64,000 bases of DNA, taken from assembly GCF_000733765.1 (NCBI RefSeq), contig NZ_JPOG01000001.1:744001-808000 (forward strand). Reading direction: 5' to 3'. This stretch comes from Algiphilus aromaticivorans DG1253. Its GTDB lineage: Bacteria; Pseudomonadota; Gammaproteobacteria; Nevskiales; Nevskiaceae. The position numbers and the translations under genes were made by a program. Numbering within the stretch: the first letter of the stretch is position 1; every line of letters starts with the position of its first letter. This document shows, piece after piece, positions 1 through 64,000 of this stretch. The notes below the pieces were generated by a model. That model was not told where the DNA came from. It did not search any database and worked only from the letters and a program-made list of their open reading frames with translations.

Positions 1-129
1 TGCTGGCCCTCGGACCCGACAGCCATCGATCTGTCGCATCCCTTCCTGGAAGGCGCGCATATTGGCCGGCCGGGGCCGGAGGATCCGTCTTACGGCTTCT
101 TTTCGCTTTTGCAGCGCGGGCGGCGCTAG
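1..129 (+). CDS. C-terminal end of an unidentified protein (partial)
   Basis: An open frame runs from base 1 to a TAG at 127-129 and encodes 42 residues ending in SLLQRGRR. The start lies outside the window. The tail contains DLSHPFLEG and GRPGPEDPSYGFF, which I cannot assign to a family. It ends 9 bp before the start of the enoyl-CoA hydratase-like gene on the same strand, so the two are probably co-transcribed. The frame is supported by its length without stops up to the window edge and by the tight spacing only; no function is proposed. Confidence 0.5.
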   Translation, partial: CWPSDPTAIDLSHPFLEGAHIGRPGPEDPSYGFFSLLQRGRR

Positions 130-138
130 GCTGGCGTC

Positions 139-1140
139 ATGTCGGACCCCCTTGATACGCCGCTGCTTGACGCCGACGACCTCCTCGGCATGGCCGCCGG
201 CGGTGAGGCGCCGTCGCCGCTGACCGGCACCGCTGCGTTGCTCGTCGATCTGGCGGCGACGAGTGCGCTCGACGCCGAGGAAGCCGCGCTGGCCGAGGCT
301 TGGCTGCGCGCGGCCGGCTGCCCGGTGATCGGCGTCGGGCAGAGCAGCGGCGCGCTGTCGGCGGCCTGCGACGCCTGCGTCGCCGACACCGGTGTTGCTG
401 CGCCGTTGCTGGAAGGCATTCGCGCCGCGCCACTGGCTGCCGCCACGGCCATGCAGCTGCTGCGCGTCACCGAGGGTCTGCCGCTGGAGGCGGCGCTGCA
501 CGCCGAGTCGCTGGCCTACGCCACGCTGCAGTCCGGCCCGGAGTACCGCGCCTGGCTGGCGGCGCATCAGCCGGGGCCGATCGTCGTCTGCGACAAAGGC
601 CCGGCCGTACTCATGGAACGCGAGGACGCGCATCTGCAGCTGCGCCTGAATCGTGCGTCGCGCCGCAACGCGATGTCCGTGGAGATGCGCGACGCGCTCA
701 TCGAGGCGCTGTCGCTGGTTGCCGCCGATTCCGGTATCGCGACCGTGACGCTGGACGCGCTGGGTGCCTGCTTCTCCACCGGAGGCGATCTCGACGAGTT
801 CGGCACCGCTCCCGACCCGGTCAGCGGGCACCTGGTACGCGGCCTGGCGCTGCCGGGGCGCTGCCTGGCGGCGTGTGCCGAGCGCGTGGCGGTGCGAGTG
901 CACGGCGCCTGTGTCGGCTCCGGTATCGAGTTCCCGGCCTTCGCCGGCCGCATCGTCGCTGCGCCGGATAGCTGGTTCCAGCTGCCCGAGCTGGGCTTCG
1001 GCCTGATTCCGGGCGCCGGCGGCTGCGTCAGCATCCCGCGCCGTATCGGTCGGCAGCGCGCGGCCTGGATGATGCTGTCGCGGGCGCCTATCAAGGCTGC
1101 CACTGCCCTGGATTGGGGTCTGGTCGATTCGCTCGAGTAG
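139..1140 (+). CDS. Enoyl-CoA hydratase/isomerase (crotonase) family protein with a degenerate extra N-terminal half
   Basis: The 333-residue protein has a recognisable crotonase core from about residue 160. It shows FSTGGDLDEF near residue 212 and GACVGSGIE near 256 (the two oxyanion-hole segments), then LIPGAGG. Crotonases hydrate or isomerise acyl-CoA thioesters in beta-oxidation-like pathways in the cytoplasm. The usual length is about 260 residues. Here the C-terminal helical part is short, while the first 150 residues look like the end of another crotonase (AESLAYATLQSGPEYRAWL near 120-140). I infer a rearranged or tandem-degenerate crotonase. The acyl-CoA dehydrogenase and SDR genes a few kb downstream suggest a shared acyl-CoA pathway. 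The exact substrate is unknown. Confidence 0.75.
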   Translation: MSDPLDTPLLDADDLLGMAAGGEAPSPLTGTAALLVDLAATSALDAEEAALAEAWLRAAGCPVIGVGQSSGALSAACDACVADTGVAAPLLEGIRAAPLAAATAMQLLRVTEGLPLEAALHAESLAYATLQSGPEYRAWLAAHQPGPIVVCDKGPAVLMEREDAHLQLRLNRASRRNAMSVEMRDALIEALSLVAADSGIATVTLDALGACFSTGGDLDEFGTAPDPVSGHLVRGLALPGRCLAACAERVAVRVHGACVGSGIEFPAFAGRIVAAPDSWFQLPELGFGLIPGAGGCVSIPRRIGRQRAAWMMLSRAPIKAATALDWGLVDSLE

Positions 1141-1157
1141 GCCCATCAGTGTTGCCT

Positions 1158-1260
1158 GTGGGTCGGACTTCAGTCCGACGCGCGGCGCTCGATCAGGCTG
1201 GGTTGTCGGGCTAAAGCCCGACCCACAGCTGGTTCTCCAGAGGGCGGATTTCAGTCCGAC
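1158..1260. repeat. REP-like palindromes (GTCGGRCT..AGYCCGAC type)
   Basis: Two perfect short palindromes, GTCGGACTTCAGTCCGAC at 1162-1179 and GTCGGGCTAAAGCCCGAC at 1205-1222, are followed by a half copy at 1246-1260. The same family recurs at 12864-12938 and as a large array at 22098-22570. It lies between convergent genes, where it could act as a transcript end or a REP element. Confidence 0.75.
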
Positions 1261-1291
1261 ATACGGAAGCCCGCCTCGCCCTTGGCTTGCG

Positions 1292-2713
1292 CTAGTCGCA
1301 GTCGATCGTCCCCTCGACCGCGAAGCGGCTGCGCATGGCGCGGGCGCGTCCCATCAGATCCTCGGTGTCGGCGGGCAGCAGGAAGCCGTCGGCCACGGAG
1401 AGTGCGGCGGCGGCTTGCAGTGCGCAGAAGTACTCGGCGTGGCTGGCGTATTCCTGGTTCAGGCGCTGGCGGCTGAAGGGCACGGTCGTGCCGCCCAGGC
1501 CGCAGTCCGTGGAGCGATAGCGCGCCACCGGCACTTCCACGGGTGGCAGGCGGATGCCGCCCTGGGCGTTGCCGAAGCGGTCGCGCGCCAGCGCGCCGTC
1601 GGCGTCGAAGGTGTAGCGCGGCGCCTCCGGCGGCCTTGCGCCGCCGCGCACCCAGCCGTCGAGATGGTGCAGGGCGGCGTTGACCGCGTAACGCATGGGG
1701 AAGGCGGCACCGGCAAGGATGCAGGCGGCGTGCAGCGGGTGCGGGCGCTCGCCGTAGTTGCCGGCCGTTTCCAGTAGGCGGAAATAGGCCTGTGCCGGGC
1801 GCTTGGGCAGGCTGGCCTCAGCACGCAGCGCCTGCCCGAAGACCTGCTGATAGCCGACGTGAAAATCCTGGTGCGCGCTGCCGGCGACTTCCCAGAGCAC
1901 GAGGTTGTCGCGGAAGTCGGCGGCTTCCGGCTGCGCCTCGTAGTCGCTGAGCAGCTGCAGCACCGGCACAGGTGGCGGCGCCTCGAAGACGCGGCCGATG
2001 GGGGACTGGATGAGCAGGCCGTCGATGACTTCGCCGTCGACGTGATCGCCACTGGCGAAGTCGAAGAGCTGGTTGGCCGACTGGCTCTGTCCCGCGACGA
2101 GCAGCTTCTCGACCGGCTGGCCCGCCATGGGGTCGTTCTCGCCGCCGTCGCCGCGGATAGCGCCGGCGATCTGATTGAGCATGGTGAAGGCGTATTCGTC
2201 GCCGGGGTGGTCGAGCGGCGCGTAGCGCACCGGATCCCAGGTCTTGGGCGTCAGCAGCGGCAGGCAGCAGAGACCGGCCTCCTGCACGCTGACGTGGGCA
2301 AAGGCGTAGCCCTCGCGCAGCAGATGTTGCTGGGCGTTGAGCAGGACCACCGGGTTCTCGAACTGGGCGGTGACATTGACCCAATCCAGCACCACCGTGC
2401 CGTTGAAATCCTCGGCGCGTTGCGGGCGGCGCAGGAGGAATCGGGTGGTGTAGGGCGCCGTGGTGGCGCCGTCGGCGGACTGCGCCTGGCCGCTGACGAA
2501 GTACTCGGCTTCCTCGTAGCCGAGATCGCCGAGATCGAACCAGCTGTCCCAGAGCGCGTGGCCGCGCAGCCCGCCGGTGATCGGGCCTTCCACCGTTACG
2601 GCATCCGCGCGGATTTCGGCGCTCTCGGCAGGTGGCTCGGAGCCGGAGCAGGCCGCCAGCAGCAGGGCGACAAGGGCAAGTGGGAAAATCGGGTACGGGC
2701 GTGCAGGGGACAT
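1292..2713 (-). CDS. Alpha/beta hydrolase domain-containing lipoprotein
   Basis: The protein has 473 residues from the ATG at 2713. That start is chosen because MSPARPYPIFPLALVALLLA leads straight to the lipobox AACSG, a lipoprotein signal peptide. A longer in-frame start 24 bp upstream adds nothing. The body matches the large alpha/beta-hydrolase domain family of secreted uncharacterised hydrolases. Features seen are a nucleophile-elbow-like VAGQSQSANQLF, many Trp/Phe-rich segments and HVDG-containing loops. It is probably an envelope-located esterase-like enzyme with unknown substrate. It is divergent from the P450 gene and could process a hydrophobic ester before uptake, but that is inference. 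Confidence 0.7.
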   Translation of the reverse strand: MSPARPYPIFPLALVALLLAACSGSEPPAESAEIRADAVTVEGPITGGLRGHALWDSWFDLGDLGYEEAEYFVSGQAQSADGATTAPYTTRFLLRRPQRAEDFNGTVVLDWVNVTAQFENPVVLLNAQQHLLREGYAFAHVSVQEAGLCCLPLLTPKTWDPVRYAPLDHPGDEYAFTMLNQIAGAIRGDGGENDPMAGQPVEKLLVAGQSQSANQLFDFASGDHVDGEVIDGLLIQSPIGRVFEAPPPVPVLQLLSDYEAQPEAADFRDNLVLWEVAGSAHQDFHVGYQQVFGQALRAEASLPKRPAQAYFRLLETAGNYGERPHPLHAACILAGAAFPMRYAVNAALHHLDGWVRGGARPPEAPRYTFDADGALARDRFGNAQGGIRLPPVEVPVARYRSTDCGLGGTTVPFSRQRLNQEYASHAEYFCALQAAAALSVADGFLLPADTEDLMGRARAMRSRFAVEGTIDCD

Positions 2714-2886
2714 GGCGCGGCTCCCGGAAGCCGCCAATCCGGCTGGCGACGAGGCGTTCAGCTTGTCTGCGCGGCCGTGGCAGCGGCCTCATCCGTTCGG
2801 AGCAGCGAATCTCGCCCGATTGCATGAGTCGAGCCCCCGGAACGGCGGCTATGCTCGCCCGCATTCATGTAGACGGGTAGATAGCA

Positions 2887-4269
2887 ATGAGCGCTGTTCT
2901 CGATTTCGAGCAAGCCCAGGATCCGCCGAAGGCAAAGGGTCTGCCGCTGCTCGGCAATACCCTCGAAATGGCCCGCGACCCCGCGCAGTTCTTCCTGCGC
3001 CTGTATCGCGATTACGGCCCGGTCAGCCGCGTCACGGTGATGGGGAACGAGTACACCGTCATCGCCGGCCCGGAGGCCGCGAACTTCGTCGGCTCGCGTG
3101 AGGGCAAGGACAGCCTGCGCTCCAAGGAGTTCTGGCAAGGGCTGGTCGAGGAGTACGGCGCGACGCGCACCCTTACCGGCGAGGATGGCGAGTCGCACAA
3201 GGAACTGCGCAACATCATGCGGCGCGGCTACTCGAAGGACTCCATCAAGGGCCGCTACAACGAGCTCGTAAGGATCACCGATCGCTGCTTCGAGCGCGAC
3301 TGGCCGGTGGGGCAGTCCATCAACGTGCTGCCGGCCATGCAGTACATGGTCACCGACCAGCTCGGCACCATCCTCACCGGTAGTGCGCCGCTGGAATACG
3401 TCGACGCGATCCGTACCAACATCCTCTACATCCTCAATGTCCTGGTGACGCGCCAGCGCCCGAAGATCCTGCTCAAGCGGCCGAAGTATCAGAAGGCCAA
3501 GGCGCGCGTTGAGGAACTCAAGGAGAAGATGGTTGCCGACTGGTACGCGCGGCATCCCCAGGGCCAGGCCGAGCCGTCGGAGGACGAGACGCCGAACCTC
3601 ATCGACGACATCATGCGCGCGCACGTCAATCACCCGGAAGTCATTCCGGAGCAGGATCTGACCGTGACACTGACCGGTCCCTACGTCGCCGGTCTCGACA
3701 CCGTGGCGAACACCACCGCGGCCATCACCTACTGCGTGCTGAAGTACCCCGATGTGCGTCGCCGCGTCTACGAGGAAGTCGATGCGCTCTTCGCGGATGG
3801 CGAGATCGACGAGAGCCAGCTCTTCGCCAAGATTCCGTCGCTGCAGGGCGCGATCATGGAAGCCATGCGGCTGTACCCGATCGCGGTAGCGCAGATGCGC
3901 ACGGCCACCAAGGACTTCGTCTTCGACGGCTACCGCGTGCGCGAGGGCGAGATGATCTACGTCGCTACTTCCGTGCCGCATTTCATGGAAGAGTTCTACC
4001 CCGAGCCGCAGCGCTTCGATATAGACCGCTACGCCAAGCCGCGCGCCGAGCACATGCAGTCCGGCGCCTACTCGCCCTATGGCCGCGGCCCGCACACCTG
4101 CCTGGGCAAGAGCCTGGCCGAGGTGCAGATCGCCCTGTCCATGGCACGGCTCTTCTACAAGCTCGACCTCGAGCTCGACCCGCCCGACTACGAGCTGAAG
4201 ACCAAGACCGCGCCGACGCCCGGGCCGGCGACGACCTTCAAGGTGAAGGTGAAGGGGTATCGGAACTAG
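2887..4269 (+). CDS. Cytochrome P450
   Basis: This 460-residue soluble P450 has all three hallmark motifs. The I-helix oxygen-binding AGLDT is near residue 266, ExxR (EAMR) near 325-328, and the haem loop SPYGRGPHTCLGKSLAE carries the proximal Cys at about 405. P450s insert one oxygen atom into unactivated C-H bonds using two electrons. A ferredoxin reductase and a [2Fe-2S] ferredoxin encoded 2.3 kb downstream are the natural class I redox partners. Its substrate is unknown; neighbouring acyl-CoA and SCP2 genes suggest a hydrophobic terpenoid, steroid or acyl chain. There is no membrane anchor, as expected for a bacterial P450. Confidence 0.93.
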   Translation: MSAVLDFEQAQDPPKAKGLPLLGNTLEMARDPAQFFLRLYRDYGPVSRVTVMGNEYTVIAGPEAANFVGSREGKDSLRSKEFWQGLVEEYGATRTLTGEDGESHKELRNIMRRGYSKDSIKGRYNELVRITDRCFERDWPVGQSINVLPAMQYMVTDQLGTILTGSAPLEYVDAIRTNILYILNVLVTRQRPKILLKRPKYQKAKARVEELKEKMVADWYARHPQGQAEPSEDETPNLIDDIMRAHVNHPEVIPEQDLTVTLTGPYVAGLDTVANTTAAITYCVLKYPDVRRRVYEEVDALFADGEIDESQLFAKIPSLQGAIMEAMRLYPIAVAQMRTATKDFVFDGYRVREGEMIYVATSVPHFMEEFYPEPQRFDIDRYAKPRAEHMQSGAYSPYGRGPHTCLGKSLAEVQIALSMARLFYKLDLELDPPDYELKTKTAPTPGPATTFKVKVKGYRN

Positions 4270-4357
4270 GCGCCCGGCTCATCTCAACGGACGAAGCCCC
4301 CACGGGAGCGCTATCGCTACGCTGTGAGGTAAGTCCGACTCACAAGAGCGATAAGTC

Positions 4358-5569
4358 ATGCCCGACAGCAGTCCGGCCGCGGAGCGGCCTTCGGTGTATC
4401 AGGCCTTCACCGGCCTTTCCCCCGACGAGATGGAAATCCTGCACCAGGCCGACCGCTTCGCGCAGGCGGAGCTGTATCCGCTGGCCGAGCGTATGGACAA
4501 CGAGGAGTGGTGGCCGCCCGAGGTCTTTCCGAAGATTGGCGAGACCGGTTTCTTCGGCATTACCGCGCCGGAGGCGCTGGGTGGCTCGGGCATGGATGTC
4601 TTCACCAGCGGGCTGGTGCTGCAGGCCTTCGGGCGCTGGAACCATGCGCTGGCGCTGTCCTGGGTCGCGCACGAGAACCTCTGCATGCACAACATCCTGC
4701 GCAATGCCAGCGAGGCGCAGAAGCAGAAGTACGTGCCGGGCATGTGCAGCGGCCAGTTGATCGGCGCGCTCGGGCTGACCGAGCCGGGTGCCGGCTCGGA
4801 TGCGCTCGGCTCGATGCGCACGACGGCCTATCGCGACGGCGATCACTACGTGCTCAACGGCAGCAAGATCTACATCACCAACGGCCCCGTCGCCGACGTG
4901 CTGCTGGTCTACGCCAAGACCGACAAGGATCGCGGCGCCAAGGGCATTTCGGCTTTCTTGGTCGAGAAGGACACCCCCGGCTTCAAGGTGGCGCAGAAGC
5001 TCATCAAGATGGGCTTCCGCGGCAGCCAGACGGCCGAGCTGGTCTTCGAGGATTGCCGGGTGCCGGCCGAGAATCTGGTCGGCGTCGAGAACGAAGGCGT
5101 GCGCGTGGTCATGTCGGGGCTGGATCTGGAGCGGGCGATGATCTCGCCGATCTGCTTGGGCATTGCCGAGCGCGCGCTGGAGCTGTCGCTGGAGTTCGCC
5201 AAGCAGCGCAAGCAGTTCGGCAAGCCGATCAGCGAGTTCCAGATGATCCAGGACAAGATCGCCACGATCTACACCAAGGTCGAGGCGATGCGGCTCTACA
5301 CCTACCAGACGCTGCGCGCGGCCAATGTCATGGGTGAGGACGATGGGGGCCGTGGCGAGATTCACAAGCTCACCGCTGCGGGCGTGCTCTTCGTCGCCGA
5401 GACGATGAACGAGGTGCTCAACGAAGCCGTGCAGATCCACGGCGGCAACGGCTACATCTGGGAGTCCGAGATCAATCGGCTGTACCGCTCCATCAAGCTG
5501 CTGGAGATCGGCGCCGGTACCTCGGAGGTGCGCAAGCTCATCATCAGCGGCGAGCTGCTGCGTGGCTGA
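4358..5569 (+). CDS. Acyl-CoA dehydrogenase, isovaleryl-CoA dehydrogenase-like
   Basis: This 403-residue FAD flavoprotein oxidises an acyl-CoA to the 2,3-enoyl-CoA. The family signature LTEPGAGSDALGS lies near residue 145 and the C-terminal signature QIHGGNGYI...LEIGAGTSEVRK near 360-395. The segment GLDLERAMISP near 252 carries Glu at the position of the catalytic base in isovaleryl-CoA dehydrogenases, which use this helix instead of the C-terminal Glu of short-chain enzymes. A branched or cyclic acyl-CoA is therefore likely. The SDR gene starts 7 bp after its stop, indicating one transcript. Confidence 0.9.
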   Translation: MPDSSPAAERPSVYQAFTGLSPDEMEILHQADRFAQAELYPLAERMDNEEWWPPEVFPKIGETGFFGITAPEALGGSGMDVFTSGLVLQAFGRWNHALALSWVAHENLCMHNILRNASEAQKQKYVPGMCSGQLIGALGLTEPGAGSDALGSMRTTAYRDGDHYVLNGSKIYITNGPVADVLLVYAKTDKDRGAKGISAFLVEKDTPGFKVAQKLIKMGFRGSQTAELVFEDCRVPAENLVGVENEGVRVVMSGLDLERAMISPICLGIAERALELSLEFAKQRKQFGKPISEFQMIQDKIATIYTKVEAMRLYTYQTLRAANVMGEDDGGRGEIHKLTAAGVLFVAETMNEVLNEAVQIHGGNGYIWESEINRLYRSIKLLEIGAGTSEVRKLIISGELLRG

Positions 5570-5576
5570 GGGGACG

Positions 5577-6443
5577 ATGAGTCACGAAGCCTGGCTGGCC
5601 GAGCAGCTGGCCACCAACACGCCGGAGGCGGTGTGGGAGGCGCCCACCGTTTACCGCGACGATCTCTTCAAGGATCAGGTCATCCTGGTCAGCGGCGGCG
5701 GCAGTGGTATCGGCCGCGCCGTGGCACTGCTCTGCGCGCGGCTGGGCGGCACGGTCGTGATCTGCGGCCGTACGCAGGAGAAGCTCGACGCGGTGGTCGA
5801 CTTCGCGCGCGGCCGCGGTAAGACCATGCACGCCTACACGGCCAATGTGCGCGACGCGGAGTCCGTGGAGGCGCTGCATCAGCGCATCGCCGACGAGGTC
5901 GGTGTGCCGGACGCAGTCATCAACAACGCCGGCGGGCAGTTCCCGGGGCAGGCCATCGACTTCTCGCCCAACGGCTGGAATGCCGTGGTGCAGAACAATC
6001 TCAACGGCAGCTGGTTCATGATGCAGCGCGCCGCCCGTGGCTGGCGCGATGCCGGCCGCGGTGGCGTCATCGTCAACGTCGTCGTGGTGACCGAGCGCGG
6101 CATGCCCGGTGTGGCGCATACCGTGGCCGCGCGCAGCGGCGTCATCGGGGCCTCGACCACCGTGGCCGTCGAATGGGCGCCGCTGGGTATCCGCGTCAAT
6201 TGCGTGGCGCCCGGGCTGACCGCCACCGAGGGGCTGGCGGTCTACCCGCCGGAAGCGCAGAAGGAGTTTCCGCGTGCCAACGCCATGAAGCGGCCGGGCA
6301 CGCCCATGGAGATCGCCGAGGCCTGCGTCTATCTGGCCGCGCCCTCGTCCAGCTTCATCACCGGCGAAGTGCTCACCGTCGACGGCGGCGGGCGCCTGTG
6401 GGGCGAACTCTGGACCGCCGGCCGGCCCGATTGGTACGCCTGA
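5577..6443 (+). CDS. SDR family oxidoreductase resembling peroxisomal trans-2-enoyl-CoA reductase (PECR-like)
   Basis: The protein has 288 residues from the ATG at 5577, which follows GAGGGG. A GTG 15 bp upstream is possible but overlaps the preceding gene. The Rossmann motif SGGGSGIGRA and NNAGG are intact. The catalytic YxxxK is absent: the aligned segment is HTVAARSGV, with Thr and Arg at the Tyr and Lys positions, and the usual Ser is Val. As I recall it, human PECR has a comparable HSGAARAGV segment and a similar C-terminus (SFITG...VDGG). I therefore assign it to that non-classical group, probably reducing a trans-2-enoyl-CoA with NADPH. Its place directly after the acyl-CoA dehydrogenase fits acyl-CoA chemistry. 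Confidence 0.75.
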   Translation: MSHEAWLAEQLATNTPEAVWEAPTVYRDDLFKDQVILVSGGGSGIGRAVALLCARLGGTVVICGRTQEKLDAVVDFARGRGKTMHAYTANVRDAESVEALHQRIADEVGVPDAVINNAGGQFPGQAIDFSPNGWNAVVQNNLNGSWFMMQRAARGWRDAGRGGVIVNVVVVTERGMPGVAHTVAARSGVIGASTTVAVEWAPLGIRVNCVAPGLTATEGLAVYPPEAQKEFPRANAMKRPGTPMEIAEACVYLAAPSSSFITGEVLTVDGGGRLWGELWTAGRPDWYA

Positions 6444-6528
6444 CGCACACCCGGCTCATGCGAACGGCCGAGGGGGCGGTAGCGCCGGCTGGCTTACCAT
6501 CGCGCTACGTTCCGTTTGATACGCATTC

Positions 6529-7767
6529 ATGACCGAATCCGCCAGCGAGCATTACGTCATCCTCGGCGCCGGCCAGGCCGGCGCCGAAGTCGCAGCTTCT
6601 CTTCGCAAGAAGGGCTTCGAAGGCCGCATCACCCTGGTCGGCGAGGAGCCGCAGCCGCCCTACCGGCGACCGCCGCTTTCCAAGGCCTTCCTGGCTGGCG
6701 AGGCGGAAGAAGCCAGCCTCTTCGTGCTCAAGCCCGAGCAGATGGAGAAGCAGCGCATCGACTTCATCGGTGGCGCGCGCGCCACGGCCATCGACCGTGA
6801 CGCCAGCACCGTGACGCTGGACGATGGGCGCGAACTGCGCTACGACAAGCTTGCGCTCACCCTCGGCGGCCGCGCGCGCCCGCTGCCGATTCCCGGCGCC
6901 GATCTGGCCAACGTCTTCCTGTTGCGCAATATTGCCGACGTCGAGGCGATTCGGCCGCACATCGTCGACGGGCGCCGGCTCTGCATCGTCGGCGGCGGCT
7001 TCATTGGGCTGGAAGTCGCCGCGGTGGCGCGCAAGCTGGGGCTCCAGGTCACCGTCGTCGAGACAATGGAGCGCGTGCTGGCGCGGGTCACCGCACCAGT
7101 GGTGTCGCGCTTCTTCGAGCGCATCCACCGCGAGGCCGGCGTCGATGTACGCACCGGCGTGGCGGTGGAGGCTTTCGAGGGCGACGACGGCGCCGTGCAG
7201 CGCGTGCGCCTCGGCGACGGCTCGACGCTGGACACCGACCTCGTCATCGTCGGCATCGGCCTGATCCCGCACAGCGACCTCGCAGAGGCCGCCGGCCTCG
7301 AATGCGACAACGGCATCGTCGTCAATGAATACGCGCGCACTACCGATCCGGACATCGTCGCCGCCGGCGACTGCGCCAATCATCCCAATCGCTTCGCCGG
7401 CGGTCGCACGCGGCTGGAATCGGTGCAGAACGCGATGGAGCAGGCGCGGGTGGCTGCGGCCAGCATGCTGGGCGAGGGCCAAGCCTATGAGAATATCCCC
7501 TGGTTCTGGTCCGATCAGTACGAGCTGAAGCTGCAGATGGCCGGGTTGTCCGGCGGCTATGACGATATCGTGCTGCGTGGCGATCCGGAGAGCGGTCGGC
7601 AATTCTCGGCCTTCTATCTGCGCGAGGGGCGGCTTATTGCGGCGGACTGCGTATCGCGGCCGCAGGACTTCATGTTCGCGAAGAAGCTGATCGCCGCCGA
7701 TGCGTTGCCGGACGCGGCAAAGCTGGCGGATGCCGAAGTGCCGCTCAAGGAACTGGTCCCGGCCTGA
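6529..7767 (+). CDS. FAD-dependent ferredoxin reductase (putidaredoxin reductase type)
   Basis: This 412-residue protein has two dinucleotide-binding folds. GAGQAGAEVA near residue 12 binds FAD and GGGFIGLEVA near 161 binds NAD(P)H. A second FAD contact is at AAGDCANHP near 280. The C-terminal dimerisation/reductase domain follows. The length matches the roughly 400-residue putidaredoxin/rubredoxin reductase family. It transfers electrons from NAD(P)H to the ferredoxin encoded 10 bp downstream, and from there most likely to the P450 at 2887-4269. Confidence 0.93.
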   Translation: MTESASEHYVILGAGQAGAEVAASLRKKGFEGRITLVGEEPQPPYRRPPLSKAFLAGEAEEASLFVLKPEQMEKQRIDFIGGARATAIDRDASTVTLDDGRELRYDKLALTLGGRARPLPIPGADLANVFLLRNIADVEAIRPHIVDGRRLCIVGGGFIGLEVAAVARKLGLQVTVVETMERVLARVTAPVVSRFFERIHREAGVDVRTGVAVEAFEGDDGAVQRVRLGDGSTLDTDLVIVGIGLIPHSDLAEAAGLECDNGIVVNEYARTTDPDIVAAGDCANHPNRFAGGRTRLESVQNAMEQARVAAASMLGEGQAYENIPWFWSDQYELKLQMAGLSGGYDDIVLRGDPESGRQFSAFYLREGRLIAADCVSRPQDFMFAKKLIAADALPDAAKLADAEVPLKELVPA

Positions 7768-7777
7768 AGGAGCCACC

Positions 7778-8098
7778 ATGCCCACCATTCGTTTCATCGA
7801 GCCCTCGGGCACCGAACATGTCGTCGAGGCCGAGAGCGGCCAGTCGGTCATGGAGGCGGCTACGGGCAATCTCGTGCCCGGCATCGTCGGTGAGTGCGGC
7901 GGCTCCTGTTCCTGTGCGACCTGCCACGTCTACATCGATCAACCCTGGTTCGGGCAGCTGGGCACGCCGGACGAGATGGAGGAGATGATGCTCGAAGGCG
8001 CTATCGAGCCGGGCGAGCAGAGCCGCTTGTGCTGTCAGATCGAGGTCGCCGACGATCTCGATGGGATGGTGGTGCGGATTCCCGCTGGTCAGCTCTGA
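7778..8098 (+). CDS. [2Fe-2S] ferredoxin, adrenodoxin/putidaredoxin type
   Basis: The protein has 106 residues, starting at the ATG preceded by AAGGAG. The cluster ligands follow the adrenodoxin pattern C-x5-C-x2-C-x36-C: Cys40, Cys46, Cys49 and Cys86, in ECGGSCSCATC and RLCCQI. This class shuttles single electrons between a flavoprotein reductase and a P450 or oxygenase. It lies 10 bp after the reductase gene. Its 3' end overlaps the end of the convergent WS/DGAT gene by 10 bp. Two extra cysteines (44 and 85) beside the ligands are unusual but probably not structural. Confidence 0.95.
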   Translation: MPTIRFIEPSGTEHVVEAESGQSVMEAATGNLVPGIVGECGGSCSCATCHVYIDQPWFGQLGTPDEMEEMMLEGAIEPGEQSRLCCQIEVADDLDGMVVRIPAGQL

Positions 8099-9660
8099 GT
8101 CTTCTTTGCGGCGCTCTTGCGTGCGCTCTTCTTGCGTGCGGTTTTGCTCGCGGCTTTCTTGGCGGTCTTCTTGACCGCCTTCCTGGTGGATTTCGCAGCC
8201 TTGCTTCCGGTCTTCTTCGCGGTCTTCGTCGCCTTCGTCGCCGTTTTGTTTGGCGCGCGCCTCTGGTGGGTTGGTTCCAGGGCAGCTTCCAGCTCGTCCA
8301 GGGCTTCGCCGGTGTAGACCGCCAGCCGCTGCAGGGAGGGGATGGCGTTGCGGCACCCGATGTAGCCCACCGTGACCTTGTCGGCGTAGCCGACGAGCGT
8401 CATGTTCAGCGCGTAGCCGTCGAAGAGCACCGACATTGGATAGATCGACTCCAGCTCGGCGCCCATCATGTAAAGCCGCTCCTTGGCGGCTACGACGTTG
8501 GAGACGACGACGTTGAACAGCGGCGGCCACTTGGGCAGCGTGCCGGTGAGCTGGCCCAGCATCAGCGGGGCGATGCCGAACATTCCGAAGCGCTCCAATG
8601 CAGCGGAGGCCATGCCCAGCATTTCGTCCTTTGTGCGCTGAGTGGTGGCGTGGATGCGCTGCAGGCGATGCAGGGGGTCGGGAATGTCGCTGCCGATGGG
8701 GCAGACGAAGCCGCTGACGGCATTGCCCGAGCGACCATCGGTCCGCGGCAGGCCGATGGGCACCGAGGCCGTCAGCGAACGCTCCGGCAGCTCGCCCTGT
8801 TCCTGCAGATAGCGGCGCGTGGCAGCGCCGCACAGGCTCAGCGCAATATCGTTGATGGTGGTGTCGGTGGCGCTGGCGATGGCCTGCAGGCGGGGCAGTG
8901 ATAACACTTGCGTGCCGAGCCGGCGCTGGCCGGTGATGGGCACGTTGAAGGGCGTGTCCGGTGTGCGCAGGGCGGCGCGAATGGCGCTGTTGTCACCTCC
9001 GCGACTGAGGCGGTAGAAGGTTGCCGCGAGATCGCGCGCATTGCCGGCCTGCAGCTTGCCGCGGCTCAATACGCCGCGCAGCATTTCCTGGAGATTGCGT
9101 GCCTGCGCGACGTCCTGTCGGTGCGCTGAAGCCTCGCGCGCGGTGCGCAATGCCGCGCGCAGCTCGCCTGGGCTGCGTGGGTCCGTGGGGTCGGCGGTCA
9201 GCCAACTCTTGACCAGCTTCATCGCGCCCATGCCGTCGATGGCACAGTGGTGTGCCTTCAGATAGAGGGCGAAGCGGTCGTTCTCCAGCCCTTCGATGAT
9301 GTGGCATTCCCAGAGCGGCCGGTCGAAATCCAGCGCGTGCGAGTGCAGGCGTGACACGAGCACGCCCAGCTCGCGCTCGCCACCCGGATAGGGCAGCGCT
9401 GAATGGCGGACGTGGTATTCGGGATCGGTTTCGGTGGGCACCCATTGCGGTGGCAGCGCGTGGGCCGCCGGCCAGTGCAGACACTGATCGAAGGGCGCGG
9501 GCATGAAGGGATGCGCGCGCAGCGCTTCCGTCAGGCGGTGAAGATAGTCCGGCGGTGCGTTGGGCGGGCGCTTGAAGGTCATCAGGCCGCCGACGTGCAT
9601 GGGCGTGCGCGCAGACTCCATGCGCAGGAAAGCGGTGTCGAGCACGCTCAGTCGGGTCAT
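8089..9660 (-). CDS. Wax ester synthase/diacylglycerol acyltransferase (WS/DGAT) with lysine-rich histone-like tail
   Basis: This 523-residue protein has the HHxxxDG acyltransferase motif (LKAHHCAIDGMGAMKL) near residue 137 and the N-terminal LSVLDTAFLRME typical of bacterial WS/DGATs. These enzymes join a fatty acyl-CoA to an alcohol or diacylglycerol to make storage lipid at the membrane or lipid-droplet surface. The family usually ends near 460 residues. Here about 60 extra residues form an Ala/Lys/Thr-rich tail with AAKKA- and TAKKA-like repeats, like histone H1 or AlgP-type proteins. The tail could bind DNA, RNA or an acidic surface. The stop overlaps the ferredoxin gene by 10 bp in convergent orientation. 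Confidence 0.92.
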   Translation of the reverse strand: MTRLSVLDTAFLRMESARTPMHVGGLMTFKRPPNAPPDYLHRLTEALRAHPFMPAPFDQCLHWPAAHALPPQWVPTETDPEYHVRHSALPYPGGERELGVLVSRLHSHALDFDRPLWECHIIEGLENDRFALYLKAHHCAIDGMGAMKLVKSWLTADPTDPRSPGELRAALRTAREASAHRQDVAQARNLQEMLRGVLSRGKLQAGNARDLAATFYRLSRGGDNSAIRAALRTPDTPFNVPITGQRRLGTQVLSLPRLQAIASATDTTINDIALSLCGAATRRYLQEQGELPERSLTASVPIGLPRTDGRSGNAVSGFVCPIGSDIPDPLHRLQRIHATTQRTKDEMLGMASAALERFGMFGIAPLMLGQLTGTLPKWPPLFNVVVSNVVAAKERLYMMGAELESIYPMSVLFDGYALNMTLVGYADKVTVGYIGCRNAIPSLQRLAVYTGEALDELEAALEPTHQRRAPNKTATKATKTAKKTGSKAAKSTRKAVKKTAKKAASKTARKKSARKSAAKKTQS

Positions 9661-9850
9661 TGCGGTCTCCCCTTTGTTTTCGTCCTTCTCGTCAGCCTAG
9701 CTGTTTTGCGGCCCGATAGCGCGCAGAGCGCCGACCGCTCGCGCTAGTCAGTTTGGATGATGGAAGAAGGGTGGCGGCGAACTAGTGTTACTGCCGCTAT
9801 TACCCGAATACCACATTAGACCGAAAGACCGGCATCACGGAGGGGAGACC

Positions 9851-11800
9851 ATGCAGAGCTTCAGGGGCGCCGTTGCACGGTGCTGTTCCATCGCCATACC
9901 CGTTATCGCGCTGACTGTTCCGGGCCTCGCGGGCGCCAGAAGTCTGTCGTTGCCATTCGACATCGAGGCCAATTACAACCTGACGCTCAACTACGCGGTC
10001 GCGATGCGCATGCAGAATCAGGATCCGGCGCTCACCGACGGCACTATCGATCCGCTGCAGCCCGTGGTGCTGCCAGAAGGGCAGATCATTGGCTTCGAGC
10101 GCACCGGCCTGCCCGACACTTCCAATAGTGATGACGGCAACCGCAACTTCGACAAGTACAGCCTGATCAATAATCGCATCAGCGCGCTCGCGGAGATGGC
10201 TTTCGAGCGCGACAATTTCGCCTTTGTGCTGAGCGGTAACGCCTTCTACGACGACGTCTTCTTCCACGACAACGACAACAAGAACGCGGATTTCCTTAAC
10301 CGCTTCGACGATACCGAAACCTACAACGACGCCGGTGAAGGCCGTGCCGGTGATCGCGAGGTAACCGACAAGTTCTCGCAGGCCATGCGCTCGCAGAATG
10401 GCCGCCGTGCGCGGCTTCTCGACGCGTATCTGATCGCCGATTTCCCCATCGGCGATTCCTCCTATCTGAACCTCCGTATCGGCCAACAGGTGGTGTCCTG
10501 GGGCGAGGCGCTTTTCTTCGGTGGTATGGCGCGCGACATGGGTATCGCCGACGCCAGCGCCGGATTCATACCCGGCGCCGAGGTCAAGGACATCCTGTTG
10601 CCGACGCCGCAGGTGTCCGCGCAGATTGGTCTTGGCTGGGACTGGACGCTGAAGGGCTACTACAAGCTCAGCTTCGACGAGAACGAGATCTTCCCGGTTG
10701 GCCACTACTTTTCGCCTACGGATGTGCTTGGGCCGGGCGCGGAGTTCGCATACGGCTCGATCAACCCGGCGTATCTCGAGGGGTGCCCCGGCCTTCTAGA
10801 TGTCGGTCAGTTCAACGACTTCGTCGGCAATCTTCTGGGCGAGCTCAGCGACCTCAGCCAGCTCTGCAATCTCGGTGGTCTCGGTGGGGCGCTGCTCAAC
10901 GCTCGGCCCAATATCCTGACCTTCCGCGAGGCCGACAATCGTCCCAGCGACAGCGGGCAGTGGGGTGTGGGACTCGACTACCGGCTCACGTCGAGCACCT
11001 CGCTTAGCGCGCATTATCTGCGCTATCACAACCCCAACCCGGGGCTGAAGTTCACCACCGGTTTCGCCCGGATCGGTGAGGTGGGCGGTATCGAGATCAC
11101 CACCGGGCTCATCAATCAGACGGTGCCGGTGAGCTACCGGGTGACCTACTTCGACGATATCGAGCTCTACAACCTGTCCTTCTCCACGACGGCCTTCGGG
11201 CTCAGCGTGGCGGGCGAGGTGAACTATCGCGATGGCATCAACATCGACGTGCTGACGATTGCTTCCGGTGTGCCCTTCCCGGAGCCGCAGCGCGGCAAGA
11301 CCGTGCAGGGTCTGGTTTCGACCATCGCCGCTTTCAATCCGGCCGTAAGCTTCATTGACGAGGTCAATGCTGTCGCCGAAGTCCAGTACATCCGCGTGCT
11401 CGACGTTGATCCGATCACCAATCCGCAGACCGGCGTCAATCCGGTCGGTGATGGTGATGAGCTCTTCTTCGTCGATAACGACGCCGCAGGCTTCCAGCTT
11501 CTGCTGCTGCCCAGGAAGCGCAATGTGCTGTCCGGTTGGGACTTCACGGGACTGGTTTCCTACGCCGAGCTGAGCTATGGCAATCCGGCACAGGCGGGCT
11601 CCTTCGGTGCGCTTTTCGGCGAAGGTGATCGTCGCCTGAGCCTGGGCGGCACCATGCAGTACCTGCAGAACCTCTCCTTCAATCTCACCTACAACTTCTT
11701 CTTCGGCGATCCCGAAGCCACCATCGGCGACAGCTTCCAGCGACAGAATCCCTTCGTCGACCGCGATTACCTCGCCTTCAACGCGAAGTACCAGTTCTAG
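9851..11800 (+). CDS. DUF1302 family outer-membrane-type protein (paralogue 1)
   Basis: The protein has 649 residues from the ATG at 9851, which is preceded by GGAGGGGAGACC. A longer start at 9785 lacks a ribosome site. An N-terminal signal peptide (hydrophobic segment ending at GLAGA) precedes a beta-rich body with repeated aromatic-terminated strands and a C-terminal Phe (NAKYQF), typical of outer-membrane beta-barrels. DUF1302 proteins occur in steroid, terpene and hydrocarbon degraders beside DUF1329 proteins and are thought to help move hydrophobic compounds. A second copy lies at 13098-15041. Confidence 0.85.
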   Translation: MQSFRGAVARCCSIAIPVIALTVPGLAGARSLSLPFDIEANYNLTLNYAVAMRMQNQDPALTDGTIDPLQPVVLPEGQIIGFERTGLPDTSNSDDGNRNFDKYSLINNRISALAEMAFERDNFAFVLSGNAFYDDVFFHDNDNKNADFLNRFDDTETYNDAGEGRAGDREVTDKFSQAMRSQNGRRARLLDAYLIADFPIGDSSYLNLRIGQQVVSWGEALFFGGMARDMGIADASAGFIPGAEVKDILLPTPQVSAQIGLGWDWTLKGYYKLSFDENEIFPVGHYFSPTDVLGPGAEFAYGSINPAYLEGCPGLLDVGQFNDFVGNLLGELSDLSQLCNLGGLGGALLNARPNILTFREADNRPSDSGQWGVGLDYRLTSSTSLSAHYLRYHNPNPGLKFTTGFARIGEVGGIEITTGLINQTVPVSYRVTYFDDIELYNLSFSTTAFGLSVAGEVNYRDGINIDVLTIASGVPFPEPQRGKTVQGLVSTIAAFNPAVSFIDEVNAVAEVQYIRVLDVDPITNPQTGVNPVGDGDELFFVDNDAAGFQLLLLPRKRNVLSGWDFTGLVSYAELSYGNPAQAGSFGALFGEGDRRLSLGGTMQYLQNLSFNLTYNFFFGDPEATIGDSFQRQNPFVDRDYLAFNAKYQF

Positions 11801-11852
11801 AGGCCTCGCGCCGCCGGCTTCGAAGCCGACCACTTGCAATCACCGGGCTTTC

Positions 11853-12845
11853 ATGACGGAACAGGCAGCAGAATTCGACCCCCGCGACTTCCGGCGCGCC
11901 CTGGGCAGCTTTGCCACAGGCGTAACCATCATTACTACTCGCGACGCCGAGGGCGAGCCGGTTGGTTTGACGGTCAACAGCTTCAACTCGGTGTCGATGA
12001 ATCCGCCGCTGGTGTTGTGGAGCCTTGCCAACGAGGCGATGAGCCTGCCCGCCTTTCGCGATGCCGACTACTGGGCCGTGCACATCCTCGCCACCGATCA
12101 GGAGGACCTGTCCACCCGCTTCGCCAAGCGCGGGGAGGACAAGTTCGCGGATCTCGATATCGAGGAGGGCCGCGGCGGCATCCCGCTGCTCAAGGGCTGT
12201 ACCGCGCGCTTCCAGTGTCGTACCGCGTCCAGCTACCAGGGCGGGGATCACCTCATCTTCATCGGTGAAGTGCTCGACTACGATCATTTCGAAAACCCAC
12301 CGCTGGTCTTCCACGGAGGGCGCTATGCACACGCTACCCAGCGCGCGCACAGCAAACCCGGTGAGCCCTATCTGGCAGGCAGCTTCGGTGAGGATTTCCT
12401 CGGCTATCTGCTGGGCCGAAGCCACTTCCGCTTCTTCTCGCGCATCCGTCCGCATTTGGCGGAGGCCGGGCTGAGCGACGAGGAGTTCTACGTGTTGTCG
12501 GCGATGACGCTGAAGCCGCGAATGTCGAGCGTCGATCTCGACAAGCTCACTTCCGGCGTTCTGGACGATTGCTGCACGCAGACGCTGGATAGCCTGATCG
12601 GCCGCGGCCTGCTCAAGAGCGAAGAGAAGGTTGCGGACGAATCCGGCTACGAGCTCACCCCGGAAGGTCGCGAGCTGGCGCTGAAGCTGATCTCCGTGGC
12701 CAAGGCCGTGGAATCGCAGGTGCTCGCCGGCCTCGGGCCGGATGAAGATGCCGTGCTGAAGTCCTTGCTCAATCAGCTGCTCGGTGTGCTCGATCCCGAG
12801 GTCGGCAGCATCTGGCATCCGGACGAGAACGAACGCCCCGGCTGA
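11853..12845 (+). CDS. Flavin reductase domain fused to a MarR-like winged-helix domain
   Basis: This 330-residue protein has an N-terminal flavin-reductase domain at about 10-165 (RRALGSFATGVTIITTRDAEG, LTVNSFNSVSMNPPLVLWSL, FIGEVLDYD). The C-terminal domain, about 180-320, resembles MarR winged-helix proteins (DEEFYVLSAMTL, LTSGVLDDCCTQTLDSLIGR, GYELTPEGRELA). The same architecture is known in the reductase component C1 of Acinetobacter p-hydroxyphenylacetate hydroxylase, where the MarR-like part mediates effector control. It probably supplies reduced FMN or FAD to a two-component monooxygenase. HsaB is a single-domain counterpart. No oxygenase partner is in this window. It starts 52 bp after the first DUF1302 gene. 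Confidence 0.85.
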   Translation: MTEQAAEFDPRDFRRALGSFATGVTIITTRDAEGEPVGLTVNSFNSVSMNPPLVLWSLANEAMSLPAFRDADYWAVHILATDQEDLSTRFAKRGEDKFADLDIEEGRGGIPLLKGCTARFQCRTASSYQGGDHLIFIGEVLDYDHFENPPLVFHGGRYAHATQRAHSKPGEPYLAGSFGEDFLGYLLGRSHFRFFSRIRPHLAEAGLSDEEFYVLSAMTLKPRMSSVDLDKLTSGVLDDCCTQTLDSLIGRGLLKSEEKVADESGYELTPEGRELALKLISVAKAVESQVLAGLGPDEDAVLKSLLNQLLGVLDPEVGSIWHPDENERPG

Positions 12846-12863
12846 TCGCTTGGTATTTGGCAA

Positions 12864-12938
12864 GGTTGTAGGACGGCCTTCAGGCCGACAGCCGAGCGCG
12901 CGGCTCCGACTGAAATCCCGACCTATCGGCCTACAACC
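12864..12938. repeat. REP-like palindromic unit with long inverted ends
   Basis: Outer arms GGTTGTAGG (12864-12872) and CCTACAACC (12930-12938) are perfectly complementary. They enclose an inner hairpin CGGCCTTCAGGCCG and a degenerate partner. The sequence belongs to the same family as 1158-1260 and 22098-22570. The rest of the 252-bp gap before the next gene shows nothing recognisable. Confidence 0.7.
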
Positions 12939-13097
12939 AGGGCGAGGCTTCCCTAGCTTCGGGTGAAGCCGCCTCCTTGGCGTCGAGACCTAGTCTTTTC
13001 GAGGGAAGATGGCGGCCATCGGTCGCCTTAGTTTCTGCTGCTAGACGAGGCGAGGGAGCAACACGCCCCGCCGAAACCTACGCAAGGGATAGACTCC

Positions 13098-15041
13098 ATG
13101 GATCGGAGAAACGTCTTGCCGCGGCTTGGCGGCAGCACAGCTGTTTGCTTTCTGTTCGGGATCGCGTCGGCGACGGCCAACGAGTTGTCGCTGCCTTTCG
13201 GAGTCGAGGGTAGCTACAACCTGACCCTCAACTACGCTGTCGCGATGCGTATGCAGGATCAGGATCCGGCGCTGACCGATGGCACCGTCGACCCGCTGCG
13301 AGCTGTGGTGCTGCCGGAAGGCCAGATAGTCGGATTCGAGCGCACCGGTCTGCCTGATACCTCGAACAGCGATGATGGCAATCGCAACTTCGACAAGTAC
13401 AGTCTGATCAACAACCGCGTATCTGCTCTGTTCGAAGCCGATTTCGAGTACGAGAACTTCGCCTTCGTGCTTAGTGGCAACGCCTTCTACGACGACGTCT
13501 TCTTCCAGGAAAACGATAACGAGAACGCGGACTTCCTCAACCGCTTCGACGATACCGAAACCTATAACGACGCCGGCCAGGGCCGTGCGGGGGATCGCGA
13601 GGTCACCAACAAGTTCTCGGATGCGGCGCGTTCGCGCGTAGGGCGGCGGGCCCGGCTGCTGGACGCCTATCTGGTTGCCGATTTCCCCTTCGGTGACGCT
13701 TCCTATCTCAACCTGCGCATCGGCCAGCAGGTGGTTTCCTGGGGCGAGGCGCTGTTCTTCGGCGGCATGGCGCGTGACATGGGTGTGGCCGATGCCGCCG
13801 CCGGCTTCGTTCCCGGTGCTGAGGTCAAGGATATCCTCCTGCCGCAGCCACAGGTCTCCTTCCGCATGGGGCTGGGCTGGGACTGGACGCTAAAGGGCTA
13901 TTACAAGTTCACCTTCAAGTCGAACGAGGTCTTTCCGGTCGGCCATTACTTTTCCCCGGCCGATGTGCTCGGCCCGGGCGCGGAATTCGCTTACGGCTCG
14001 ATCAACCCGGCGTACCTGGAGGGCTGTCCCGGCCTGCTCGATGTCGGGCAGTTCAACGACGTCCTCGGCAATCTGCTGGGCGGGCTCAGCGATCTGAGCC
14101 AGCTGTGCAATCTCGGTGGTCTCGGCGGCGCCCTGCTGAACGCGCGGCCGAACATCCTCACCTTCCGCGAGGAGGACATCGAACCGAGCAGTCGCGGGCA
14201 GTTCGGCGTTGGCCTGGACTACCGGTTGACACCCGGCACGTCGGTCAGCGCGCACTACATCAGCTATCACAACCCGAACCCGGCGCTGAAGTTCACGACC
14301 GGCTTCGCCAAGCTCGGTGAGCTGGCCGGCATCGAGCTCACGACGGGCTTGATCAACCAGCGGGTGCCGGTAACCTACAACGTCACCTATTTCGACAATA
14401 TCGACCTGTACAACGTCTCCTTCTCGAGCACGCTCTTCGGCCTCAGCGTGGCCGGCGAGGTCAATTATCGCGATGGCGTGAATCTCGACGTGCTTACTAT
14501 CGCCTCCGGCGTGCCTTTCCCGGAACCCCAGCGCGGAGAGACGGTGCAGGGGCTCGTCTCGGCGATCAACACCTTCAACCCGCCGGGCACGCTGTTCGAC
14601 GGGGTCAGCATCGTCGGCGAGGTGCAGTACATCCGCGTTCTGGATGTCGACCCGATTCGCAACCCGCAGCCGGGCATCGAGCCTGCCGGTGACGGCGACG
14701 AGCTCTTCTTCGTCGATAACGACGCAGCTGGCTTCCAGTTTCTCGTGCTGCCGGGACGGCGCAACGTGATCAGCGGCTGGGACTTCACGGGCCTGCTTTC
14801 CTACGCGGACCTGACCTATGGCAATCCGGCCCAGTCCGGCTCCTTCGGTGCGCTCTTCGGTGAGGGGGACCGTCGCCTGAGCGTGGGCGGGACGATGCAG
14901 TATCTGCAGAATCTGTCCCTCGGCCTCACCTACAACTTCTTCTTCGGCGATCCCGAGGCGACGATCGGCGAGAGCTTCCAGCGCCAGAACCCCTTCGTCG
15001 ACCGCGACTATCTCTCCTTCAACGCCAAGTACAGGTTCTAG
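13098..15041 (+). CDS. DUF1302 family outer-membrane-type protein (paralogue 2)
   Basis: This 647-residue protein is a close copy of the product of 9851-11800, with long identical stretches (for example ERTGLPDTSNSDDGNRNF and FNDV/FLGN-type segments). It starts at ATG with a signal peptide (LLFGIASATA-like region) and ends in NAKYRF, a typical beta-barrel terminal Phe. The most variable parts are the N-terminal leader and scattered loop residues. The flavin reductase gene sits between the two copies. A tandem duplication with later divergence is likely. The proposed role, uptake of a hydrophobic substrate, is inferred from the family. Confidence 0.85.
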   Translation: MDRRNVLPRLGGSTAVCFLFGIASATANELSLPFGVEGSYNLTLNYAVAMRMQDQDPALTDGTVDPLRAVVLPEGQIVGFERTGLPDTSNSDDGNRNFDKYSLINNRVSALFEADFEYENFAFVLSGNAFYDDVFFQENDNENADFLNRFDDTETYNDAGQGRAGDREVTNKFSDAARSRVGRRARLLDAYLVADFPFGDASYLNLRIGQQVVSWGEALFFGGMARDMGVADAAAGFVPGAEVKDILLPQPQVSFRMGLGWDWTLKGYYKFTFKSNEVFPVGHYFSPADVLGPGAEFAYGSINPAYLEGCPGLLDVGQFNDVLGNLLGGLSDLSQLCNLGGLGGALLNARPNILTFREEDIEPSSRGQFGVGLDYRLTPGTSVSAHYISYHNPNPALKFTTGFAKLGELAGIELTTGLINQRVPVTYNVTYFDNIDLYNVSFSSTLFGLSVAGEVNYRDGVNLDVLTIASGVPFPEPQRGETVQGLVSAINTFNPPGTLFDGVSIVGEVQYIRVLDVDPIRNPQPGIEPAGDGDELFFVDNDAAGFQFLVLPGRRNVISGWDFTGLLSYADLTYGNPAQSGSFGALFGEGDRRLSVGGTMQYLQNLSLGLTYNFFFGDPEATIGESFQRQNPFVDRDYLSFNAKYRF

Positions 15042-15046
15042 GCGCT

Positions 15047-15074
15047 TGCCGGGCCGGCACGAGCCGGCCCGGCA
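15047..15074. terminator. Hairpin between convergent genes
   Basis: A perfect 12-bp stem, TGCCGGGCCGGC with loop ACGA and its complement, lies 6 bp after the DUF1302 stop and 6 bp before the end of the convergent SDR gene. There is no clear T-run, so it may be a weak bidirectional terminator or simply a transcript-stabilising hairpin. Confidence 0.5.
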
Positions 15075-15079
15075 GGGGA

Positions 15080-15868
15080 TCAGGGCATGTATTCGCCGCC
15101 GTTGACGTCGAGCGACGCGCCGGTGACGACGCGCGAGTAGTCAGACACGAAGAACAGTGCCGAACGCGCGCATTCCTCATCGGGCGGCACGATGCGCAAG
15201 GGGATGTTGGCCGCGATCTGCCCCTTGATCTCCTCGACAGGCACGCCGGACTGCTCGGACTGCCATTCGACATAGCCCTTCACCGGTGCACCCCACATCC
15301 AGCCCATGTGGACGGTGTTGACGCGGATGTTGTCGGGTCCGAGCTCGCTGGCGAGATATTTCACCGTGGTAGCCAGCGCACCCTTGGAGGCGGCGTAACC
15401 GGCTTCACCCACCGGCGGCACCTTGCGCGCGGCCATGGTGTTGACCATGACGATGGCGCCCTGCTTCTGCTGCTGCATCTGGCGGGCAACCGCCTGCGTG
15501 AGCCGCAGCGTGCCGAAGAGATTGGTCGCCATGGGCTCCATCCAGCTGTCGATGTCAGCCGTGGAAGCGTGGTCCATGGCACCGTGCACAAAGGCGCTGT
15601 TGACCAGCCCGTCGATGCGACCGAATTCGGCCACAGCAGCATCGACGAGCGCCTGGCAGTCCTCCGGCTTGGTGATGTCGGTGACCTGCTTGAGCACTCG
15701 GCAGTCCGGGTTGACCTCGCGCACGCGCTGCTCGGCGTCCTCCAGCTTGGCTGCGGTGCGGGCCGATACCACCAGTCCCGCCGCTCCGGCGCGCGCGGCC
15801 TCAACAGCCAGCTTCACGCCGAGCCCCGTGCCGATGCCCGAAATCACGATGATCTTGTCCTTCAGCAT
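15080..15868 (-). CDS. SDR family oxidoreductase (classical)
   Basis: The protein has 262 residues from the ATG at 15868, preceded on the minus strand by AGGGAG. The cofactor loop is ISGIGTGLG near residue 9, and the active-site YAASK lies near 160 after the Ser-region VNTMAAR. It ends in TGASLDVNGGEYMP. The family oxidises or reduces alcohols and ketones with NAD(P). The specific substrate is unknown, but the setting suggests steroid-, terpene- or acyl-CoA-related dehydrogenation. It is separated by 600 bp from the sulfotransferase gene upstream on the same strand, so it probably has its own promoter. Confidence 0.88.
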   Translation of the reverse strand: MLKDKIIVISGIGTGLGVKLAVEAARAGAAGLVVSARTAAKLEDAEQRVREVNPDCRVLKQVTDITKPEDCQALVDAAVAEFGRIDGLVNSAFVHGAMDHASTADIDSWMEPMATNLFGTLRLTQAVARQMQQQKQGAIVMVNTMAARKVPPVGEAGYAASKGALATTVKYLASELGPDNIRVNTVHMGWMWGAPVKGYVEWQSEQSGVPVEEIKGQIAANIPLRIVPPDEECARSALFFVSDYSRVVTGASLDVNGGEYMP

Positions 15869-16468
15869 ATGAGTCTCCCTCCAATGGTTCGTTCTGGAAA
15901 CTGCAAATTTCCGTTGATTAAGCCGCTCAAGGCCTGCCATGCGTTGGCGATGCCGCGAAGCGGTGAGCCAGTGGGCTCCGTGCCCTTTGAGGGTAATTCG
16001 TGACCGACTTGCCAGCGGCAAGTCGCAGCGCGAATTACGGCTGGGCCAGGGAAGGCCCAGCCAGGGTCACTTGGCGAGGTCTGGACGACCGAGCCTAGTG
16101 ACCGCGGCGATCTTCGCGCGACATACGGGCTGCGGTTGCCCGCCATCCGTGGCGCTACCTTTTCGCTAGAACCAGGCCCCGGCCCGGACATCCCTGTCCG
16201 GGCGCTCCCAGTGCTGCGAAGTGCCACTGGCACCTCGGTCACTGCTCGCCCCCGAGCACGGCATCCGAGACGGGAACCTGTCGCGGCGCAGCCGCGGCAG
16301 GCCACCCGGCGGGCACCATGGCTTTGGTTCCTTTGGCCGTAACCAAAGGAACCCGCGCCGGTCGCGCGGCGACATTCGACAGCGCCTTCGCCATGAGGCG
16401 CGGAACCCTCAAGCAAGACGGGGCCAACGGGTTGCAGAGCGAAGCTCCTGTCCCCGTCCTCTGGGCTA
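15869..16468. other. 600-bp gene-free stretch with inverted repeats
   Basis: No convincing gene is seen here; the reading frames across it lack family features. A 9-bp-stem hairpin GGCTGGGCC/GGCCCAGCC lies near 16040-16064. A perfect 11-bp inverted repeat GGTTCCTTTGG / CCAAAGGAACC separated by CCGTAA lies at 16326-16353 and looks like a dispersed intergenic repeat. The promoter of the SDR gene at 15868 should lie in the left part. Confidence 0.6.
16326..16353. repeat. Perfect 11-bp inverted repeat
   Basis: The arms GGTTCCTTTGG and CCAAAGGAACC flank a 6-nt loop CCGTAA. Such 'TTTGGTTCC...' palindromes are common extragenic elements in high-GC Proteobacteria. There is no T-run in either direction that would make it a standard terminator. 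Confidence 0.6.
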
Positions 16469-17644
16469 TCAGCCACCATCGATATGCCGCGCGATATACG
16501 GCGCAAAATCCCGCCGCAGGCCATCGGCACTCAGGCCGAAGGCTTCCGGGGTGTAGTGATGAGCAGCCTGCGCATGCTGGGCGTTGTCAGCTTCCAGCCA
16601 TGCCTGCATGGCCTGCTCGGTGTCCGGGGCGATGTCCCAGCCGATGGTGTCGTAGATGCGCCGCACGACCGCCATGGGATCGCGCACCGTGTCGTTGAAG
16701 GCAACGTCCAGGAAGCGATCGCGATACTCGGGGCTGTCGCGCACGGCCATGGTGTGCTCCAGGCCTGTCTTCATGCGCGCGCTCCAGCTGTGCCCGACGG
16801 CCTCGGCATCGGGTGCGTCGCTGTAGATGCCGTGCAGGGTATGGATGAAGCTGGCAATGGAGGGAATGCTCTCCACCGGATCGCGGTGGGTCTGCACCAC
16901 CTGCGCGCCGGGGAAGGCGTCCATCAGCAGCCGCATGCGGTGGATGTGGTGTGGCGCCTTCAGTACCCAGCGCTGGGCAGTGATGCCGCGCTTGCGCTTC
17001 TGCCACTGTAGGAAGGCGAGCATGCGCTTGAGGAAGTCGTAGGCCGGGCGCTCGTCCTGCTGCGCCAGCCACTCCATGTAGCTGTCCACCCGCGCGTAGG
17101 CGTTGAAGTCTGAGAGGAAGGAATGCTCCATGAGCATGAACTCCTCGTCGGCCTCCTCGTTGGCCATGGGGTGGATGGCCATCAGCTGTGGCATGGCCTC
17201 GGTCATCATGTTGACGATGGCGGCGCCCTGCTCGATGCGCGGTGAGGGGTCGTCCAGCGACTCGCCGGGCAGCGGTACGGGCATCTGGGATTCCCAGAAA
17301 GGCATCCAGTAGAAGCGCGGGTCGCGAGACAGCAGGCGGTGCAGTTTGGTGGTTCCCGTGCGCGGCAGGCCGACGATGATCAGTGGCGGCGCGACTTCCT
17401 CGTCGAGGATCTCTGGCTTGCGTTGGATGTGATCTTCCAGCCAGAGTCGGTTGGCGAGCTGGGCAGTCAGCTTCTGCCGGAAGGTCTCGCGGCCAGTATC
17501 CGAGAGCCCGGCCTCGGACTCGAGGGCGGCGCAGAGCTTCTCCAGACCGGGTCGGAAGCTGTCGTCACCGAAGTCCGTCAGCCCGCCGGTCATCTGGCGA
17601 GCGGCATCGAGCAGCGCCTGCGGCTGCAGCTTGTCGCCGCTCAC
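16469..17644 (-). CDS. Sulfotransferase family protein (Sulfotransfer_3 type)
   Basis: The protein has 391 residues. The start is the GTG at 17644, which overlaps the stop of the DUF1214 gene in a GTGA junction; longer upstream frames run inside that gene. The PAPS-binding 5' loop IVGLPRTGTTKLHRLL is near residue 90, and a second PAPS contact, QTHRDPVESIPSIASF, is near 260. Such enzymes transfer a sulfuryl group from PAPS to a hydroxyl. In catabolic neighbourhoods like this one they are often annotated beside steroid genes. Coupling to DUF1214 suggests a joint role. The acceptor is unknown. Confidence 0.88.
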   Translation of the reverse strand: MSGDKLQPQALLDAARQMTGGLTDFGDDSFRPGLEKLCAALESEAGLSDTGRETFRQKLTAQLANRLWLEDHIQRKPEILDEEVAPPLIIVGLPRTGTTKLHRLLSRDPRFYWMPFWESQMPVPLPGESLDDPSPRIEQGAAIVNMMTEAMPQLMAIHPMANEEADEEFMLMEHSFLSDFNAYARVDSYMEWLAQQDERPAYDFLKRMLAFLQWQKRKRGITAQRWVLKAPHHIHRMRLLMDAFPGAQVVQTHRDPVESIPSIASFIHTLHGIYSDAPDAEAVGHSWSARMKTGLEHTMAVRDSPEYRDRFLDVAFNDTVRDPMAVVRRIYDTIGWDIAPDTEQAMQAWLEADNAQHAQAAHHYTPEAFGLSADGLRRDFAPYIARHIDGG

Positions 17645-18750
17645 GAGGCCACCTTCGCGACATCGGCCAGCTTGCAGTGACGCGTCTCGGGGGCGACGAA
17701 CTCGGTCGCACCGACCCAGCGCAGGCACATCGTGCCCTGCTCGTGCCCTGCAGTCTGCAGCCAGTTGGGCTGGCCGGGATCCCGGTGGGCGAGGACGATG
17801 GTGACGCTGCCGTCGGCGGCCTTCGCCGCCGAATGCTGATTGAGATGAATGCGGTGATAGCGGTAGTCCAGCGATTCCATCCAGTAGTTGTTGATCTGGA
17901 TGTTCCAGAAGCGGCAGTCGGGGATGCGCGGCAGGTGAATGACCAGGGCCTCGTCCTCGGCAAGCTGCCAGTGCGAGTGGTAGTAGTGGATGTTTGGATC
18001 GCCGCCCACGCTCTGGCACAGCGCCTGATCGGCCGAGGGCAGTTCGTTGGAATGCGGTTGATAGCTCTGCGCCCAGTCGGCGAAGAGCCTGGCCGTGCCC
18101 TCGACGAAGCTGGCCGTGTTGGCCAGCGCGGTCTGCAGCCGCGCCGCCGTCAGCGGTTCCGGCGTGGCGGAAGGATCGGCGCGGCGGATGGTCATGCGCG
18201 CCGGCGTCTCTGCGCTTCTGTCCTCGAAGGTTTGGCGCACGATCAGCGCGTTGGTGGCCTCCTCCAGCTGCACCCAGTTGCCGTCCTGCTTCTCGCGGCT
18301 GAGGGTGACGCGGAAGCTGCCGTCGGCATTGAGCTGCATGTCGGCGGCATCAAGGAAGCCGGTCTGGATCATCTTGCCGTCGGATTCGTAGCCGCCCTTC
18401 TGCGTGCCGAAGGACAGATAGGCCACGCTGCCGCGATCGCCCTCCACGATGTAGTCGTAGCGGCCGTCCAGCCGTGCCATCAGGTACAGGTTGTCGGGGT
18501 TGTCGGCGCCGATCTTTGCCGTTTCGTGCGAGGGCGAGAAGAACCCTGGAAAGGCCGGGTCGGCGTATTCCAGATGCATCTCCAGCCCGATACGCAGCAG
18601 TCGCGTCAGGTAGCGGAAGCCCTCGGCACGCTCGAGCTCGGTAACCGGCGTTTCCGGGCGCAGCACCTGCTGGCCGGCGCGCCGAAGATCGTCGCAGAAG
18701 CGCTCCCACACTGCGCCGCTGATGACATCGCGGCTCGCGTCACTGTCCAT
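17641..18750 (-). CDS. DUF1214 domain-containing protein
   Basis: The protein has 369 residues from the ATG at 18750 (MDSDASRDVI); a start 60 bp earlier adds only a Pro-rich stretch. The C-terminal half carries DUF1214 features: Trp/Tyr-rich FWNIQINNYWMESLDYRYH and the FDDR-like DGSVTIVLAHRDPG. There is no signal peptide. The biochemical function of the family is not established. It is translationally coupled (4-bp overlap) to the sulfotransferase gene and transcribed divergently from the SCP2 gene, with an inverted repeat between them. Confidence 0.8.
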   Translation of the reverse strand: MDSDASRDVISGAVWERFCDDLRRAGQQVLRPETPVTELERAEGFRYLTRLLRIGLEMHLEYADPAFPGFFSPSHETAKIGADNPDNLYLMARLDGRYDYIVEGDRGSVAYLSFGTQKGGYESDGKMIQTGFLDAADMQLNADGSFRVTLSREKQDGNWVQLEEATNALIVRQTFEDRSAETPARMTIRRADPSATPEPLTAARLQTALANTASFVEGTARLFADWAQSYQPHSNELPSADQALCQSVGGDPNIHYYHSHWQLAEDEALVIHLPRIPDCRFWNIQINNYWMESLDYRYHRIHLNQHSAAKAADGSVTIVLAHRDPGQPNWLQTAGHEQGTMCLRWVGATEFVAPETRHCKLADVAKVAS

Positions 18751-18869
18751 GCCCCACCCGTGGTTCTTGCCTGCCTGAACCCTAGGCGGGCGAGGGGGTG
18801 GCGACGTCATCTTTATGCAGTAGGCCCTTCATCCGAAAGGACGATTACCGCCGCGCGCGGCCCCCGGTA

Positions 18870-18894
18870 GTCTGGCACCATCGTGATGCCAGAC
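18870..18894. promoter_or_regulatory. Candidate operator between divergent genes
   Basis: A perfect inverted repeat, GTCTGGCA - 9 nt - TGCCAGAC, lies in the 201-bp gap between the DUF1214 gene (leftward) and the SCP2 gene (rightward). Arm length, spacing and place fit a TetR- or similar dimeric regulator site that could control both directions. No regulator gene is adjacent. The assignment is inference from symmetry and position. Confidence 0.45.
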
Positions 18895-18951
18895 AAGTTG
18901 GCATCCACCCATTCCATCATCGACATTTCACGATCTCAAAAAGGAGACGCC

Positions 18952-19269
18952 ATGTCCGCAGCGGAATTCCTCAAGCAGCTCCCGCAGGCCTTCAACCCCG
19001 AAGCCGCCGGCGATACCGAGTGCGTGCTGCAGTTCAACACTTCGATCCCGGCCTACGCCACGATCAAGAACGGCGAGTGCACGGTGACCGAGGGTACGGC
19101 CGACAACGCCGACGTAACCCTCATCATGGAAGACGACGATCTCATCCAGCTCTTCAAGGGTGAGCTCAATGGCATGACGGCCTTCATGACCGGCAAGCTG
19201 CAGGTCGAGGGCGACATGATGCTGGGCCAGCGCCTTCAGGGCTTCTTCGACGGCTCGAAGCTGTCCTGA
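18952..19269 (+). CDS. SCP2 sterol-binding domain protein
   Basis: This 105-residue, single-domain protein starts at the ATG after AAAAAGGAGA, a strong ribosome site. It has the SCP2 pattern: AVLQFNTS-like beta strand region, ATIKNGECTVTEGTADNADVTLIMEDDDLIQLFKGELNGMTAFMTGKLQVEGD in family order, followed by a short helix. SCP2 domains bind sterols or fatty acyl-CoAs in a hydrophobic tunnel. It probably carries the hydrophobic intermediate handled by neighbouring enzymes. A clear terminator follows its stop. Confidence 0.9.
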   Translation: MSAAEFLKQLPQAFNPEAAGDTECVLQFNTSIPAYATIKNGECTVTEGTADNADVTLIMEDDDLIQLFKGELNGMTAFMTGKLQVEGDMMLGQRLQGFFDGSKLS

Positions 19270-19293
19270 TGCAGCGCTGAGCTGTGCGTTTCG

Positions 19294-19318
19294 CGGCCCG
19301 GCTTTGCCGGGCCGTTTT
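19294..19318 (+). terminator. Rho-independent terminator after SCP2 gene
   Basis: A perfect 9-bp stem, CGGCCCGGC with loop TTT and complement GCCGGGCCG, is followed by TTTT. It sits 24 bp after the SCP2 stop and 20 bp before the SnoaL gene start, so the latter pair may have its own promoter or depend on read-through. Confidence 0.8.
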
Positions 19319-19338
19319 GCTTGGGTGGAGACAAAACA

Positions 19339-19845
19339 ATGCAAACAGAAGAACTCGCCGCCCGCCTGCGGGCGGTCGAGGATCGCGAAGCGATCCGGGA
19401 ATTGAAGTCGACCTATTTCGCGGCCTGTGACGGCAAGGATCCGGCGACCATGCGCGCCTGTTTCCTCGACGGGCCGGTCGCCATCGACTACGGCGCCATC
19501 GGCGCCTTCGACAACGCCGACGACCTCGTACAGGTCTTCCGCGATATCGGCTGCCATCCGCACATGGTCGAGATGCATCACGGCCTGAACCCGCGCATCC
19601 GGATCACCGGACCGGACAGCGCCGAGGGCGAATGGGCGCTGCAGTACCAGCTGATCAACACCCAGGAAATGACGCTGACCCAGCTCGGGGCGCGCTACGA
19701 GGACGATTACCGGCGTACGGCCGACGGCTGGAAGATCGCCGCCACGCGCTGCATCGTGCATTCCACGCTGGTCATCCAGCTCGGGGAGGATGCGCTCAAG
19801 CGCGTCATGGCGGGGGCGCCCGAAGCCGTGGGTGGCGCGGCATGA
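19339..19845 (+). CDS. SnoaL-like / NTF2-fold family protein
   Basis: The protein has 168 residues from the ATG at 19339; an in-frame start 18 bp earlier is also possible. The pattern DREAIRELKSTYFAACDGKD at residues 16-35, then FLDGPVAIDYG, HHGLNPRIRITG and YEDDYRRTADGWKIAATRC, is that of SnoaL_4 proteins, small alpha+beta barrels. Members act as isomerases, hydratases or ligand binders, including ketosteroid-isomerase relatives. The role here is unknown. Its stop overlaps the start of the GH3 gene by 4 bp (ATGA). A second SnoaL-type protein is encoded at 34046-34537. Confidence 0.82.
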   Translation: MQTEELAARLRAVEDREAIRELKSTYFAACDGKDPATMRACFLDGPVAIDYGAIGAFDNADDLVQVFRDIGCHPHMVEMHHGLNPRIRITGPDSAEGEWALQYQLINTQEMTLTQLGARYEDDYRRTADGWKIAATRCIVHSTLVIQLGEDALKRVMAGAPEAVGGAA

Positions 19846-22043
19846 GCGCGCGGCTGCGAGCGACGGCGGCGCTGATCCTGGTAGGCCTGCTTGCTGCCTG
19901 CGGCGGTAGCGGAAGCGGTAGCGGTAGCAATAGCCAGGCCCCCGCGAGCAGTGCCGGTCGCGATGCCGACACAAGCTGCGGCGACCACCCCTGGTGCGAT
20001 ACGAGCCTGTCGCCCGAGCAGCGTGCGGCGCTGCTGCTGGAGGCCATGAGCGTCGACCAGAAGATCGGCCTGCTGGCCGGGGATGACCCCTTTGGGTCGC
20101 TCACCGGTGAACCCGCCAACGGCACCAGCGACGGCATTCCCGAGCTGGGCGTGCCACGGCTGCTCTTCTCGGACGGGCCCGTCGGTCCCCGCAAGGGACA
20201 GGCCACGGCGCATCCGTCGCCGGCTCTGCTGGCCTCTAGCTTCGATGCCGCGCTCGCACGCCGCACCGGCAAGGCTATCGGCAACGAGGTGCGCCACAAG
20301 GGCGCGGACGTGGTGCATGGTCCGGCGATGGACATCATGCGGACGCCCAAGGCCGGCCGCAGCTTCGAATCCTACGGCGAGGACCCCTTGCTGTCGGCGC
20401 GCATGGGCACGGCCTGGACGCAGGGTGCGCAGAGCGAGGGCGTGATCGCCAACATCAAGCACTTCGCAGCCAACAATCAGGAAGGCCAACTCGGCGTGCC
20501 GCCGCTGACCGGCATTCTGGGCGGTCGCTTCTTCGTCAACGCCGTGGTCGATGAGCGCGTGCTGCGCGAGATCTACCTGCCGCCCTTCGAGGACGCGGTC
20601 AAGCGCGGCGGTGCCGGTAGCGTCATGTGCGCCTACAACCGTGTCAACGGCGACGCGGCCTGCTCCAACGAATGGTTGCTGCAGCAGGTGCTGCGGGACG
20701 AGTGGGGCTTCAAGGGCTTCGTCATCACCGACTACTTCTTCGCCCAGAAGAACACGGTCGGTGCGCTGCGCGCGGGTACCGATCTGGAGATGCCGGTGCC
20801 GCTGCTCTACAACCGGCTGACCATCAACACGAACCGGGCGCTGGGGCGCATCGACGAGACGCTGATCGACGAGCGCCTGGGCAAGACGCTGAGCACCATG
20901 TTCCGCTTCGGTGTCTTCGATCGCCTGCCCTTCGAGGAGAACAACGACGCCATCGACCAGCAAGGCCACGCCGCACTGACGCAGGAAGTCGCCGAGCAGG
21001 GCATGGTGCTGCTGGCCAATGACGGCCTGCTGCCGCTGCGCGCGGATGCGCTGCAATCCATCGCCGTGATCGGCGCGGCCGACCGCATTGTCAGCGGCGG
21101 AGGCTCCTCGGCCGTGAGTTCCTTCCGGCAGACCACGCCACTGGATGGCATCCGCGAGCGCGCCGGCGATGGTGTCGAAGTCCGCTTCGCCGACGGCAGC
21201 GACCAGGAAGAGGCCGCCGCGCTGGCGGCAGAGTCGGACATCGCCATCGTTTTTGCGGCCGTCGAGATCAGCGAAGGCGTGGATCGTTCCTGCCTGTCGC
21301 TGTCCTGTGCCGGTGATCGCCCGGATCAGGACGCGCTGATCGAGGCGGTGGCCGCGGCCAACCCGCGCAGCATCGCCGTGCTGCAGTCCGGCACCCCGGT
21401 GCTCACGCCCTGGCGTCACGAGCTGGCAGCGCTGATCCACGCCTGGTACCCCGGTCAGGAGGGGGGCGCGGCCATCGCGCGCGTGCTCTTCGGTGACGTC
21501 GACCCCGGTGGTCGCCTGGCCGCGACCTTCCCCGAGCGCGAGGCGGACCTGCCCACCGCCGGCAGCCTGCGCGCCTACCCGGGCCTGCTGCGCGTGGAAT
21601 ACCAGGAAGGCGTGCTCGTCGGTTATCGCTGGTACGACGCCATGGGCATCGAGCCGGCTTTTGCCTTCGGCCACGGCCTGTCCTACACCGACTTCGCCTA
21701 CGAAGGCCTGGCCGTGGATGCCGAGGGCGTACGCTTCACCGTGCGCAACATCGGCGATCGCGCCGGCAGCACCGTGCCGCAACTCTACATCGGCATGCCG
21801 CAGCCCGACGCCGACACCGTGCAGCCACCACGCCAGCTCAAGGGCTTCGACAAGCTGCGCCTGGAAGCCGGTCAAGCCCGGCAAGTGCGTCTTGCCTTCG
21901 ACGATCGCAGCTTTGCGTACTGGGATAGCGCGGCGCAAGACTGGGCCGTAGCGCCCGGGTGCTACCGCATCGAGATCGGCGCATCGTCGCGCGACATCCG
22001 ACTGCAGACGCGAACGGCGCGTGCGGGCGGGAGCTGCAACTAG
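19842..22043 (+). CDS. Glycoside hydrolase family 3 lipoprotein (beta-glucosidase-like)
   Basis: The protein has 733 residues. It starts with a lipoprotein signal (LVGLLAACGGSG) and a Gly/Ser linker. GH3 N-terminal domain motifs are KHFAANNQE near 205 and the nucleophile segment GFVITDYFF with Asp at about 297. The alpha/beta sandwich domain (near 380-560) and a C-terminal fibronectin-III-like domain (YPGQEGGAAIARVLFG, FAFGHGLSYTDFAY) follow. GH3 enzymes release terminal beta-linked sugars. It may remove glycosides from plant- or algal-derived terpenoids or saponins outside the inner membrane, which is inference. It is translationally coupled to the SnoaL gene. Confidence 0.93.
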   Translation: MSARLRATAALILVGLLAACGGSGSGSGSNSQAPASSAGRDADTSCGDHPWCDTSLSPEQRAALLLEAMSVDQKIGLLAGDDPFGSLTGEPANGTSDGIPELGVPRLLFSDGPVGPRKGQATAHPSPALLASSFDAALARRTGKAIGNEVRHKGADVVHGPAMDIMRTPKAGRSFESYGEDPLLSARMGTAWTQGAQSEGVIANIKHFAANNQEGQLGVPPLTGILGGRFFVNAVVDERVLREIYLPPFEDAVKRGGAGSVMCAYNRVNGDAACSNEWLLQQVLRDEWGFKGFVITDYFFAQKNTVGALRAGTDLEMPVPLLYNRLTINTNRALGRIDETLIDERLGKTLSTMFRFGVFDRLPFEENNDAIDQQGHAALTQEVAEQGMVLLANDGLLPLRADALQSIAVIGAADRIVSGGGSSAVSSFRQTTPLDGIRERAGDGVEVRFADGSDQEEAAALAAESDIAIVFAAVEISEGVDRSCLSLSCAGDRPDQDALIEAVAAANPRSIAVLQSGTPVLTPWRHELAALIHAWYPGQEGGAAIARVLFGDVDPGGRLAATFPEREADLPTAGSLRAYPGLLRVEYQEGVLVGYRWYDAMGIEPAFAFGHGLSYTDFAYEGLAVDAEGVRFTVRNIGDRAGSTVPQLYIGMPQPDADTVQPPRQLKGFDKLRLEAGQARQVRLAFDDRSFAYWDSAAQDWAVAPGCYRIEIGASSRDIRLQTRTARAGGSCN

Positions 22044-22715
22044 CGGTCGGTTGCCGGTGGCCCTCCAACCCGACAGCCGAGATTGCATGGTGGCGTTGTC
22101 GGACTGAAGTCCGACCTACGCCTCCGGCGCCTCCGGCGCTGTAGGTCGGCCTTCAGGCCGACAGCCTGGATGGGTCCGTCGGGCTGAAGTCCGACCTACG
22201 TCTCCGGCGTTCCCCGCGCTGTAGGTCGGCCTTCAGGCCGACAGCCTGGATGAGCCCGTCGGGCTGAAGCCCGACCTACGCCTCCGGCGTTCCCCCTGTA
22301 GGTCGGCCTTCAGGCCGACAGCCTGGATGGGTCCGTCGGGCTGAAGCCCGACCTACGTTTCCGGCGTTCCCCGCGCTGTAGGTCGGCCTTCAGGCCGACA
22401 GCCTGGATGGGTCCGTCGGGCTGAAGCCCGACCTACGTTTCCGGCGTTCCCCGCGCTGTAGGTCGGCCTTCAGGCCGACAGGCTGGATGGGTCCGTCGGG
22501 CTGAAGCCCGACCTACGTTTCCGGCGTTCCCCGCGCTGTAGGTCGGCCTTCAGGCCGACAGCCCGGATGGGGAAGGACGGGGCCATCGGATGCTTCGGAG
22601 CGGCGCACGCGCGCCTGTCATGGGAGAGCCACCGGGCTCCGAGCAGTCGCGGCTGCGTGAAACAGGGCCGTAGTATGCATGTGGTTTCCTGGGCGATTGC
22701 ATGGGGAGGCAGGTG
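22044..22715. other. Gene-free stretch holding the 80-bp repeat array and the PhoD upstream region
   Basis: Between the GH3 stop and the PhoD start there is no supported gene. Most of it is the tandem hairpin array at 22098-22570. The remaining 140 bp before the PhoD gene includes GGGAGAGCC-like sequence but no promoter I can name. Confidence 0.7.
22098..22570. repeat. Tandem array of six 80-bp units, each with two palindromes
   Basis: Units begin at 22098, 22178, 22258, 22335, 22415 and 22495, so the period is 80 bp except one unit of 77 bp. Each unit contains one palindrome GTCGGGCTGAAGCCCGAC, a spacer CCTACG.TTCCGGCGTTCC, a second palindrome GTCGGCCTTCAGGCCGAC and a linker CCTGGATGGGTCC. 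Units differ by only a few bases, with compensatory changes in the stem arms (GGACT..AGTCC versus GGGCT..AGCCC). The same palindromes occur singly at 1158-1260 and 12864-12938. It is not a CRISPR array because the intervening parts are constant. Confidence 0.92.
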
Positions 22716-24329
22716 ATGGGACGAGTGCATTCGGAGTGGCTGCGCGTCGCGGTGCCGGAGGTCGACCGGCGCACGGTACTGAAGGGGTTGGCGACGCTGG
22801 GTCTCGCACCCGCGCTCAGCGCCTGCGGGGATTCGGCACCGCAGCAGGCAGGCCCGGCGCCGGATGTTCCCGCCGATGGGCCGGTGCGCTTCGACCATGG
22901 CGTGGCGTCGGGTGACCCCTACGCGGACTCGGTCGTGCTGTGGACGCGGGTCACGCCGGCCGACGATGCCGATGTCCCGGTCGCCTGGGAGCTGGCCGGC
23001 GACGAAGGCATGCAGGACATCGTGGCCTCCGGTGTGTTCGTCACCAACGCTGCGCGCGATTACACGGTCAAGGTGATGGCCGATCGGCTGCGGCCCGCGA
23101 CCCGCTACTGGTACCGCTTTCGCTGCGGTGATGCGGTCTCCATCGTGGGGCGGACCAAGACCGCGCCCTCGGCGGATGCGGCGCCGGAGCAGCTGAAGTT
23201 CGCCTTTGCGTCCTGCGCCTGGTATTCGATGGGCTACTTCAACGCCTATCGGGGCATTGCCGAGAAGGCGGATCTGGATGTGGTCCTCATGCTGGGCGAC
23301 TACATCTATGAGTACGGCGGCGACGAACTGCTTTCGACGCCCTTCGCCCTGGGGCGCTACATGGCGCCCGGGCATGAGATCGTCACGCTCGCGGACTATC
23401 GGCAACGTCACGCTCTGTACAAGACCGATCCCGACCTGCAGGCCGCGCATGCAGCCCACCCCTGGATCTGCACCTGGGATGACCACGAGTCCACCAACAA
23501 CAGCTATACCGAAGGCGCGGACAATCACACCGAGGGCGAAGAAGGCGTGTGGACGCAACGCAAACGCGTTTCCGCTCAGGCCTATTTCGAGTGGCTGCCG
23601 GTGCGGGATGAATTCAATCCCAACAACGGGCCGGGCGCCGTTCTGTACCGCCGTCTGCAGTACGGCGACCTCGCTGAATTCTTTGTGCTGGATTCCCGTC
23701 TTGAGGGCCGCAGCGTGCAGCCGGAAGACAACGAGGCGGCCGCCGATCCTGCGCGGCACATGATCAGCCGGGCACAGGAAGAGTGGCTGCTCGACGGGAT
23801 GCGCAGCACGACGGCACGCTGGAAGATCGTCGCCCAGCAGACCATGCTGTCGCAGCTCAACGTGGCACCGAACCGGCCCTTCACGCTGGATTCCTGGGAC
23901 GGCTATACCGCGCAGCGCGGCCGCCTTCTCGACGCTTTTGCCGGGATTGATGACGTGGTGGTCATCACGGGCGATATCCACACCGCCTTCTGCAACGAAC
24001 TGACTCCGGACCCCACCAGCAGCAGCTATCAGCCCGGTGTGAGCGGATCAGTGGGGGTGGAATTCGTGTGCCCGTCGATCACCTCGCAGGGCCTCCCTCC
24101 CGCCGTGGTGAACGCCCTGCAGCCGTTCAACCGCCATATCCGCTACGCCGAGGGGGCGCTGGAAACAAATCATGGCTATGTGGTGGTGACGGCGACCCCG
24201 CAGTGGTGCGACGCCGCCTGGATGTATGCGCTGTCGGTATTGACACCCATCAAGGCCGAGCGACCCGGGCAGGTCTGGCGCGTCAACAGCGGCGAGACGA
24301 CGTTGCGCCTCAGCCGCTTCAGCCGCTAG
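22716..24329 (+). CDS. PhoD-like alkaline phosphatase, twin-arginine lipoprotein
   Basis: The protein has 537 residues. The ATG at 22716 is chosen because GGAGG lies 9 nt upstream; the in-frame ATG at 22701 has no such site. The leader DRRTVLKGLATLGLAPALSACG combines a twin-arginine motif with a lipobox, so export folded with metal and lipid anchoring is likely. PhoD features: FDHGVASGDPYADSVVLWTR near 55, LGDYIYEYG near 195, TWDDHE near 250 and VITGDIHTAFC near 420 (metal ligands). PhoD enzymes cleave phosphodiesters or phosphomonoesters with Fe/Ca. It is probably used for phosphate scavenging. Confidence 0.92.
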   Translation: MGRVHSEWLRVAVPEVDRRTVLKGLATLGLAPALSACGDSAPQQAGPAPDVPADGPVRFDHGVASGDPYADSVVLWTRVTPADDADVPVAWELAGDEGMQDIVASGVFVTNAARDYTVKVMADRLRPATRYWYRFRCGDAVSIVGRTKTAPSADAAPEQLKFAFASCAWYSMGYFNAYRGIAEKADLDVVLMLGDYIYEYGGDELLSTPFALGRYMAPGHEIVTLADYRQRHALYKTDPDLQAAHAAHPWICTWDDHESTNNSYTEGADNHTEGEEGVWTQRKRVSAQAYFEWLPVRDEFNPNNGPGAVLYRRLQYGDLAEFFVLDSRLEGRSVQPEDNEAAADPARHMISRAQEEWLLDGMRSTTARWKIVAQQTMLSQLNVAPNRPFTLDSWDGYTAQRGRLLDAFAGIDDVVVITGDIHTAFCNELTPDPTSSSYQPGVSGSVGVEFVCPSITSQGLPPAVVNALQPFNRHIRYAEGALETNHGYVVVTATPQWCDAAWMYALSVLTPIKAERPGQVWRVNSGETTLRLSRFSR

Positions 24330-24425
24330 TGCGCCACGCACCGGATGTGCGGGCGCCAGGGAGGGCGCGGCGCCGCTAGGGCAGGCGAGGGCGACCTTCG
24401 CCCGCCCGGGCGGCTCCGCGTGGGG

Positions 24426-25469
24426 TCAGGCCTGGGCGGTTCCCTCGGCCTCGCGCTTCCGCGCCATGGTCAGTGCCGTGTCCTCGATCATGTCCTCCTG
24501 ACCGCCGACCATCTTCTGGCGGCCCAGCTCCAGCAGGATCTCGCGGGCGGAGATGCCGTACTTGGCCTCGGCGCGCTGGGCGAAGAGCAGGAAGGAGGAA
24601 TAGACACCGGCGTAGCCCAGGGTCAGTGCGTTGCGGTCGATGCGCACGGGGAAGTCCAGCAGCGGCTGGATCAGATCCTCGGCGACGTCGGAGACCTTGA
24701 AGAGGTCGACGCCGGTTTCGATGCCCATGCGGTTGGCCACCGCCACGAAGACCTCCGTGGGCGTGTTGCCGGCACCGGCGCCCAGGCCGCCGCAGGCGGC
24801 GTCGATGCGGTTGGCTCCGGCTTCGACCGCGGCGATGGAGTTGGCCACGCCCATGGAGAGATTGTGATGGCCGTGGAAGCCGATCTCGGTCTCCGGCTTG
24901 GCCTTCTCGCGCAGCAGGCTGATCCGCGCCTTGACGTCCTCGGGCAGCATGTAGCCCGCCGAGTCGGTGACATAAAGGCAGTTGGCGCCGTAGGACTCCA
25001 TCAGCAGCGCCTGCTCGACGAGCTGCTCGGGCGGAATCATGTGCGCCATCATCAGGAAGCCGACGGTGTCGAGCCCCATCTCGCGGCCGAGCTGGATGTG
25101 CTGCTCGGAAACATCGGCCTCGGTGCAGTGTGTCGCCACGCGGATGGTGGTGACGCCGCAGTCGGCGGCCATCTTCAGATGATCCACCGTGCCGATGCCC
25201 GGCAGCAGCAGGGCCGAGACCTTGCTGTTCTTCAGTTCCGGAACGACCGCGCGCAGATACTCCTCGTCCGATGCGGCCGGGAAGCCGTAGTTGACCGAGG
25301 CGCCGCCCAGGCCGTCGCCGTGGGTGACCTCGATCAGCGGCACGCCGGCCTCGTCGAGGCCGCGCGCGACGTCGCGCATCTGCTGCACGGTGATCTGGTG
25401 GCGCTTGGGATGCATGCCGTCGCGGAGCGACATGTCGTGAACGGTGACTTTGCGGCCTTCAAGACTCAT
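24426..25469 (-). CDS. dmpG/hsaF: 4-hydroxy-2-oxovalerate aldolase
   Basis: This 347-residue TIM-barrel aldolase has the N-terminal metal/active segment [15 protein letters not shown] near residue 11. The metal-ligand pair GFHGHHNLS is near 200, and [12 protein letters not shown] follows. It splits 4-hydroxy-2-oxo acids to pyruvate and an aldehyde. It normally forms a channelled complex with the acylating dehydrogenase encoded 127 bp upstream on the same strand. It is the last gene of a four-gene meta-cleavage tail. Whether it belongs to a steroid (Hsa) or a simple aromatic (Dmp) route cannot be decided from sequence here. Confidence 0.95.
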
Positions 25470-25502
25470 TGCTGTTCTCCAAAACTCGAAACCGTGACGC
25501 GG

Positions 25503-25595
25503 ACCCTCTTCCGCCGCTTCGCGGCACCTTCTCCCCGGCGGGGAGAAGAGAAACTGGCCCCTCTCCCCCTGGGAGAGGGGTTGGGGAGAGGGCCC
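25503..25595. repeat. CTCTCCC/GGGAGAGG intergenic element
   Basis: Two adjacent hairpin-forming parts are present: CTTCTCCCCGGCGGGGAGAAG, which also has a CCGCCGCTTCGCGGC arm, and CTCTCCCCCTGGGAGAGG. Related copies occur at 33786-33827, 33866-33908, 43207-43257, 58230-58275 and 62153-62193. Here it separates the aldolase and dehydrogenase genes. Confidence 0.7.
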
Positions 25596-26513
25596 CTAGG
25601 CCGTAGCCGCAGCCGGCACGAAAACCCCGGCTTGCATACGCTCGGCGAACATCTCCGCAGTGCGCGCACCGGCCGCCGTCATGATGTCCAGGTTGCCGGC
25701 GTACTTGGGCAGATAGTCGCCCAGGCCCTCGACCTCCATGTAGCAGGTCACGCGGTGCTCCTCGTCGTCGATGACGGGGCCGTTGACCAGGCGATAGCCG
25801 GGCACGTACTTCTGCACTTCCTTGATCATGGCCTGCACCGACGCCTCGATCTCGGCGTGCCTGGGCGGTTCCACGGTCAGGCAGTGGATGGTGTCGCGCA
25901 TGATGATGGGCGGGTCGGCCGGGTTGATGACGATGATGGCCTTGCCGCGCTGGGCGCCGCCGACCTTCTCGACCCCGGCCGCTGTGGTGCGCGTGAACTC
26001 GTCGATGTTCTTGCGTGTGCCGGGGCCCACCGACTTCGAGGACACGGTGGCGACGATCTCGCCATAGCGCACGGCCTGTACACGCGACACGGCGGCGACC
26101 ATCGGGATGGTGGCCTGGCCGCCGCAGGTGACCATGTTCAGATTCATGACCTGCGAGTCGGCGTGCTCGGCGAGATTGACGGGCGGTACGCAGTAGGGGC
26201 CGATGGCTGCCGGCGTCAGATCGATCATCAGCACGCCGAGCTCGTTGAGCTTGCGGCTGTTCTCGGCGTGGACGTAGGCCGAGGTGGCATCGAAGGCAAT
26301 GCGGATGCCGTCGGCCTCGACGTGCGGCACGAGGCCGTCGACGCCTTCGGAGGTCGTCTTCAGGCCGGCCTTGGCGGCGCGCTGCAGGCCTTCGCTGTCG
26401 GGGTCGATGCCGACCATCCATGCCGGCTCCAGCAGCTCGCTGCGCTGCAGCTTGTACAGCAGGTCGGTGCCGATGTTGCCGGAGCCAATGATGGCGCAGC
26501 GGATCTTGCTCAT
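25596..26513 (-). CDS. dmpF/hsaG: Acetaldehyde dehydrogenase (acylating)
   Basis: This 305-residue enzyme has the NAD motif [14 protein letters not shown] near residue 8 and the catalytic Cys130 in [12 protein letters not shown]. It converts acetaldehyde or propionaldehyde to the acyl-CoA with NAD and CoA, and partners with the aldolase of the same cluster. It starts 18 bp after the hydratase gene ends, with GGGAGG just upstream. Length and motifs match DmpF/HsaG/BphJ throughout. Confidence 0.95.
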
Positions 26514-26531
26514 GATTCCCTCCCGGGTGGC

Positions 26532-27329
26532 TCAGGCCTCGAAGCGGACCGAAGCCTCGCCGATGCCCTCGAGTGTCAGATGAAAATGGTCGCCGGCACG
26601 CGCCGGCAACAGCGGTGCCAGCGAGCCGGAAAGGATGATTTCGCCGGCCAGCAACGGGATGCCGTAGGCGCCCAGCGTGTTGGCCAGCCAGGCGACGGCC
26701 GTGGCCGGATGGCCCTGCACGGCGCTGCCCTTGCCCTCGGCGGCGTGCTCGCCGTTCTTGTCGATGCGCATGGCGACTTCCGCCAGGTCCAGCGTCTTCG
26801 GATCGACGCGCTGGCTGCCCAGCAGAAAGACGCCGCAGGAGGCGTTATCGGCAATGGTGTCCTGGATCGCGATGCGCCAGTCGGTGATGCGCGAATCGAC
26901 GATCTCGAAGCAGGGGCAGACGTATTCCGTTGCAGCGATGACGTCATCTTCCGTGACATCCGGGCCCTGGATATCACGCGCCAGCACGAAGGCGATCTCG
27001 CCCTCGGCGCGCGGCTGGATCAGGCTGTGCGCGGCCAGGCTGACCGTGCCGCCGTCCGGCACCTGCATGACGTCGGTGAGGAAGCCGAAGTCCGGCTGAT
27101 GCACGCCGAGCATGTCCTGCACCGCCGCGCTCGTCACGCCGATCTTCTTGCCGACCACCTTCTCGCCCTCGGTCTGACGGCGCGCCAGGAAGTGCCGCGA
27201 GACCTGATAGGCATCGTCGATGGTCATGCCGTTGTGCTGCGTGCTCGGCGGCTCGATCGTCTCGCGCTTGCGCAGCGCATTGAAGAGGTCGTCGCCGATG
27301 CCGTTGCAGCTCATGTCGCTCAGACTCAT
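26532..27329 (-). CDS. dmpE/hsaE: 2-keto-4-pentenoate (2-hydroxypenta-2,4-dienoate) hydratase
   Basis: The protein has 265 residues. The ATG at 27329 is chosen because it overlaps the stop of the hydrolase gene in ATGA; an alternative ATG lies at 27314. Family features are KVVGKKIGVTSAAVQDMLGV near 60, FVLARDIQGPDVTEDDV, EIVDSRITDWRI and the C-terminal GDHFHLTLEGIGEASVRF. It adds water to the dienol produced by the ring-fission hydrolase, giving the substrate of the aldolase. It depends on a divalent metal. The gene order hydrolase-hydratase-dehydrogenase-aldolase matches the reaction order. Confidence 0.94.
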   Translation of the reverse strand: MSLSDMSCNGIGDDLFNALRKRETIEPPSTQHNGMTIDDAYQVSRHFLARRQTEGEKVVGKKIGVTSAAVQDMLGVHQPDFGFLTDVMQVPDGGTVSLAAHSLIQPRAEGEIAFVLARDIQGPDVTEDDVIAATEYVCPCFEIVDSRITDWRIAIQDTIADNASCGVFLLGSQRVDPKTLDLAEVAMRIDKNGEHAAEGKGSAVQGHPATAVAWLANTLGAYGIPLLAGEIILSGSLAPLLPARAGDHFHLTLEGIGEASVRFEA

Positions 27330-28180
27330 GCCGGGTCCATCTCGTTGTTGAGGAAGTCCAGGCAGGCGCGATTGAAATAGTCGAGATGCTCGACCATCAC
27401 CCAGTGCCCGCACTGATTGAGCAGGGTAACGCGGGCGCGCGGGCAGCCGGCGGCGATCTTCTGCGCGCCGCCCGGCGGGTTGAACTGGTCGTTGACGCCC
27501 CAGAAGCAGAGCACCGGGCAGCAGATCTCGCTCAGGCGCGATTCCATGTTCGGCACGCGCATGGTCGATAGCACGGTGCGCGGCTGATCGGCGCAGACCG
27601 CGACGCGCTCGGCGACCACCTCGTCGGCGACCTGCGAAGCATCGAAGAGCTGGAAGCTCAGCAGCTTCTTCATCGCGTCGAAGTCCAGCGGCCCCTCGGC
27701 GAAGAGCGCCATCATGCGCTTGATGCCCGCCATCTCGAAGTAGGCCTCGCGTTCCTCGACGCCGCCCGGTGCCATCAGCACCAGGCCGCGCACGACATCC
27801 GGATGCGCCAGCGTGTAGCCCAGCGCGATGGCGCCACCCAGTGAGTTGCCCAGCAGCACGCAGCGCTCGATGCCCAGCGCGCCCAGCAACTCGTGCAGCG
27901 TCGCGACGAAGAAGTCGTTGACGTACTCCTGATCCTCGGGCTTGTCGGAGAGGCCGTAGCCCGGCAGGTCCGGCACGATCACGCGGTGCCCGGCCTCGGC
28001 CAGCGCCGGGTAGTTGTGCTTGAAGTTGCTGTAGCCGCTGGCGCCGGGGCCGCTGCCGTGCAGGAAGACCACGGTCTCGCCGCCGCGGCCGGCTTCGCGC
28101 GCACCGGACTCGTGATAGTGCAGCCGCAGGCCGGAGGCGGTCGTCACATAGCGGCCCTCGGGAATCGGGGTGGCGGTCAT
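27326..28180 (-). CDS. Meta-cleavage product alpha/beta hydrolase (HsaD/BphD-like)
   Basis: The protein has 284 residues from the ATG at 28180; an upstream extension of 39 residues is low-complexity and not family-like. It shows the oxyanion segment LHGSGPGASGYSNF at 40-53, the nucleophile elbow GNSLGG with Ser113, and the catalytic His in NQCGHWVMVEH near the C-terminus. These C-C hydrolases cleave ring-fission products, in the steroid route 4,9-DSHA, in biphenyl HOPDA. No ring-cleavage dioxygenase gene is in the window. The substrate type is therefore uncertain, although the SCP2 and DUF1302 neighbours favour a steroid-like one. Confidence 0.9.
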   Translation of the reverse strand: MTATPIPEGRYVTTASGLRLHYHESGAREAGRGGETVVFLHGSGPGASGYSNFKHNYPALAEAGHRVIVPDLPGYGLSDKPEDQEYVNDFFVATLHELLGALGIERCVLLGNSLGGAIALGYTLAHPDVVRGLVLMAPGGVEEREAYFEMAGIKRMMALFAEGPLDFDAMKKLLSFQLFDASQVADEVVAERVAVCADQPRTVLSTMRVPNMESRLSEICCPVLCFWGVNDQFNPPGGAQKIAAGCPRARVTLLNQCGHWVMVEHLDYFNRACLDFLNNEMDPA

Positions 28181-28320
28181 GGCGGCGACGGAATCCTCGC
28201 TGAAGTTGCCGCAATGCTGGCCATCACCGCCGCACGCTGCGTCGTCCTTTTGGATGACGGCGCCCCGAAGGGCGGGGCCTAGCATGGCTTTCGACACAAG
28301 CCGTTCAGCGGGGGATCGTT

Positions 28321-29079
28321 TTGGCGCAGCAGCGCGTAGTGCTCATCACCGGCGGCGCCAAGGGCGTCGGCCGCGGCATCACCGAGGCCTTTCTGGCGGC
28401 CGGCGACCGCGTCATCGTCTGCGGGCGCAGCGCCCCCGAGCAGCCGCTGGAGCGCGACGGCAACCGCGCCGGCTTCATCAGCGCCGACGTGCGCGACATG
28501 GAAGCCGTCGACGCCATGATGCGCCAGTTCGAGCAGGACTATGGCCGGCTGGACGTGCTCGTCAACAACGCCGGCGGCTCGCCGGAGGCCATGGCCGACA
28601 AGGCCTCGCCGCGCTTCCACCGCGCCATCGTCGAGCTGAATCTGCTGGCGCCGCTGCATCTGGCGCAGCACGCCAATCGCCTCATGCAACCGCAGGACGG
28701 TGGCGGGGTCATCGTCTTCGTCGGCAGCGTCAGCGCGACCCGGCCGTCGCCGGGCACGGCCGCCTACGGCGCGGCCAAGGCCGGCATCGTCAGCCTCACG
28801 CAGTCGCTGGCCGTGGAGTGGGGGCCGCAGGTGCGCGTGGTCTGCGTCAGTCCCGGCATGGTCGAGACCGAGCAGTCGACGCTGCATTACGGCGATCAGG
28901 CCGGTATCCAGCGCGTGGCCGACACCGTGCCGCTGCGGCGTCTCGCCCAGCCGCGCGAGATCGGCGACGCCTGCCTGTGGATGAGTGACGCCAGGAGTGC
29001 CTATGTTTCGGGAAGCAATCTCGTGGTTCACGGCGGCGGCGAGCGGCCGGCCTTTCTCGATGCGGCTGCGCGTGGCTGA
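28321..29079 (+). CDS. SDR family oxidoreductase (classical)
   Basis: This 252-residue enzyme begins at TTG preceded by GGGGGAT. The cofactor loop ITGGAKGVGRG is near 10, NNAGG near 85, Ser in VGSVSATRPS near 135 and YGAAK near 150. It is transcribed divergently from the hydrolase gene with 140 bp between them. Its 3' end overlaps the preferred start of the DUF3604 gene by 20 bp. It is probably a dehydrogenase in the same catabolic pathway; the substrate is not identifiable. Confidence 0.85.
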   Translation: MAQQRVVLITGGAKGVGRGITEAFLAAGDRVIVCGRSAPEQPLERDGNRAGFISADVRDMEAVDAMMRQFEQDYGRLDVLVNNAGGSPEAMADKASPRFHRAIVELNLLAPLHLAQHANRLMQPQDGGGVIVFVGSVSATRPSPGTAAYGAAKAGIVSLTQSLAVEWGPQVRVVCVSPGMVETEQSTLHYGDQAGIQRVADTVPLRRLAQPREIGDACLWMSDARSAYVSGSNLVVHGGGERPAFLDAAARG

Positions 29080-31009
29080 GCGGCGCGCAGGGCTGGGGCT
29101 GCTGACGGCGCTGCTGCTGGCGGCCTGCGGCGGCTCGGAGTCGATGCCCATGCCCGATCCCGTCGAGGACGCGCAGCGCCGCTGCGTCAACGCCGATCCG
29201 CTGCGCCAGCCCTTCTTCGGCGACACGCATATCCACACGCGCTATTCGCTGGATGCCAGCACGCAGGGCACGCGGCTCGGGCCCTTCGACGCCTACCGCT
29301 ACGCCCTGGGCGAGCGCATCGGCATCCAGCCCTACGACGATGACGGCGAGGCCACGCGCTTCACACAGCTGGCACGGCCGCTGGACTTCGCGATGGTCAC
29401 CGATCACGCCGAGTTCTTCGGCGAGATCGAGATCTGCAGCAACCCCGAGGCACAAGGGCACAACTCGCTGGAGTGCATTCTGCTGCGCACTGCCCCGGAC
29501 CAGGCCTTCATCGCCATCAACGCGCTGCTGGCGCTGCCGGGCATCCCGACCGGAAGCGGTGATTCCGAGGTGCCGCGGTTGCCCTACTGCGGTCTCGACG
29601 GCAGCCGCTGCCGCGAGCAGGCGCTGACGCCCTGGGCCGAGATGCAGCGCGCCGCCGAAACCTTCTACGACCGCAGCACGGCCTGCAGCTTCTCCTCCTT
29701 CGTGGCCTACGAGTGGACCGGCTCGCCGGGCTCCAACAACCTGCACCGCAACGTCGTCTTCGCCAACGAGCGCGTGCCGGCCTATCCCCCGTCCTATATC
29801 GATCAGCCCAGCATCGGCCAGCTGTGGGACGCCCTCGACGAGGGCTGCAATGCCGAAGAAGGCTGCCGCTGGCTGACCATCCCGCACAACTCGAATCTCT
29901 CCGGCGGCACCATGTTCGAAGCGCCCGAGGACGGCGCCTTCGCGGCGCGTCGCGGCCAGGCCGAGCCGCTGGTGGAGGTCTATCAGCACAAGGGCGACTC
30001 GGAATGCTCGAATGCGGTAGGCGCCGGCATGACGGATGAGCAGTGCGGCTTCGAGAAGCTGCCCTACAACAATTTCGGCGCGCAGCAGCTGGGCCCGTCC
30101 GGCACCGGCAACCTCGACGAGCAGGATTTCGTGCGCAACGCCCTCAAGCGCGGCCTGGCCTTCGAGGCCGAGCTGGGCGCCAATCCCTTCGCCTACGGGA
30201 TGGCCGGTGGATCGGACACGCATATTGCCGCGGCCGGCGAGACCGCCGAGAACGCTTTTCCCGGCCACGGCGGGGCGGGGCAGGGCAATCGCGACGAGGT
30301 GCCCGGTCTGACCGATCTCATCGAGTTCAGCCCCGGCGGCCTGACCGTGATCTGGGCCGAGCAGAACACCCGCCCGGCGCTCTTCGACGCCATGCGCCGC
30401 CGCGAGGTCTACGCCACCAGTGGCACGCGGCCCATCGTGCGGCTCTTCGCCGGCAGCGAGCTGCCCGCCGACATGTGCGCCGCCGGCGATTTCACCGCCA
30501 CCGGCTACGACGCCGGCGTGCCCATGGGCGGTGAGCTGGCGGCCGTCGAGGGCGCGCCGCCGCGCATCGCCGTCTGGGCCATGCGCGATCCGGGCGATGC
30601 GACCGTCACCACCGCCCAGCCGCTGCAGCAGGTGCAGATCATCAAGGGCTGGCGCGACGCCGACGGCACGCTGCACGAGGAAGTGCGCACCGTGGCCGGC
30701 GACCCCGACAATGGCGCCAGCGTCGATACCGCCACCTGCGAGACTTCCGGAAGCGGTGCGGCCAGCCTGTGCACGGTCTGGGAGGACCCTGATTTCGATC
30801 CCGACGAGCGCGCCTTCTACTACGCGCGCGTGCTGGAGAACCCCAGCTGCCGCTGGTCCACCTACCAGTGCAACGCCGCGGGCGTGGACTGCGACGACCC
30901 GGACGGCGTGCCGGAAGGCTTCGAGGATTGCTGCAACGCCAACTACCCGAAAACCATCCAGGAGCGCGCCTGGACCTCGCCGGTCTGGTACCGGCCGGAA
31001 CCGTCGTGA
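29060..31009 (+). CDS. DUF3604 domain-containing lipoprotein
   Basis: The protein has 649 residues from the ATG at 29060, which gives a clean lipoprotein signal (LGLLTALLLAACGGSE). The frame is open further upstream, but only inside the SDR gene. The body has the DUF3604 signature: FFGDTHIHTRYSLDA near 55, VTDHAEFFGEIE near 110, IPHNSNLSGG, GGSDTHIAA and RRREVYATSGTRP. The many His/Asp motifs resemble PHP-type metal-binding centres. The family function is not established. It is followed by a PPIase and a HupE-like protein with 4-bp overlaps, so the three are translated as a unit. Confidence 0.9.
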   Translation: MRLRVAERRAGLGLLTALLLAACGGSESMPMPDPVEDAQRRCVNADPLRQPFFGDTHIHTRYSLDASTQGTRLGPFDAYRYALGERIGIQPYDDDGEATRFTQLARPLDFAMVTDHAEFFGEIEICSNPEAQGHNSLECILLRTAPDQAFIAINALLALPGIPTGSGDSEVPRLPYCGLDGSRCREQALTPWAEMQRAAETFYDRSTACSFSSFVAYEWTGSPGSNNLHRNVVFANERVPAYPPSYIDQPSIGQLWDALDEGCNAEEGCRWLTIPHNSNLSGGTMFEAPEDGAFAARRGQAEPLVEVYQHKGDSECSNAVGAGMTDEQCGFEKLPYNNFGAQQLGPSGTGNLDEQDFVRNALKRGLAFEAELGANPFAYGMAGGSDTHIAAAGETAENAFPGHGGAGQGNRDEVPGLTDLIEFSPGGLTVIWAEQNTRPALFDAMRRREVYATSGTRPIVRLFAGSELPADMCAAGDFTATGYDAGVPMGGELAAVEGAPPRIAVWAMRDPGDATVTTAQPLQQVQIIKGWRDADGTLHEEVRTVAGDPDNGASVDTATCETSGSGAASLCTVWEDPDFDPDERAFYYARVLENPSCRWSTYQCNAAGVDCDDPDGVPEGFEDCCNANYPKTIQERAWTSPVWYRPEPS

Positions 31010-31920
31010 CGGCGCTGCTGCGCCATCCGCTGCTGCATTTCGTGGCGCTCGGCCTCCTCGTCTTCCTCGGCCAGAGCGCGCTGCAGACGAGCGGGCTCCT
31101 GCACAGCCCCAAGCCGCTGTTGCAGCTGGACGCCGCCACCGTCGCGCAGCTGCGCCAGCAGGCCCGGGCCAAGGGCATTCCCTTCGAGCCCCTGCTGCGC
31201 GCGCGCGTCGACGAGGAAGTGCTTATCGACCGGGCACTGGCGCGCGGCCTCGATCGCCGTGACCCGGTGGCGCGTCGCCGACTGCTGCAGAACATGCGGC
31301 TGAGCTATCCGAAGGCCGGCGAGGCCGAGTTGCTGCGCCGCGCCCGCGCCCTCGACATGCCGCGCCGCGACGTGCTGGTGCGGCGTCGGCTGATCGAGCG
31401 CGTGCAGGGCGATATCGTCGACGGCAGCGCAATCGCCGTCGCAGCAGCCGGCGCGCCCATGGCCGAGCAGCGCCGGGCTTCGCGCATGCATCTGACCCAC
31501 GTCTTCGTCGCCGGTCGCGACACGGCGGCGCAGCAGCGTGCCGAAGCACTGCGCGACGCTCTGGTGCGCGGCGAGATCGCCCCGGAAGCAGCGGGTGAGC
31601 CGCATCTCGGCGGTCGGCGCCTTCGCGACGTGGCACCGGCCGATATCCGTCGCCAGCTCGGCGGTGCCGTGGCCGACGCGGCCGCGCGCATGCAGGCCGG
31701 GCAGTGGCACGGCCCGGTCGGCTCCGCACAGGGTTGGCACTTACTGCACGCAACGCCCAGCGAAACTGCCGTGCGCAGCGACGCCGGCTGGGAGCAACGC
31801 GCTGCACGCTATCTGGCGCATGAGCAACGCCGCCGCGGTGCGGTGGCCGAGGAGCTTGCCGGGCTGCGCGCTGGCTACACGATTCGCCTGCCCGGTGCGC
31901 AGGAGGCGCTTCGCCCATGA
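31006..31920 (+). CDS. Parvulin-type peptidyl-prolyl isomerase, membrane-anchored
   Basis: The protein has 304 residues from the GTG at 31006, which overlaps the DUF3604 stop (GTGA). An N-terminal transmembrane helix (LLHFVALGLLVFLGQSAL) is followed by a SurA/PpiD-like helical part and a parvulin core. The core includes SRMHLTHVFVAG near 165, GGRRLRDVAP near 205, GAVADAAARMQAGQWHGPVGSAQGWHLLH near 220 and ARYLAHEQRR. It is likely periplasmic and may help fold the DUF3604 lipoprotein or the HupE-like partner. The core is divergent, so catalytic activity is not certain. Confidence 0.8.
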   Translation: MTALLRHPLLHFVALGLLVFLGQSALQTSGLLHSPKPLLQLDAATVAQLRQQARAKGIPFEPLLRARVDEEVLIDRALARGLDRRDPVARRRLLQNMRLSYPKAGEAELLRRARALDMPRRDVLVRRRLIERVQGDIVDGSAIAVAAAGAPMAEQRRASRMHLTHVFVAGRDTAAQQRAEALRDALVRGEIAPEAAGEPHLGGRRLRDVAPADIRRQLGGAVADAAARMQAGQWHGPVGSAQGWHLLHATPSETAVRSDAGWEQRAARYLAHEQRRRGAVAEELAGLRAGYTIRLPGAQEALRP

Positions 31921-32930
31921 CGAGGCTGTTCAGCACGCTAGCGCTGCTCGTCACCCTCGGCCTGCCGGGCTTGGCAGGGGCGCACGCCCTGGCGCCCAGC
32001 GTGCTGACGCTGAGCGCGGAAGGCGACGGCCGGCTGATTGCAGGCTGGCGCTACAGCCTGCGCGACCCCGGCGCCGCCGAGCTTCGCCCCGTCTTTCCGC
32101 CGGCCTGCGAGCACCTGCAAGGCCCAGCCTCCACACCGGCCGAGGCCGGTTTCGCGGCGCAGCGCTGGCGCCTGGATTGCAGCGCTGCCAAGCCCGAGGC
32201 GCAGCTGCGCATAGCGGGCCTGGCCGACGGCCCGCGCAGCGTGCTGCTGCGTCGCGAAGGCCAAGCCGGCGTCATCAGCACGCAGCTGCTCGATGGTGGG
32301 CGCGTCACTGCGCCGTTGTGGCCGGTCGGCTCCGTTCCCTGGTCCGAAACCGCGCGCGATTACATGGGCATGGGCGTTGAGCATCTGCTGCTTGGCCCGG
32401 ATCATCTGCTCTTCGTCGTGGGCCTTTTCCTGCTGGTTGCGCGCCTGCGTCAGCTACTGGCGCTGACGCTGGGCTTCACGCTCGGCCACAGCCTGACGCT
32501 GGCGGCCTCGGTGCTGGGCTATCTGCAGCTGCCGCAGGCCGTGGCGGAGTGGGGCATTGCAGCCAGCATCGTCTGGCTGGGCTGGCGGGTGCTGCGCGCC
32601 GGCCCGGCGCAGCAGTCGGGCACGCTGTGGCTGACGGTGGCCGCGTCCGGCTTCGGCCTGCTGCACGGCCTGGGCTTCGCCGGCGCGCTGGCCGATATCG
32701 GCCTGCCGGAGTCGCAGCTCTGGCTGGCGCTGGCGGCTTTCAATATCGGCATCGAGCTGGGGCAGGTGGCGGTCGTCGTCGCCCTGACCGGCTTGGCGTG
32801 GGTGTTGCGTGCCCTCGCTCGCGCGCCCTCGATACGGCACGCGCACACGACGGCGGCGTACGCGATGGGAACGATGGGCGCATTCTGGTGTATTGACCGC
32901 GGGGCGCTGTTGCTGCCTCCGGTATGGTGA
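31917..32930 (+). CDS. HupE/UreJ-family membrane protein
   Basis: The protein has 337 residues, with its ATG overlapping the stop of the PPIase gene. A signal peptide (LVTLGLPGLAGA) and a roughly 120-residue periplasmic domain are followed by six or seven membrane helices. The HupE signature is present: MGVEHLLLGPDHLLFVVGLF near 150, LGFTLGHSLTLAA near 185, LLHGLGFAGAL near 245 and FNIGIELGQ near 275. The family is linked with metal (nickel/cobalt) transport, but this long form with an N-terminal domain is uncharacterised. It clusters with DUF3604 and PPIase genes. Confidence 0.88.
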   Translation: MTRLFSTLALLVTLGLPGLAGAHALAPSVLTLSAEGDGRLIAGWRYSLRDPGAAELRPVFPPACEHLQGPASTPAEAGFAAQRWRLDCSAAKPEAQLRIAGLADGPRSVLLRREGQAGVISTQLLDGGRVTAPLWPVGSVPWSETARDYMGMGVEHLLLGPDHLLFVVGLFLLVARLRQLLALTLGFTLGHSLTLAASVLGYLQLPQAVAEWGIAASIVWLGWRVLRAGPAQQSGTLWLTVAASGFGLLHGLGFAGALADIGLPESQLWLALAAFNIGIELGQVAVVVALTGLAWVLRALARAPSIRHAHTTAAYAMGTMGAFWCIDRGALLLPPVW

Positions 32931-32957
32931 ATTCGACGGTTTTCGAAGGAGATTGCA

Positions 32958-33776
32958 ATGATGATGCGCAGGGTAATGGCATGGGGCGGCTGGCTGGTAC
33001 TGGCACTGAGCACCCCGGCGACAGCGCAGCAGGCGAGCGTGGCGGATGTGCTGGATTGCATGTCCCAGGCAGTTCCGGAGGAGGTTGTCATCCTCCAGGA
33101 GTTGCGCTTCGAAACCTTCTCCAGTGAAAGCGATGCCGACCCCGAGCTGCTGGCCGCGCGCCTCCACATGCGCGTGACCCGTAATAGCCCGGACGCCGAG
33201 CGGCGCCTGCAGGCGGTGATGAAGGTACAGGCCCCGGACTATCTCGCTGGCGCCTCCTATCTCCTGCGCGAGGCCGACCATGAAGACTCGGACGGCATGT
33301 ACGTCTTTCTGCCGTCGGTAGGGCGCGTGCGCCAGGTCAGTGGCGGCTTCGCGGACACGGCCCTGATGGGCACGGAGTTCAGTTACAACGATTTCCGGCG
33401 CTGGCAGGGCCTCTTCGGCAACGTCAACGTCGAGTATGTCGAGCGCGGCGAGCGCCAGGGCCGCCCCGTGCATCGCTTGCGCCTGACCGACCCCAGGCCC
33501 CGGCGCAGCGCGCACGATCGCGTCGATGTCGCTGTAGACGCCGAGCATTGTCTGGTGGTGCAGGCCGATCTCTACGCCGGCGACAAGATGCGCAAGCAGC
33601 TCACGGTGGACGCCGAGCACCTGCGCCAGTTCGGGAGCTACTGGTATCCCATGCAGCTGACGATGCAGGATCTCGACAGCGGCGCCCGCACCGACCTGCG
33701 CGTAGAGCGCATCCGCGCCCGGGTAAGTGCACCAGAAGGCGTCTTCGACCCCACCCGCTTCCACCGAGTCGAATAG
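32958..33776 (+). CDS. Outer-membrane lipoprotein-sorting (LolA-like) family protein
   Basis: The protein has 272 residues, with start ATG after GAAGGAG. A signal peptide (WLVLALSTPATAQQ) precedes a beta-rich domain with DGMYVFLPSVGRVRQVSG near 105-125, GTEFSYNDFRRW near 135, VVQADLYAGDKMRKQL near 200 and YWYPMQLTMQDLDSG near 225. This is the pattern of PF17131-like LolA relatives found next to large exporters. It is periplasmic and probably handles a lipid or lipoprotein. It lies 27 bp after the HupE-like gene, so it could be co-transcribed. Confidence 0.85.
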   Translation: MMMRRVMAWGGWLVLALSTPATAQQASVADVLDCMSQAVPEEVVILQELRFETFSSESDADPELLAARLHMRVTRNSPDAERRLQAVMKVQAPDYLAGASYLLREADHEDSDGMYVFLPSVGRVRQVSGGFADTALMGTEFSYNDFRRWQGLFGNVNVEYVERGERQGRPVHRLRLTDPRPRRSAHDRVDVAVDAEHCLVVQADLYAGDKMRKQLTVDAEHLRQFGSYWYPMQLTMQDLDSGARTDLRVERIRARVSAPEGVFDPTRFHRVE

Positions 33777-33785
33777 CTCCATCTT

Positions 33786-33827
33786 CCCCTCTCCCGCTTG
33801 CGGGAGAGGGGTTAGGGGAGAGGGCCC
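33786..33827. repeat. CTCTCCC..GGGAGAGG element, copy A
   Basis: The hairpin CTCTCCCGCTTGCGGGAGAG is followed by GGGTTAGGGGAGAGGGCCC. It closely matches the copy 80 bp downstream. Confidence 0.7.
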
Positions 33828-33865
33828 AGGGCCCACAGAAGCACCGCCCCCTCCAAGCCCCACGT

Positions 33866-33908
33866 CCCCCTCTCCCGCCTGCGGGAAAGGGGTTAGGGGA
33901 GAGGGCCC
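33866..33908. repeat. CTCTCCC..GGGAAAGG element, copy B
   Basis: CTCTCCCGCCTGCGGGAAAG is followed by GGGTTAGGGGAGAGGGCCC. It is a tandem partner of the copy at 33786-33827, in the 269-bp gap before the SnoaL-like gene. Confidence 0.7.
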
Positions 33909-34045
33909 AGCAGAAGAAGCAAGGCTCCCCAAGCAACAACAAAGACCCCCAACTCATCCATCTGCGCGAGGCGCGCGAAGCCTCCTCCCGCAAAGCTGGG
34001 CATCAAGCGGCACCGACCGCCAACCCAGCCCTGTGAGGAGACACC

Positions 34046-34537
34046 ATGGCCCTGAACCTGGAAGCCATCGAGCTGATCCGTCAGCTCAAGTACCGCTATT
34101 TCCGCGCCATTGACACCGCCGACATGGAAACGCTGAAGGAGGTCTTCACCGAAGACGCCACCGTCTGCTACGTCGGCGGCACCTACCGCTTTGAAGCCGA
34201 AGGCCGCGACAACATCCTGCAAGCCCTGGAATACGCCTTCCACGCCGAGGCGATCGCCTTCCACCACGGCAATCACCCGGAAATCGAAGTGCATTCCGAC
34301 ACCGAGGCCAGCGGCCGCTGGTACCTGCGTGACTGGTTCCTCGACCTGCGCCGCAAGATCACTACCGATGGCGCCTCCTTCTACCGCGACCGCTACGTCT
34401 TCTGCGACGGCCGTTGGCAGATCCAGCACAGCGGCTACGAACGCGTCTGGGAGATCGTCGAGGAAGTCACCAAGACGCCGAACATTACCGCGCACTACCT
34501 CGCCAAGCACGGCAAGACGCTGCCCCCCGACGCCTAG
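34046..34537 (+). CDS. SnoaL-like / NTF2-fold family protein
   Basis: The protein has 163 residues, with start ATG after GAGGAG. It reads LIRQLKYRYFRAIDTADMET at 8-27, EVFTEDATVCYVGG, HHGNHPEIEVHSDTEASGRW and YRDRYVFCDGRWQIQHSGYER, the typical SnoaL_4 pattern. These small domains serve as isomerases, dehydratases or ligand binders. The function here is unknown. It is flanked by gaps on both sides and appears monocistronic. Confidence 0.83.
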   Translation: MALNLEAIELIRQLKYRYFRAIDTADMETLKEVFTEDATVCYVGGTYRFEAEGRDNILQALEYAFHAEAIAFHHGNHPEIEVHSDTEASGRWYLRDWFLDLRRKITTDGASFYRDRYVFCDGRWQIQHSGYERVWEIVEEVTKTPNITAHYLAKHGKTLPPDA

Positions 34538-34586
34538 CGACCCCCAGGTCCGCCTTTAGGCCGGTTGAGGCATGCTTTTCGGTGGC

Positions 34587-34614
34587 TTGACTTTAAAAAG
34601 TTCACCAATATCAA
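34587..34614 (+). promoter_or_regulatory. Candidate sigma70-type promoter for the export region
   Basis: TTGACT at 34587 is followed after 16 nt by TATCAA, within an AT-rich patch that stands out from the GC-rich surroundings. It lies 88 bp before the small secreted protein gene. A separate perfect TATAAT at 34688-34693 has no good -35 box and would place the transcript start almost on the ATG at 34702. Confidence 0.35.
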
Positions 34615-34701
34615 TGCGCTAAGAAAAAACCTGATCACGGCGTCATCCAAGTCACGCCCCCGAACGTAAGATCGAACAACGAAGACGTATAATTGGTAGC
34701 C

Positions 34702-35061
34702 ATGAACGCAAGTCAGCGTGGATACGCGACAACTTTGATGCTGGCAGCGGGATTGTTGTGGGGGGAGGTTGTCTCCGCGCAGGACGTGAGTGGCGAGCCC
34801 GGTGTGGCGCGTGTCGCCGTTGTGTCTCCGGACGTCGAGCCGCTGGAAATGGGCCGCCCCCTGGAGACTTCAGGGGATTCCTCGCGTGCAGAACTGGTCG
34901 AGCAGCTCCAGCTGCTTGAGTGGGACCGCCAGCAACCCCCGCGTTTTGCTTCCGGGTCTTCGCTACCCGAACGGGCGTTCGGAGTCTTCTTCCGGGCGGT
35001 TTCTGGGGGCGGTGGCGCTAGCCAGGATCTCGCGCGCATCAATCCGGATCTGCCCGAATAA
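34702..35061 (+). CDS. Small secreted protein of unknown function
   Basis: The protein has 119 residues from the ATG at 34702; a TTG 9 bp upstream is possible. A signal peptide (TTLMLAAGLLWGEVVSAQ) is followed by a short mature part with a Glu/Leu-rich segment (RAELVEQLQLLEWDRQQPPR). No family is recognised. It lies upstream of the Pro-Asp repeat protein and the YjbGHF-like genes, so a role in polysaccharide export or anchoring is possible. Confidence 0.6.
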   Translation: MNASQRGYATTLMLAAGLLWGEVVSAQDVSGEPGVARVAVVSPDVEPLEMGRPLETSGDSSRAELVEQLQLLEWDRQQPPRFASGSSLPERAFGVFFRAVSGGGGASQDLARINPDLPE

Positions 35062-35113
35062 GGCTTCACTTTTGGTTCATCTGGCTTAAGGCACGTTTCG
35101 TGCTTGTCGTAAC

Positions 35114-35119
35114 TTGACA
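35114..35119 (+). promoter_or_regulatory. Consensus -35 box upstream of the Pro-Asp repeat gene
   Basis: A perfect TTGACA lies 51 bp before the ATG at 35170. The best -10 candidate is weak (GATTAG at 35135-35140, 15-nt spacing), so an activator may be required. A ribosome site AAGGGG lies 8 nt before the start. Confidence 0.3.
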
Positions 35120-35169
35120 ACGTAATAGGTAGCTGATTAGCTCATGCAACGGTTCAAGGGGTTTCCCGA

Positions 35170-35865
35170 ATGAAAAAAACAGCAATTGTTCTGGCGGCAA
35201 GCGCGTTCGCTGGCACCTCAGCATTCACGCACGCCCCGCTCGTGCTGGCGCAGCAGTCGCGTGCGATGTCTCAGGCGGAGGCCAACCAGGTTGCGAATAG
35301 CCTCGGCCAGGCGAATGTAGACGAGGCTGTCGAAGCCGGTTACATCGTTCAGGTTGATGGTGGCTACGCGCTCACCTCGCGAGGCCTTCAGGCCGCCGAG
35401 GGAGCCGGGCTGCTGGTTTCCAAATCGCTGATTCCGCTGGCCGTCGGCTTCGGCGTGGCTTTCGTCGGGCTCGGCATTGTCGCAGTTGCTGATGACGACA
35501 GGATCGAGGCGCCTGGGGCGGGCCCGGATCCCGATCCAGACCCGGATCCCGATCCTGATCCAGACCCCGATCCGGACCCAGATCCCGATCCGGACCCCGA
35601 TCCAGACCCGGATCCCGATCCCGATCCGGACCCAGATCCTGATCCAGACCCGGATCCCGATCCCGATCCCGATCCGGACCCGGATCCCGATCCCGACCCC
35701 GATCCCGATCCTGATCCAGACCCCGATCCAGACCCGGATCCCGATCCGGCACCGGGCGGTGGCGGCACGGGCGGCACGGGCGGCACCGGCGGCACCGGCG
35801 GCACGGGTGGCGGCACCGGCGGCACGGGTGGCGGCACCGGCGGCACGGGTGGCACCGGGAGCTAG
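35170..35865 (+). CDS. Membrane-anchored Pro-Asp repeat protein, GfcA/YjbE-like
   Basis: This 231-residue protein has a signal peptide ([18 protein letters not shown]). A roughly 60-residue domain ([33 protein letters not shown]) and a hydrophobic helix ([20 protein letters not shown], about residues 87-106) follow. Next come 37 uninterrupted Pro-Asp dipeptides (residues 119-192, nt 35524-35745) and a Gly-Gly-Thr-rich tail. The Pro-Asp run uses mixed GAT/GAC and CCG/CCC/CCA codons, so it is under protein-level selection. E. coli YjbE and GfcA, first genes of yjbEFGH and gfcABCDE, are likewise small, signal-bearing, low-complexity Thr/Gly-rich proteins. I infer an equivalent here. The rigid anionic rod could bind calcium or polysaccharide. 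Confidence 0.8.
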
Positions 35866-35896
35866 TTAGCGACCCTGGTGATCAGGCATGCCCAAG

Positions 35897-35928
35897 GAGG
35901 GGGCGGGTTCCCGCCCCCTCCGTTTTTT
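35897..35928 (+). terminator. Strong rho-independent terminator
   Basis: A perfect 12-bp stem GGAGGGGGCGGG / CCCGCCCCCTCC with a 2-nt TT loop is followed by G and seven T. It lies 31 bp after the Pro-Asp repeat gene and ends only about 12 bp before the ATG of the next gene, leaving no room for another promoter. Confidence 0.9.
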
Positions 35929-35939
35929 TGGCGTCTCGC

Positions 35940-36866
35940 ATGAAAATCGTGGAAAGGACGAAGGGCAGTTACCGGTCTGCTGCGTTGTTGGCGTTGGCTA
36001 TCTGTGCCTTGTCACCGGTCCAGTCGGTTGGCGCGTATTGCGTTGCGGGCGTGGAAACCGACGCAGCCTTGCCGCGTCAGGAAATCACTATCGCGGGCGC
36101 GATCGCGGGCAGCTCGCCCACGCATGTCCTTGCACGCGCGGAAGGCATGCCCATCTCCGAAGCACTCAAACAGGCCGGGGGTCTCCGCCGGGACGCTTAT
36201 CCGCTAGGCGCCCTGCTGTTCCGCCGCCTGCCCGAGATGGCGACAGCTCCGCGTGGCTCGCAGTCGTATGCGGACCTGTCTGCGGGCGCGTTGGAGGCCT
36301 TGCAGATCGTCATTTCCGGCCCTGCTTCGGGTGCGGCGCGCGATGCGCTCGTCGATGTGCTGCGCCGCGACCGTGGCTTTGCCCGTCTCCCGGTGGCCGT
36401 CGATATGCCGACAAGGCGTCGCTTCCCCGAGCGTGACGTGCTGCTACGCGCGGGTGATGTGCTGTTCATTCCGCAGCGCCCCAGCAACGTCGCAGTGATT
36501 GGTGCCGTCAAGTCACCTGGCGCCATCGCCTTCAGCACCGGCGCTTTGGCCGACGACTACCTCGACCGTGCCGGTGGCCTGCTGGAAGGCGCAAGCATGG
36601 AATCGGTCGGCGTCTATCTCCCGTCCGGCGGGCTGCGCGAGCTGGCAGTCAGCCCCTGGAAGTACCAGCCTCAAAACGTGCCGCCGGGTTCCATCATCGT
36701 TGTGCCTTACCGCAACGAGTCACTGCAGCGCTACGCCCGCGACGCGCGAGCACAACTGGCGCTCAATGAGCTTATGGCGGCCGACGGGGATCGCGGTGGG
36801 CGTGAAGGCGCGGCGGTGCTGTTGCCCCCGCTCGCCGAAGCAACCACCGCCTGCCCGGCACCGTGA
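35940..36866 (+). CDS. SLBB-type capsule/polysaccharide biosynthesis protein (GfcC/YjbG-like)
   Basis: The protein has 308 residues from the ATG at 35940. A signal peptide (LLALAICALSPVQSVGA) is followed by an SLBB-like beta-grasp part (EITIAGAIAGSSPTH, ISEALKQAGGLRRDAYPLG). A second such part is near 180 (RDVLLRAGDVLFIPQRPSNV, VIGAVKSPGAI, YLDRAGGLLEGAS). This arrangement is found in Wza and in GfcC. It is probably periplasmic and helps polymer export together with the YjbH- and YjbF-like proteins encoded immediately downstream. The stop overlaps the next GTG. No ribosome site is visible; the gene sits directly behind a terminator. Confidence 0.82.
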   Translation: MKIVERTKGSYRSAALLALAICALSPVQSVGAYCVAGVETDAALPRQEITIAGAIAGSSPTHVLARAEGMPISEALKQAGGLRRDAYPLGALLFRRLPEMATAPRGSQSYADLSAGALEALQIVISGPASGAARDALVDVLRRDRGFARLPVAVDMPTRRRFPERDVLLRAGDVLFIPQRPSNVAVIGAVKSPGAIAFSTGALADDYLDRAGGLLEGASMESVGVYLPSGGLRELAVSPWKYQPQNVPPGSIIVVPYRNESLQRYARDARAQLALNELMAADGDRGGREGAAVLLPPLAEATTACPAP

Positions 36867-39037
36867 CGCGGCACCGAAGTAAGGAACTGCCGCGCCGAGC
36901 CCGGCTTGCTTCCGTCGCCTCCTTCGCCCTGGCTTTGCTTGCAGCTACTTCGGCCCCGGAAGCACAAAGCCAGGCCTGGGTAAACCAGTACGGTCAGGTC
37001 GGCCTCGCCCAGACGCCGACAGCGCGTGGCATGGGTACGGGCGCACTGGATTTCGGCTACGCGCAGTTCGACCCGTACCGAAGCTACACGCTGCATGCGC
37101 AGCCCTTCGATTGGTTGCAAGGCACCTTTCGCTTCACCGACGTCCGAAATCGCCGCTTCGCGACTAGCACGACGGGAGAAACCTTCACGGACAAGGGCTT
37201 CGACCTTCAGTTGCGGCTGTGGAAGGAGAGCGACCTGTTGCCGCAGGTTGCCGTCGGATTGATGGATTTCGGCGGCACTGGCCTTTTCTCCTCGGAGTAT
37301 GTCGTTGCCAGCCGCCGCTACTACGACCTCGATTTCCACGTCGGTATCGGCTGGGGGCGACTGGGCAGCAGCGCCGATTTCGATAATCCCTTGGGCCTGG
37401 TGGCTGATCGTTTCGACAACCGCCCCCGCGGCTTCGAAGGCGGCCTTGAGAACACCGGCGAGTTGCAGCCGGAAACCTGGTTCCGTGGTGATACAGCGAT
37501 ATTCGGTGGTATTTCCTGGACTCCCAATCAGGGGCCACTCTCTCTCTATGCGGAGCTGGAGGGCAATGACTACCAGTCCGAGCGTGGCCCGAATCTGCCG
37601 GCATCCTCCCGCCTGAATTTCGGGCTGAACTATCGGGCCTGGGATGTGCTGGATCTCGGCCTGAGCTACCAGCGCGGCGAGACACTGACCTTTTCCGCCC
37701 ACACGCATGGCCGCTTCGATGCGTCGCCGAAGCGTTCGCAGATGCACACGGGCGCCCCCCTCGCTGTGCGTTCCTACAGCACGGCGCTGGGCCGCCCGAC
37801 GTCCCGCAAGATCGATCCGCCCACCGTCACCCGCATCACGCGCGAGCTGGCGCCCCAGGGTATCTACCTCCATGCCATGGACGATGATCAGGGCAGCGAC
37901 ACCCTGACTGTCTGGTTCGGGCAAGGGCGTGCCAATAGTCTTGCGCCTGCCGCAGGCCGGATCGCCCGATCAGTGCTGCGCTACACCGGGCGCGCCTATC
38001 AGGACTACACGCTGGTCGACGTCACCGGCGGCGCGGAAAGTGCGCGCTTCCGCTTCCCGCGCGCGGTCTTCCACCAGGCCGTGGCCGGCCCCGCTTCACC
38101 GGAAGAGCTCATCAGCTACCTGGAAGTGCAGGCGCCACGCACGGCGGGCTACAGCGAGGCGCGCTACCGGGATCTGCTGAGCTATCCGGCGTTCAGCCAC
38201 AGCTTCTCGCCCCAGGCCCGCACCAATATCGGCGGGCCTGACCAGTTCGCGGTGGGGCAGTTGCTGCTTCGGGGCGCGGGTACGCTGCAGCTCACCAAGG
38301 GTTGGAGTTTCACCGGAGCTGTCGCACTTAACCTATTCGATAACATCGGCAATCGCCTGGGCACGCAGTTCCCGAGCGGTCTGCCCCGCGTGCGCAGCGA
38401 CATCGGCCTGTACCAGCGCACCGGCAAGGACTACTACCTGGCCCAACTGGAGACCAACTACATCTTCCCCGTGGCCAGCGACTGGTATGGCCGCGTATCG
38501 GCAGGCATCTTCGAGGAAATGTACGGCGGTCTCGCCAGCGAGCTGCTTTACCGGCCGACCGGCGCGCGCTGGGCGGTGGGCGCGGAAGTCAACCGCGTGC
38601 GCCAGCGCGACTTCGATCAGCGCCTCACCTTCCGGGAGTACGAAGTCACTACCGGTCATCTCACCTACTACCACGAGCTTCCCTGGCAGAACGTACGAGC
38701 GGTCGTCAGCGCTGGGCGTTATCTGGCCGGTGATCTGGGCATGACTTTCGACTTCTCCCGCGGCTTCCGTAGCGGCGCGCGTTTCGGTGTCTTCGCCAGC
38801 TTTACGGACGTCTCCTCCGAGGAGTTCGGGGAAGGTTCATTCGACAAGGGCATCTATTTCAGCATCCCGCTGGACTTCTTCGGCCCGCGCAGCGCCAAGG
38901 GTGCCGCCACCTACATATTCCGGCCGCTGGTGCGTGACGGTGGGCAGAAGGTCACCGCCGGGCGCTCGCTCTACGACACGTTGCAGTATTCCCATACGCG
39001 GACGCTGCAGAACGAGCCGGAGGCCTGGCTGCGATGA
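36863..39037 (+). CDS. yjbH: YjbH/GfcD-like outer-membrane beta-barrel protein
   Basis: The protein has 724 residues from the GTG at 36863, which overlaps the preceding stop in GTGA. A signal peptide (VASFALALLAATSAPEAQSQA) precedes the YjbH start WVNQYGQVGLAQTPTARGMG with YAQFDPYRSYTLHAQPFDWL. Long beta-strand-rich segments follow, with FSRGFRSGARFGVFASFTDV near the C-terminus. YjbH-family barrels serve in exopolysaccharide secretion. The ATG of the YjbF-like gene overlaps its stop by 4 bp. Confidence 0.9.
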   Translation: MTRHRSKELPRRARLASVASFALALLAATSAPEAQSQAWVNQYGQVGLAQTPTARGMGTGALDFGYAQFDPYRSYTLHAQPFDWLQGTFRFTDVRNRRFATSTTGETFTDKGFDLQLRLWKESDLLPQVAVGLMDFGGTGLFSSEYVVASRRYYDLDFHVGIGWGRLGSSADFDNPLGLVADRFDNRPRGFEGGLENTGELQPETWFRGDTAIFGGISWTPNQGPLSLYAELEGNDYQSERGPNLPASSRLNFGLNYRAWDVLDLGLSYQRGETLTFSAHTHGRFDASPKRSQMHTGAPLAVRSYSTALGRPTSRKIDPPTVTRITRELAPQGIYLHAMDDDQGSDTLTVWFGQGRANSLAPAAGRIARSVLRYTGRAYQDYTLVDVTGGAESARFRFPRAVFHQAVAGPASPEELISYLEVQAPRTAGYSEARYRDLLSYPAFSHSFSPQARTNIGGPDQFAVGQLLLRGAGTLQLTKGWSFTGAVALNLFDNIGNRLGTQFPSGLPRVRSDIGLYQRTGKDYYLAQLETNYIFPVASDWYGRVSAGIFEEMYGGLASELLYRPTGARWAVGAEVNRVRQRDFDQRLTFREYEVTTGHLTYYHELPWQNVRAVVSAGRYLAGDLGMTFDFSRGFRSGARFGVFASFTDVSSEEFGEGSFDKGIYFSIPLDFFGPRSAKGAATYIFRPLVRDGGQKVTAGRSLYDTLQYSHTRTLQNEPEAWLR

Positions 39038-39729
39038 AGCTTTCGGTGCGCAACAGTTTCCTGCTGATGGCCATGGTGCTGCTTGCTGGTTGCAGCACCA
39101 CCAGGTCTGTAGTCGATGCGCTGTCGGCGCCTTTCTCGAAGGCGGTCGACTATCCGCCCGTGGCTACCGTGCCGCGGCTGGATTATCCTTACGCGCAAAT
39201 CAGTGTGCGAATCGACGGCGGAACGCCGGGTCGCATGATGCTGGTCAGGGAGGAGAATGGCGTTCAGCAGTGGATGGCGGCCGACGGTTCGGCCATCTGG
39301 CTGGAAGGCTGGCGCATCCTCGCTACCCGTGGCCTGCCGGAGGACGCCGTCATCAACCAACCGATCTTCGCGACGCCGAACCTGCAGTCGCTGCTTTCCG
39401 GGGAAGCGCAATCGCTGGACCACGCGGCCTATGTAGCAGGCTCGGACGACGTGCTGGGTGAGACGCTTGTCTCTCGGCTATACCCTATCGGGCAGCCCAC
39501 GCCAGTCCGCATTGGTGGTCAGGTGCGCCCGTTGCAGCGCGTCGACGAACGCGTTCAGCGCGAGGCTTCGGGGGGCCGCTACACCAATGTCATCTGGCTG
39601 GACCGAAGCTCGGGCCGCGTCGTGCGGCTTCAGCAGCGGATTCCGGGAACCCCTCATCGGGCCGATATCGTCTGGCTTTCCAGAAGCCCGGACGCCGGCC
39701 AAAACAGTAATCAGGACCCTGACGAGTGA
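39034..39729 (+). CDS. yjbF: YjbF/GfcB-like lipoprotein
   Basis: This 231-residue lipoprotein has lipobox LLAGCSTT. Family features include YPYAQISVRIDGGTPGRMML near 50-70 and the segment WMAADGSAIWLEGWRILATRG. The C-terminal part contains GGRYTNVIWLDRSSGRVVRLQQ. E. coli YjbF and GfcB are lipoproteins of group-4-capsule or exopolysaccharide operons. The order YjbG-YjbH-YjbF here is rearranged relative to E. coli yjbEFGH. It is coupled by 4-bp overlaps to both neighbours. Confidence 0.85.
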   Translation: MKLSVRNSFLLMAMVLLAGCSTTRSVVDALSAPFSKAVDYPPVATVPRLDYPYAQISVRIDGGTPGRMMLVREENGVQQWMAADGSAIWLEGWRILATRGLPEDAVINQPIFATPNLQSLLSGEAQSLDHAAYVAGSDDVLGETLVSRLYPIGQPTPVRIGGQVRPLQRVDERVQREASGGRYTNVIWLDRSSGRVVRLQQRIPGTPHRADIVWLSRSPDAGQNSNQDPDE

Positions 39730-41996
39730 ATCAGTACCAAGACCCGCAAACGCAACAGGGAGCCATGCCCTTCCAGGCTGACGAGGACGAGATCGACCTG
39801 CGCCAGCTGTTGAAGACACTCTCCGAAGGCCGCCTGATCATCATCGGCTGCATTCTGGGGGCGCTGCTGCTCGCGGTTCTCTACGTCTGGGCTGCTGAGC
39901 GCGAGTACGAATCCAGCGCGCTGGTGCAGGTGGAGATGGAGAACAAGAGCTCGCTGGACGCAGCGCTCGGCGAGCTGCAAGGCGTGCTCGGTGGGCAGGA
40001 AACGCCGGTATCGGCCGAGATCGAGATTCTCAAAAGCCGCATGGTGGTTTCCAATGTGGTCGATCAGCTGCGCGAGTTCATTGTCGCCGAGCCACGGTAT
40101 TTCCCGATCATCGGTCGTGCCTGGGCGCGTACTTTCGGCGGCGACGAGCCTGCAGATGCCTTCCTGGGCCTGCGGCAGTTCGCCTGGGGCGGCGAGCGCA
40201 TCACGGTCACGAATCTGGAGGTTGGTCCTGAGCTGATCGGGAAGGAGTTGCGGCTGACCGCAGCAGGTGACGGCGAGTACCGGCTGACGGGGCCGGACGA
40301 CCATGTTCTGATCGAGCGGGGACGGGAGGGCGAGTTGGAGCAACGCGCCACCCCTCTGGGGGTAGTGGTCATCTTCGTGCAAGAGATCGTGGGCCAGCCG
40401 GGCACGGAGTTCGTCGTGACGCGCCGTAGCCGCAACCGTGTCATGAGTACGCTTCAGCAGGAGCTCTCCGTGACTGAGCGCGGGCGCGACAGTGGCATCC
40501 TCTACATCACCGCGTCGGGCAGCTCGCCGAAGGAGGCCGCCGCGCGCGCCAACAAGCTCATTCAGGCCTATCAACGCCAGAATGTGGAGCGAAAGTCGCA
40601 GGAAGCACAGCAGACGCTCGACTTCCTCAACGAGCAGTTGCCCCAGGTCAAGCAGGATCTGGAAGCTGCCGAAGCCAAGCTCAACGAATACCGACTGCGC
40701 GAGGGCTCGGCCGATCTCACCAAGGAAACCGAGCTGGTGCTGGAGCGCAGCGTCACATTGGAGCAGCAGCGCACCGAGCTGGAGCAGAAGCGCCAGGAAG
40801 CCCTGCGCCGCTACACGGCGGATCACCCCGTCATCCAGACGGTCGACGCCCAGCTGGCGGATACCGAGCGCCGGATGGAATCGCTGCGCGGCGAGGTTAA
40901 CCGGCTGCCTGAAACGCAGCAGGAGCTGCTGCGCCTGCAGCGCAACGTGGAGGTGAACACCGAGCTGTACACCTCCATGCTCAACTCGGCGCAGGAACTG
41001 CAGATCAAGCGCGCCGGAACCGTTGGCAACGTGCGCATCATCGACCTGGGCGTGGAACCCGAGGAAGCCGCGAGACCGCGTGGCGGTCTGGTGCTGGCGT
41101 TGGCCTTGGTGCTCGGCGGCATGCTGGGCGTCATGGCGGTCTTCCTGCGCCGGGCACTGCGCGAAGGTGTCAGCGACCCAACGGAAGTCGAGCAGAAGCT
41201 GGGCTTGGCGACTTATGCCGCCATCCCCTTCAGCGAGGAAGAGCGCAAGCTGGAGCGCCAGCAAAGGCGCCGCGCGCGCAAGCGCGGCGAATCGGTGGGG
41301 CTGTTGGTCGGCAATGCGCCGCAATCCATTACCGCCGAGTCGCTGCGCAGCCTGCGCACCTCGCTGCATTTCGCGTTGCTGGACGCGCCCAGCCGCGTCA
41401 TCGCAGTCACCGGCCCGTCACCGGGTCTGGGCAAGTCCTTTCTGTCGCTCAACTTTGGTGCGGTGTTGGCCGAAGCCGGCAGCAAGGTCGCCGTCGTGGA
41501 CGCCGACCTGCGGCGCGGCCACATGCACGAGCGGATGGGCATGCAGCGCAAGCCGGGTCTGGCGGATTACATCGCCAGCGATGCCAGCCTGCAGGACGTT
41601 ATCCGCAGCGTCGAGAAGCACCCTGGGCTTGATTTCATCAGCGCCGGCACGGTCGCTCCGAACCCGGCCGAGCTGCTGCTGAACACCCGCTTCGAGGAGC
41701 TGCTGAACACCCTCGCAGAGCAATACGATTACGTCATCGTCGATACACCGCCGGTCCTTGCGGTGACCGACGCGGCTATCGTCGGCCGCCTGGCCGGCGC
41801 CACCCTGCTCGTGCTCAAGGAAGGCGAGCACCCGATGGCGATGATTGCCGACGCCGTCAACCGCCTGAAGCGAAGCGGCGTCACAGTGCGCGGCGTCGTC
41901 TTCAACCAGATGGGGGTCACTGCCGGGCGTTACGGCCGGCAGGGACGTTACGGCTACCGCTACGGATACACCTACCAGTACAGCTCGAAGGCATGA
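39726..41996 (+). CDS. wzc: Wzc-type polysaccharide co-polymerase and BY-kinase
   Basis: The protein has 756 residues from the GTG at 39726. Its layout is an N-terminal Wzz domain with a first membrane helix near 35-55, a long coiled coil around 285-400 and a GNVR-like segment with a second helix near 455. The cytoplasmic tyrosine kinase has Walker A' GPSPGLGKS (Lys570), VVDADLRRG near 597 and Walker B VIVDTPPVLAVTDA near 675. The C-terminus is a Tyr cluster (GRYGYRYGYTYQYSSKA), the usual autophosphorylation site. It controls chain length and export with Wza. No Wzb-type phosphatase gene is present in the window. Confidence 0.95.
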   Translation: MNQYQDPQTQQGAMPFQADEDEIDLRQLLKTLSEGRLIIIGCILGALLLAVLYVWAAEREYESSALVQVEMENKSSLDAALGELQGVLGGQETPVSAEIEILKSRMVVSNVVDQLREFIVAEPRYFPIIGRAWARTFGGDEPADAFLGLRQFAWGGERITVTNLEVGPELIGKELRLTAAGDGEYRLTGPDDHVLIERGREGELEQRATPLGVVVIFVQEIVGQPGTEFVVTRRSRNRVMSTLQQELSVTERGRDSGILYITASGSSPKEAAARANKLIQAYQRQNVERKSQEAQQTLDFLNEQLPQVKQDLEAAEAKLNEYRLREGSADLTKETELVLERSVTLEQQRTELEQKRQEALRRYTADHPVIQTVDAQLADTERRMESLRGEVNRLPETQQELLRLQRNVEVNTELYTSMLNSAQELQIKRAGTVGNVRIIDLGVEPEEAARPRGGLVLALALVLGGMLGVMAVFLRRALREGVSDPTEVEQKLGLATYAAIPFSEEERKLERQQRRRARKRGESVGLLVGNAPQSITAESLRSLRTSLHFALLDAPSRVIAVTGPSPGLGKSFLSLNFGAVLAEAGSKVAVVDADLRRGHMHERMGMQRKPGLADYIASDASLQDVIRSVEKHPGLDFISAGTVAPNPAELLLNTRFEELLNTLAEQYDYVIVDTPPVLAVTDAAIVGRLAGATLLVLKEGEHPMAMIADAVNRLKRSGVTVRGVVFNQMGVTAGRYGRQGRYGYRYGYTYQYSSKA

Positions 41997-43165
41997 TGAA
42001 CACATCCAACAGACGCCTCGCCCCGGTCCGGATCCTCGCCGGTCTTCTCGTCGCCGGCCTACTAACGGGCCTCGCCGGCTGCTCGGTTCTGCCGGGTCTG
42101 AACGTGAATCCCGAATCGGACGCCGATCGCCGACAGGCCGCGTTGCCCTACACGCTGCTGCCGATCACGCCCTCGGTCATCCGGGAGCTTGAGGACCGCC
42201 AGAGTTCGCGCGCCCAGTTGCCGCTCGAAGGCTCTCTGCGCCCTGTCGAGGAAGTCCGGAATCGCGGCTACAGCTACCGCGTGGGTGCCGGCGACGTGCT
42301 CAATGTTGTCGTCTGGGAGCATCCCGAACTCACTAACCCGGGCAACGAGCTGCGCGATACGCAGAGCGCCGGGCGCCTGGTGGGGCCCGACGGCAAGATG
42401 TTCTATCCCTATGTCGGCAATTTCCAGGCAGCGGGCATGACCCTTGCCGAGATCCGTGATTACATCGCGGAGAATCTGCAGCGGGTTATCCGCACGCCGC
42501 AGGTGGACGTGCGCGTGCTGGAGTACCGCAGCCAGCGGGTCTTCGTCACCGGCGAGGTCGAACAACCCGGCGTCTCGGTCATCGACGACACCCCCCGCGG
42601 CATTCTCGACCTCATCAACGAGCATGGGGGCCTGCGCGAAACAGCCAGCCGCCGCCTCGCCGTACTGTCACGCGAAGATGAGTCGCACCTGATCAACCTG
42701 CATGCCCTTCATGCGCGTGGCGATACGCGCTACAACATCGCGCTCGAGCCCGGCGACGTTCTCCATATCCCGGACAATTCGGCGGACAAGGTCTTCGTGC
42801 TGGGAGAGGTCGAGGAGCAGGGCTCGGTACCCATCGACCGCAACTACATGTCTCTGACCGAGGCCATCGCCAGCGCTCGCGGCATGGACGCGCTGGCGGC
42901 CAACGACGCTTCGGTATTCGTCTTCCGCAGCGGCGTCCAGCCCGGTGTCAGCCAGCTCTGCGATTGCGAGCCGGAGGAAGCCCTGGTCTTCGGCCTGGAT
43001 CTGAGCCGGGCGGACGGCATCCTTCTCGCCGAACGCTTCGAGTTGCAGCCGAGAGACGTCGTCTACGTATCAGCAACCGATTTCGCGCGCTACAACCGCG
43101 TCGTGAGCCAGATACTGCCGACCGTATCAACGCTTTTCCAGCTCGACCGCCTGGTCAACGATTAA
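41993..43165 (+). CDS. wza: Wza-like outer-membrane polysaccharide export lipoprotein
   Basis: This 390-residue lipoprotein has lipobox LAGCSV. The Poly_export domain with YRVGAGDVLNVVVWEHPELT lies near 92-111, followed by GRLVGPDGKMFYPYVGNFQAAGMTLAEIRDYIAENL. SLBB repeats follow (VFVTGEVEQPGVSVIDDTPRGI; VFVLGEVEEQGSVPIDRNYMS). Wza forms the octameric outer-membrane channel for capsular polysaccharide. Its ATG overlaps the stop of wzc. The last part (RFELQPRDVVYVSATDFARYNR) resembles the C-terminal pore helix region. Confidence 0.95.
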   Translation: MMNTSNRRLAPVRILAGLLVAGLLTGLAGCSVLPGLNVNPESDADRRQAALPYTLLPITPSVIRELEDRQSSRAQLPLEGSLRPVEEVRNRGYSYRVGAGDVLNVVVWEHPELTNPGNELRDTQSAGRLVGPDGKMFYPYVGNFQAAGMTLAEIRDYIAENLQRVIRTPQVDVRVLEYRSQRVFVTGEVEQPGVSVIDDTPRGILDLINEHGGLRETASRRLAVLSREDESHLINLHALHARGDTRYNIALEPGDVLHIPDNSADKVFVLGEVEEQGSVPIDRNYMSLTEAIASARGMDALAANDASVFVFRSGVQPGVSQLCDCEPEEALVFGLDLSRADGILLAERFELQPRDVVYVSATDFARYNRVVSQILPTVSTLFQLDRLVND

Positions 43166-43739
43166 AGCCGACGCTCAATCGAGCGCCAGCGTGACATCAA
43201 TAAACATCCCTTCTCCCCGTGGGGGAGAAGGTGCCGCGAAGCGGCGGAAGAGGGGCGGGGGGCGAGGAGTCACGCCACGCACCAATAAAGTGCGCGACAC
43301 GTCCGGTTCCAAAATGTCACATCGCTCCTGCGGCCGGTCGCTAGTTGGTGTACGGGTAAGTCGTCATGGCACCGGGAGACCGTGGCGTACGGGGTTGCCA
43401 GGGAGGCACCCAATGGCCGCCTGGGGAAGGGCGCAGCGTCCCGATTCATCGAAGAGTAAGCACCCCATTGGCACGTTAGCCGCCACGCAGCACCAGTAGC
43501 AGGGGCCGTCATCAGCGCGAAAAGTCACTTCGGCACAATTCTTGTTTCAGCTGTATGTCGAGAAAAAGGGGGGGGAGGCGTCATGCTTCTCCCCGCGGCG
43601 CCCAGAGCTTTGGCGACGCACGTAAGCTGAAATCTGGATTAGGAATTCACTCAACCTCCCCAAGTCATGGGGTTGCGCGTGCTGATGTTGCAGCGCATCA
43701 TCGGCAAAGAGCGCAGGGAGTACTAGGGAGAAGCGCATA
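43166..43739. other. 574-bp gene-free stretch before galE
   Basis: There is no supported gene. The left part holds a CTTCTCCCC/GGGGAGAAG repeat (43207-43257). The remainder shows no clear sigma70 promoter; a poor sigma54-like match is at 43532-43545. No JUMPstart/ops element was found. It separates the export genes from the biosynthesis genes, so the galE operon very likely has its promoter here. Confidence 0.6.
43207..43257. repeat. CTTCTCCCC/GGGGAGAAG element with GCCGCGAAGCGGCGG arm
   Basis: This is the reverse-complement relative of the copy at 25503-25550, with the same two joined palindromes. It lies 41 bp after wza. Confidence 0.7.
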
Positions 43740-44807
43740 GTGGCGAAATATTTAGTTTGTGGCGGCGCCGGCTATATCGGCTCCCACATGTGCAAGCGTC
43801 TCCACGAGGCGGGTCATGAAGTGGTCGTCTGCGACGATCTCTCCACTGGCCACCTAGGCGCTTTGCAGTGGGGTTTGCATGCGTGCGGCTCACTTGAGGA
43901 CGCCGCCTTCCTGCGCGAGCTTTTCGCCACTCACGACTTTGATGGCGTGCTGCACTTCGCCGCCCTGTCAGTCGTGGCGGAATCCATGCGCGACCCCCAG
44001 CGCTACTACGGCCACAACGTGGCCGCCACCTTGAACCTTCTGCGCGTCATGCGCGAGTTCGAGGTGAGCAAGCTCGTGTTTTCCTCTACCGCCGCCGTCT
44101 TCGGTGAGCCGCTGTCCCGCGTCATTGCGGAAGATCATCCTACCGTCCCAGTAAACCCTTATGGTCTGTCCAAGCTGATGGTGGAGCAGATACTGCGGGA
44201 CAGTGCCCGTGCATACGGGCTGCGAGCAGTTGCCCTGCGCTACTTCAATGCTGCCGGCGCCGACCCTTCCGCGGTGATAGGTGAAGCCCATGATCCGGAG
44301 ACCCACCTGATCCCCAAGCTGGTGCGCAAAGCCGCTGGGGAGGGTATGCAGGTGACGATCAATGGAACCGACTACCCGACCGAAGACGGCACCTGTATCC
44401 GCGACTACGTCCACGTGAACGACCTTGCGGAGGCGCATTTGCTCGCGCTGGATCACTTGGACAACGCGGTCGGTATGCATACCTTCAACCTGGGGAATGG
44501 CACCGGCCATAGCGTGAAACAAGTTGTAGACGCAGTGCAAGAAGTGACCGGCGTGGCGCTAGACATACCGGTTACCGGGCGTCGTCCCGGCGACCCGGCA
44601 CATCTGGTAGCCGGGAGCAAGCGGGCTCGTGCGGTGCTCGGCTGGGAACCACGCTATACAAAGATTGCGGACATCATAGAAACGGCAGTTCGCTGGCATG
44701 GGACCGATAGCTTCCGTAACTGGATAGCCGAAGCAAGTGAGGCGGGCGATGCGGCCGCCGAGACGGTGCGGTTCGACGCACGTCAACAACAGCGGAAACA
44801 GGGCTAA
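43740..44807 (+). CDS. galE: UDP-glucose 4-epimerase
   Basis: This 355-residue enzyme begins at GTG after AGGGAG. It has the NAD motif CGGAGYIGSHM near 8, active-site Ser/Thr STAAVFG near 120 and YGLSK near 146, and RYFNAAGADPS near 175, all typical of GalE. It interconverts UDP-glucose and UDP-galactose. As the first gene of the biosynthetic part it probably supplies UDP-Gal for the initiating transferase encoded just downstream. Its base composition still matches the GC-rich chromosome. Confidence 0.95.
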   Translation: MAKYLVCGGAGYIGSHMCKRLHEAGHEVVVCDDLSTGHLGALQWGLHACGSLEDAAFLRELFATHDFDGVLHFAALSVVAESMRDPQRYYGHNVAATLNLLRVMREFEVSKLVFSSTAAVFGEPLSRVIAEDHPTVPVNPYGLSKLMVEQILRDSARAYGLRAVALRYFNAAGADPSAVIGEAHDPETHLIPKLVRKAAGEGMQVTINGTDYPTEDGTCIRDYVHVNDLAEAHLLALDHLDNAVGMHTFNLGNGTGHSVKQVVDAVQEVTGVALDIPVTGRRPGDPAHLVAGSKRARAVLGWEPRYTKIADIIETAVRWHGTDSFRNWIAEASEAGDAAAETVRFDARQQQRKQG

Positions 44808-44812
44808 CCTCA

Positions 44813-45502
44813 ATGGAGGGAAGCATCACTCGTAGCGTGGATGGCATCTCCTTGGATCGTCCGGCAGGGCGGGGGATCGTAAGAAACCCCTATCTGCAAA
44901 GCCGTAGAAAGAGACTCGTCGACATAGCTGGTGCCCTAGGTATTGGTGTGGTTTTTTCCCCAGTCATCGTTGCCCTTGTCTCGATCATGGCCTTTCAAAA
45001 TGGTCCGATCATATTCGGTCATGAACGTGTGGGGCATCGCGGAAAGAAGTTCAGGTGTTACAAGTTTAGGAGTATGGTCCCTGATGCAGATCAGGTTCTT
45101 AGCGATTTGCTAGAGAATGACTCGGAAGCGCGTGCCGAATGGGAAAGGGATTTCAAGCTGAAACGGGACCCTCGCGTAACCAGAATAGGTAATTTCTTAC
45201 GAAAGACAAGTCTCGACGAGCTTCCACAGCTTTGGAATGTGCTGAAGGGTGAGATGAGCTTGGTGGGCCCGCGGCCTATCGTGCGGGAAGAGCTCGCTCG
45301 TTACGGCAGGGGGGCGCGATTCTATCTGAACGCTCGACCGGGACTTACGGGGTTGTGGCAGGTTTCTGGCCGCAGTGACATCGATTACGGTCGACGGGTT
45401 GCGATGGATCGAACCTACTCAGAACGTGCAGGATTCCAGATGGATGTGAACATCATCGCCCGTACCGTTCTGGTTGTGCTCAAAGTAAAAGGGGCGTATT
45501 AA
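44813..45502 (+). CDS. Initiating sugar-1-phosphate transferase (bacterial sugar transferase, WbaP/WcaJ-like core)
   Basis: The protein has 229 residues, so only the catalytic monotopic domain is present, without the extra N-terminal membrane domain of WbaP. Features: RRKRLVDIAGALGIGVVFSP membrane hairpin near 27-45, KFRCYKFRSM near 80, KTSLDELPQLWNVLKGEMSLVGPRP near 130-155, and LNARPGLTGLWQVSGRSDIDY near 175. It transfers a hexose-1-phosphate to undecaprenyl phosphate, the first step of the repeat unit. The sugar is not predictable with confidence; galactose is plausible beside galE. It begins the AT-richer island. Confidence 0.93.
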   Translation: MEGSITRSVDGISLDRPAGRGIVRNPYLQSRRKRLVDIAGALGIGVVFSPVIVALVSIMAFQNGPIIFGHERVGHRGKKFRCYKFRSMVPDADQVLSDLLENDSEARAEWERDFKLKRDPRVTRIGNFLRKTSLDELPQLWNVLKGEMSLVGPRPIVREELARYGRGARFYLNARPGLTGLWQVSGRSDIDYGRRVAMDRTYSERAGFQMDVNIIARTVLVVLKVKGAY

Positions 45503-45560
45503 AAATAAGCGAGCGCACACCGGATCGTGCGCGGTTGTATGGCGTTATCTCACTGCCCTG

Positions 45561-45577
45561 ACGCCACAAGGCGTTTT
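45561..45577 (+). terminator. Weak hairpin plus T-run between transferase and sulfotransferase genes
   Basis: ACGCC-ACAA-GGCGT is followed by TTTTAAAA. The stem is only 5 bp. It lies 58 bp after the sugar transferase gene and 24 bp before the next start, at the edge of the AT-rich part. Confidence 0.3.
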
Positions 45578-45600
45578 AAAAACTCTCAAGACATCTCCTA

Positions 45601-46449
45601 ATGCATATCTTAGACACGGGCTTAGCGCGCCGTTCGAATCTGTTCAGAAAAAGCGCAGCCTACGGAATGCAGGTGCCGAGGGCCGGCCGAAGGTTGATAG
45701 GGAAGACCCGGGCGGGCAGTACTACGAATCGGCCGATAATAGTCAATTCCATACCTAAAAGCGGCACGCACCTCTTGATGCAGGTTGCTAGAGCGCTTCC
45801 CAACACACCATATTATGGTGCGTTCATCGCCCAGACGCCATCAATTTCCTTGCGGATGCGCACGGACAAGGAAATATGTAGGAAATTAAGTAGCGTAGTT
45901 CCTGGAGAGGTGGTTGGCGCCCATCTTCATCATTCAGAACCTGTCCGAGAAACGTTAACCGCACTAAATGCTGTTCATCTGATGATCGTGCGCGACCCCG
46001 TCGATATTCTATTGTCCGAGGCCCACTATCTCGGTAGCATGAACCGCTTTCATCGGATGGCTAGAGAGTTCAAAGGCCTGGGCGAAGAACAGCGGATTCA
46101 AATGGCGCTGCATGGATCGAAGCAAGTTCCATCGTTATTTCCGGAATTCCCCAATCGCATTAATCCGTATCTAGGTTGGTTGCGAGATCCATCCGTGATG
46201 GTCGTGCGCTATGAAGATATAAATGACTTGGAACGCAGACACAAAATTGTAGAAGCAATCGTCAAGAGATGGTATTCAGGCGATGATCTTGATGGCGAGA
46301 AGCTGCAGAGTCTGGTTGCGTCATGTGTTAACGCTATTAACCCTGAGAAATCGCATACAGCTAGCCGCCGCCGTTCATCGAGTAGCCGGGAAAAATTGAA
46401 GTCTCACGAACTCGTTGCGGATCTTCGTGACAGTCTCGGCTATCGATGA
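45601..46449 (+). CDS. Sulfotransferase domain protein (EPS locus, 1 of 4)
   Basis: This 282-residue soluble protein has the 5' PAPS loop VNSIPKSGTHLLMQVARAL near 48-66. The 3' phosphate site MIVRDPVDILLSEAHYLGS is near 122-140, with the conserved Arg-Asp-Pro and later Ser. Such enzymes move sulfate from PAPS onto a sugar or other hydroxyl. Its place between the initiating transferase and a glycosyltransferase points to polysaccharide sulfation. The ATG of the next gene overlaps its stop by 4 bp. Confidence 0.88.
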   Translation: MHILDTGLARRSNLFRKSAAYGMQVPRAGRRLIGKTRAGSTTNRPIIVNSIPKSGTHLLMQVARALPNTPYYGAFIAQTPSISLRMRTDKEICRKLSSVVPGEVVGAHLHHSEPVRETLTALNAVHLMIVRDPVDILLSEAHYLGSMNRFHRMAREFKGLGEEQRIQMALHGSKQVPSLFPEFPNRINPYLGWLRDPSVMVVRYEDINDLERRHKIVEAIVKRWYSGDDLDGEKLQSLVASCVNAINPEKSHTASRRRSSSSREKLKSHELVADLRDSLGYR

Positions 46450-47528
46450 ACGGCAGCGTCCATCAGAAGTATATCAATGTGGTCGCCATTGTACCCCCAC
46501 CGCACAATGGTATGACTGCGGTATCTAGAAAGTTCGTGACAGAGCTATCGTCGCAATTTTCTACCAACGAGTTTCTGGTGAGCAAACCCGGATTTGTCAG
46601 AAGAGAACTCTGGCCAATCTACCGCCAGCTGGCTATATTTTCGAAGTTGATCGAGGCTCTGTGCAAGACGAAGGGCCCGATATATTTCGTTCTGGACTCT
46701 AACAAGGGCATTTGGGCCAATCTGTTGCTTCACTTGCCGTTGTTCATGTTCAGTAAAAGACCATTGATCTTGCATCATCATGTTTTCAGCTATTTGAATA
46801 GCCGTGATGCGAGAGTTGGATGGATATCTCATCTCCTCGGTGAGCGAGCGATGCATGTTGTCTTGTGCACTTGCATGCAGGAAAAACTGCAGACCCTGTA
46901 CCCAGGTGCAAGAAATGCGATTGCTATAGGCAATGCCCGGTTCCTTAACATAGAAACAACACACCGCGAATCTGCGGCATTGAACAAGTTGGGATTTCTC
47001 GGCAACATTTCCCGCGAGAAGGGCGTTCACGTCTTCATGGATACTGTCAGGCGCCTTTCGGTTCTGGGGGTAACGTTGGAGGCAGAGATAGCTGGCCCGA
47101 TTGCCGACAAAAGCGTTTGGAATGACATTGAAGCGTTCGTGAACGAAGCTCCGGATTCTCGATCTTACATTGGCCCTGTATACGGGGGCGATAAAGATCG
47201 GTTCCTTGCGGGAGTCGACGTGCTTTTGTTTCCCTCAGAGTATTCAAACGAAGCACAGCCTGTAACGATATTTGAAGGTATTGCTTCTGGTATGCCGGTT
47301 CTCGCGACAAATATAGGTTGCATACCAGAACAATTGCCAAAGGATTGGGTTTTTTCTCGAGCAGATTTCGTCGAAAAAGCGGCTCATTTGCTTGAAGAAT
47401 GGTGCCGAATGCCTGCGAAGTTTTTTGCTGCCACCCAGGAAGCTTCCAGCCGATGGCGATCAGAGCAGTCAGAGGCGGTATTGCAGTATAACGATTTCGT
47501 AGAATTGGTTGATGCGCATTTGGCATAG
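46446..47528 (+). CDS. Glycosyltransferase family 4 protein
   Basis: The protein has 360 residues. A Rossmann-like N-terminal half begins VNVVAIVPPPHNGMTAVSRKF. The C-terminal half has LGFLGNISREKGVHVFMDTV near 178 and VDVLLFPSEYSNEAQPVTIFEGIASGMPVLA near 260-290, which is the GT-B E-x7-E donor-binding motif. It adds a sugar to the lipid-linked repeat unit at the cytoplasmic face of the membrane. Donor and acceptor are unknown. It is coupled to the upstream sulfotransferase gene. Confidence 0.92.
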   Translation: MNGSVHQKYINVVAIVPPPHNGMTAVSRKFVTELSSQFSTNEFLVSKPGFVRRELWPIYRQLAIFSKLIEALCKTKGPIYFVLDSNKGIWANLLLHLPLFMFSKRPLILHHHVFSYLNSRDARVGWISHLLGERAMHVVLCTCMQEKLQTLYPGARNAIAIGNARFLNIETTHRESAALNKLGFLGNISREKGVHVFMDTVRRLSVLGVTLEAEIAGPIADKSVWNDIEAFVNEAPDSRSYIGPVYGGDKDRFLAGVDVLLFPSEYSNEAQPVTIFEGIASGMPVLATNIGCIPEQLPKDWVFSRADFVEKAAHLLEEWCRMPAKFFAATQEASSRWRSEQSEAVLQYNDFVELVDAHLA

Positions 47529-47555
47529 CTGATTTTTATTCCCCGCAAGGAAAAC

Positions 47556-48197
47556 ATGAACGCAAAAAGAAGATCGGTTGATCGCGTTAAATTCATTATT
47601 GATTCTGTGACTGGTCGTTCAGTGCTGCATTTGGGGTGCGCTGATTGGCCTTACACGTTGAAGAAAATAGAAGATGGCGCGTTACTGCACGATGTCATAA
47701 ATCTCCATGCAGCCAATGTCACAGGGTTCGACATATCGACTCCGGGCGTGAACGCTATGCTGGAGGCGGGATACAGCGATATCGTGTTAGGTAACGCTGA
47801 GGAGAGCCTTTATGCGCAGCTAGGCAAGACTTTCGACGTTGTGCTCGCCGGAGAAATAATAGAGCACGTCCTTAATCCGGGTTTGTTTCTTGAATCTATA
47901 AAATCGGTGATGGGCGATGACTCTCGATTGGTTATAACGACGCCGAATTACGCGGCTATTAAGAAGGTCGCCAGGGCTCCTCTACGAGAAATCGTCCACC
48001 CCGAGCATGTTTGCTATTTCTCCCCAAACACCCTTGCAGTATTGCTAGAGAGTGTAGGGTTGAACATTGAAGATGTTCAATATTATTGGGTCGCGCCGAG
48101 AAAAGCTTCAAGGGTCGCGAACTGGCTCTTGAATGTGTTTCCGCTATTTCGGCCATGGGCCGACGGTATCTGCGTGACCGCGACTCGAGCAGACTAA
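47556..48197 (+). CDS. Class I SAM-dependent methyltransferase
   Basis: The protein has 213 residues, with start ATG after AAGGAA. SAM motif I is SVLHLGCADWPYTL near 24 and the acidic GFDIS near 62. Motif DVVLAGEIIEHVLNPGLFLE is near 100-119 and a terminal strand RLVITTPNYAAIKK follows. Such methyltransferases in O-antigen and EPS loci methylate sugars or cap chain ends. No phosphodomain or second catalytic part is visible. Confidence 0.88.
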   Translation: MNAKRRSVDRVKFIIDSVTGRSVLHLGCADWPYTLKKIEDGALLHDVINLHAANVTGFDISTPGVNAMLEAGYSDIVLGNAEESLYAQLGKTFDVVLAGEIIEHVLNPGLFLESIKSVMGDDSRLVITTPNYAAIKKVARAPLREIVHPEHVCYFSPNTLAVLLESVGLNIEDVQYYWVAPRKASRVANWLLNVFPLFRPWADGICVTATRAD

Positions 48198-48201
48198 AGG
48201 A

Positions 48202-49383
48202 ATGAGTCTTTCTCGTAAAATCCAGCGGCTTAAAAAAAGACTGGAAGAGACTGTCACGGCAAACGCTAGCGCGCGCGATAGTCGAGCGGAACGTCGCGGT
48301 ATTGTCTTTGTTTGGGTCACCAGTCTCCCATATCATATCGACAGGGTTCTCTCGTTAGGCCCTGAGGCACACGGCATCTTTGTCGCTGAGAGATCGGAAA
48401 CGTATGGAGGTATACAAGGTTCTACGCAATTGCCCGCGAACTGCGTATATTTGTTTCCCAGGAAATATGAAGATATTGGCGCGATAGAACGTTCGCTCAA
48501 GCTCGTTGTAGAATTATATAGACATCCGGGTAGCTGTATATTTGTATCGGGCTACAACAGACCGGAAGTGATGGTGTCGTCTATTATCTTCAGGATTTTT
48601 GGCCGTCCTGTTTTCGTAATGCAGGATTCGAGATACTCCGATAGGCCGCGGTCGTTAGTCCGGGAGCTAGGGAAAATGATCCTCTACCTCCCTTATAGTG
48701 GGGCGCTTGTGTCAGGTAAAGAGGCGTCGGATTATCTCCGTTTTCTTGGGTTCAGGCGCCGGCCGATTGCAGAGTTTGGTTACGATACAATTTCTTTGGA
48801 TCGGATCAGGGGAGGGGCTTCTGCTTCGATGCCCCAGAATAGAGCGCCGTTTCTTTTTGTTGGAAGGTTGATTGAAAAAAAGGGTTTAGATTTTTTACTC
48901 CAAGTTTACGCAGAGTACCGACGCGTCGCGAAAAGCCCAAGAGATTTGCGCGTGCTGGGTGATGGCCCTGAACGTGATAAGTGCGAAGAACTCGTATCAT
49001 TTTACGCAATAAATGAGGTCCATTTCTTGGGAGCGGGTGGGCAAAGCGATGTTGCTGCCGAGATGGCTACAGCTCACGCTTTACTTGTACCGAGTAAATA
49101 TGAGGAATGGGGCCTAATTGTCAATGAGGCCCTGGCATTCTCTCTCCCGATTATCGTTTCGTCGACAGTTGGAGCTAGTAAAGAACTCGTAAGAAATCTG
49201 GTTAATGGGATTATCGCTTCACCTAATGATGCGAATGAATGGATTGCGGCATTGCTTTCGGTCGACGAAGATGAGGCCCTTTACAAAAAGCTGGTCTCCG
49301 GGGTGAGCGAGTCGGCACAGAAGGCGGATGTGGTAGAGTTCCGGCGCGCGGTTTTGAATTTAGTCGCAGGAAATCGCGATTAA
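48202..49383 (+). CDS. Glycosyltransferase family 4 protein
   Basis: This 393-residue GT-B enzyme has FLFVGRLIEKKGLDFLLQVY near 213 and LRVLGDGPERDKCEELV near 248. HALLVPSKYEEWGLIVNEALAFSLPIIVS near 292-320 carries the E-x7-E motif. The short gap of 4 bp to the methyltransferase gene suggests one operon. The specificity is unknown. A Lys/Arg-rich N-terminus (SRKIQRLKKRLEE) may contact the membrane. Confidence 0.92.
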   Translation: MSLSRKIQRLKKRLEETVTANASARDSRAERRGIVFVWVTSLPYHIDRVLSLGPEAHGIFVAERSETYGGIQGSTQLPANCVYLFPRKYEDIGAIERSLKLVVELYRHPGSCIFVSGYNRPEVMVSSIIFRIFGRPVFVMQDSRYSDRPRSLVRELGKMILYLPYSGALVSGKEASDYLRFLGFRRRPIAEFGYDTISLDRIRGGASASMPQNRAPFLFVGRLIEKKGLDFLLQVYAEYRRVAKSPRDLRVLGDGPERDKCEELVSFYAINEVHFLGAGGQSDVAAEMATAHALLVPSKYEEWGLIVNEALAFSLPIIVSSTVGASKELVRNLVNGIIASPNDANEWIAALLSVDEDEALYKKLVSGVSESAQKADVVEFRRAVLNLVAGNRD

Positions 49384-49448
49384 AAGCCCAATTCTACTGG
49401 GGAGTCGGCTCAATCAGTCGACTAGGAGTTTGCTTCAATGATAAAGAG

Positions 49449-50315
49449 ATGGGTGCGTACATGAATCTACGCTGGACGTTACGACGGTTGCGGGCTTATA
49501 TCGGTAGGCCGCGAACCGAAATCCAGATAAAAGCAGTTTCGCTAGATGATGGGGATCGATGCAAGAATCCGATATTTCTTATTGGAGTTCATCGTTCCGG
49601 TACAAGCTTGACCCGTAGGATACTGAACAGCCATCCATCCATTGCTTGCCCGCCGGAAAGTTTCTTTTTCTCGCATTTTGTTGAAATGATGGCGGACCCG
49701 TTAACTTACGCCGGCTTTCGTGGCTTGGGTTATGAAGACCAGGCAGAAGTTGACAAGTGTCTTGCAAAGCTGGCCTCAGTTCACCATGAGCAATACCGTA
49801 TTGCTTGCGGGAAGGCCCGTTGGGCGGACAAGACACCACAGTACACGGCTATTATTCCCCAACTTGGCAGATTGTTCGGCTCTCGCGCGCAGTTTGTATT
49901 GTTGTATCGACATCCTTACGACATTGTTCATTCCATTTATTCGCTTGGATGGGAAATGGGTGAGGGCGGAAGAGATAGATTCGAAAATAATGTGCTTTAT
50001 GTTCGTGAGCGGCTGTCGATGATGCTTGATTTTGAACGGACAAGCACGCAAGGGGTCCACCGGATAAAGTATGAAGAGTTGGTTGCGAACCCTGAGGCTG
50101 AGCTGAAGGCGACTTGCGACTTTTTGGGTGAAGAATATTGCGATTCCATGCTTGATTTTAATAGCGGCAATCACAATGTAGGAACAGAGGATTCGCAAGT
50201 TCGTGGCACATCGAAATTCCAGTTGAGCTCAAACAATTGGGGTGATCTGTCGTTCGATAAGATGAGAGTTCTAAAGGAACATTTGTCGGATATTGTTTCA
50301 GAGCTGGGTTACTAA
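49449..50315 (+). CDS. Sulfotransferase family protein (EPS locus, 2 of 4)
   Basis: The protein has 288 residues from the ATG at 49449; another ATG at 49461 is equally possible, with no clear ribosome site for either. The PAPS loop LIGVHRSGTSLTRRILNSHP is near 44-63, followed by PPESFFFSHF. WADKTPQYTAIIPQL is near 119. The 3' site LLYRHPYDIVHSIYSLGWEMG is near 150. It resembles Sulfotransfer_3 proteins including tyrosylprotein and Stf0-like enzymes. The position in the EPS cassette suggests a sugar hydroxyl as acceptor. Confidence 0.87.
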   Translation: MGAYMNLRWTLRRLRAYIGRPRTEIQIKAVSLDDGDRCKNPIFLIGVHRSGTSLTRRILNSHPSIACPPESFFFSHFVEMMADPLTYAGFRGLGYEDQAEVDKCLAKLASVHHEQYRIACGKARWADKTPQYTAIIPQLGRLFGSRAQFVLLYRHPYDIVHSIYSLGWEMGEGGRDRFENNVLYVRERLSMMLDFERTSTQGVHRIKYEELVANPEAELKATCDFLGEEYCDSMLDFNSGNHNVGTEDSQVRGTSKFQLSSNNWGDLSFDKMRVLKEHLSDIVSELGY

Positions 50316-50355
50316 TAGCGACCTATTGTTCGATGCCTTCAAAAGAGATTAATTA

Positions 50356-51285
50356 ATGCTGCGTTATCCAGACTTTCTGATTGTAGGTGCCATGAAGGCT
50401 GGCACAACGACGCTTCACGCTGATCTCGGGCTTCACCCCTCTGTGTATACGAGTGACCTTAAAGAGCTCGCATTCTTTTCAAGCGAAGCATGTCTTGAGA
50501 GTGGGAATCAGAGATTATACAAGCGACACTTTGAAAAGGCAGCTTCGGATCAAATATGCGGAGAAGCATCAACTCAATACACGAAGATTCCGCAGTTCAC
50601 CGGTTCGGCTGAGCGTGCGGCATCGATCGTTGGTCCCGACCTAAAAATTATATACGCGGTGAGGGAGCCTCTAGACAGAATAGTAAGTCATTATGTTCAT
50701 GAATTTTCGCGTGGCGCGACAGATTTATCGATCGACGATGCGGTGCGTTCGGACAAGCGGTATATAGCTTTTAGCTCTTACTACCAGCAGATAAAACCCT
50801 GGGTTGGAGCGTTTGGAAGAGGCAATGTAGCTATTGTCGTTTTTGAAGAGTACATGCGGAACAGGGGGCGCGGCCTTCGCCAGCTGTGTGATTTCTTGGG
50901 GATTGATTCTTCCGTGCTTGAAAACCGCGGCGCCGAAGAGTTGAAAAGTCACTTAAATCATGGATCAGCGCAGTACAGGGTCGAGGGTGCGTTTGCGAAG
51001 CTCATTACAACGCGATCTTACCGCGCCGTGAGGCGATATGTCCCGGAGAATATAAGAAAGAGAGTCCAACGAGCTGTTGGAAGAAGGCGAATTCCGAGCG
51101 ACGTCAATCTCTCGCTGGCTACGCGTTCTCTGGTGACGCAAGAAATATTGGCGGATCAATATAGTTTTATAGACCTCTTAGGTATCGATTCCGACGGGTT
51201 ATGGGAGCAGTGGAGGGGTGGGGGCGCTATCGACAGCGGGGTAAAATCTATTAGCCCAGTGCTAACTGCGCGTCCGACGCATTGA
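50356..51285 (+). CDS. Sulfotransferase, heparan-sulfate-sulfotransferase-like (EPS locus, 3 of 4)
   Basis: This 309-residue protein has PDFLIVGAMKAGTTTLHADL at residues 5-24, the 5' PAPS loop with catalytic Lys, and HPSVYTSDLKELAFFS. The 3' site KIIYAVREPLDRIVSHYVHE lies near 97-116. This pattern is closest to the glycan sulfotransferase group that includes heparan N- and O-sulfotransferases and bacterial NodH-like enzymes. It therefore supports sulfation of the polysaccharide itself. Confidence 0.9.
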   Translation: MLRYPDFLIVGAMKAGTTTLHADLGLHPSVYTSDLKELAFFSSEACLESGNQRLYKRHFEKAASDQICGEASTQYTKIPQFTGSAERAASIVGPDLKIIYAVREPLDRIVSHYVHEFSRGATDLSIDDAVRSDKRYIAFSSYYQQIKPWVGAFGRGNVAIVVFEEYMRNRGRGLRQLCDFLGIDSSVLENRGAEELKSHLNHGSAQYRVEGAFAKLITTRSYRAVRRYVPENIRKRVQRAVGRRRIPSDVNLSLATRSLVTQEILADQYSFIDLLGIDSDGLWEQWRGGGAIDSGVKSISPVLTARPTH

Positions 51286-51301
51286 ACATTATTTATTAAT
51301 C

Positions 51302-52810
51302 ATGAGTGCTAACGGCGATCAGATGCAGGACGTAACAAAGCACGGTCATGGCAGCGCGGCGCCGTCTTACCGGGTGCCCTTGTTGGCTTGTGTTGTTTTA
51401 TTGATCGGCCTGGGCTTTACGCTGAATTTCACGTCAAGCGAATCAAATAGCCCCTTAGCACTGATATTTTTCACCTTGAACGGATCGTTTTTTGGCCTGA
51501 TGCTGAGCCGGAGCCTTTCCCGGCAGCCAATCTCGTTCGAAACCATGGCCTGGTACTTTGCTTTTGTCTTTTTCTTTCTTGTTCCGCTTGCCCAAGCGAT
51601 TAGTGGTAACTGGAAATGGTTTGAAGCCAGCAACCTGTCCGATGGTATCTTACTGAGCTATGTCAACCTCTACATCCTTTCGGCTTTCACTGTTTTCTTC
51701 TTCGCTTACAACGTCGCGAAGAGGAGGTTCCAGCGTCGGTATTTTGATCCGCATAAGCATTTTTACTATTGGGTGCCATGGAGAACGTTCATAGTTGGCA
51801 GTGGTTTCCTGTGCCTGCTCCTTTTATATGCGGCAGATTTTGGTGGTATAGAGTCCTTGATCTCGAGGTCGGCCAGAGGCGAGTCGGTTGATATGACGGT
51901 AGGAGAGCAGTCAGACCAAAGAGCTATCCTTGTTATAGGGAATAATATCGCTCGCCCGGGTCTGCTTTTCTTTGCGCTGATAACATTGTTTCTTCCGTCT
52001 ATTGCTAGAGACAGGCGTTTTGGGGGGTGGGCTACTTTGGGTCCATTTTCTTTTGTCTTTTTTGTTTTCGCTATTTTAGCAAACCTACCGACAGGACCGG
52101 CGCGCTACTACGTATTATCTTTGGCTATGCTTATTTTGGCTTTTGTCTTTAGATCTCAGTCTGTGAGAGCTGGCGTAATGCTCATGTTCTTGACGCTCGG
52201 TATTTACATATCGAGTATTTTAGACCGCTTGCGGTATACTGGCTGGGACTTGATGGGCTTGTTTCAGTTCAATACAGATTACTTTTTTGTTGGGCATTTT
52301 AATAGCTTTGAAACTGTCGCGCATTGCGTGCTCTGGGTGAAGGAGAAAGGGGTATCGTTCGGCGCGGAACTTCTTGGTGTTGTATTGTTTTGGGTTCCAA
52401 GGTCTCTTTGGCATGGTAAACCGCAGACGCCGAGCGTGGAGTTCTCGTCTGGATACTTGTATCCGCAATATGGGTTTGAAATCCATAATGTCGGGCTTTC
52501 GACTCTCGGTACTTTTTATAACTCTTTCGGTATCATCGGGGGGCTGATTTTTGGTCTAATTATGGGTGTTTATGCGGGCTTTATGGATGGTAGATTTTCA
52601 GGTGTTCATGCATCCTATAAGACGAGCCGCGAGCAATTACAGCACGCGCTCCCTTCATTAACCCTATATCCTTTCCTGGCGGGCGCGTTCTTCATGTTGT
52701 TACGCGGGCAAGTATGGATGGGGTTCCAGTGGAGTGTTTCTATAGCTATCAGCTACTTCTTGATTAGAAAAATAGCTGTGCGCCGGGCTCGAGTCTGTCC
52801 AGTTAATTAA
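51302..52810 (+). CDS. wzy: O-antigen/EPS repeat-unit polymerase (Wzy-like)
   Basis: This 502-residue integral membrane protein has about 12 hydrophobic segments (first LLACVVLLIGLGFTLNFTSS near 22; then LALIFFTLNGSFFGLML, MAWYFAFVFFFLVPLAQAI). A long periplasmic loop lies near 360-410, before the last helices. There are no enzyme motifs, as is usual for Wzy. It is the only polytopic candidate polymerase in the cluster, next to sulfotransferases and a flippase. The identification rests on topology and context. Confidence 0.8.
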   Translation: MSANGDQMQDVTKHGHGSAAPSYRVPLLACVVLLIGLGFTLNFTSSESNSPLALIFFTLNGSFFGLMLSRSLSRQPISFETMAWYFAFVFFFLVPLAQAISGNWKWFEASNLSDGILLSYVNLYILSAFTVFFFAYNVAKRRFQRRYFDPHKHFYYWVPWRTFIVGSGFLCLLLLYAADFGGIESLISRSARGESVDMTVGEQSDQRAILVIGNNIARPGLLFFALITLFLPSIARDRRFGGWATLGPFSFVFFVFAILANLPTGPARYYVLSLAMLILAFVFRSQSVRAGVMLMFLTLGIYISSILDRLRYTGWDLMGLFQFNTDYFFVGHFNSFETVAHCVLWVKEKGVSFGAELLGVVLFWVPRSLWHGKPQTPSVEFSSGYLYPQYGFEIHNVGLSTLGTFYNSFGIIGGLIFGLIMGVYAGFMDGRFSGVHASYKTSREQLQHALPSLTLYPFLAGAFFMLLRGQVWMGFQWSVSIAISYFLIRKIAVRRARVCPVN

Positions 52811-52823
52811 CAAAAGGCCATCA

Positions 52824-53522
52824 ATGTTAGTTCGCAACCAGGTTTTGAGGAGAATGTACGAATTTACTGCACCCCTTCGGCGAGGCGTTCCTGTTCGAAC
52901 GAGAAAGATTGCAAAGTTCGAGTTGTATCGCGCCCTTCATATGGCAGGGTTCAGGCCGTCACCTTCTCTTCGAGGGCTTTCTGAGAAATTCGATGGATTC
53001 CTGCTGCCTGCTTATCGAAAAGGGTTTTTTATAGAAGCTGGTGGCAACGATGGCTTTAGCCAGTCTAATACTTATCACCTCGAGAAGTATTACGGTTGGA
53101 ACGGTCTCCTTATAGAGCCTGTACCGTGGCTCGCGGATCTCGCAGAGAAATTCAGAAATGCTACAGTTGAGCGGGTAGCACTCGGACGGGCGGGGACGGC
53201 GGAGTCAACTATCCGCATTACAGAAGATGATCTGAAGAGTAAGGCGTTTGTTGAAGGGCAGTCGGGCGGTTTAGAAGTGCCAGTCCGGCCGTTATCCGAA
53301 ATCCTCAATGAAAAAAAAGTTTTCGAATGCGATTTTTTCTCGCTCGATGTTGAGGGCTTTGAATGTGAAGTTCTCTCTGGGGTGGATTTCGAGAGCTGCA
53401 AGTTCCACAATATTCTTATAGAGACTAGTGATATTGGTTCTTTGCCTATTCCATGGTCCATGTTTGAGAAGCCTTTGCAACTCACCCATCACGATTATCT
53501 GCTCGTCGGAAAAAAGGATTGA
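52824..53522 (+). CDS. FkbM family methyltransferase
   Basis: The protein has 232 residues, with start ATG after AAAGG. Family features are GFFIEAGGNDGFSQSNTY near 68-85, WNGLLIEPVPWLADLAEKF near 93, VERVALGRAGTAEST near 117 and FECDFFSLDVEGFECEVLSG near 170. FkbM enzymes O-methylate hydroxyls with SAM. In this operon it probably methylates a sugar residue. Confidence 0.9.
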   Translation: MLVRNQVLRRMYEFTAPLRRGVPVRTRKIAKFELYRALHMAGFRPSPSLRGLSEKFDGFLLPAYRKGFFIEAGGNDGFSQSNTYHLEKYYGWNGLLIEPVPWLADLAEKFRNATVERVALGRAGTAESTIRITEDDLKSKAFVEGQSGGLEVPVRPLSEILNEKKVFECDFFSLDVEGFECEVLSGVDFESCKFHNILIETSDIGSLPIPWSMFEKPLQLTHHDYLLVGKKD

Positions 53523-53841
53523 CCTAGTGTTGCCCCTGTGGGGGCATGGTGGAATGAGCGAGGGGCTCTTGATTAGAGAGCATATTGAGGGCTCGCTGCT
53601 CATCCTCGGGCTTTTTTAGAGCCGTCTACATGGCGGCTGCTTTTATTTTGATGAGCTCGAATGGATAGTTTGCGGTATCAATGCGTGAATGTTTTTCGAG
53701 TGCCCACGGTTGTGATTAATATGTCTCGGTGTGCCTATCTTTCTTCACAATTCAGATTTTGTGATTTTGGTGGATGTGAGATTAATGAGTCCCGTAGACG
53801 AGCGTTCAGTTCCTTTTTAGTTGCGATGAACGGTTAAGTTG
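53523..53841. other. 319-bp AT-rich gap with candidate terminators
   Basis: There is no gene support. Two hairpins precede T-runs: one with GGCTCG pairing to CGGGCT (about 53590-53612) followed by six T, the other AGCCG/CGGCT (53620-53638) followed by GCTTTTATTTT. It splits the cassette into two transcription units unless read-through occurs. Confidence 0.5.
53590..53617 (+). terminator. Candidate rho-independent terminator after the FkbM gene
   Basis: A 5-6 bp stem with one or two G-U pairs is directly followed by TTTTTT, about 70 bp after the FkbM stop. Confidence 0.4.
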
Positions 53842-54675
53842 ATGTTATACCATCTAAGAAAGTTTCGGTCGATAATAAATGTTAAGCAAGAGTATATACT
53901 CCGTCGAGCGGGGTATTCCGTATTGCCAGCCAAAAAGTCATTAACTCCAGCTGTTGTACACGCGTGCACCTGGAAAACTGGGAGTCAATGGGTTCGCCTT
54001 GTCCTGTCGGATCCGCGAATCTACATGAATACTGGTCTTACGCCCTACTTTTTTCCTAGCATGTTGGAGTCGGCTAAAGGCGGGCAGAGGTTCCGTATTC
54101 CATCCCGTAGTATCGTGACCAGTGCGATGATCGACTATGAGAGCTATAGCGATTTCCTGAAGCCGCCGGGAACGCGGCCATTTTTTGTCGTGAGGGATCC
54201 TCGCGATCTTGTTATCTCAAGATATTATTCGGCTCGTTATTCTCATCCGGACAATAAAGGTATTTTAGAGGTAAGAAAAGTGCTCGAATCGATGAGCGAG
54301 GAAGACGGTATAATTTATACCATTCGAGAGCGGTTTGAGCCCATTGCAGTCCGTATCAATAGCTGGTATGAGGCTGGAGAAATAGAGGGTGTTCCAATCG
54401 TGCGCTTCGAAGCTCTCACTGGGGAAAAGCAAGTGACGGTTTGGACTGGACTGCTAGACCGCCTTGGTATGACTGTGGGCCCTGATGTTGTAGAAAAGGT
54501 TCTTTCATTTTACAGCATGAAAAATATGCGTCCGCCAGGAACTAATAAGTCTATAAAGTCGGCTAAGTATAGGAGCGGAGAGTCGGGAGAGTGGCGAGAG
54601 CATTTCACACCCGCGGTATCAGATGCATTCTATTCGCTTTATGGGGATCTCCCTAGCAAGCTTGGCTATGAGTAG
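53842..54675 (+). CDS. Sulfotransferase domain protein (EPS locus, 4 of 4)
   Basis: The protein has 277 residues from the ATG at 53842; a TTG directly before it is also in frame. The 5' PAPS loop VHACTWKTGSQWVRLVLSDP is near 37-56 and the 3' site RPFFVVRDPRDLVISRYYSA near 112-131, followed by RYSH. Near the C-terminus RSGESGEWREHFTP resembles the RKG-type PAPS segment of eukaryotic-like sulfotransferases (KxGxxGDWK). It is thus the cytosolic-type subclass, different from the other three. The flippase gene follows after 6 bp. Confidence 0.9.
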   Translation: MLYHLRKFRSIINVKQEYILRRAGYSVLPAKKSLTPAVVHACTWKTGSQWVRLVLSDPRIYMNTGLTPYFFPSMLESAKGGQRFRIPSRSIVTSAMIDYESYSDFLKPPGTRPFFVVRDPRDLVISRYYSARYSHPDNKGILEVRKVLESMSEEDGIIYTIRERFEPIAVRINSWYEAGEIEGVPIVRFEALTGEKQVTVWTGLLDRLGMTVGPDVVEKVLSFYSMKNMRPPGTNKSIKSAKYRSGESGEWREHFTPAVSDAFYSLYGDLPSKLGYE

Positions 54676-54681
54676 TCGTCT

Positions 54682-55956
54682 TTGAATGCGGATAATAGAG
54701 TGATAGCGGGAGCCGTAACCTGGCTGGTTCCTGCGCGCCTGATTTACACCGCTTCGCAATGGGGAATGCTGAGTTCGGTTGCTTGGTTCACCGATCCGGA
54801 AACAGTCGGTGCGTATGGCTTGGCATTGGGGGTCGTCACGCTTGTATATCGTTGCTTCGAATTTGGAATGGGGCAGGCTGCTAATGTAGATCACAATCGG
54901 GCCGCCTTGGACTCAGAGTATTACTCTTTACGCGTTCTTTTTACGTCGACGGGGTTTCTTGTATGTGTTGGCATTGCTCTGCTGTATTACCAAGGGTCAT
55001 TTTCTGGGCTTTTGATTTTGTCTTTAGCGGTTCCGAAGGGGATTGAGGCTTACTCGGTTCTTATTTATGCATTTCAGCGTCGTGCGAATAAAACGCACTA
55101 CATGGCGCAATCTCTTATTCTTCGAGGTGTTTCTGGTGTTTTAGCGTTCGCTTGTGTTTTGTACTTCTCTCGTAGTTTGGTCGTGGCGCTGCTTGCTCTA
55201 GCGTTAGTATGGTTGATGATTGCTGTTTGTTTCGACCGAATCCGTGATCAGAGCGATATTACAGGCAGTCGGTTTCGTGTGCTTGTTTCCTTCGCGCGGG
55301 GCGTCGCGTTAAGAGATGAATATTTTGACAAAGCTATAGTCTTAACGATCAAGTTGCTGCCGTTAGCTGTTGCTGGAGCTGCAGCTTATGCCACCGGAGT
55401 GGTCCCTCGAATCTTGCTTGATGGGACTCATGGAATGGCTGTTATCGGGGTCTTTACTGTATTATTTTACCCGATGCAAGCAGGTAATATGGTCTTTTCT
55501 GCAGTTGAGTCAGCTACTCTTGGACCGCTTTCTGCGAGTCTGCAGAAAAAGGACTGGGTCCAGTCCATGAGTATATTTATTCGCCTTATTGCGTTCGTCT
55601 CCACTTTTTGTGCTTTAGGTGTTGTGTTTGTGTATTTTCTTGGGGGGTGGGCCTTAAATGTATTCTATGGCCCAGATTACTCAGGTTATAAGGGCGCATT
55701 CTTTTTGCTGGCTATTGCGTGGGTGCCGAGGTATCTTGGTTCGTCAATAAAGTGCATTGCTATCGGCTTGGAGTATTTTCGTGCTGCACTGTGGGCGCAA
55801 GTCGCTATGTTTGCTGTAGGCTTGTTGACGGCATTATTGTGGATTCCTGACTATGGTTTATATGGAGCTATATATTCTATCGCAGCTGCACACTGTGCTT
55901 TCTTGATATCGAGTGTGGTTGTTTCAGGAGTTTCCGTTCATCGGGTTTATCATTGA
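54682..55956 (+). CDS. wzx: Polysaccharide flippase (Wzx-like)
   Basis: The protein has 424 residues, starting with TTG at 54682 (GTG at 54700 possible). About 10-12 hydrophobic segments are seen, beginning near VIAGAVTWLVPARLIYTASQW; others include LLILSLAVPKGIEAYSVLIY and ALWAQVAMFAVGLLTALLWI. The pattern is MATE/Wzx-like without motifs, as is usual. It probably moves the lipid-linked repeat unit across the inner membrane. It is the only such gene in the locus. Confidence 0.8.
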   Translation: MNADNRVIAGAVTWLVPARLIYTASQWGMLSSVAWFTDPETVGAYGLALGVVTLVYRCFEFGMGQAANVDHNRAALDSEYYSLRVLFTSTGFLVCVGIALLYYQGSFSGLLILSLAVPKGIEAYSVLIYAFQRRANKTHYMAQSLILRGVSGVLAFACVLYFSRSLVVALLALALVWLMIAVCFDRIRDQSDITGSRFRVLVSFARGVALRDEYFDKAIVLTIKLLPLAVAGAAAYATGVVPRILLDGTHGMAVIGVFTVLFYPMQAGNMVFSAVESATLGPLSASLQKKDWVQSMSIFIRLIAFVSTFCALGVVFVYFLGGWALNVFYGPDYSGYKGAFFLLAIAWVPRYLGSSIKCIAIGLEYFRAALWAQVAMFAVGLLTALLWIPDYGLYGAIYSIAAAHCAFLISSVVVSGVSVHRVYH

Positions 55957-56118
55957 GTGTTTCTTGTTTCATTATAGGGGAGCGCTGCTAACTATACGGA
56001 TGGGGCGTTGGGTTGGATTCCTAGAGTTATGGTTTTCAATGTATATTGAGCGATTATGATTTATTGGGTTCAGGCGCGGTTGCCGTTCCGTATTTCGTCG
56101 GATCTTGAGGTGGTGTAA

Positions 56119-57228
56119 TTGAAACGGGCATTAATAACTGGTGTTACGGGGCAAGATGGCGCTTACCTGGCCGAGTTTCTCCTTCACAAAGGCTACGAGG
56201 TCCACGGGATTAAGCGCAGGGCCTCACTGTTCAATACGGATCGGATTGATCACCTTTATCAGGATCCACACGAGGACAAGCGTCGGTTCATCTTGCATTA
56301 CGGCGATCTCACCGATGCAACGAATCTGATCCGCATCATCCAGACCGTGCAGCCGGACGAGATCTACAACCTCGGGGCGCAGAGCCATGTGGCAGTGTCC
56401 TTTGAGAGCCCGGAGTACACGGCGAACTCGGATGCGCTGGGGACGCTGCGCATCCTGGAGGCGGTGCGGATCCTCGGGTTGGAGAAGAAGACGCGGGTCT
56501 ACCAGGCCTCGACGTCCGAACTCTACGGCAAGGTCCAGGAAATACCGCAGAAGGAGACGACGCCCTTCTATCCGCGCTCGCCCTATGCGGTGGCCAAACT
56601 GTATGGCTACTGGATCACGGTGAACTACCGCGAGTCCTATGGCATGTATGCCTGCAACGGGATTCTCTTCAATCACGAGTCGCCCTTGCGGGGCGAGACC
56701 TTCGTTACCCGCAAGATCACGCGCGCGATGGCGCGGATCTTCCTCGGGCTGCAGGAATGTCTCTACCTCGGGAACATGGATTCGCTGCGCGATTGGGGCC
56801 ACGCTCGCGATTACGTAGAGATGCAGTGGCTGATGCTGCAGCAGGATGAGCCGGAGGACTTCGTTATCGCTACCGGCCGCCAGTATTCGGTGCGGGATTT
56901 CGTCAATGCGGCTGCGAGCGAACTCGGCATGAAGCTTCGCTGGGTAGGCACCGGGGTCGACGAAGTGGGGTATCTGGAGTCGGCGGGCGAGGGATGTGTG
57001 GTCGCCCCTGGGGCACGAATTGTGGCGGTTGACTCGCGATACTTCCGACCGGCGGAAGTGGAAACGCTGTTGGGTGATGCGACCAAGGCGCGCGAGAAGC
57101 TGGGTTGGACGCCGAAGATCACCTTCGAAGAGCTTGTCGCGGAAATGGTGCGTGAAGACCTGAACAGTGCTCGTAGGGATGATCTGGTCCGCAACGCCGG
57201 TTACAAGTCCTTCGACTACCACGAGTGA
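56119..57228 (+). CDS. gmd: GDP-mannose 4,6-dehydratase
   Basis: The protein has 369 residues. TTG start after GAGGTGG. Family motifs are [17 protein letters not shown] near 6, [12 protein letters not shown] near 62, [14 protein letters not shown] near 83, the active-site segment STSELYGK near 131 with [15 protein letters not shown] near 152, and [20 protein letters not shown] near 180. It makes GDP-4-keto-6-deoxymannose for GDP-fucose. The GC content returns to the chromosomal level at this gene, and it is coupled to fcl by overlapping stop/start. Confidence 0.97.
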
Positions 57229-58172
57229 TGATGCAACAGGATTCGAGAGTTTTCGTTGCCGGCCACCGCGGTTTGGTGGGGTCGGCGATCTGCCGCAAGC
57301 TGCAGGCGGAGGGCTACTCGGGCGTGCTGACGCGGTCGCGCAGTGAGACCGACCTGACCGACCCGGGCGAGGTTCGGCACTTCTTCGCGGAGTCGCAGCC
57401 GGAGTACGTGTTCCTCGCAGCGGCCAAGGTCGGTGGGATCCACGCCAACGACAGTGCGCCTGCGGATTTTTTGCGCGACAACCTGCAGATCCAGCTCAAT
57501 GTGATTGATGCCGCGTACCGGGCTGGGGTGAAGAAGCTGGTATTTCTGGGCTCCTCCTGCATCTACCCGAAGCACGCGCCGCAGCCGATGAAGGAAGAGC
57601 ATTTGCTGACGGGGCCGCTGGAGCCGACCAACGAGTGGTACGCGATCGCCAAGATCGCCGGCATCAAGCAATGCCAAGCTTACCGTCGGCAGTACGGCTT
57701 CAATGCCATCAGCCTGATGCCCACGAATCTCTATGGGCCGGGCGATAACTTCGACCTGCAGAATTCCCATGTGCTGCCGGCGTTGATCCGGAAATTCCAC
57801 GAGGCGCGGGAGGCCGGCGAAGCCACCGTGACGGTATGGGGTTCCGGCATGCCGCGGCGCGAGTTCCTGCACGTGGATGATCTGGCCGATGCCTGCTTGT
57901 TCCTGATGCAGCACTACGACGGCGAGGACATCGTCAATATCGGCTGGGGGGAGGATCTGAGCATCGCCGAGTTGGCCGCGATGGTGAAGGAAGTCGTCGG
58001 CTTTGAGGGCGAGATCGTCTATGACAGCGATAAGCCGGATGGCACGCCGCGCAAGCTGATGGATACCAGTCGCCTGACGGGGCTGGGCTGGCGGCCGAGC
58101 ATCGGCTTGCGGGAAGGTCTGGAGCAGACCTACCGGTGGTTTCTGGAGAATCGCGAGGCGATCCGGGCGTAG
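57228..58172 (+). CDS. fcl: GDP-L-fucose synthase
   Basis: The protein has 314 residues, taking the ATG at 57228 that shares its A with the gmd stop (TGATG); a GTG 3 bp earlier and an ATG 3 bp later are also possible. Motifs: FVAGHRGLVGSAI near 9, AAAKVGGIHAND near 64, FLGSSCIYPKHAPQP near 105 (catalytic Ser and Cys), and NEWYAIAKIAGIK near 134 (YxxxK). It performs epimerisation and reduction of GDP-4-keto-6-deoxymannose to GDP-L-fucose, the donor for fucose in the polysaccharide. Confidence 0.97.
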   Translation: MMQQDSRVFVAGHRGLVGSAICRKLQAEGYSGVLTRSRSETDLTDPGEVRHFFAESQPEYVFLAAAKVGGIHANDSAPADFLRDNLQIQLNVIDAAYRAGVKKLVFLGSSCIYPKHAPQPMKEEHLLTGPLEPTNEWYAIAKIAGIKQCQAYRRQYGFNAISLMPTNLYGPGDNFDLQNSHVLPALIRKFHEAREAGEATVTVWGSGMPRREFLHVDDLADACLFLMQHYDGEDIVNIGWGEDLSIAELAAMVKEVVGFEGEIVYDSDKPDGTPRKLMDTSRLTGLGWRPSIGLREGLEQTYRWFLENREAIRA

Positions 58173-58229
58173 TTCGATAGCGTGCGGGTGAGTCAGGCGT
58201 GTCCGATTGGGGAGAAGTCGCGATGTCCG

Positions 58230-58275
58230 CCCCTCATCCGGCGCTGCCGCGCCACCTTCTCCCGCGGGGAGAAGG
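58230..58275. repeat. CCTTCTCCC/GGGGAGAAGG intergenic element
   Basis: Degenerate relative of 25503-25550 and 43207-43257, with GCTGCCGCGCCACCTTC followed by the palindromic CTCCCGCGGGGAG. It lies in the 286-bp gap between fcl and the hicA start. Confidence 0.6.
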
Positions 58276-58411
58276 GACAGCAGCCCGGTCTTGCCAATAT
58301 GGGATTGCCGTTCCGAGGCGAGGCGAAAGCCGGCCTCCCGATCCGCCGCCCTCCATCCCTGTGACGCAGGGCGCGCCCTTAATGGTCGGGGTGGACATCT
58401 TCGCTGAGTGC

Positions 58412-58446
58412 AACAGAAATGTTGTGTTGAACGCAACAGAAGTGTT
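58412..58446 (+). promoter_or_regulatory. Twin palindromic operator upstream of hicA
   Basis: AACAGAAATGTT at 58412-58423 and AACAGAAGTGTT at 58435-58446 share the palindromic core AACA-N4-TGTT and are 23 bp apart, about two helical turns. The second ends 12 bp before the GTG of hicA. HicB antitoxins with a helix-turn-helix part repress their own operon, so this is the expected operator, inferred from symmetry and position. Confidence 0.6.
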
Positions 58447-58458
58447 AAGTTCCTCTTC

Positions 58459-58635
58459 GTGAATAGCCGGGAGATGAAGCGGTGGCTCGAGAAGCAGGGA
58501 GCGACCTTCGAGCCGGGCAAGGGCGGCCACCTGAAGGTCTACCTGAACGGCCGGCGTTCCATTCTCCCGATGCACTCGGCTGAGCTGAAGAAGGGCACCG
58601 AGCAGGCGATCAAGAAGCAGTTAGGGCTGAAATGA
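58459..58635 (+). CDS. hicA: HicA mRNA interferase toxin
   Basis: The protein has 58 residues from GTG at 58459, the usual HicA size; a longer frame from 58408 would run through the operator repeats. It reads NSREMKRWLEKQGATFEPG and GGHLKVYLNGRRSILPMH, with the conserved catalytic His in GGHLKV and a terminal KKGTEQAIKKQLGL helix. HicA folds as a double-stranded RNA-binding domain and cleaves mRNA when free. Its stop overlaps the HicB start (ATGA), so the pair is translationally coupled. Confidence 0.92.
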   Translation: MNSREMKRWLEKQGATFEPGKGGHLKVYLNGRRSILPMHSAELKKGTEQAIKKQLGLK

Positions 58636-59129
58636 CGATGAACCTCAATTACCCAGTAGCGCTCGAGGCCGCAGACGATGGCGGCTTCGTAGTGACCTTC
58701 CCGGACGTCCCTGAAGCAATCACGCAGGGTGAGGACGAAGATGAAGCCTTGCTGCGCGCGGTCGATGCGCTTGAGACCGCGCTTGAGATGTACGCGGGCG
58801 CCGGTGAGGCACTCCCGGTGCCCAGCAAGGCGGATGGTGGGCAGCGCCTGGTTCACCCGACCACGCAGGTCGCCATCAAGTTGGCCGTCTATCAGGCTAT
58901 GCAGGAAGAGGGGGTACGCAAAGCCGAGCTGGCGCGGCGCCTGGGCTGGCATATGCCGCAGGTCGATCGGCTTCTGGATTTCCGGCACGCGGGCAAGCTG
59001 GCGGCGGCGGAGTCAGCGCTGTCGGCGCTTGGGCGAGACATTCACGTTGATGTCGTGAAGATTCCGACGGCTGTGACTCGACAGAAGCGGAGATCGCGGA
59101 GCACGCAGCGTGACGAAGCAGCGGTATAG
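58632..59129 (+). CDS. hicB: HicB antitoxin with RNase H-like and helix-turn-helix parts
   Basis: The protein has 165 residues. The N-terminal HicB domain (LNYPVALEAADDGGFVVTFP, then ITQGEDEDEALLRAVDALE) spans residues 4-60. A helix-turn-helix part, VYQAMQEEGVRKAELARRLG near 88-107, is followed by PQVDRLLDF. A basic C-terminus (TRQKRRSRSTQR) extends it. It neutralises HicA and probably represses the operon at the twin sites 58412-58446. Confidence 0.93.
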   Translation: MTMNLNYPVALEAADDGGFVVTFPDVPEAITQGEDEDEALLRAVDALETALEMYAGAGEALPVPSKADGGQRLVHPTTQVAIKLAVYQAMQEEGVRKAELARRLGWHMPQVDRLLDFRHAGKLAAAESALSALGRDIHVDVVKIPTAVTRQKRRSRSTQRDEAAV

Positions 59130-59324
59130 GTAATCCCTTGGGGCGGGGCCCCAAGACTCCGATTTTATGGAGCTACCCAAGTTGTCATTATTTTGGGAAG
59201 TTCGAAGTAGTCGTAGTGTGGCTGCGATCAAGCCAAGCAAGCTAAATGCGCTCTGCACCGGACCGGTACGAGGCGAGGCTCGATCGGTTTCAGCTGATGT
59301 TGTAAGCCACGGAGGTGTCAGGTT

Positions 59325-59819
59325 TTGAGCGAAGGAGCTGGCGGGTATCTCAGCGAAGACGATTTCAGGCACGCGGTTGCGTCGGTGCCGCTGGTTTCGG
59401 TGGATCTGCTCGTGGTGCGCGATGGCCATCTGTTACTGGGACGGCGGCGGGATGAGCCGGCGCGCGATACCTGGTTCGTTCCGGGTGGCCGCATTCGGCG
59501 CGGGGAGGCGATTGCCGACGCGCTGCAGCGGGTCTGGTGGGCCGAGATCATCGGCGATATGCCGGCTGCTAGCCCGCAATTGGTCGGCGCTTACGAGCAC
59601 TTTTACGATTGCGCCTTCGATGGGTCGGAGAGCGCGACCCATTATGTGGTGCTGGCGTACCGTTTCGATCTATTGGAGAAGGTCGAGCTGCAGCCGGGAT
59701 CGCATGTGGAGACGTGGTGGGCGCCGATTGACGGGCCAGCTGCGGAGCATGAGGGTTGTCCGGTGCATCCGAACGCACGCGCCTATTTCAGCGCGTTGCG
59801 TGGTGGCTACCGGGCCTGA
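59325..59819 (+). CDS. gmm: GDP-mannose mannosyl hydrolase (Nudix family)
   Basis: The protein has 164 residues from TTG at 59325, supported by GGAGG 9 nt upstream. The Nudix region reads FVPGGRIRRGEAIADALQRV near 49-68. Compared with the normal box G-x5-E-x7-REUxEExGU, the REU part is QRV, as in GDP-mannose hydrolases that do not use the usual glutamates. VDLLVVRDGHLLLGRRRDEP precedes it. It probably hydrolyses GDP-mannose or GDP-fucose to control the donor pool for the polysaccharide. It lies in the same block as gmd and fcl in many colanic-acid-like loci. Here the HicAB pair separates them. Confidence 0.88.
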   Translation: MSEGAGGYLSEDDFRHAVASVPLVSVDLLVVRDGHLLLGRRRDEPARDTWFVPGGRIRRGEAIADALQRVWWAEIIGDMPAASPQLVGAYEHFYDCAFDGSESATHYVVLAYRFDLLEKVELQPGSHVETWWAPIDGPAAEHEGCPVHPNARAYFSALRGGYRA

Positions 59820-59887
59820 TTTCCGGGCTCACTCGGCAGGCACGGCGAGTGGAGATTGGCAGGGCGTTGTCGTAGTACGATCACGTT

Positions 59888-60187
59888 ATGCGCCTTACCG
59901 CTGAACAACACCGCGCTATTGTCGACGAGGTCCGCAGCATCTTCGGCCCCGAGGCTACCGTGCGCCTGTTCGGTTCACGGGTTGACGACACGCTGCGGGG
60001 CGGGGATATCGATTTGCACATCGAGGCATTCGGGACGCCCGAGGTTGTGTTCGACAAGGAGCTTGAGCTGAACGCGCGGCTGCAGCGCCGATTGGGCGAC
60101 AGGCGGATTGACGTCGTGGTGCACCGTAAGGGCGCCAACCCGCGTTCGATCGATGAGCAAGCACACGAACAGGGCGTGGTGTTGTGA
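59888..60187 (+). CDS. mntA: MNT-type nucleotidyltransferase (MntA-like antitoxin)
   Basis: This 99-residue minimal nucleotidyltransferase has the motif GSRVDDTLRGGDIDLHIEAF, which fits G-S-x9-D-x-D, near residues 27-46. These proteins act with HEPN partners, and MntA AMPylates the active-site Tyr of HepT. The next gene, whose GTG overlaps its stop, encodes the HEPN partner. Confidence 0.88.
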   Translation: MRLTAEQHRAIVDEVRSIFGPEATVRLFGSRVDDTLRGGDIDLHIEAFGTPEVVFDKELELNARLQRRLGDRRIDVVVHRKGANPRSIDEQAHEQGVVL

Positions 60188-60672
60188 GCGAGGGGTTGGT
60201 TGAAGAGCCGTCCCGCCGGATACGGTATCTCATCGATCTCGTGGATCGGGAAGCAACACAGCTCTCCGGTGTGCGGAGTCGGTTGCTGGGCGACCACTGT
60301 GAGGTTGATGAGGCGCGCGCCAAGTCGTTGTTGTCCGATGATCTGGGGATTGATCGGTTGGAGTCCTTCGGAGCGAAATTCAGCCGTATGCAGGACACCG
60401 TCATGGACAAGCTCGCACCGGCGGTACTTCGGCTCGTGGGGGAGCTACCGGCTGCGGCAGCCGATAACCTCGATCGGTTGGAGCGCCTCGGGCTTGTCGG
60501 CGTCGCTGATGATTGGCTTGCAATGCGGCGGATCCGGAACCGCCTCGTACATGAATACATCAAGGACGCGGCCGATCTGGCGTTGGTACTGGAGCGCGCT
60601 TGTCACTTCAGTAAGCAGATGCAGGCGGACTATGGACGCGTCCGGGAGTATGTCCTCAATCGCATCGATTGA
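60184..60672 (+). CDS. hepT: HEPN-domain toxin (HepT-like)
   Basis: This 162-residue helical protein starts with GTG overlapping the MNT gene. The HEPN ribonuclease motif R-x4-H-x-Y is present as RNRLVHEY near residue 118, within MRRIRNRLVHEYIKDAADL. The pair fits the HepT-MntA toxin-antitoxin type, in which the HEPN RNase is inactivated by AMPylation of the Tyr. It lies in an otherwise EPS-related interval. Confidence 0.88.
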   Translation: MSEGLVEEPSRRIRYLIDLVDREATQLSGVRSRLLGDHCEVDEARAKSLLSDDLGIDRLESFGAKFSRMQDTVMDKLAPAVLRLVGELPAAAADNLDRLERLGLVGVADDWLAMRRIRNRLVHEYIKDAADLALVLERACHFSKQMQADYGRVREYVLNRID

Positions 60673-60785
60673 GGAGGTCGGCTTTGATCCCCATGCATGT
60701 GACGCTGGGTGCGATTAGTGAGAGGTCTGCGAACGTGAGAGTTGCCTGCTGGTGACTCGGCCTGATTCCCGGCCAAGGACGTGGA

Positions 60786-62069
60786 TCAGGTACTTGTGTT
60801 CGATTTCCGGCCTACCAACGTGAAGAGCTTCTGCTCGAAGGCATGCAGGATTGCGTCCTGGTCCAGGTTCTCCTCTGCATACTGTCGTGCCTTCAGGCCC
60901 TTCGCATCGCGCTCGCCAGCATCGGTACCCAGTTTGCTTAGTGCTTTGGCGAGTGCGGCGCTATCTCCAGGGGGCGTGCAGACGCCGCAGCCTCCGTCTT
61001 CGAGGGCGTCCCACAGGGCCGTTCCCTGCTCTGCCGTCGCGATGGCGGGGCGACCAGCCGCGAGGATGTTGGTCAGCTTGGAGGGCATGACGAGGTCTGC
61101 TGCTTCGCGCTTCTGGATCACCAGATGGATATCGGCAGCACCCAGCATCTCCCCCAGGCGGGCGCGCGGTTGCAGGTCCATAAAGTGCAGGCGGGGGAGC
61201 CCCAGTTCCGCGGCTCGCGCTTCCAGGCGTTCGCGATCGGAGCCGTTGCCCACGATCACAAAATGGAAGCGGTCGTCGTCCTTCATCTCGTGAGCCGCGT
61301 CGAGCAGGACATCCAGCCCTTGCTTGGTGGCGATGGCGCCGGCGTACATCACGAGGACGTCGTCCGGGCTGACACCGAGCTCCTTTCGGAAGCGGTTGTC
61401 GCGATCCGTGGGTGTGATCTGGGTGATATCAGCCCAGTTGGGGGATAGCCAGGTGCGATCCGTGTCGGCGCCCTTCTCGTTGGCGCGCCGGCACATGGAG
61501 GGCGTGATCGAGGAGACCCGGGTCGCGCGGCGGAGGAAGAAGTTTTCCAGGGCGAAGAGCAGCCGGTCGAGCTTGCCCATCTTCAGCATTCCGAGTCGCA
61601 ACGCGGCGTCGACCTGGAAATCCTGGACATGCAGGGCCCAGGGGACGCGCCGGAGCGCACGGTAGAGCGTCGGCATGACCGCCGTCTGCAACGGCGGGCA
61701 GATGGCGATGACGACGTCGTAGCGCTTGCGGGAAAAGAGGATCCGCGACCACCAGTACAGCGAGGCGAAGGAGAAGCCCAGCTCCATCAGGATGCGTTTC
61801 TTCGCGGAGACGCTTCCGCTGGCTGGGACGGGATGCGGCGTGCGGAAGACGGTGACGCCTTCGAGGGATTCCTTCCAGAGGCCCTTTCCCGCATAGCCAG
61901 CCTGGACGCGCCATTCGGGATAGTGGGGCAGGCCGGCGATGGCATCCACGTCGTGTCCGCGGGACGCCAGCCATTGCGCCAGCTCGCCGGTGTACTTGCC
62001 GGTGGCGGTTTCTTCCGGGGAGAAGTTCAGGCTGACAATGAGAACGCGGAGGTTGGGCGGCTCTGACAC
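60786..62069 (-). CDS. Glycosyltransferase WcaI/WbuB-like (GT4)
   Basis: This 427-residue GT-B enzyme has LRVLIVSLNFSPEETATGKY near 7-26, typical of WcaI/WbuB N-termini, and AGLPHYPEWRV near 44. VMYAGAIATKQGLDVLLDAA is near 238. HLVIQKREAADLVMPSKLTNILAAGRPAIA is near 317-346. The family includes colanic acid fucosyltransferases. It runs opposite to the main cassette and in the same direction as manC. Colanic-type assembly would suit the GDP-fucose supply here. Confidence 0.92.
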   Translation of the reverse strand: MSEPPNLRVLIVSLNFSPEETATGKYTGELAQWLASRGHDVDAIAGLPHYPEWRVQAGYAGKGLWKESLEGVTVFRTPHPVPASGSVSAKKRILMELGFSFASLYWWSRILFSRKRYDVVIAICPPLQTAVMPTLYRALRRVPWALHVQDFQVDAALRLGMLKMGKLDRLLFALENFFLRRATRVSSITPSMCRRANEKGADTDRTWLSPNWADITQITPTDRDNRFRKELGVSPDDVLVMYAGAIATKQGLDVLLDAAHEMKDDDRFHFVIVGNGSDRERLEARAAELGLPRLHFMDLQPRARLGEMLGAADIHLVIQKREAADLVMPSKLTNILAAGRPAIATAEQGTALWDALEDGGCGVCTPPGDSAALAKALSKLGTDAGERDAKGLKARQYAEENLDQDAILHAFEQKLFTLVGRKSNTST

Positions 62070-62152
62070 TTTGGTGGGGTCCGATGGGGGTTGTGGATGG
62101 GTGGGATCTGGGGCGCTGGGGGTTCTTGCGTTCTGGTGCCGCGCGTGTCTGT

Positions 62153-62193
62153 CCCTCTCCCCTAACCCCTCTCCCGCAGAGCGGGAGAGGGGG
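62153..62193. repeat. CTCTCCC..GGGAGAGG intergenic element
   Basis: CTCTCCCGCAGAGCGGGAGAG preceded by CCCTCTCCCCTAACCC matches the family at 33786-33908. It overlaps the end of the manC remnant. Confidence 0.7.
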
Positions 62194-62369
62194 ACGAGCT
62201 TGCTCGGACGCGCAGGGCGGCGGCTTGCAATTTGCTTGCCATTTCCGGGGTGCGGCTGTAGCCATCCTCGAAGCGCACGATGTCGTCCTCACCTAGGTAG
62301 CTGCCGGACTGGACTTCGATCAGTTCCAGCGGGACGTGACCGGGGTTGTCCAGGCGGTGGCGGGTGCCG
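62162..62369 (-). pseudogene. 3' fragment of a second manC (mannose-1-phosphate guanylyltransferase/isomerase)
   Basis: About 107 bp (62263-62369) are nearly identical to about 63117-63222 inside the intact manC: both read [20 protein letters not shown] and then [13 protein letters not shown]. The frame continues with a different tail ([15 protein letters not shown]) to a TAG at 62162-62164. Everything before LGT of the isomerase domain is missing. It is a broken copy with no start. The divergent tail shows that it is not a simple recent duplication of the same gene end, so recombination between two manC genes is likely. Confidence 0.8.
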
Positions 62370-62479
62370 CACTGTCCTGTGGAAGCTATCGGATCGAGGC
62401 CTCGATTCCCCGGCAGATTCTGGGTGAGGCCTTCAGTGTCGTGCGGGCATGGAGCGGCAATCGTGGGGCGGATTGCGAT

Positions 62480-62677
62480 TCACGCGGCGATACCTTCGAG
62501 TTGCAGATGGCTCACATCCGTGCGCCTGCTGGCGTGCTCGAAAGTGATGGCGCAGACGTTGCCGCTGGCATCCAGCTCCAGCAGCGTGTTCTCGTCCAGA
62601 TCGCGAGTTTCTGCGATTACTCGCTCCTGGAACTCGATGTACAACGTGTCCGTATCGTCGAAGTACTGCACTTTCAT
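62480..62677 (-). CDS. DUF2283 domain-containing small protein
   Basis: This 65-residue protein has the DUF2283 pattern MKVQYFDDTDTLYIEF, ETRDLDENTLLELDASGNV and ITFEHASRRTD. Its ATG overlaps the stop of the gene upstream by 4 bp. DUF2283 genes are often paired with DUF4258-like small genes and suggested to be toxin-antitoxin modules; the activity of this pair is not known. Confidence 0.85.
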   Translation of the reverse strand: MKVQYFDDTDTLYIEFQERVIAETRDLDENTLLELDASGNVCAITFEHASRRTDVSHLQLEGIAA

Positions 62678-62910
62678 GATCTGACACCTCGATCAAAGAA
62701 CGCATTGTGTACCGTCTCTCCGTCGGGAAGCAAAATAACCCGGAGATGCTTGCCATCCGCTTCCGGAATGCATCGCCACCGCCGGATGCCGCCATCTTCC
62801 TGGATCTGCTCTTGTTCCGGGTATTCAACGACACTGGCGATCCAGTCATCCTTTATCCCCGAACGATCAGGGCGGGCGCGCGTGACCTCAAAGTATCTTG
62901 TGGTTTTCAT
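62674..62910 (-). CDS. Small partner protein of DUF2283 (DUF4258-like)
   Basis: The protein has 78 residues: YFEVTRARPDRSGIKDDWIA, VVEYPEQEQIQEDGGIRRW, HLRVILLPDGETVHNAFFD. The sequence looks like the small DUF4258/BrnT-like proteins that precede DUF2283 genes, but I cannot confirm the family. It is translationally coupled (ATGA) to the DUF2283 gene. It would be the toxin candidate of the pair. Confidence 0.65.
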   Translation of the reverse strand: MKTTRYFEVTRARPDRSGIKDDWIASVVEYPEQEQIQEDGGIRRWRCIPEADGKHLRVILLPDGETVHNAFFDRGVRS

Positions 62911-63077
62911 TGCGCTTGAGTAGCCGTCGTATGGCGAAGGAGGGTTCGCAGAACTGACACCGATGCAACTGCGACGAACCGAGGTCAGCTGATGGTGGGC
63001 TGAGCATCGAAGGCTACCCTGGGTCCGCGTGCTCTCGTGGGTGGCTGACTCCCGATCTACAGGCGGGGCCTTACGGC

Positions 63078-64000
63078 TTACAAGGCATTCTCCTGCTCCT
63101 GCGTCCGTCCGTAGACATCCTCGAAGCGCACGATGTCGTCCTCGCCGAGGTAGCTGCCGGACTGGACTTCGATCAGCTCCAGCGGCACATGGCCGGGGTT
63201 GTCCAGGCGGTGGCGGGTGCCGAGGGGGATGTAGGTGCTTTCGTTCTCGGTGAGCAGGAAGGTGTCCTCGTCGCGCGTGACGCGGGCGGTGCCGCAGACG
63301 ACGATCCAGTGCTCGGCGCGGTGGTGGTGCATCTGCAGGCTGAGCTTGGCGCCCGGCTTGACGACGATGCGCTTGACCTGGAAGCGAGGGCCTTCGGCGA
63401 TGGTCTCGTAGCTGCCCCAGGGGCGCAGAACGCGGGCGTGCAATTCTGTCTCATAGCGCTCCATCAGCTGTAGGCGCTTCACGAGCTTCTTGACGTCCTG
63501 GGCACGGTTGGCGGGGGCGACCAGCACGGCGTCGGAGGTCTCGACGACGATATGGTCCTGCATGCCGACGGCGGCGACGAGGCGGGATTCGGCGTGCACC
63601 AGGTTGTTGCTGCTGTCTTCCAGCAGGACGTCGCCATGGGTGACATTGCCGTGCTCATCGGCGGGGAGCTTTTGCATGAAGGTCCAGGAGCCGACGTCGT
63701 CCCAGCCGGCGTCTATCGGGACCAGGGCCGCGGCCTGGGTCTTCTCCATGATGGCGTAGTCGATGGAATCCGAGCGGGCGGCGCAGAAGGCGCCGGGTTC
63801 CAGGCGGATGAAGTCGAGGTCCTTGGTGGCGTTGTTCAGTGCTTCGCGGCAGTGCTGGAGCATCTCGTTTTCCAGTCGCTCGGCTTCCTGCAGGAAGGTG
63901 GCGGCCGGGAAGAGGAAGAGGCCGCCGTTCCAGGAGTAGCTGTCGTCGCTGCAGTAGCGCTCGGCGGTGGCGCGGTCCGGCTTTTCGACGAAGGCGTCCA
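63078..64000 (-). CDS. manC: Mannose-1-phosphate guanylyltransferase/mannose-6-phosphate isomerase (partial, N-terminus beyond window)
   Basis: The frame is open from base 64000 to the stop at 63078-63080, giving about 307 residues. It includes the end of the nucleotidyltransferase domain (DAFVEKPDRATAERY, WNGGLFLFPAATFL, TGSWTFMQKLP-like DVGSWTF). The C-terminal cupin isomerase domain has LRPWGSYETI, KRIVVKPGAKLSLQMHHHRA with metal His residues, and EHWIVVCGTARVTRDE. ManC makes GDP-mannose, the precursor used by Gmd and Fcl. It lies in the same locus but reads in the opposite direction. The start is outside the window. Confidence 0.96.
   Translation of the reverse strand, partial: DAFVEKPDRATAERYCSDDSYSWNGGLFLFPAATFLQEAERLENEMLQHCREALNNATKDLDFIRLEPGAFCAARSDSIDYAIMEKTQAAALVPIDAGWDDVGSWTFMQKLPADEHGNVTHGDVLLEDSSNNLVHAESRLVAAVGMQDHIVVETSDAVLVAPANRAQDVKKLVKRLQLMERYETELHARVLRPWGSYETIAEGPRFQVKRIVVKPGAKLSLQMHHHRAEHWIVVCGTARVTRDEDTFLLTENESTYIPLGTRHRLDNPGHVPLELIEVQSGSYLGEDDIVRFEDVYGRTQEQENAL

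Follow-up and report, generated by a model that had tools for sequence, protein, structure and literature searches.

INTRODUCTION

Proteins that sit on bacterial storage inclusions and carry a basic C-terminus have been described in several systems. The lipid-droplet protein MLDS is reported to bind DNA through its Lys-rich C-terminus and so to recruit DNA to droplets (PMC5504291), and a comparable role on granules of PHA or polyphosphate is reported or proposed for PhaF, PhaM and AlgP (PMC9239181, PMC13052382). For HBHA, the accessible text reports that the protein lacking its Lys-rich region neither binds PI/PIP2 nor complements a lipid-inclusion defect, and that PI/PIP2 are bound only when HBHA is methylated and not when it is made in E. 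coli (PMC6176652). Membrane attachment of wax ester synthases/diacylglycerol acyltransferases (WS/DGATs) is described as electrostatic only, with Ma1, Ma2 and the Acinetobacter enzyme located in the soluble fraction, again in those parts of the source that are accessible (PMC5407786).

This report concerns a WS/DGAT with a polybasic tail, encoded in the window, that is, the whole stretch of 64,000 nucleotides of Algiphilus DNA that was analysed. A literature search covering titles and the beginnings of abstracts, with subscription papers mostly outside its reach, met no description of basic tails on bacterial WS/DGATs. To our knowledge, the nucleation, membrane holding and inheritance of bacterial wax/TAG bodies are largely open outside the actinobacteria. 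A polybasic tail on the synthase is a single deletable element, testable in tractable hosts (Marinobacter, or E. coli expressing WS/DGAT), and could serve as a handle for engineering storage-lipid yield.

THE WS/DGAT GENE AND ITS CORE

The features discussed below are, in window positions:

8089..9660, minus strand: WS/DGAT, 523 aa (PF03007, PF06974, TIGR02946, Foldseek)
8845..9651, minus strand: PF03007 catalytic domain, residues 4-272 (E 2.8e-68)
8290..8727, minus strand: PF06974 C-terminal domain, residues 312-457 (E 2.5e-31)
9232..9252, minus strand: catalytic motif HHCAIDG, residues 137-143 (30-sequence alignment)
8092..8274, minus strand: polybasic, disorder-like C-terminal tail, residues 463-523 (23 K/R, 0 D/E; pLDDT)
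7778..8098, plus strand: 2Fe-2S ferredoxin gene, convergent to the WS/DGAT gene (PF00111)

The protein lies above the curated family cut-offs over both domains (PF03007 and PF06974) and scores 424.7 bits with TIGR02946 (cut-off 309.95). Residues H137, H138, D142 and G143 of the HHxxxDG motif are invariant among 30 aligned sequences, and the solved WS/DGAT fold is matched, the best Foldseek hits being 6chj and 7nxg (6chj_B, E 5.0e-39, TMt 0.86). The window enzyme is a complete member of the family whose core looks intact, and catalysis is predicted from sequence. The first-pass annotation had described a normal WS/DGAT extended by a histone H1-like Lys/Ala tail, a description borne out by the intact domains and by a 61-residue tail with 18 Lys and 14 Ala; the tail is real, but the span assigned to it, 8089-8292, took in the stop codon and the last codons of the core.

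The 3′ ends of the WS/DGAT and ferredoxin genes overlap by 10 bp (8089-8098), so that the tail occupies all of the intergenic space. The neighbours at 2887-8098 are a P450, an acyl-CoA dehydrogenase, an SDR, a ferredoxin reductase and the ferredoxin, and those at 9785-12845 are a DUF1302 protein and one flavin reductase-like protein; the adjoining ferredoxin reductase-ferredoxin pair is also kept in the one other Algiphilus genome searched (G001). At residues 387-390 the window subfamily reads SNVV (once SNLV), and the genome's remaining four WS/DGATs read SNVPGP or SHVPGP.

A TAIL OF HIGH POSITIVE CHARGE

Residues 463-523 comprise 18 Lys, 14 Ala, 10 Thr, 6 Ser and 5 Arg with no Asp or Glu, giving a net charge of +23 over 61 residues, and contain nearly no hydrophobic or aromatic residues. 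The last helix of the structure model spans residues 443-467, with the tail after it, and pLDDT in the AlphaFold model is below 50 for residues 475-523, which is compatible with a disorder-like tail. GC content at third codon positions is 0.80 in the tail and 0.84 in the core, first positions in the tail are AT-rich (0.39 vs. 0.68 in the core), and Lys far exceeds Arg despite the GC-rich gene, a combination expected of a translated Lys tail and not of a slipped frame. A frameshift artefact, on which the first-pass annotation had made the tail's reality depend, is ruled out by the frame, which stays open as far as the stop codon at 8089-8091, by the codon-position pattern and by the recurrence of such tails in relatives; the tail lies in frame.

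Amphipathicity was also considered. The hydrophobic moment of the window tail is 0.60 (shuffle p 0.015) and that of the second tailed WS/DGAT of this genome, described below, is 0.38 (p 0.64), and four distant WS/DGATs (L271, L274 and L275 from Marinobacter and L279 from Hahella) give C-terminal moments of 0.51-0.61 (p 0.019-0.085). With 0.60 for a tail that has almost no hydrophobic residues and 0.38 for the second one, this measure has no discriminating power, and amphipathicity was dropped as support. In those four paralogues a helix-like, hydrophobic-containing end replaces the basic tail.

A disordered peptide with a charge of +23 should bind polyanions. Our leading, still tentative, reading is that the tail acts as a flexible polybasic electrostatic tether of the WS/DGAT to an anionic surface, in the first place the phospholipid layer of the membrane or lipid body. 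Electrostatic binding of this kind would keep the enzyme beside its water-insoluble substrates and products, and the likeliest surfaces would be anionic phospholipids, both in the inner membrane and in the monolayer that encloses a lipid body as it grows. Tails that are long and H1-like, as here, might also, with less support, touch DNA and so link lipid bodies to the nucleoid.

Nucleoid partitioning was the proposal of the first-pass annotation, and it is a plausible hypothesis by analogy with PhaF, PhaM, MLDS and AlgP: the tail would bind DNA nonspecifically, and nascent lipid bodies coated with the enzyme would stay attached to the nucleoid and be distributed to both daughter cells, in the way that PhaF and PhaM serve PHA granules. 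The H1-like composition and the density of charge speak for it, as do the C-termini of those four proteins, for which DNA binding on droplets or granules is reported. Against it, the Lys-rich tail lacks the PAKKA motif of the MLDS type (one TAKKA is present) and the KPAA-type tandem repeats of AlgP and PhaF, its two Pro residues both lying within the first eight residues, and the search of titles and abstract beginnings gave nothing on lipid bodies in this organism. A phasin domain (TIGR01837) is absent from the Pfam and NCBIfam matches of the window protein; the genome gave 0 matches to TIGR01837, in a search that had no positive control, as 14 control genomes likewise gave none over the cut-off.

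C-TERMINAL CHARGE WITHIN THE GENOME

The genomic background consisted of 289 genes obtained by simple ORF picking from the window and 20 stretches of 20 kb, two of which (near 900 kb and 3.29 Mb) were chosen because they contain known WS/DGAT paralogues. Net charge over the last 30 residues averages 0.2 (sd 3.0), and reaches at least +6 in nine genes, at least +8 in four and at least +10 in two. The window enzyme ranks first (+13), followed by a second WS/DGAT (+12), whose stretch had been chosen to include it. With both proteins at +10 or above being WS/DGATs, generic Lys/Ala tails in this proteome are ruled out on the sample.

The protein ranking third in C-terminal charge has 800 residues and looks like a putative RNase R. 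This lends some weight to a further explanation, in which the tail binds another polyanion (polyphosphate, RNA or ribosomes) or serves regulation through Lys modification. AlgP, with its Lys/Ala-rich tail, sits on polyphosphate granules (PMC9239181), and the HBHA tail is active only when methylated (PMC6176652), as far as the accessible portions of both sources report. This explanation offers no reason why tails should be found on WS/DGATs rather than on other enzymes, and we consider it improbable.

Five WS/DGATs are encoded in the genome and two of them are tailed, the other three ending in 5-12 residues without net positive charge. The second tailed enzyme (L003/L012; G000:C1:3295515-3296996, minus strand) has a 44-residue basic tail with 17 K/R. 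Searching the genome with the window tail alone returned only the tail itself below E 0.2, a search that missed the known second tail too. Copying of one tail from the other paralogue finds no support: the DNA alignment score is equalled or exceeded in 51 of 500 codon shuffles, so the likeness of the two tails at the DNA level is no greater than codon composition gives.

DISTRIBUTION ACROSS RELATIVES

A tail was scored as basic when it extended at least 12 residues beyond core residue 458 with a net charge of at least +4, a rule by which the counted tails include a few core residues. On this basis 82 of 178 WS/DGATs have a basic tail and 96 do not, in a non-redundant set that includes the window enzyme and from which duplicates (11 loci by hand, 13 by script) were removed and L123-L145 left out as background or duplicates. 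The tail is thus not peculiar to the window enzyme but recurs across the family.

Tails range from 2 to 145 residues, and 72 of the 82 basic ones have 50 or fewer (median about 27), lengths that count against a nucleoid tether and would, in our view, fit anchoring to a membrane more readily than H1-like tethering to the nucleoid. The 145-residue tail belongs to the enzyme of Salinisphaera hydrothermalis (L086) and contains a run of repeated KTQA units. Among the 101 tails of at least 12 residues, 82 carry +4 or more, 11 carry +1 to +3, one is neutral and seven are negative, none at −4 or below. These tails contain 15.7% Lys, vs. 3.4% in their cores, and only 0.6% Phe, Tyr and Trp together.

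All 58 genomes searched at the family level contain a WS/DGAT match. Basic tails occur in 26 of the 28 best-matching family-level sequences fetched (L015-L042) and in none of the four next-best fetched matches (L146-L149), and 17 of 80 further family-level sequences, mostly paralogues and drawn from part of the remaining matches listed, have one. At 49% identity or more to the window core the trait is found in 27 of 36 sequences, window included; the nine without it are L007 (same genus), L024, L030, L046, L048, L049, L050, L052 and L146. Named, non-duplicate relatives at 38-51% identity have a basic tail in 37 of 61 cases, and by group the named set gives 19 of 20 for Marinobacter, 8 of 8 for betaproteobacteria and 1 of 8 for actinobacteria. 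A charge of at least +8 over the last 30 residues is reached by 12 of 67 WS/DGATs of named relatives, tail-less ones included (a WS/DGAT was recovered at 67 of the 80 loci), vs. 3 of 365 neighbouring ORFs, a background from simple ORF picking that we judge to contain spurious ORFs.

Whole genomes were also surveyed, with 30 loci taken from 69 and from 37 matches and 29 of each scored. Basic tails are present in 13 of 29 WS/DGATs from eight proteobacterial genomes and in 4 of 29 from six actinobacterial genomes, some of these sequences being in the earlier counts too; three Marinobacter genomes searched whole have them in 3 of 11 examined enzymes, one per genome. As judged from these comparisons, the basic tail is a recurrent, paralogue-specific and labile trait of many proteobacterial WS/DGATs.

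GAIN, LOSS AND SELECTION ON CHARGE

In the second Algiphilus genome (G001) the orthologues of both tailed enzymes are tail-less, that of the window enzyme ending in ASRDDPLSA (L007) and that of the second enzyme in LEAAI (L011), a further point against a nucleoid tether. No basic remnant lies downstream of the L007 stop. Behind the L011 stop there is, in frame, a stretch of about 13 residues that is Arg-rich and not Lys-rich, which may be either chance in GC-rich DNA or the remnant of a tail. In tree order almost all neighbours of the second tailed enzyme are without a tail, which suggests that this tail was gained locally. The window enzyme belongs to a mostly tailed subfamily, and loss or shortening in G001 together with expansion in the present genome is the simpler reading.

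The core tree (a single FastTree tree) requires 27 changes of tail state, while 500 label shuffles give a mean of 59 changes and a minimum of 48, which indicates a trait that is inherited but labile. In the tails pN is below pS in six of six close pairs of relatives (three of them not independent, and none with the window enzyme), and over the same six pairs pN/pS is higher in tails than in cores, so that tail constraint is the weaker.

Turnover of this kind raises the possibility of neutral low-complexity drift, in which 3′ ends lengthen by slippage in Lys/Ala codons and have no function. The wide range of tail lengths, the short imperfect repeats of 9-15 bp within the window tail DNA, the number of changes on the tree and the raised pN/pS would all fit such a process. 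It is nevertheless improbable in view of the one-sided charge (82 of 101 at +4 or above, none at −4 or below), the enrichment of Lys in a GC-rich gene, pN below pS in every close pair, and the clustering of tail state on the tree. Tail sequence and length turn over fast and charge persists; on these sequence comparisons, what is conserved in the tail is its charge and not its sequence.

MEMBRANE OR LIPID-BODY TETHERING AS THE PREFERRED READING

An electrostatic tether is favoured by the combination of an intact core, a disorder-like tail, charge specific to WS/DGATs in the sampled genome, one-sided charge, recurrence and pN below pS. Phospholipid as the partner is favoured by the electrostatic membrane attachment described for WS/DGATs (PMC5407786), by the failure of HBHA to bind PI/PIP2 or to restore lipid inclusions once its Lys-rich region is removed (PMC6176652), and by the shortness of most basic tails. 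Among the candidate surfaces, membrane or lipid-body anchoring is placed first and nucleoid tethering second, the latter as rather unlikely. Several observations count against the membrane: Ma1, Ma2 and the Acinetobacter enzyme are reported from the soluble fraction, HBHA binding depends on methylation, and the near lack of hydrophobic and aromatic residues leaves a composition that fits DNA, RNA or polyphosphate equally. The core can also dispense with the tail, as the tail-less Algiphilus orthologue indicates and the two solved chains, which as deposited end near the end of the core, may show too, and the many tail-less family members, L146-L149 and most of the Marinobacter enzymes from whole genomes included, weigh in the same direction.

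COMPARISON WITH KNOWN SYSTEMS

The window enzyme shares family and fold with the Marinobacter aquaeolei WS/DGAT (6chj) and Acinetobacter baylyi AbWSD1 (7nxg), whose chains as deposited (455 and 463 residues) can be matched as far as residues 451 and 453 and lack a tail of this kind. It resembles the actinobacterial lipid-droplet proteins MLDS, TadA and HBHA in combining a Lys-rich C-terminus with a protein of neutral-lipid droplets; according to the accessible sources MLDS binds DNA and methylated HBHA binds phosphoinositides. Those are separate droplet proteins, MLDS having its own N-terminal droplet-targeting part, whereas the window tail belongs to the enzyme that makes the lipid and is without PAKKA. 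With the PHA granule-nucleoid tethers PhaF and PhaM, and with AlgP, it has in common a C-terminus that is histone-like or H1-like, reported there for proteins of storage granules; it differs in that the tail is fused to an acyltransferase, in which neither a phasin domain nor a KPAA repeat was found.

A broader proposal, speculative and unlikely as a whole, is that proteobacteria carry a droplet-nucleoid (or droplet-membrane) tether on the neutral-lipid synthase itself, gained and lost many times, that the two Algiphilus paralogues with their sequence-different tails place newly forming lipid bodies along the chromosome, and that actinobacteria use the separate proteins MLDS and HBHA. The Lys/Ala tail is a known theme, and it is here placed on the enzyme.
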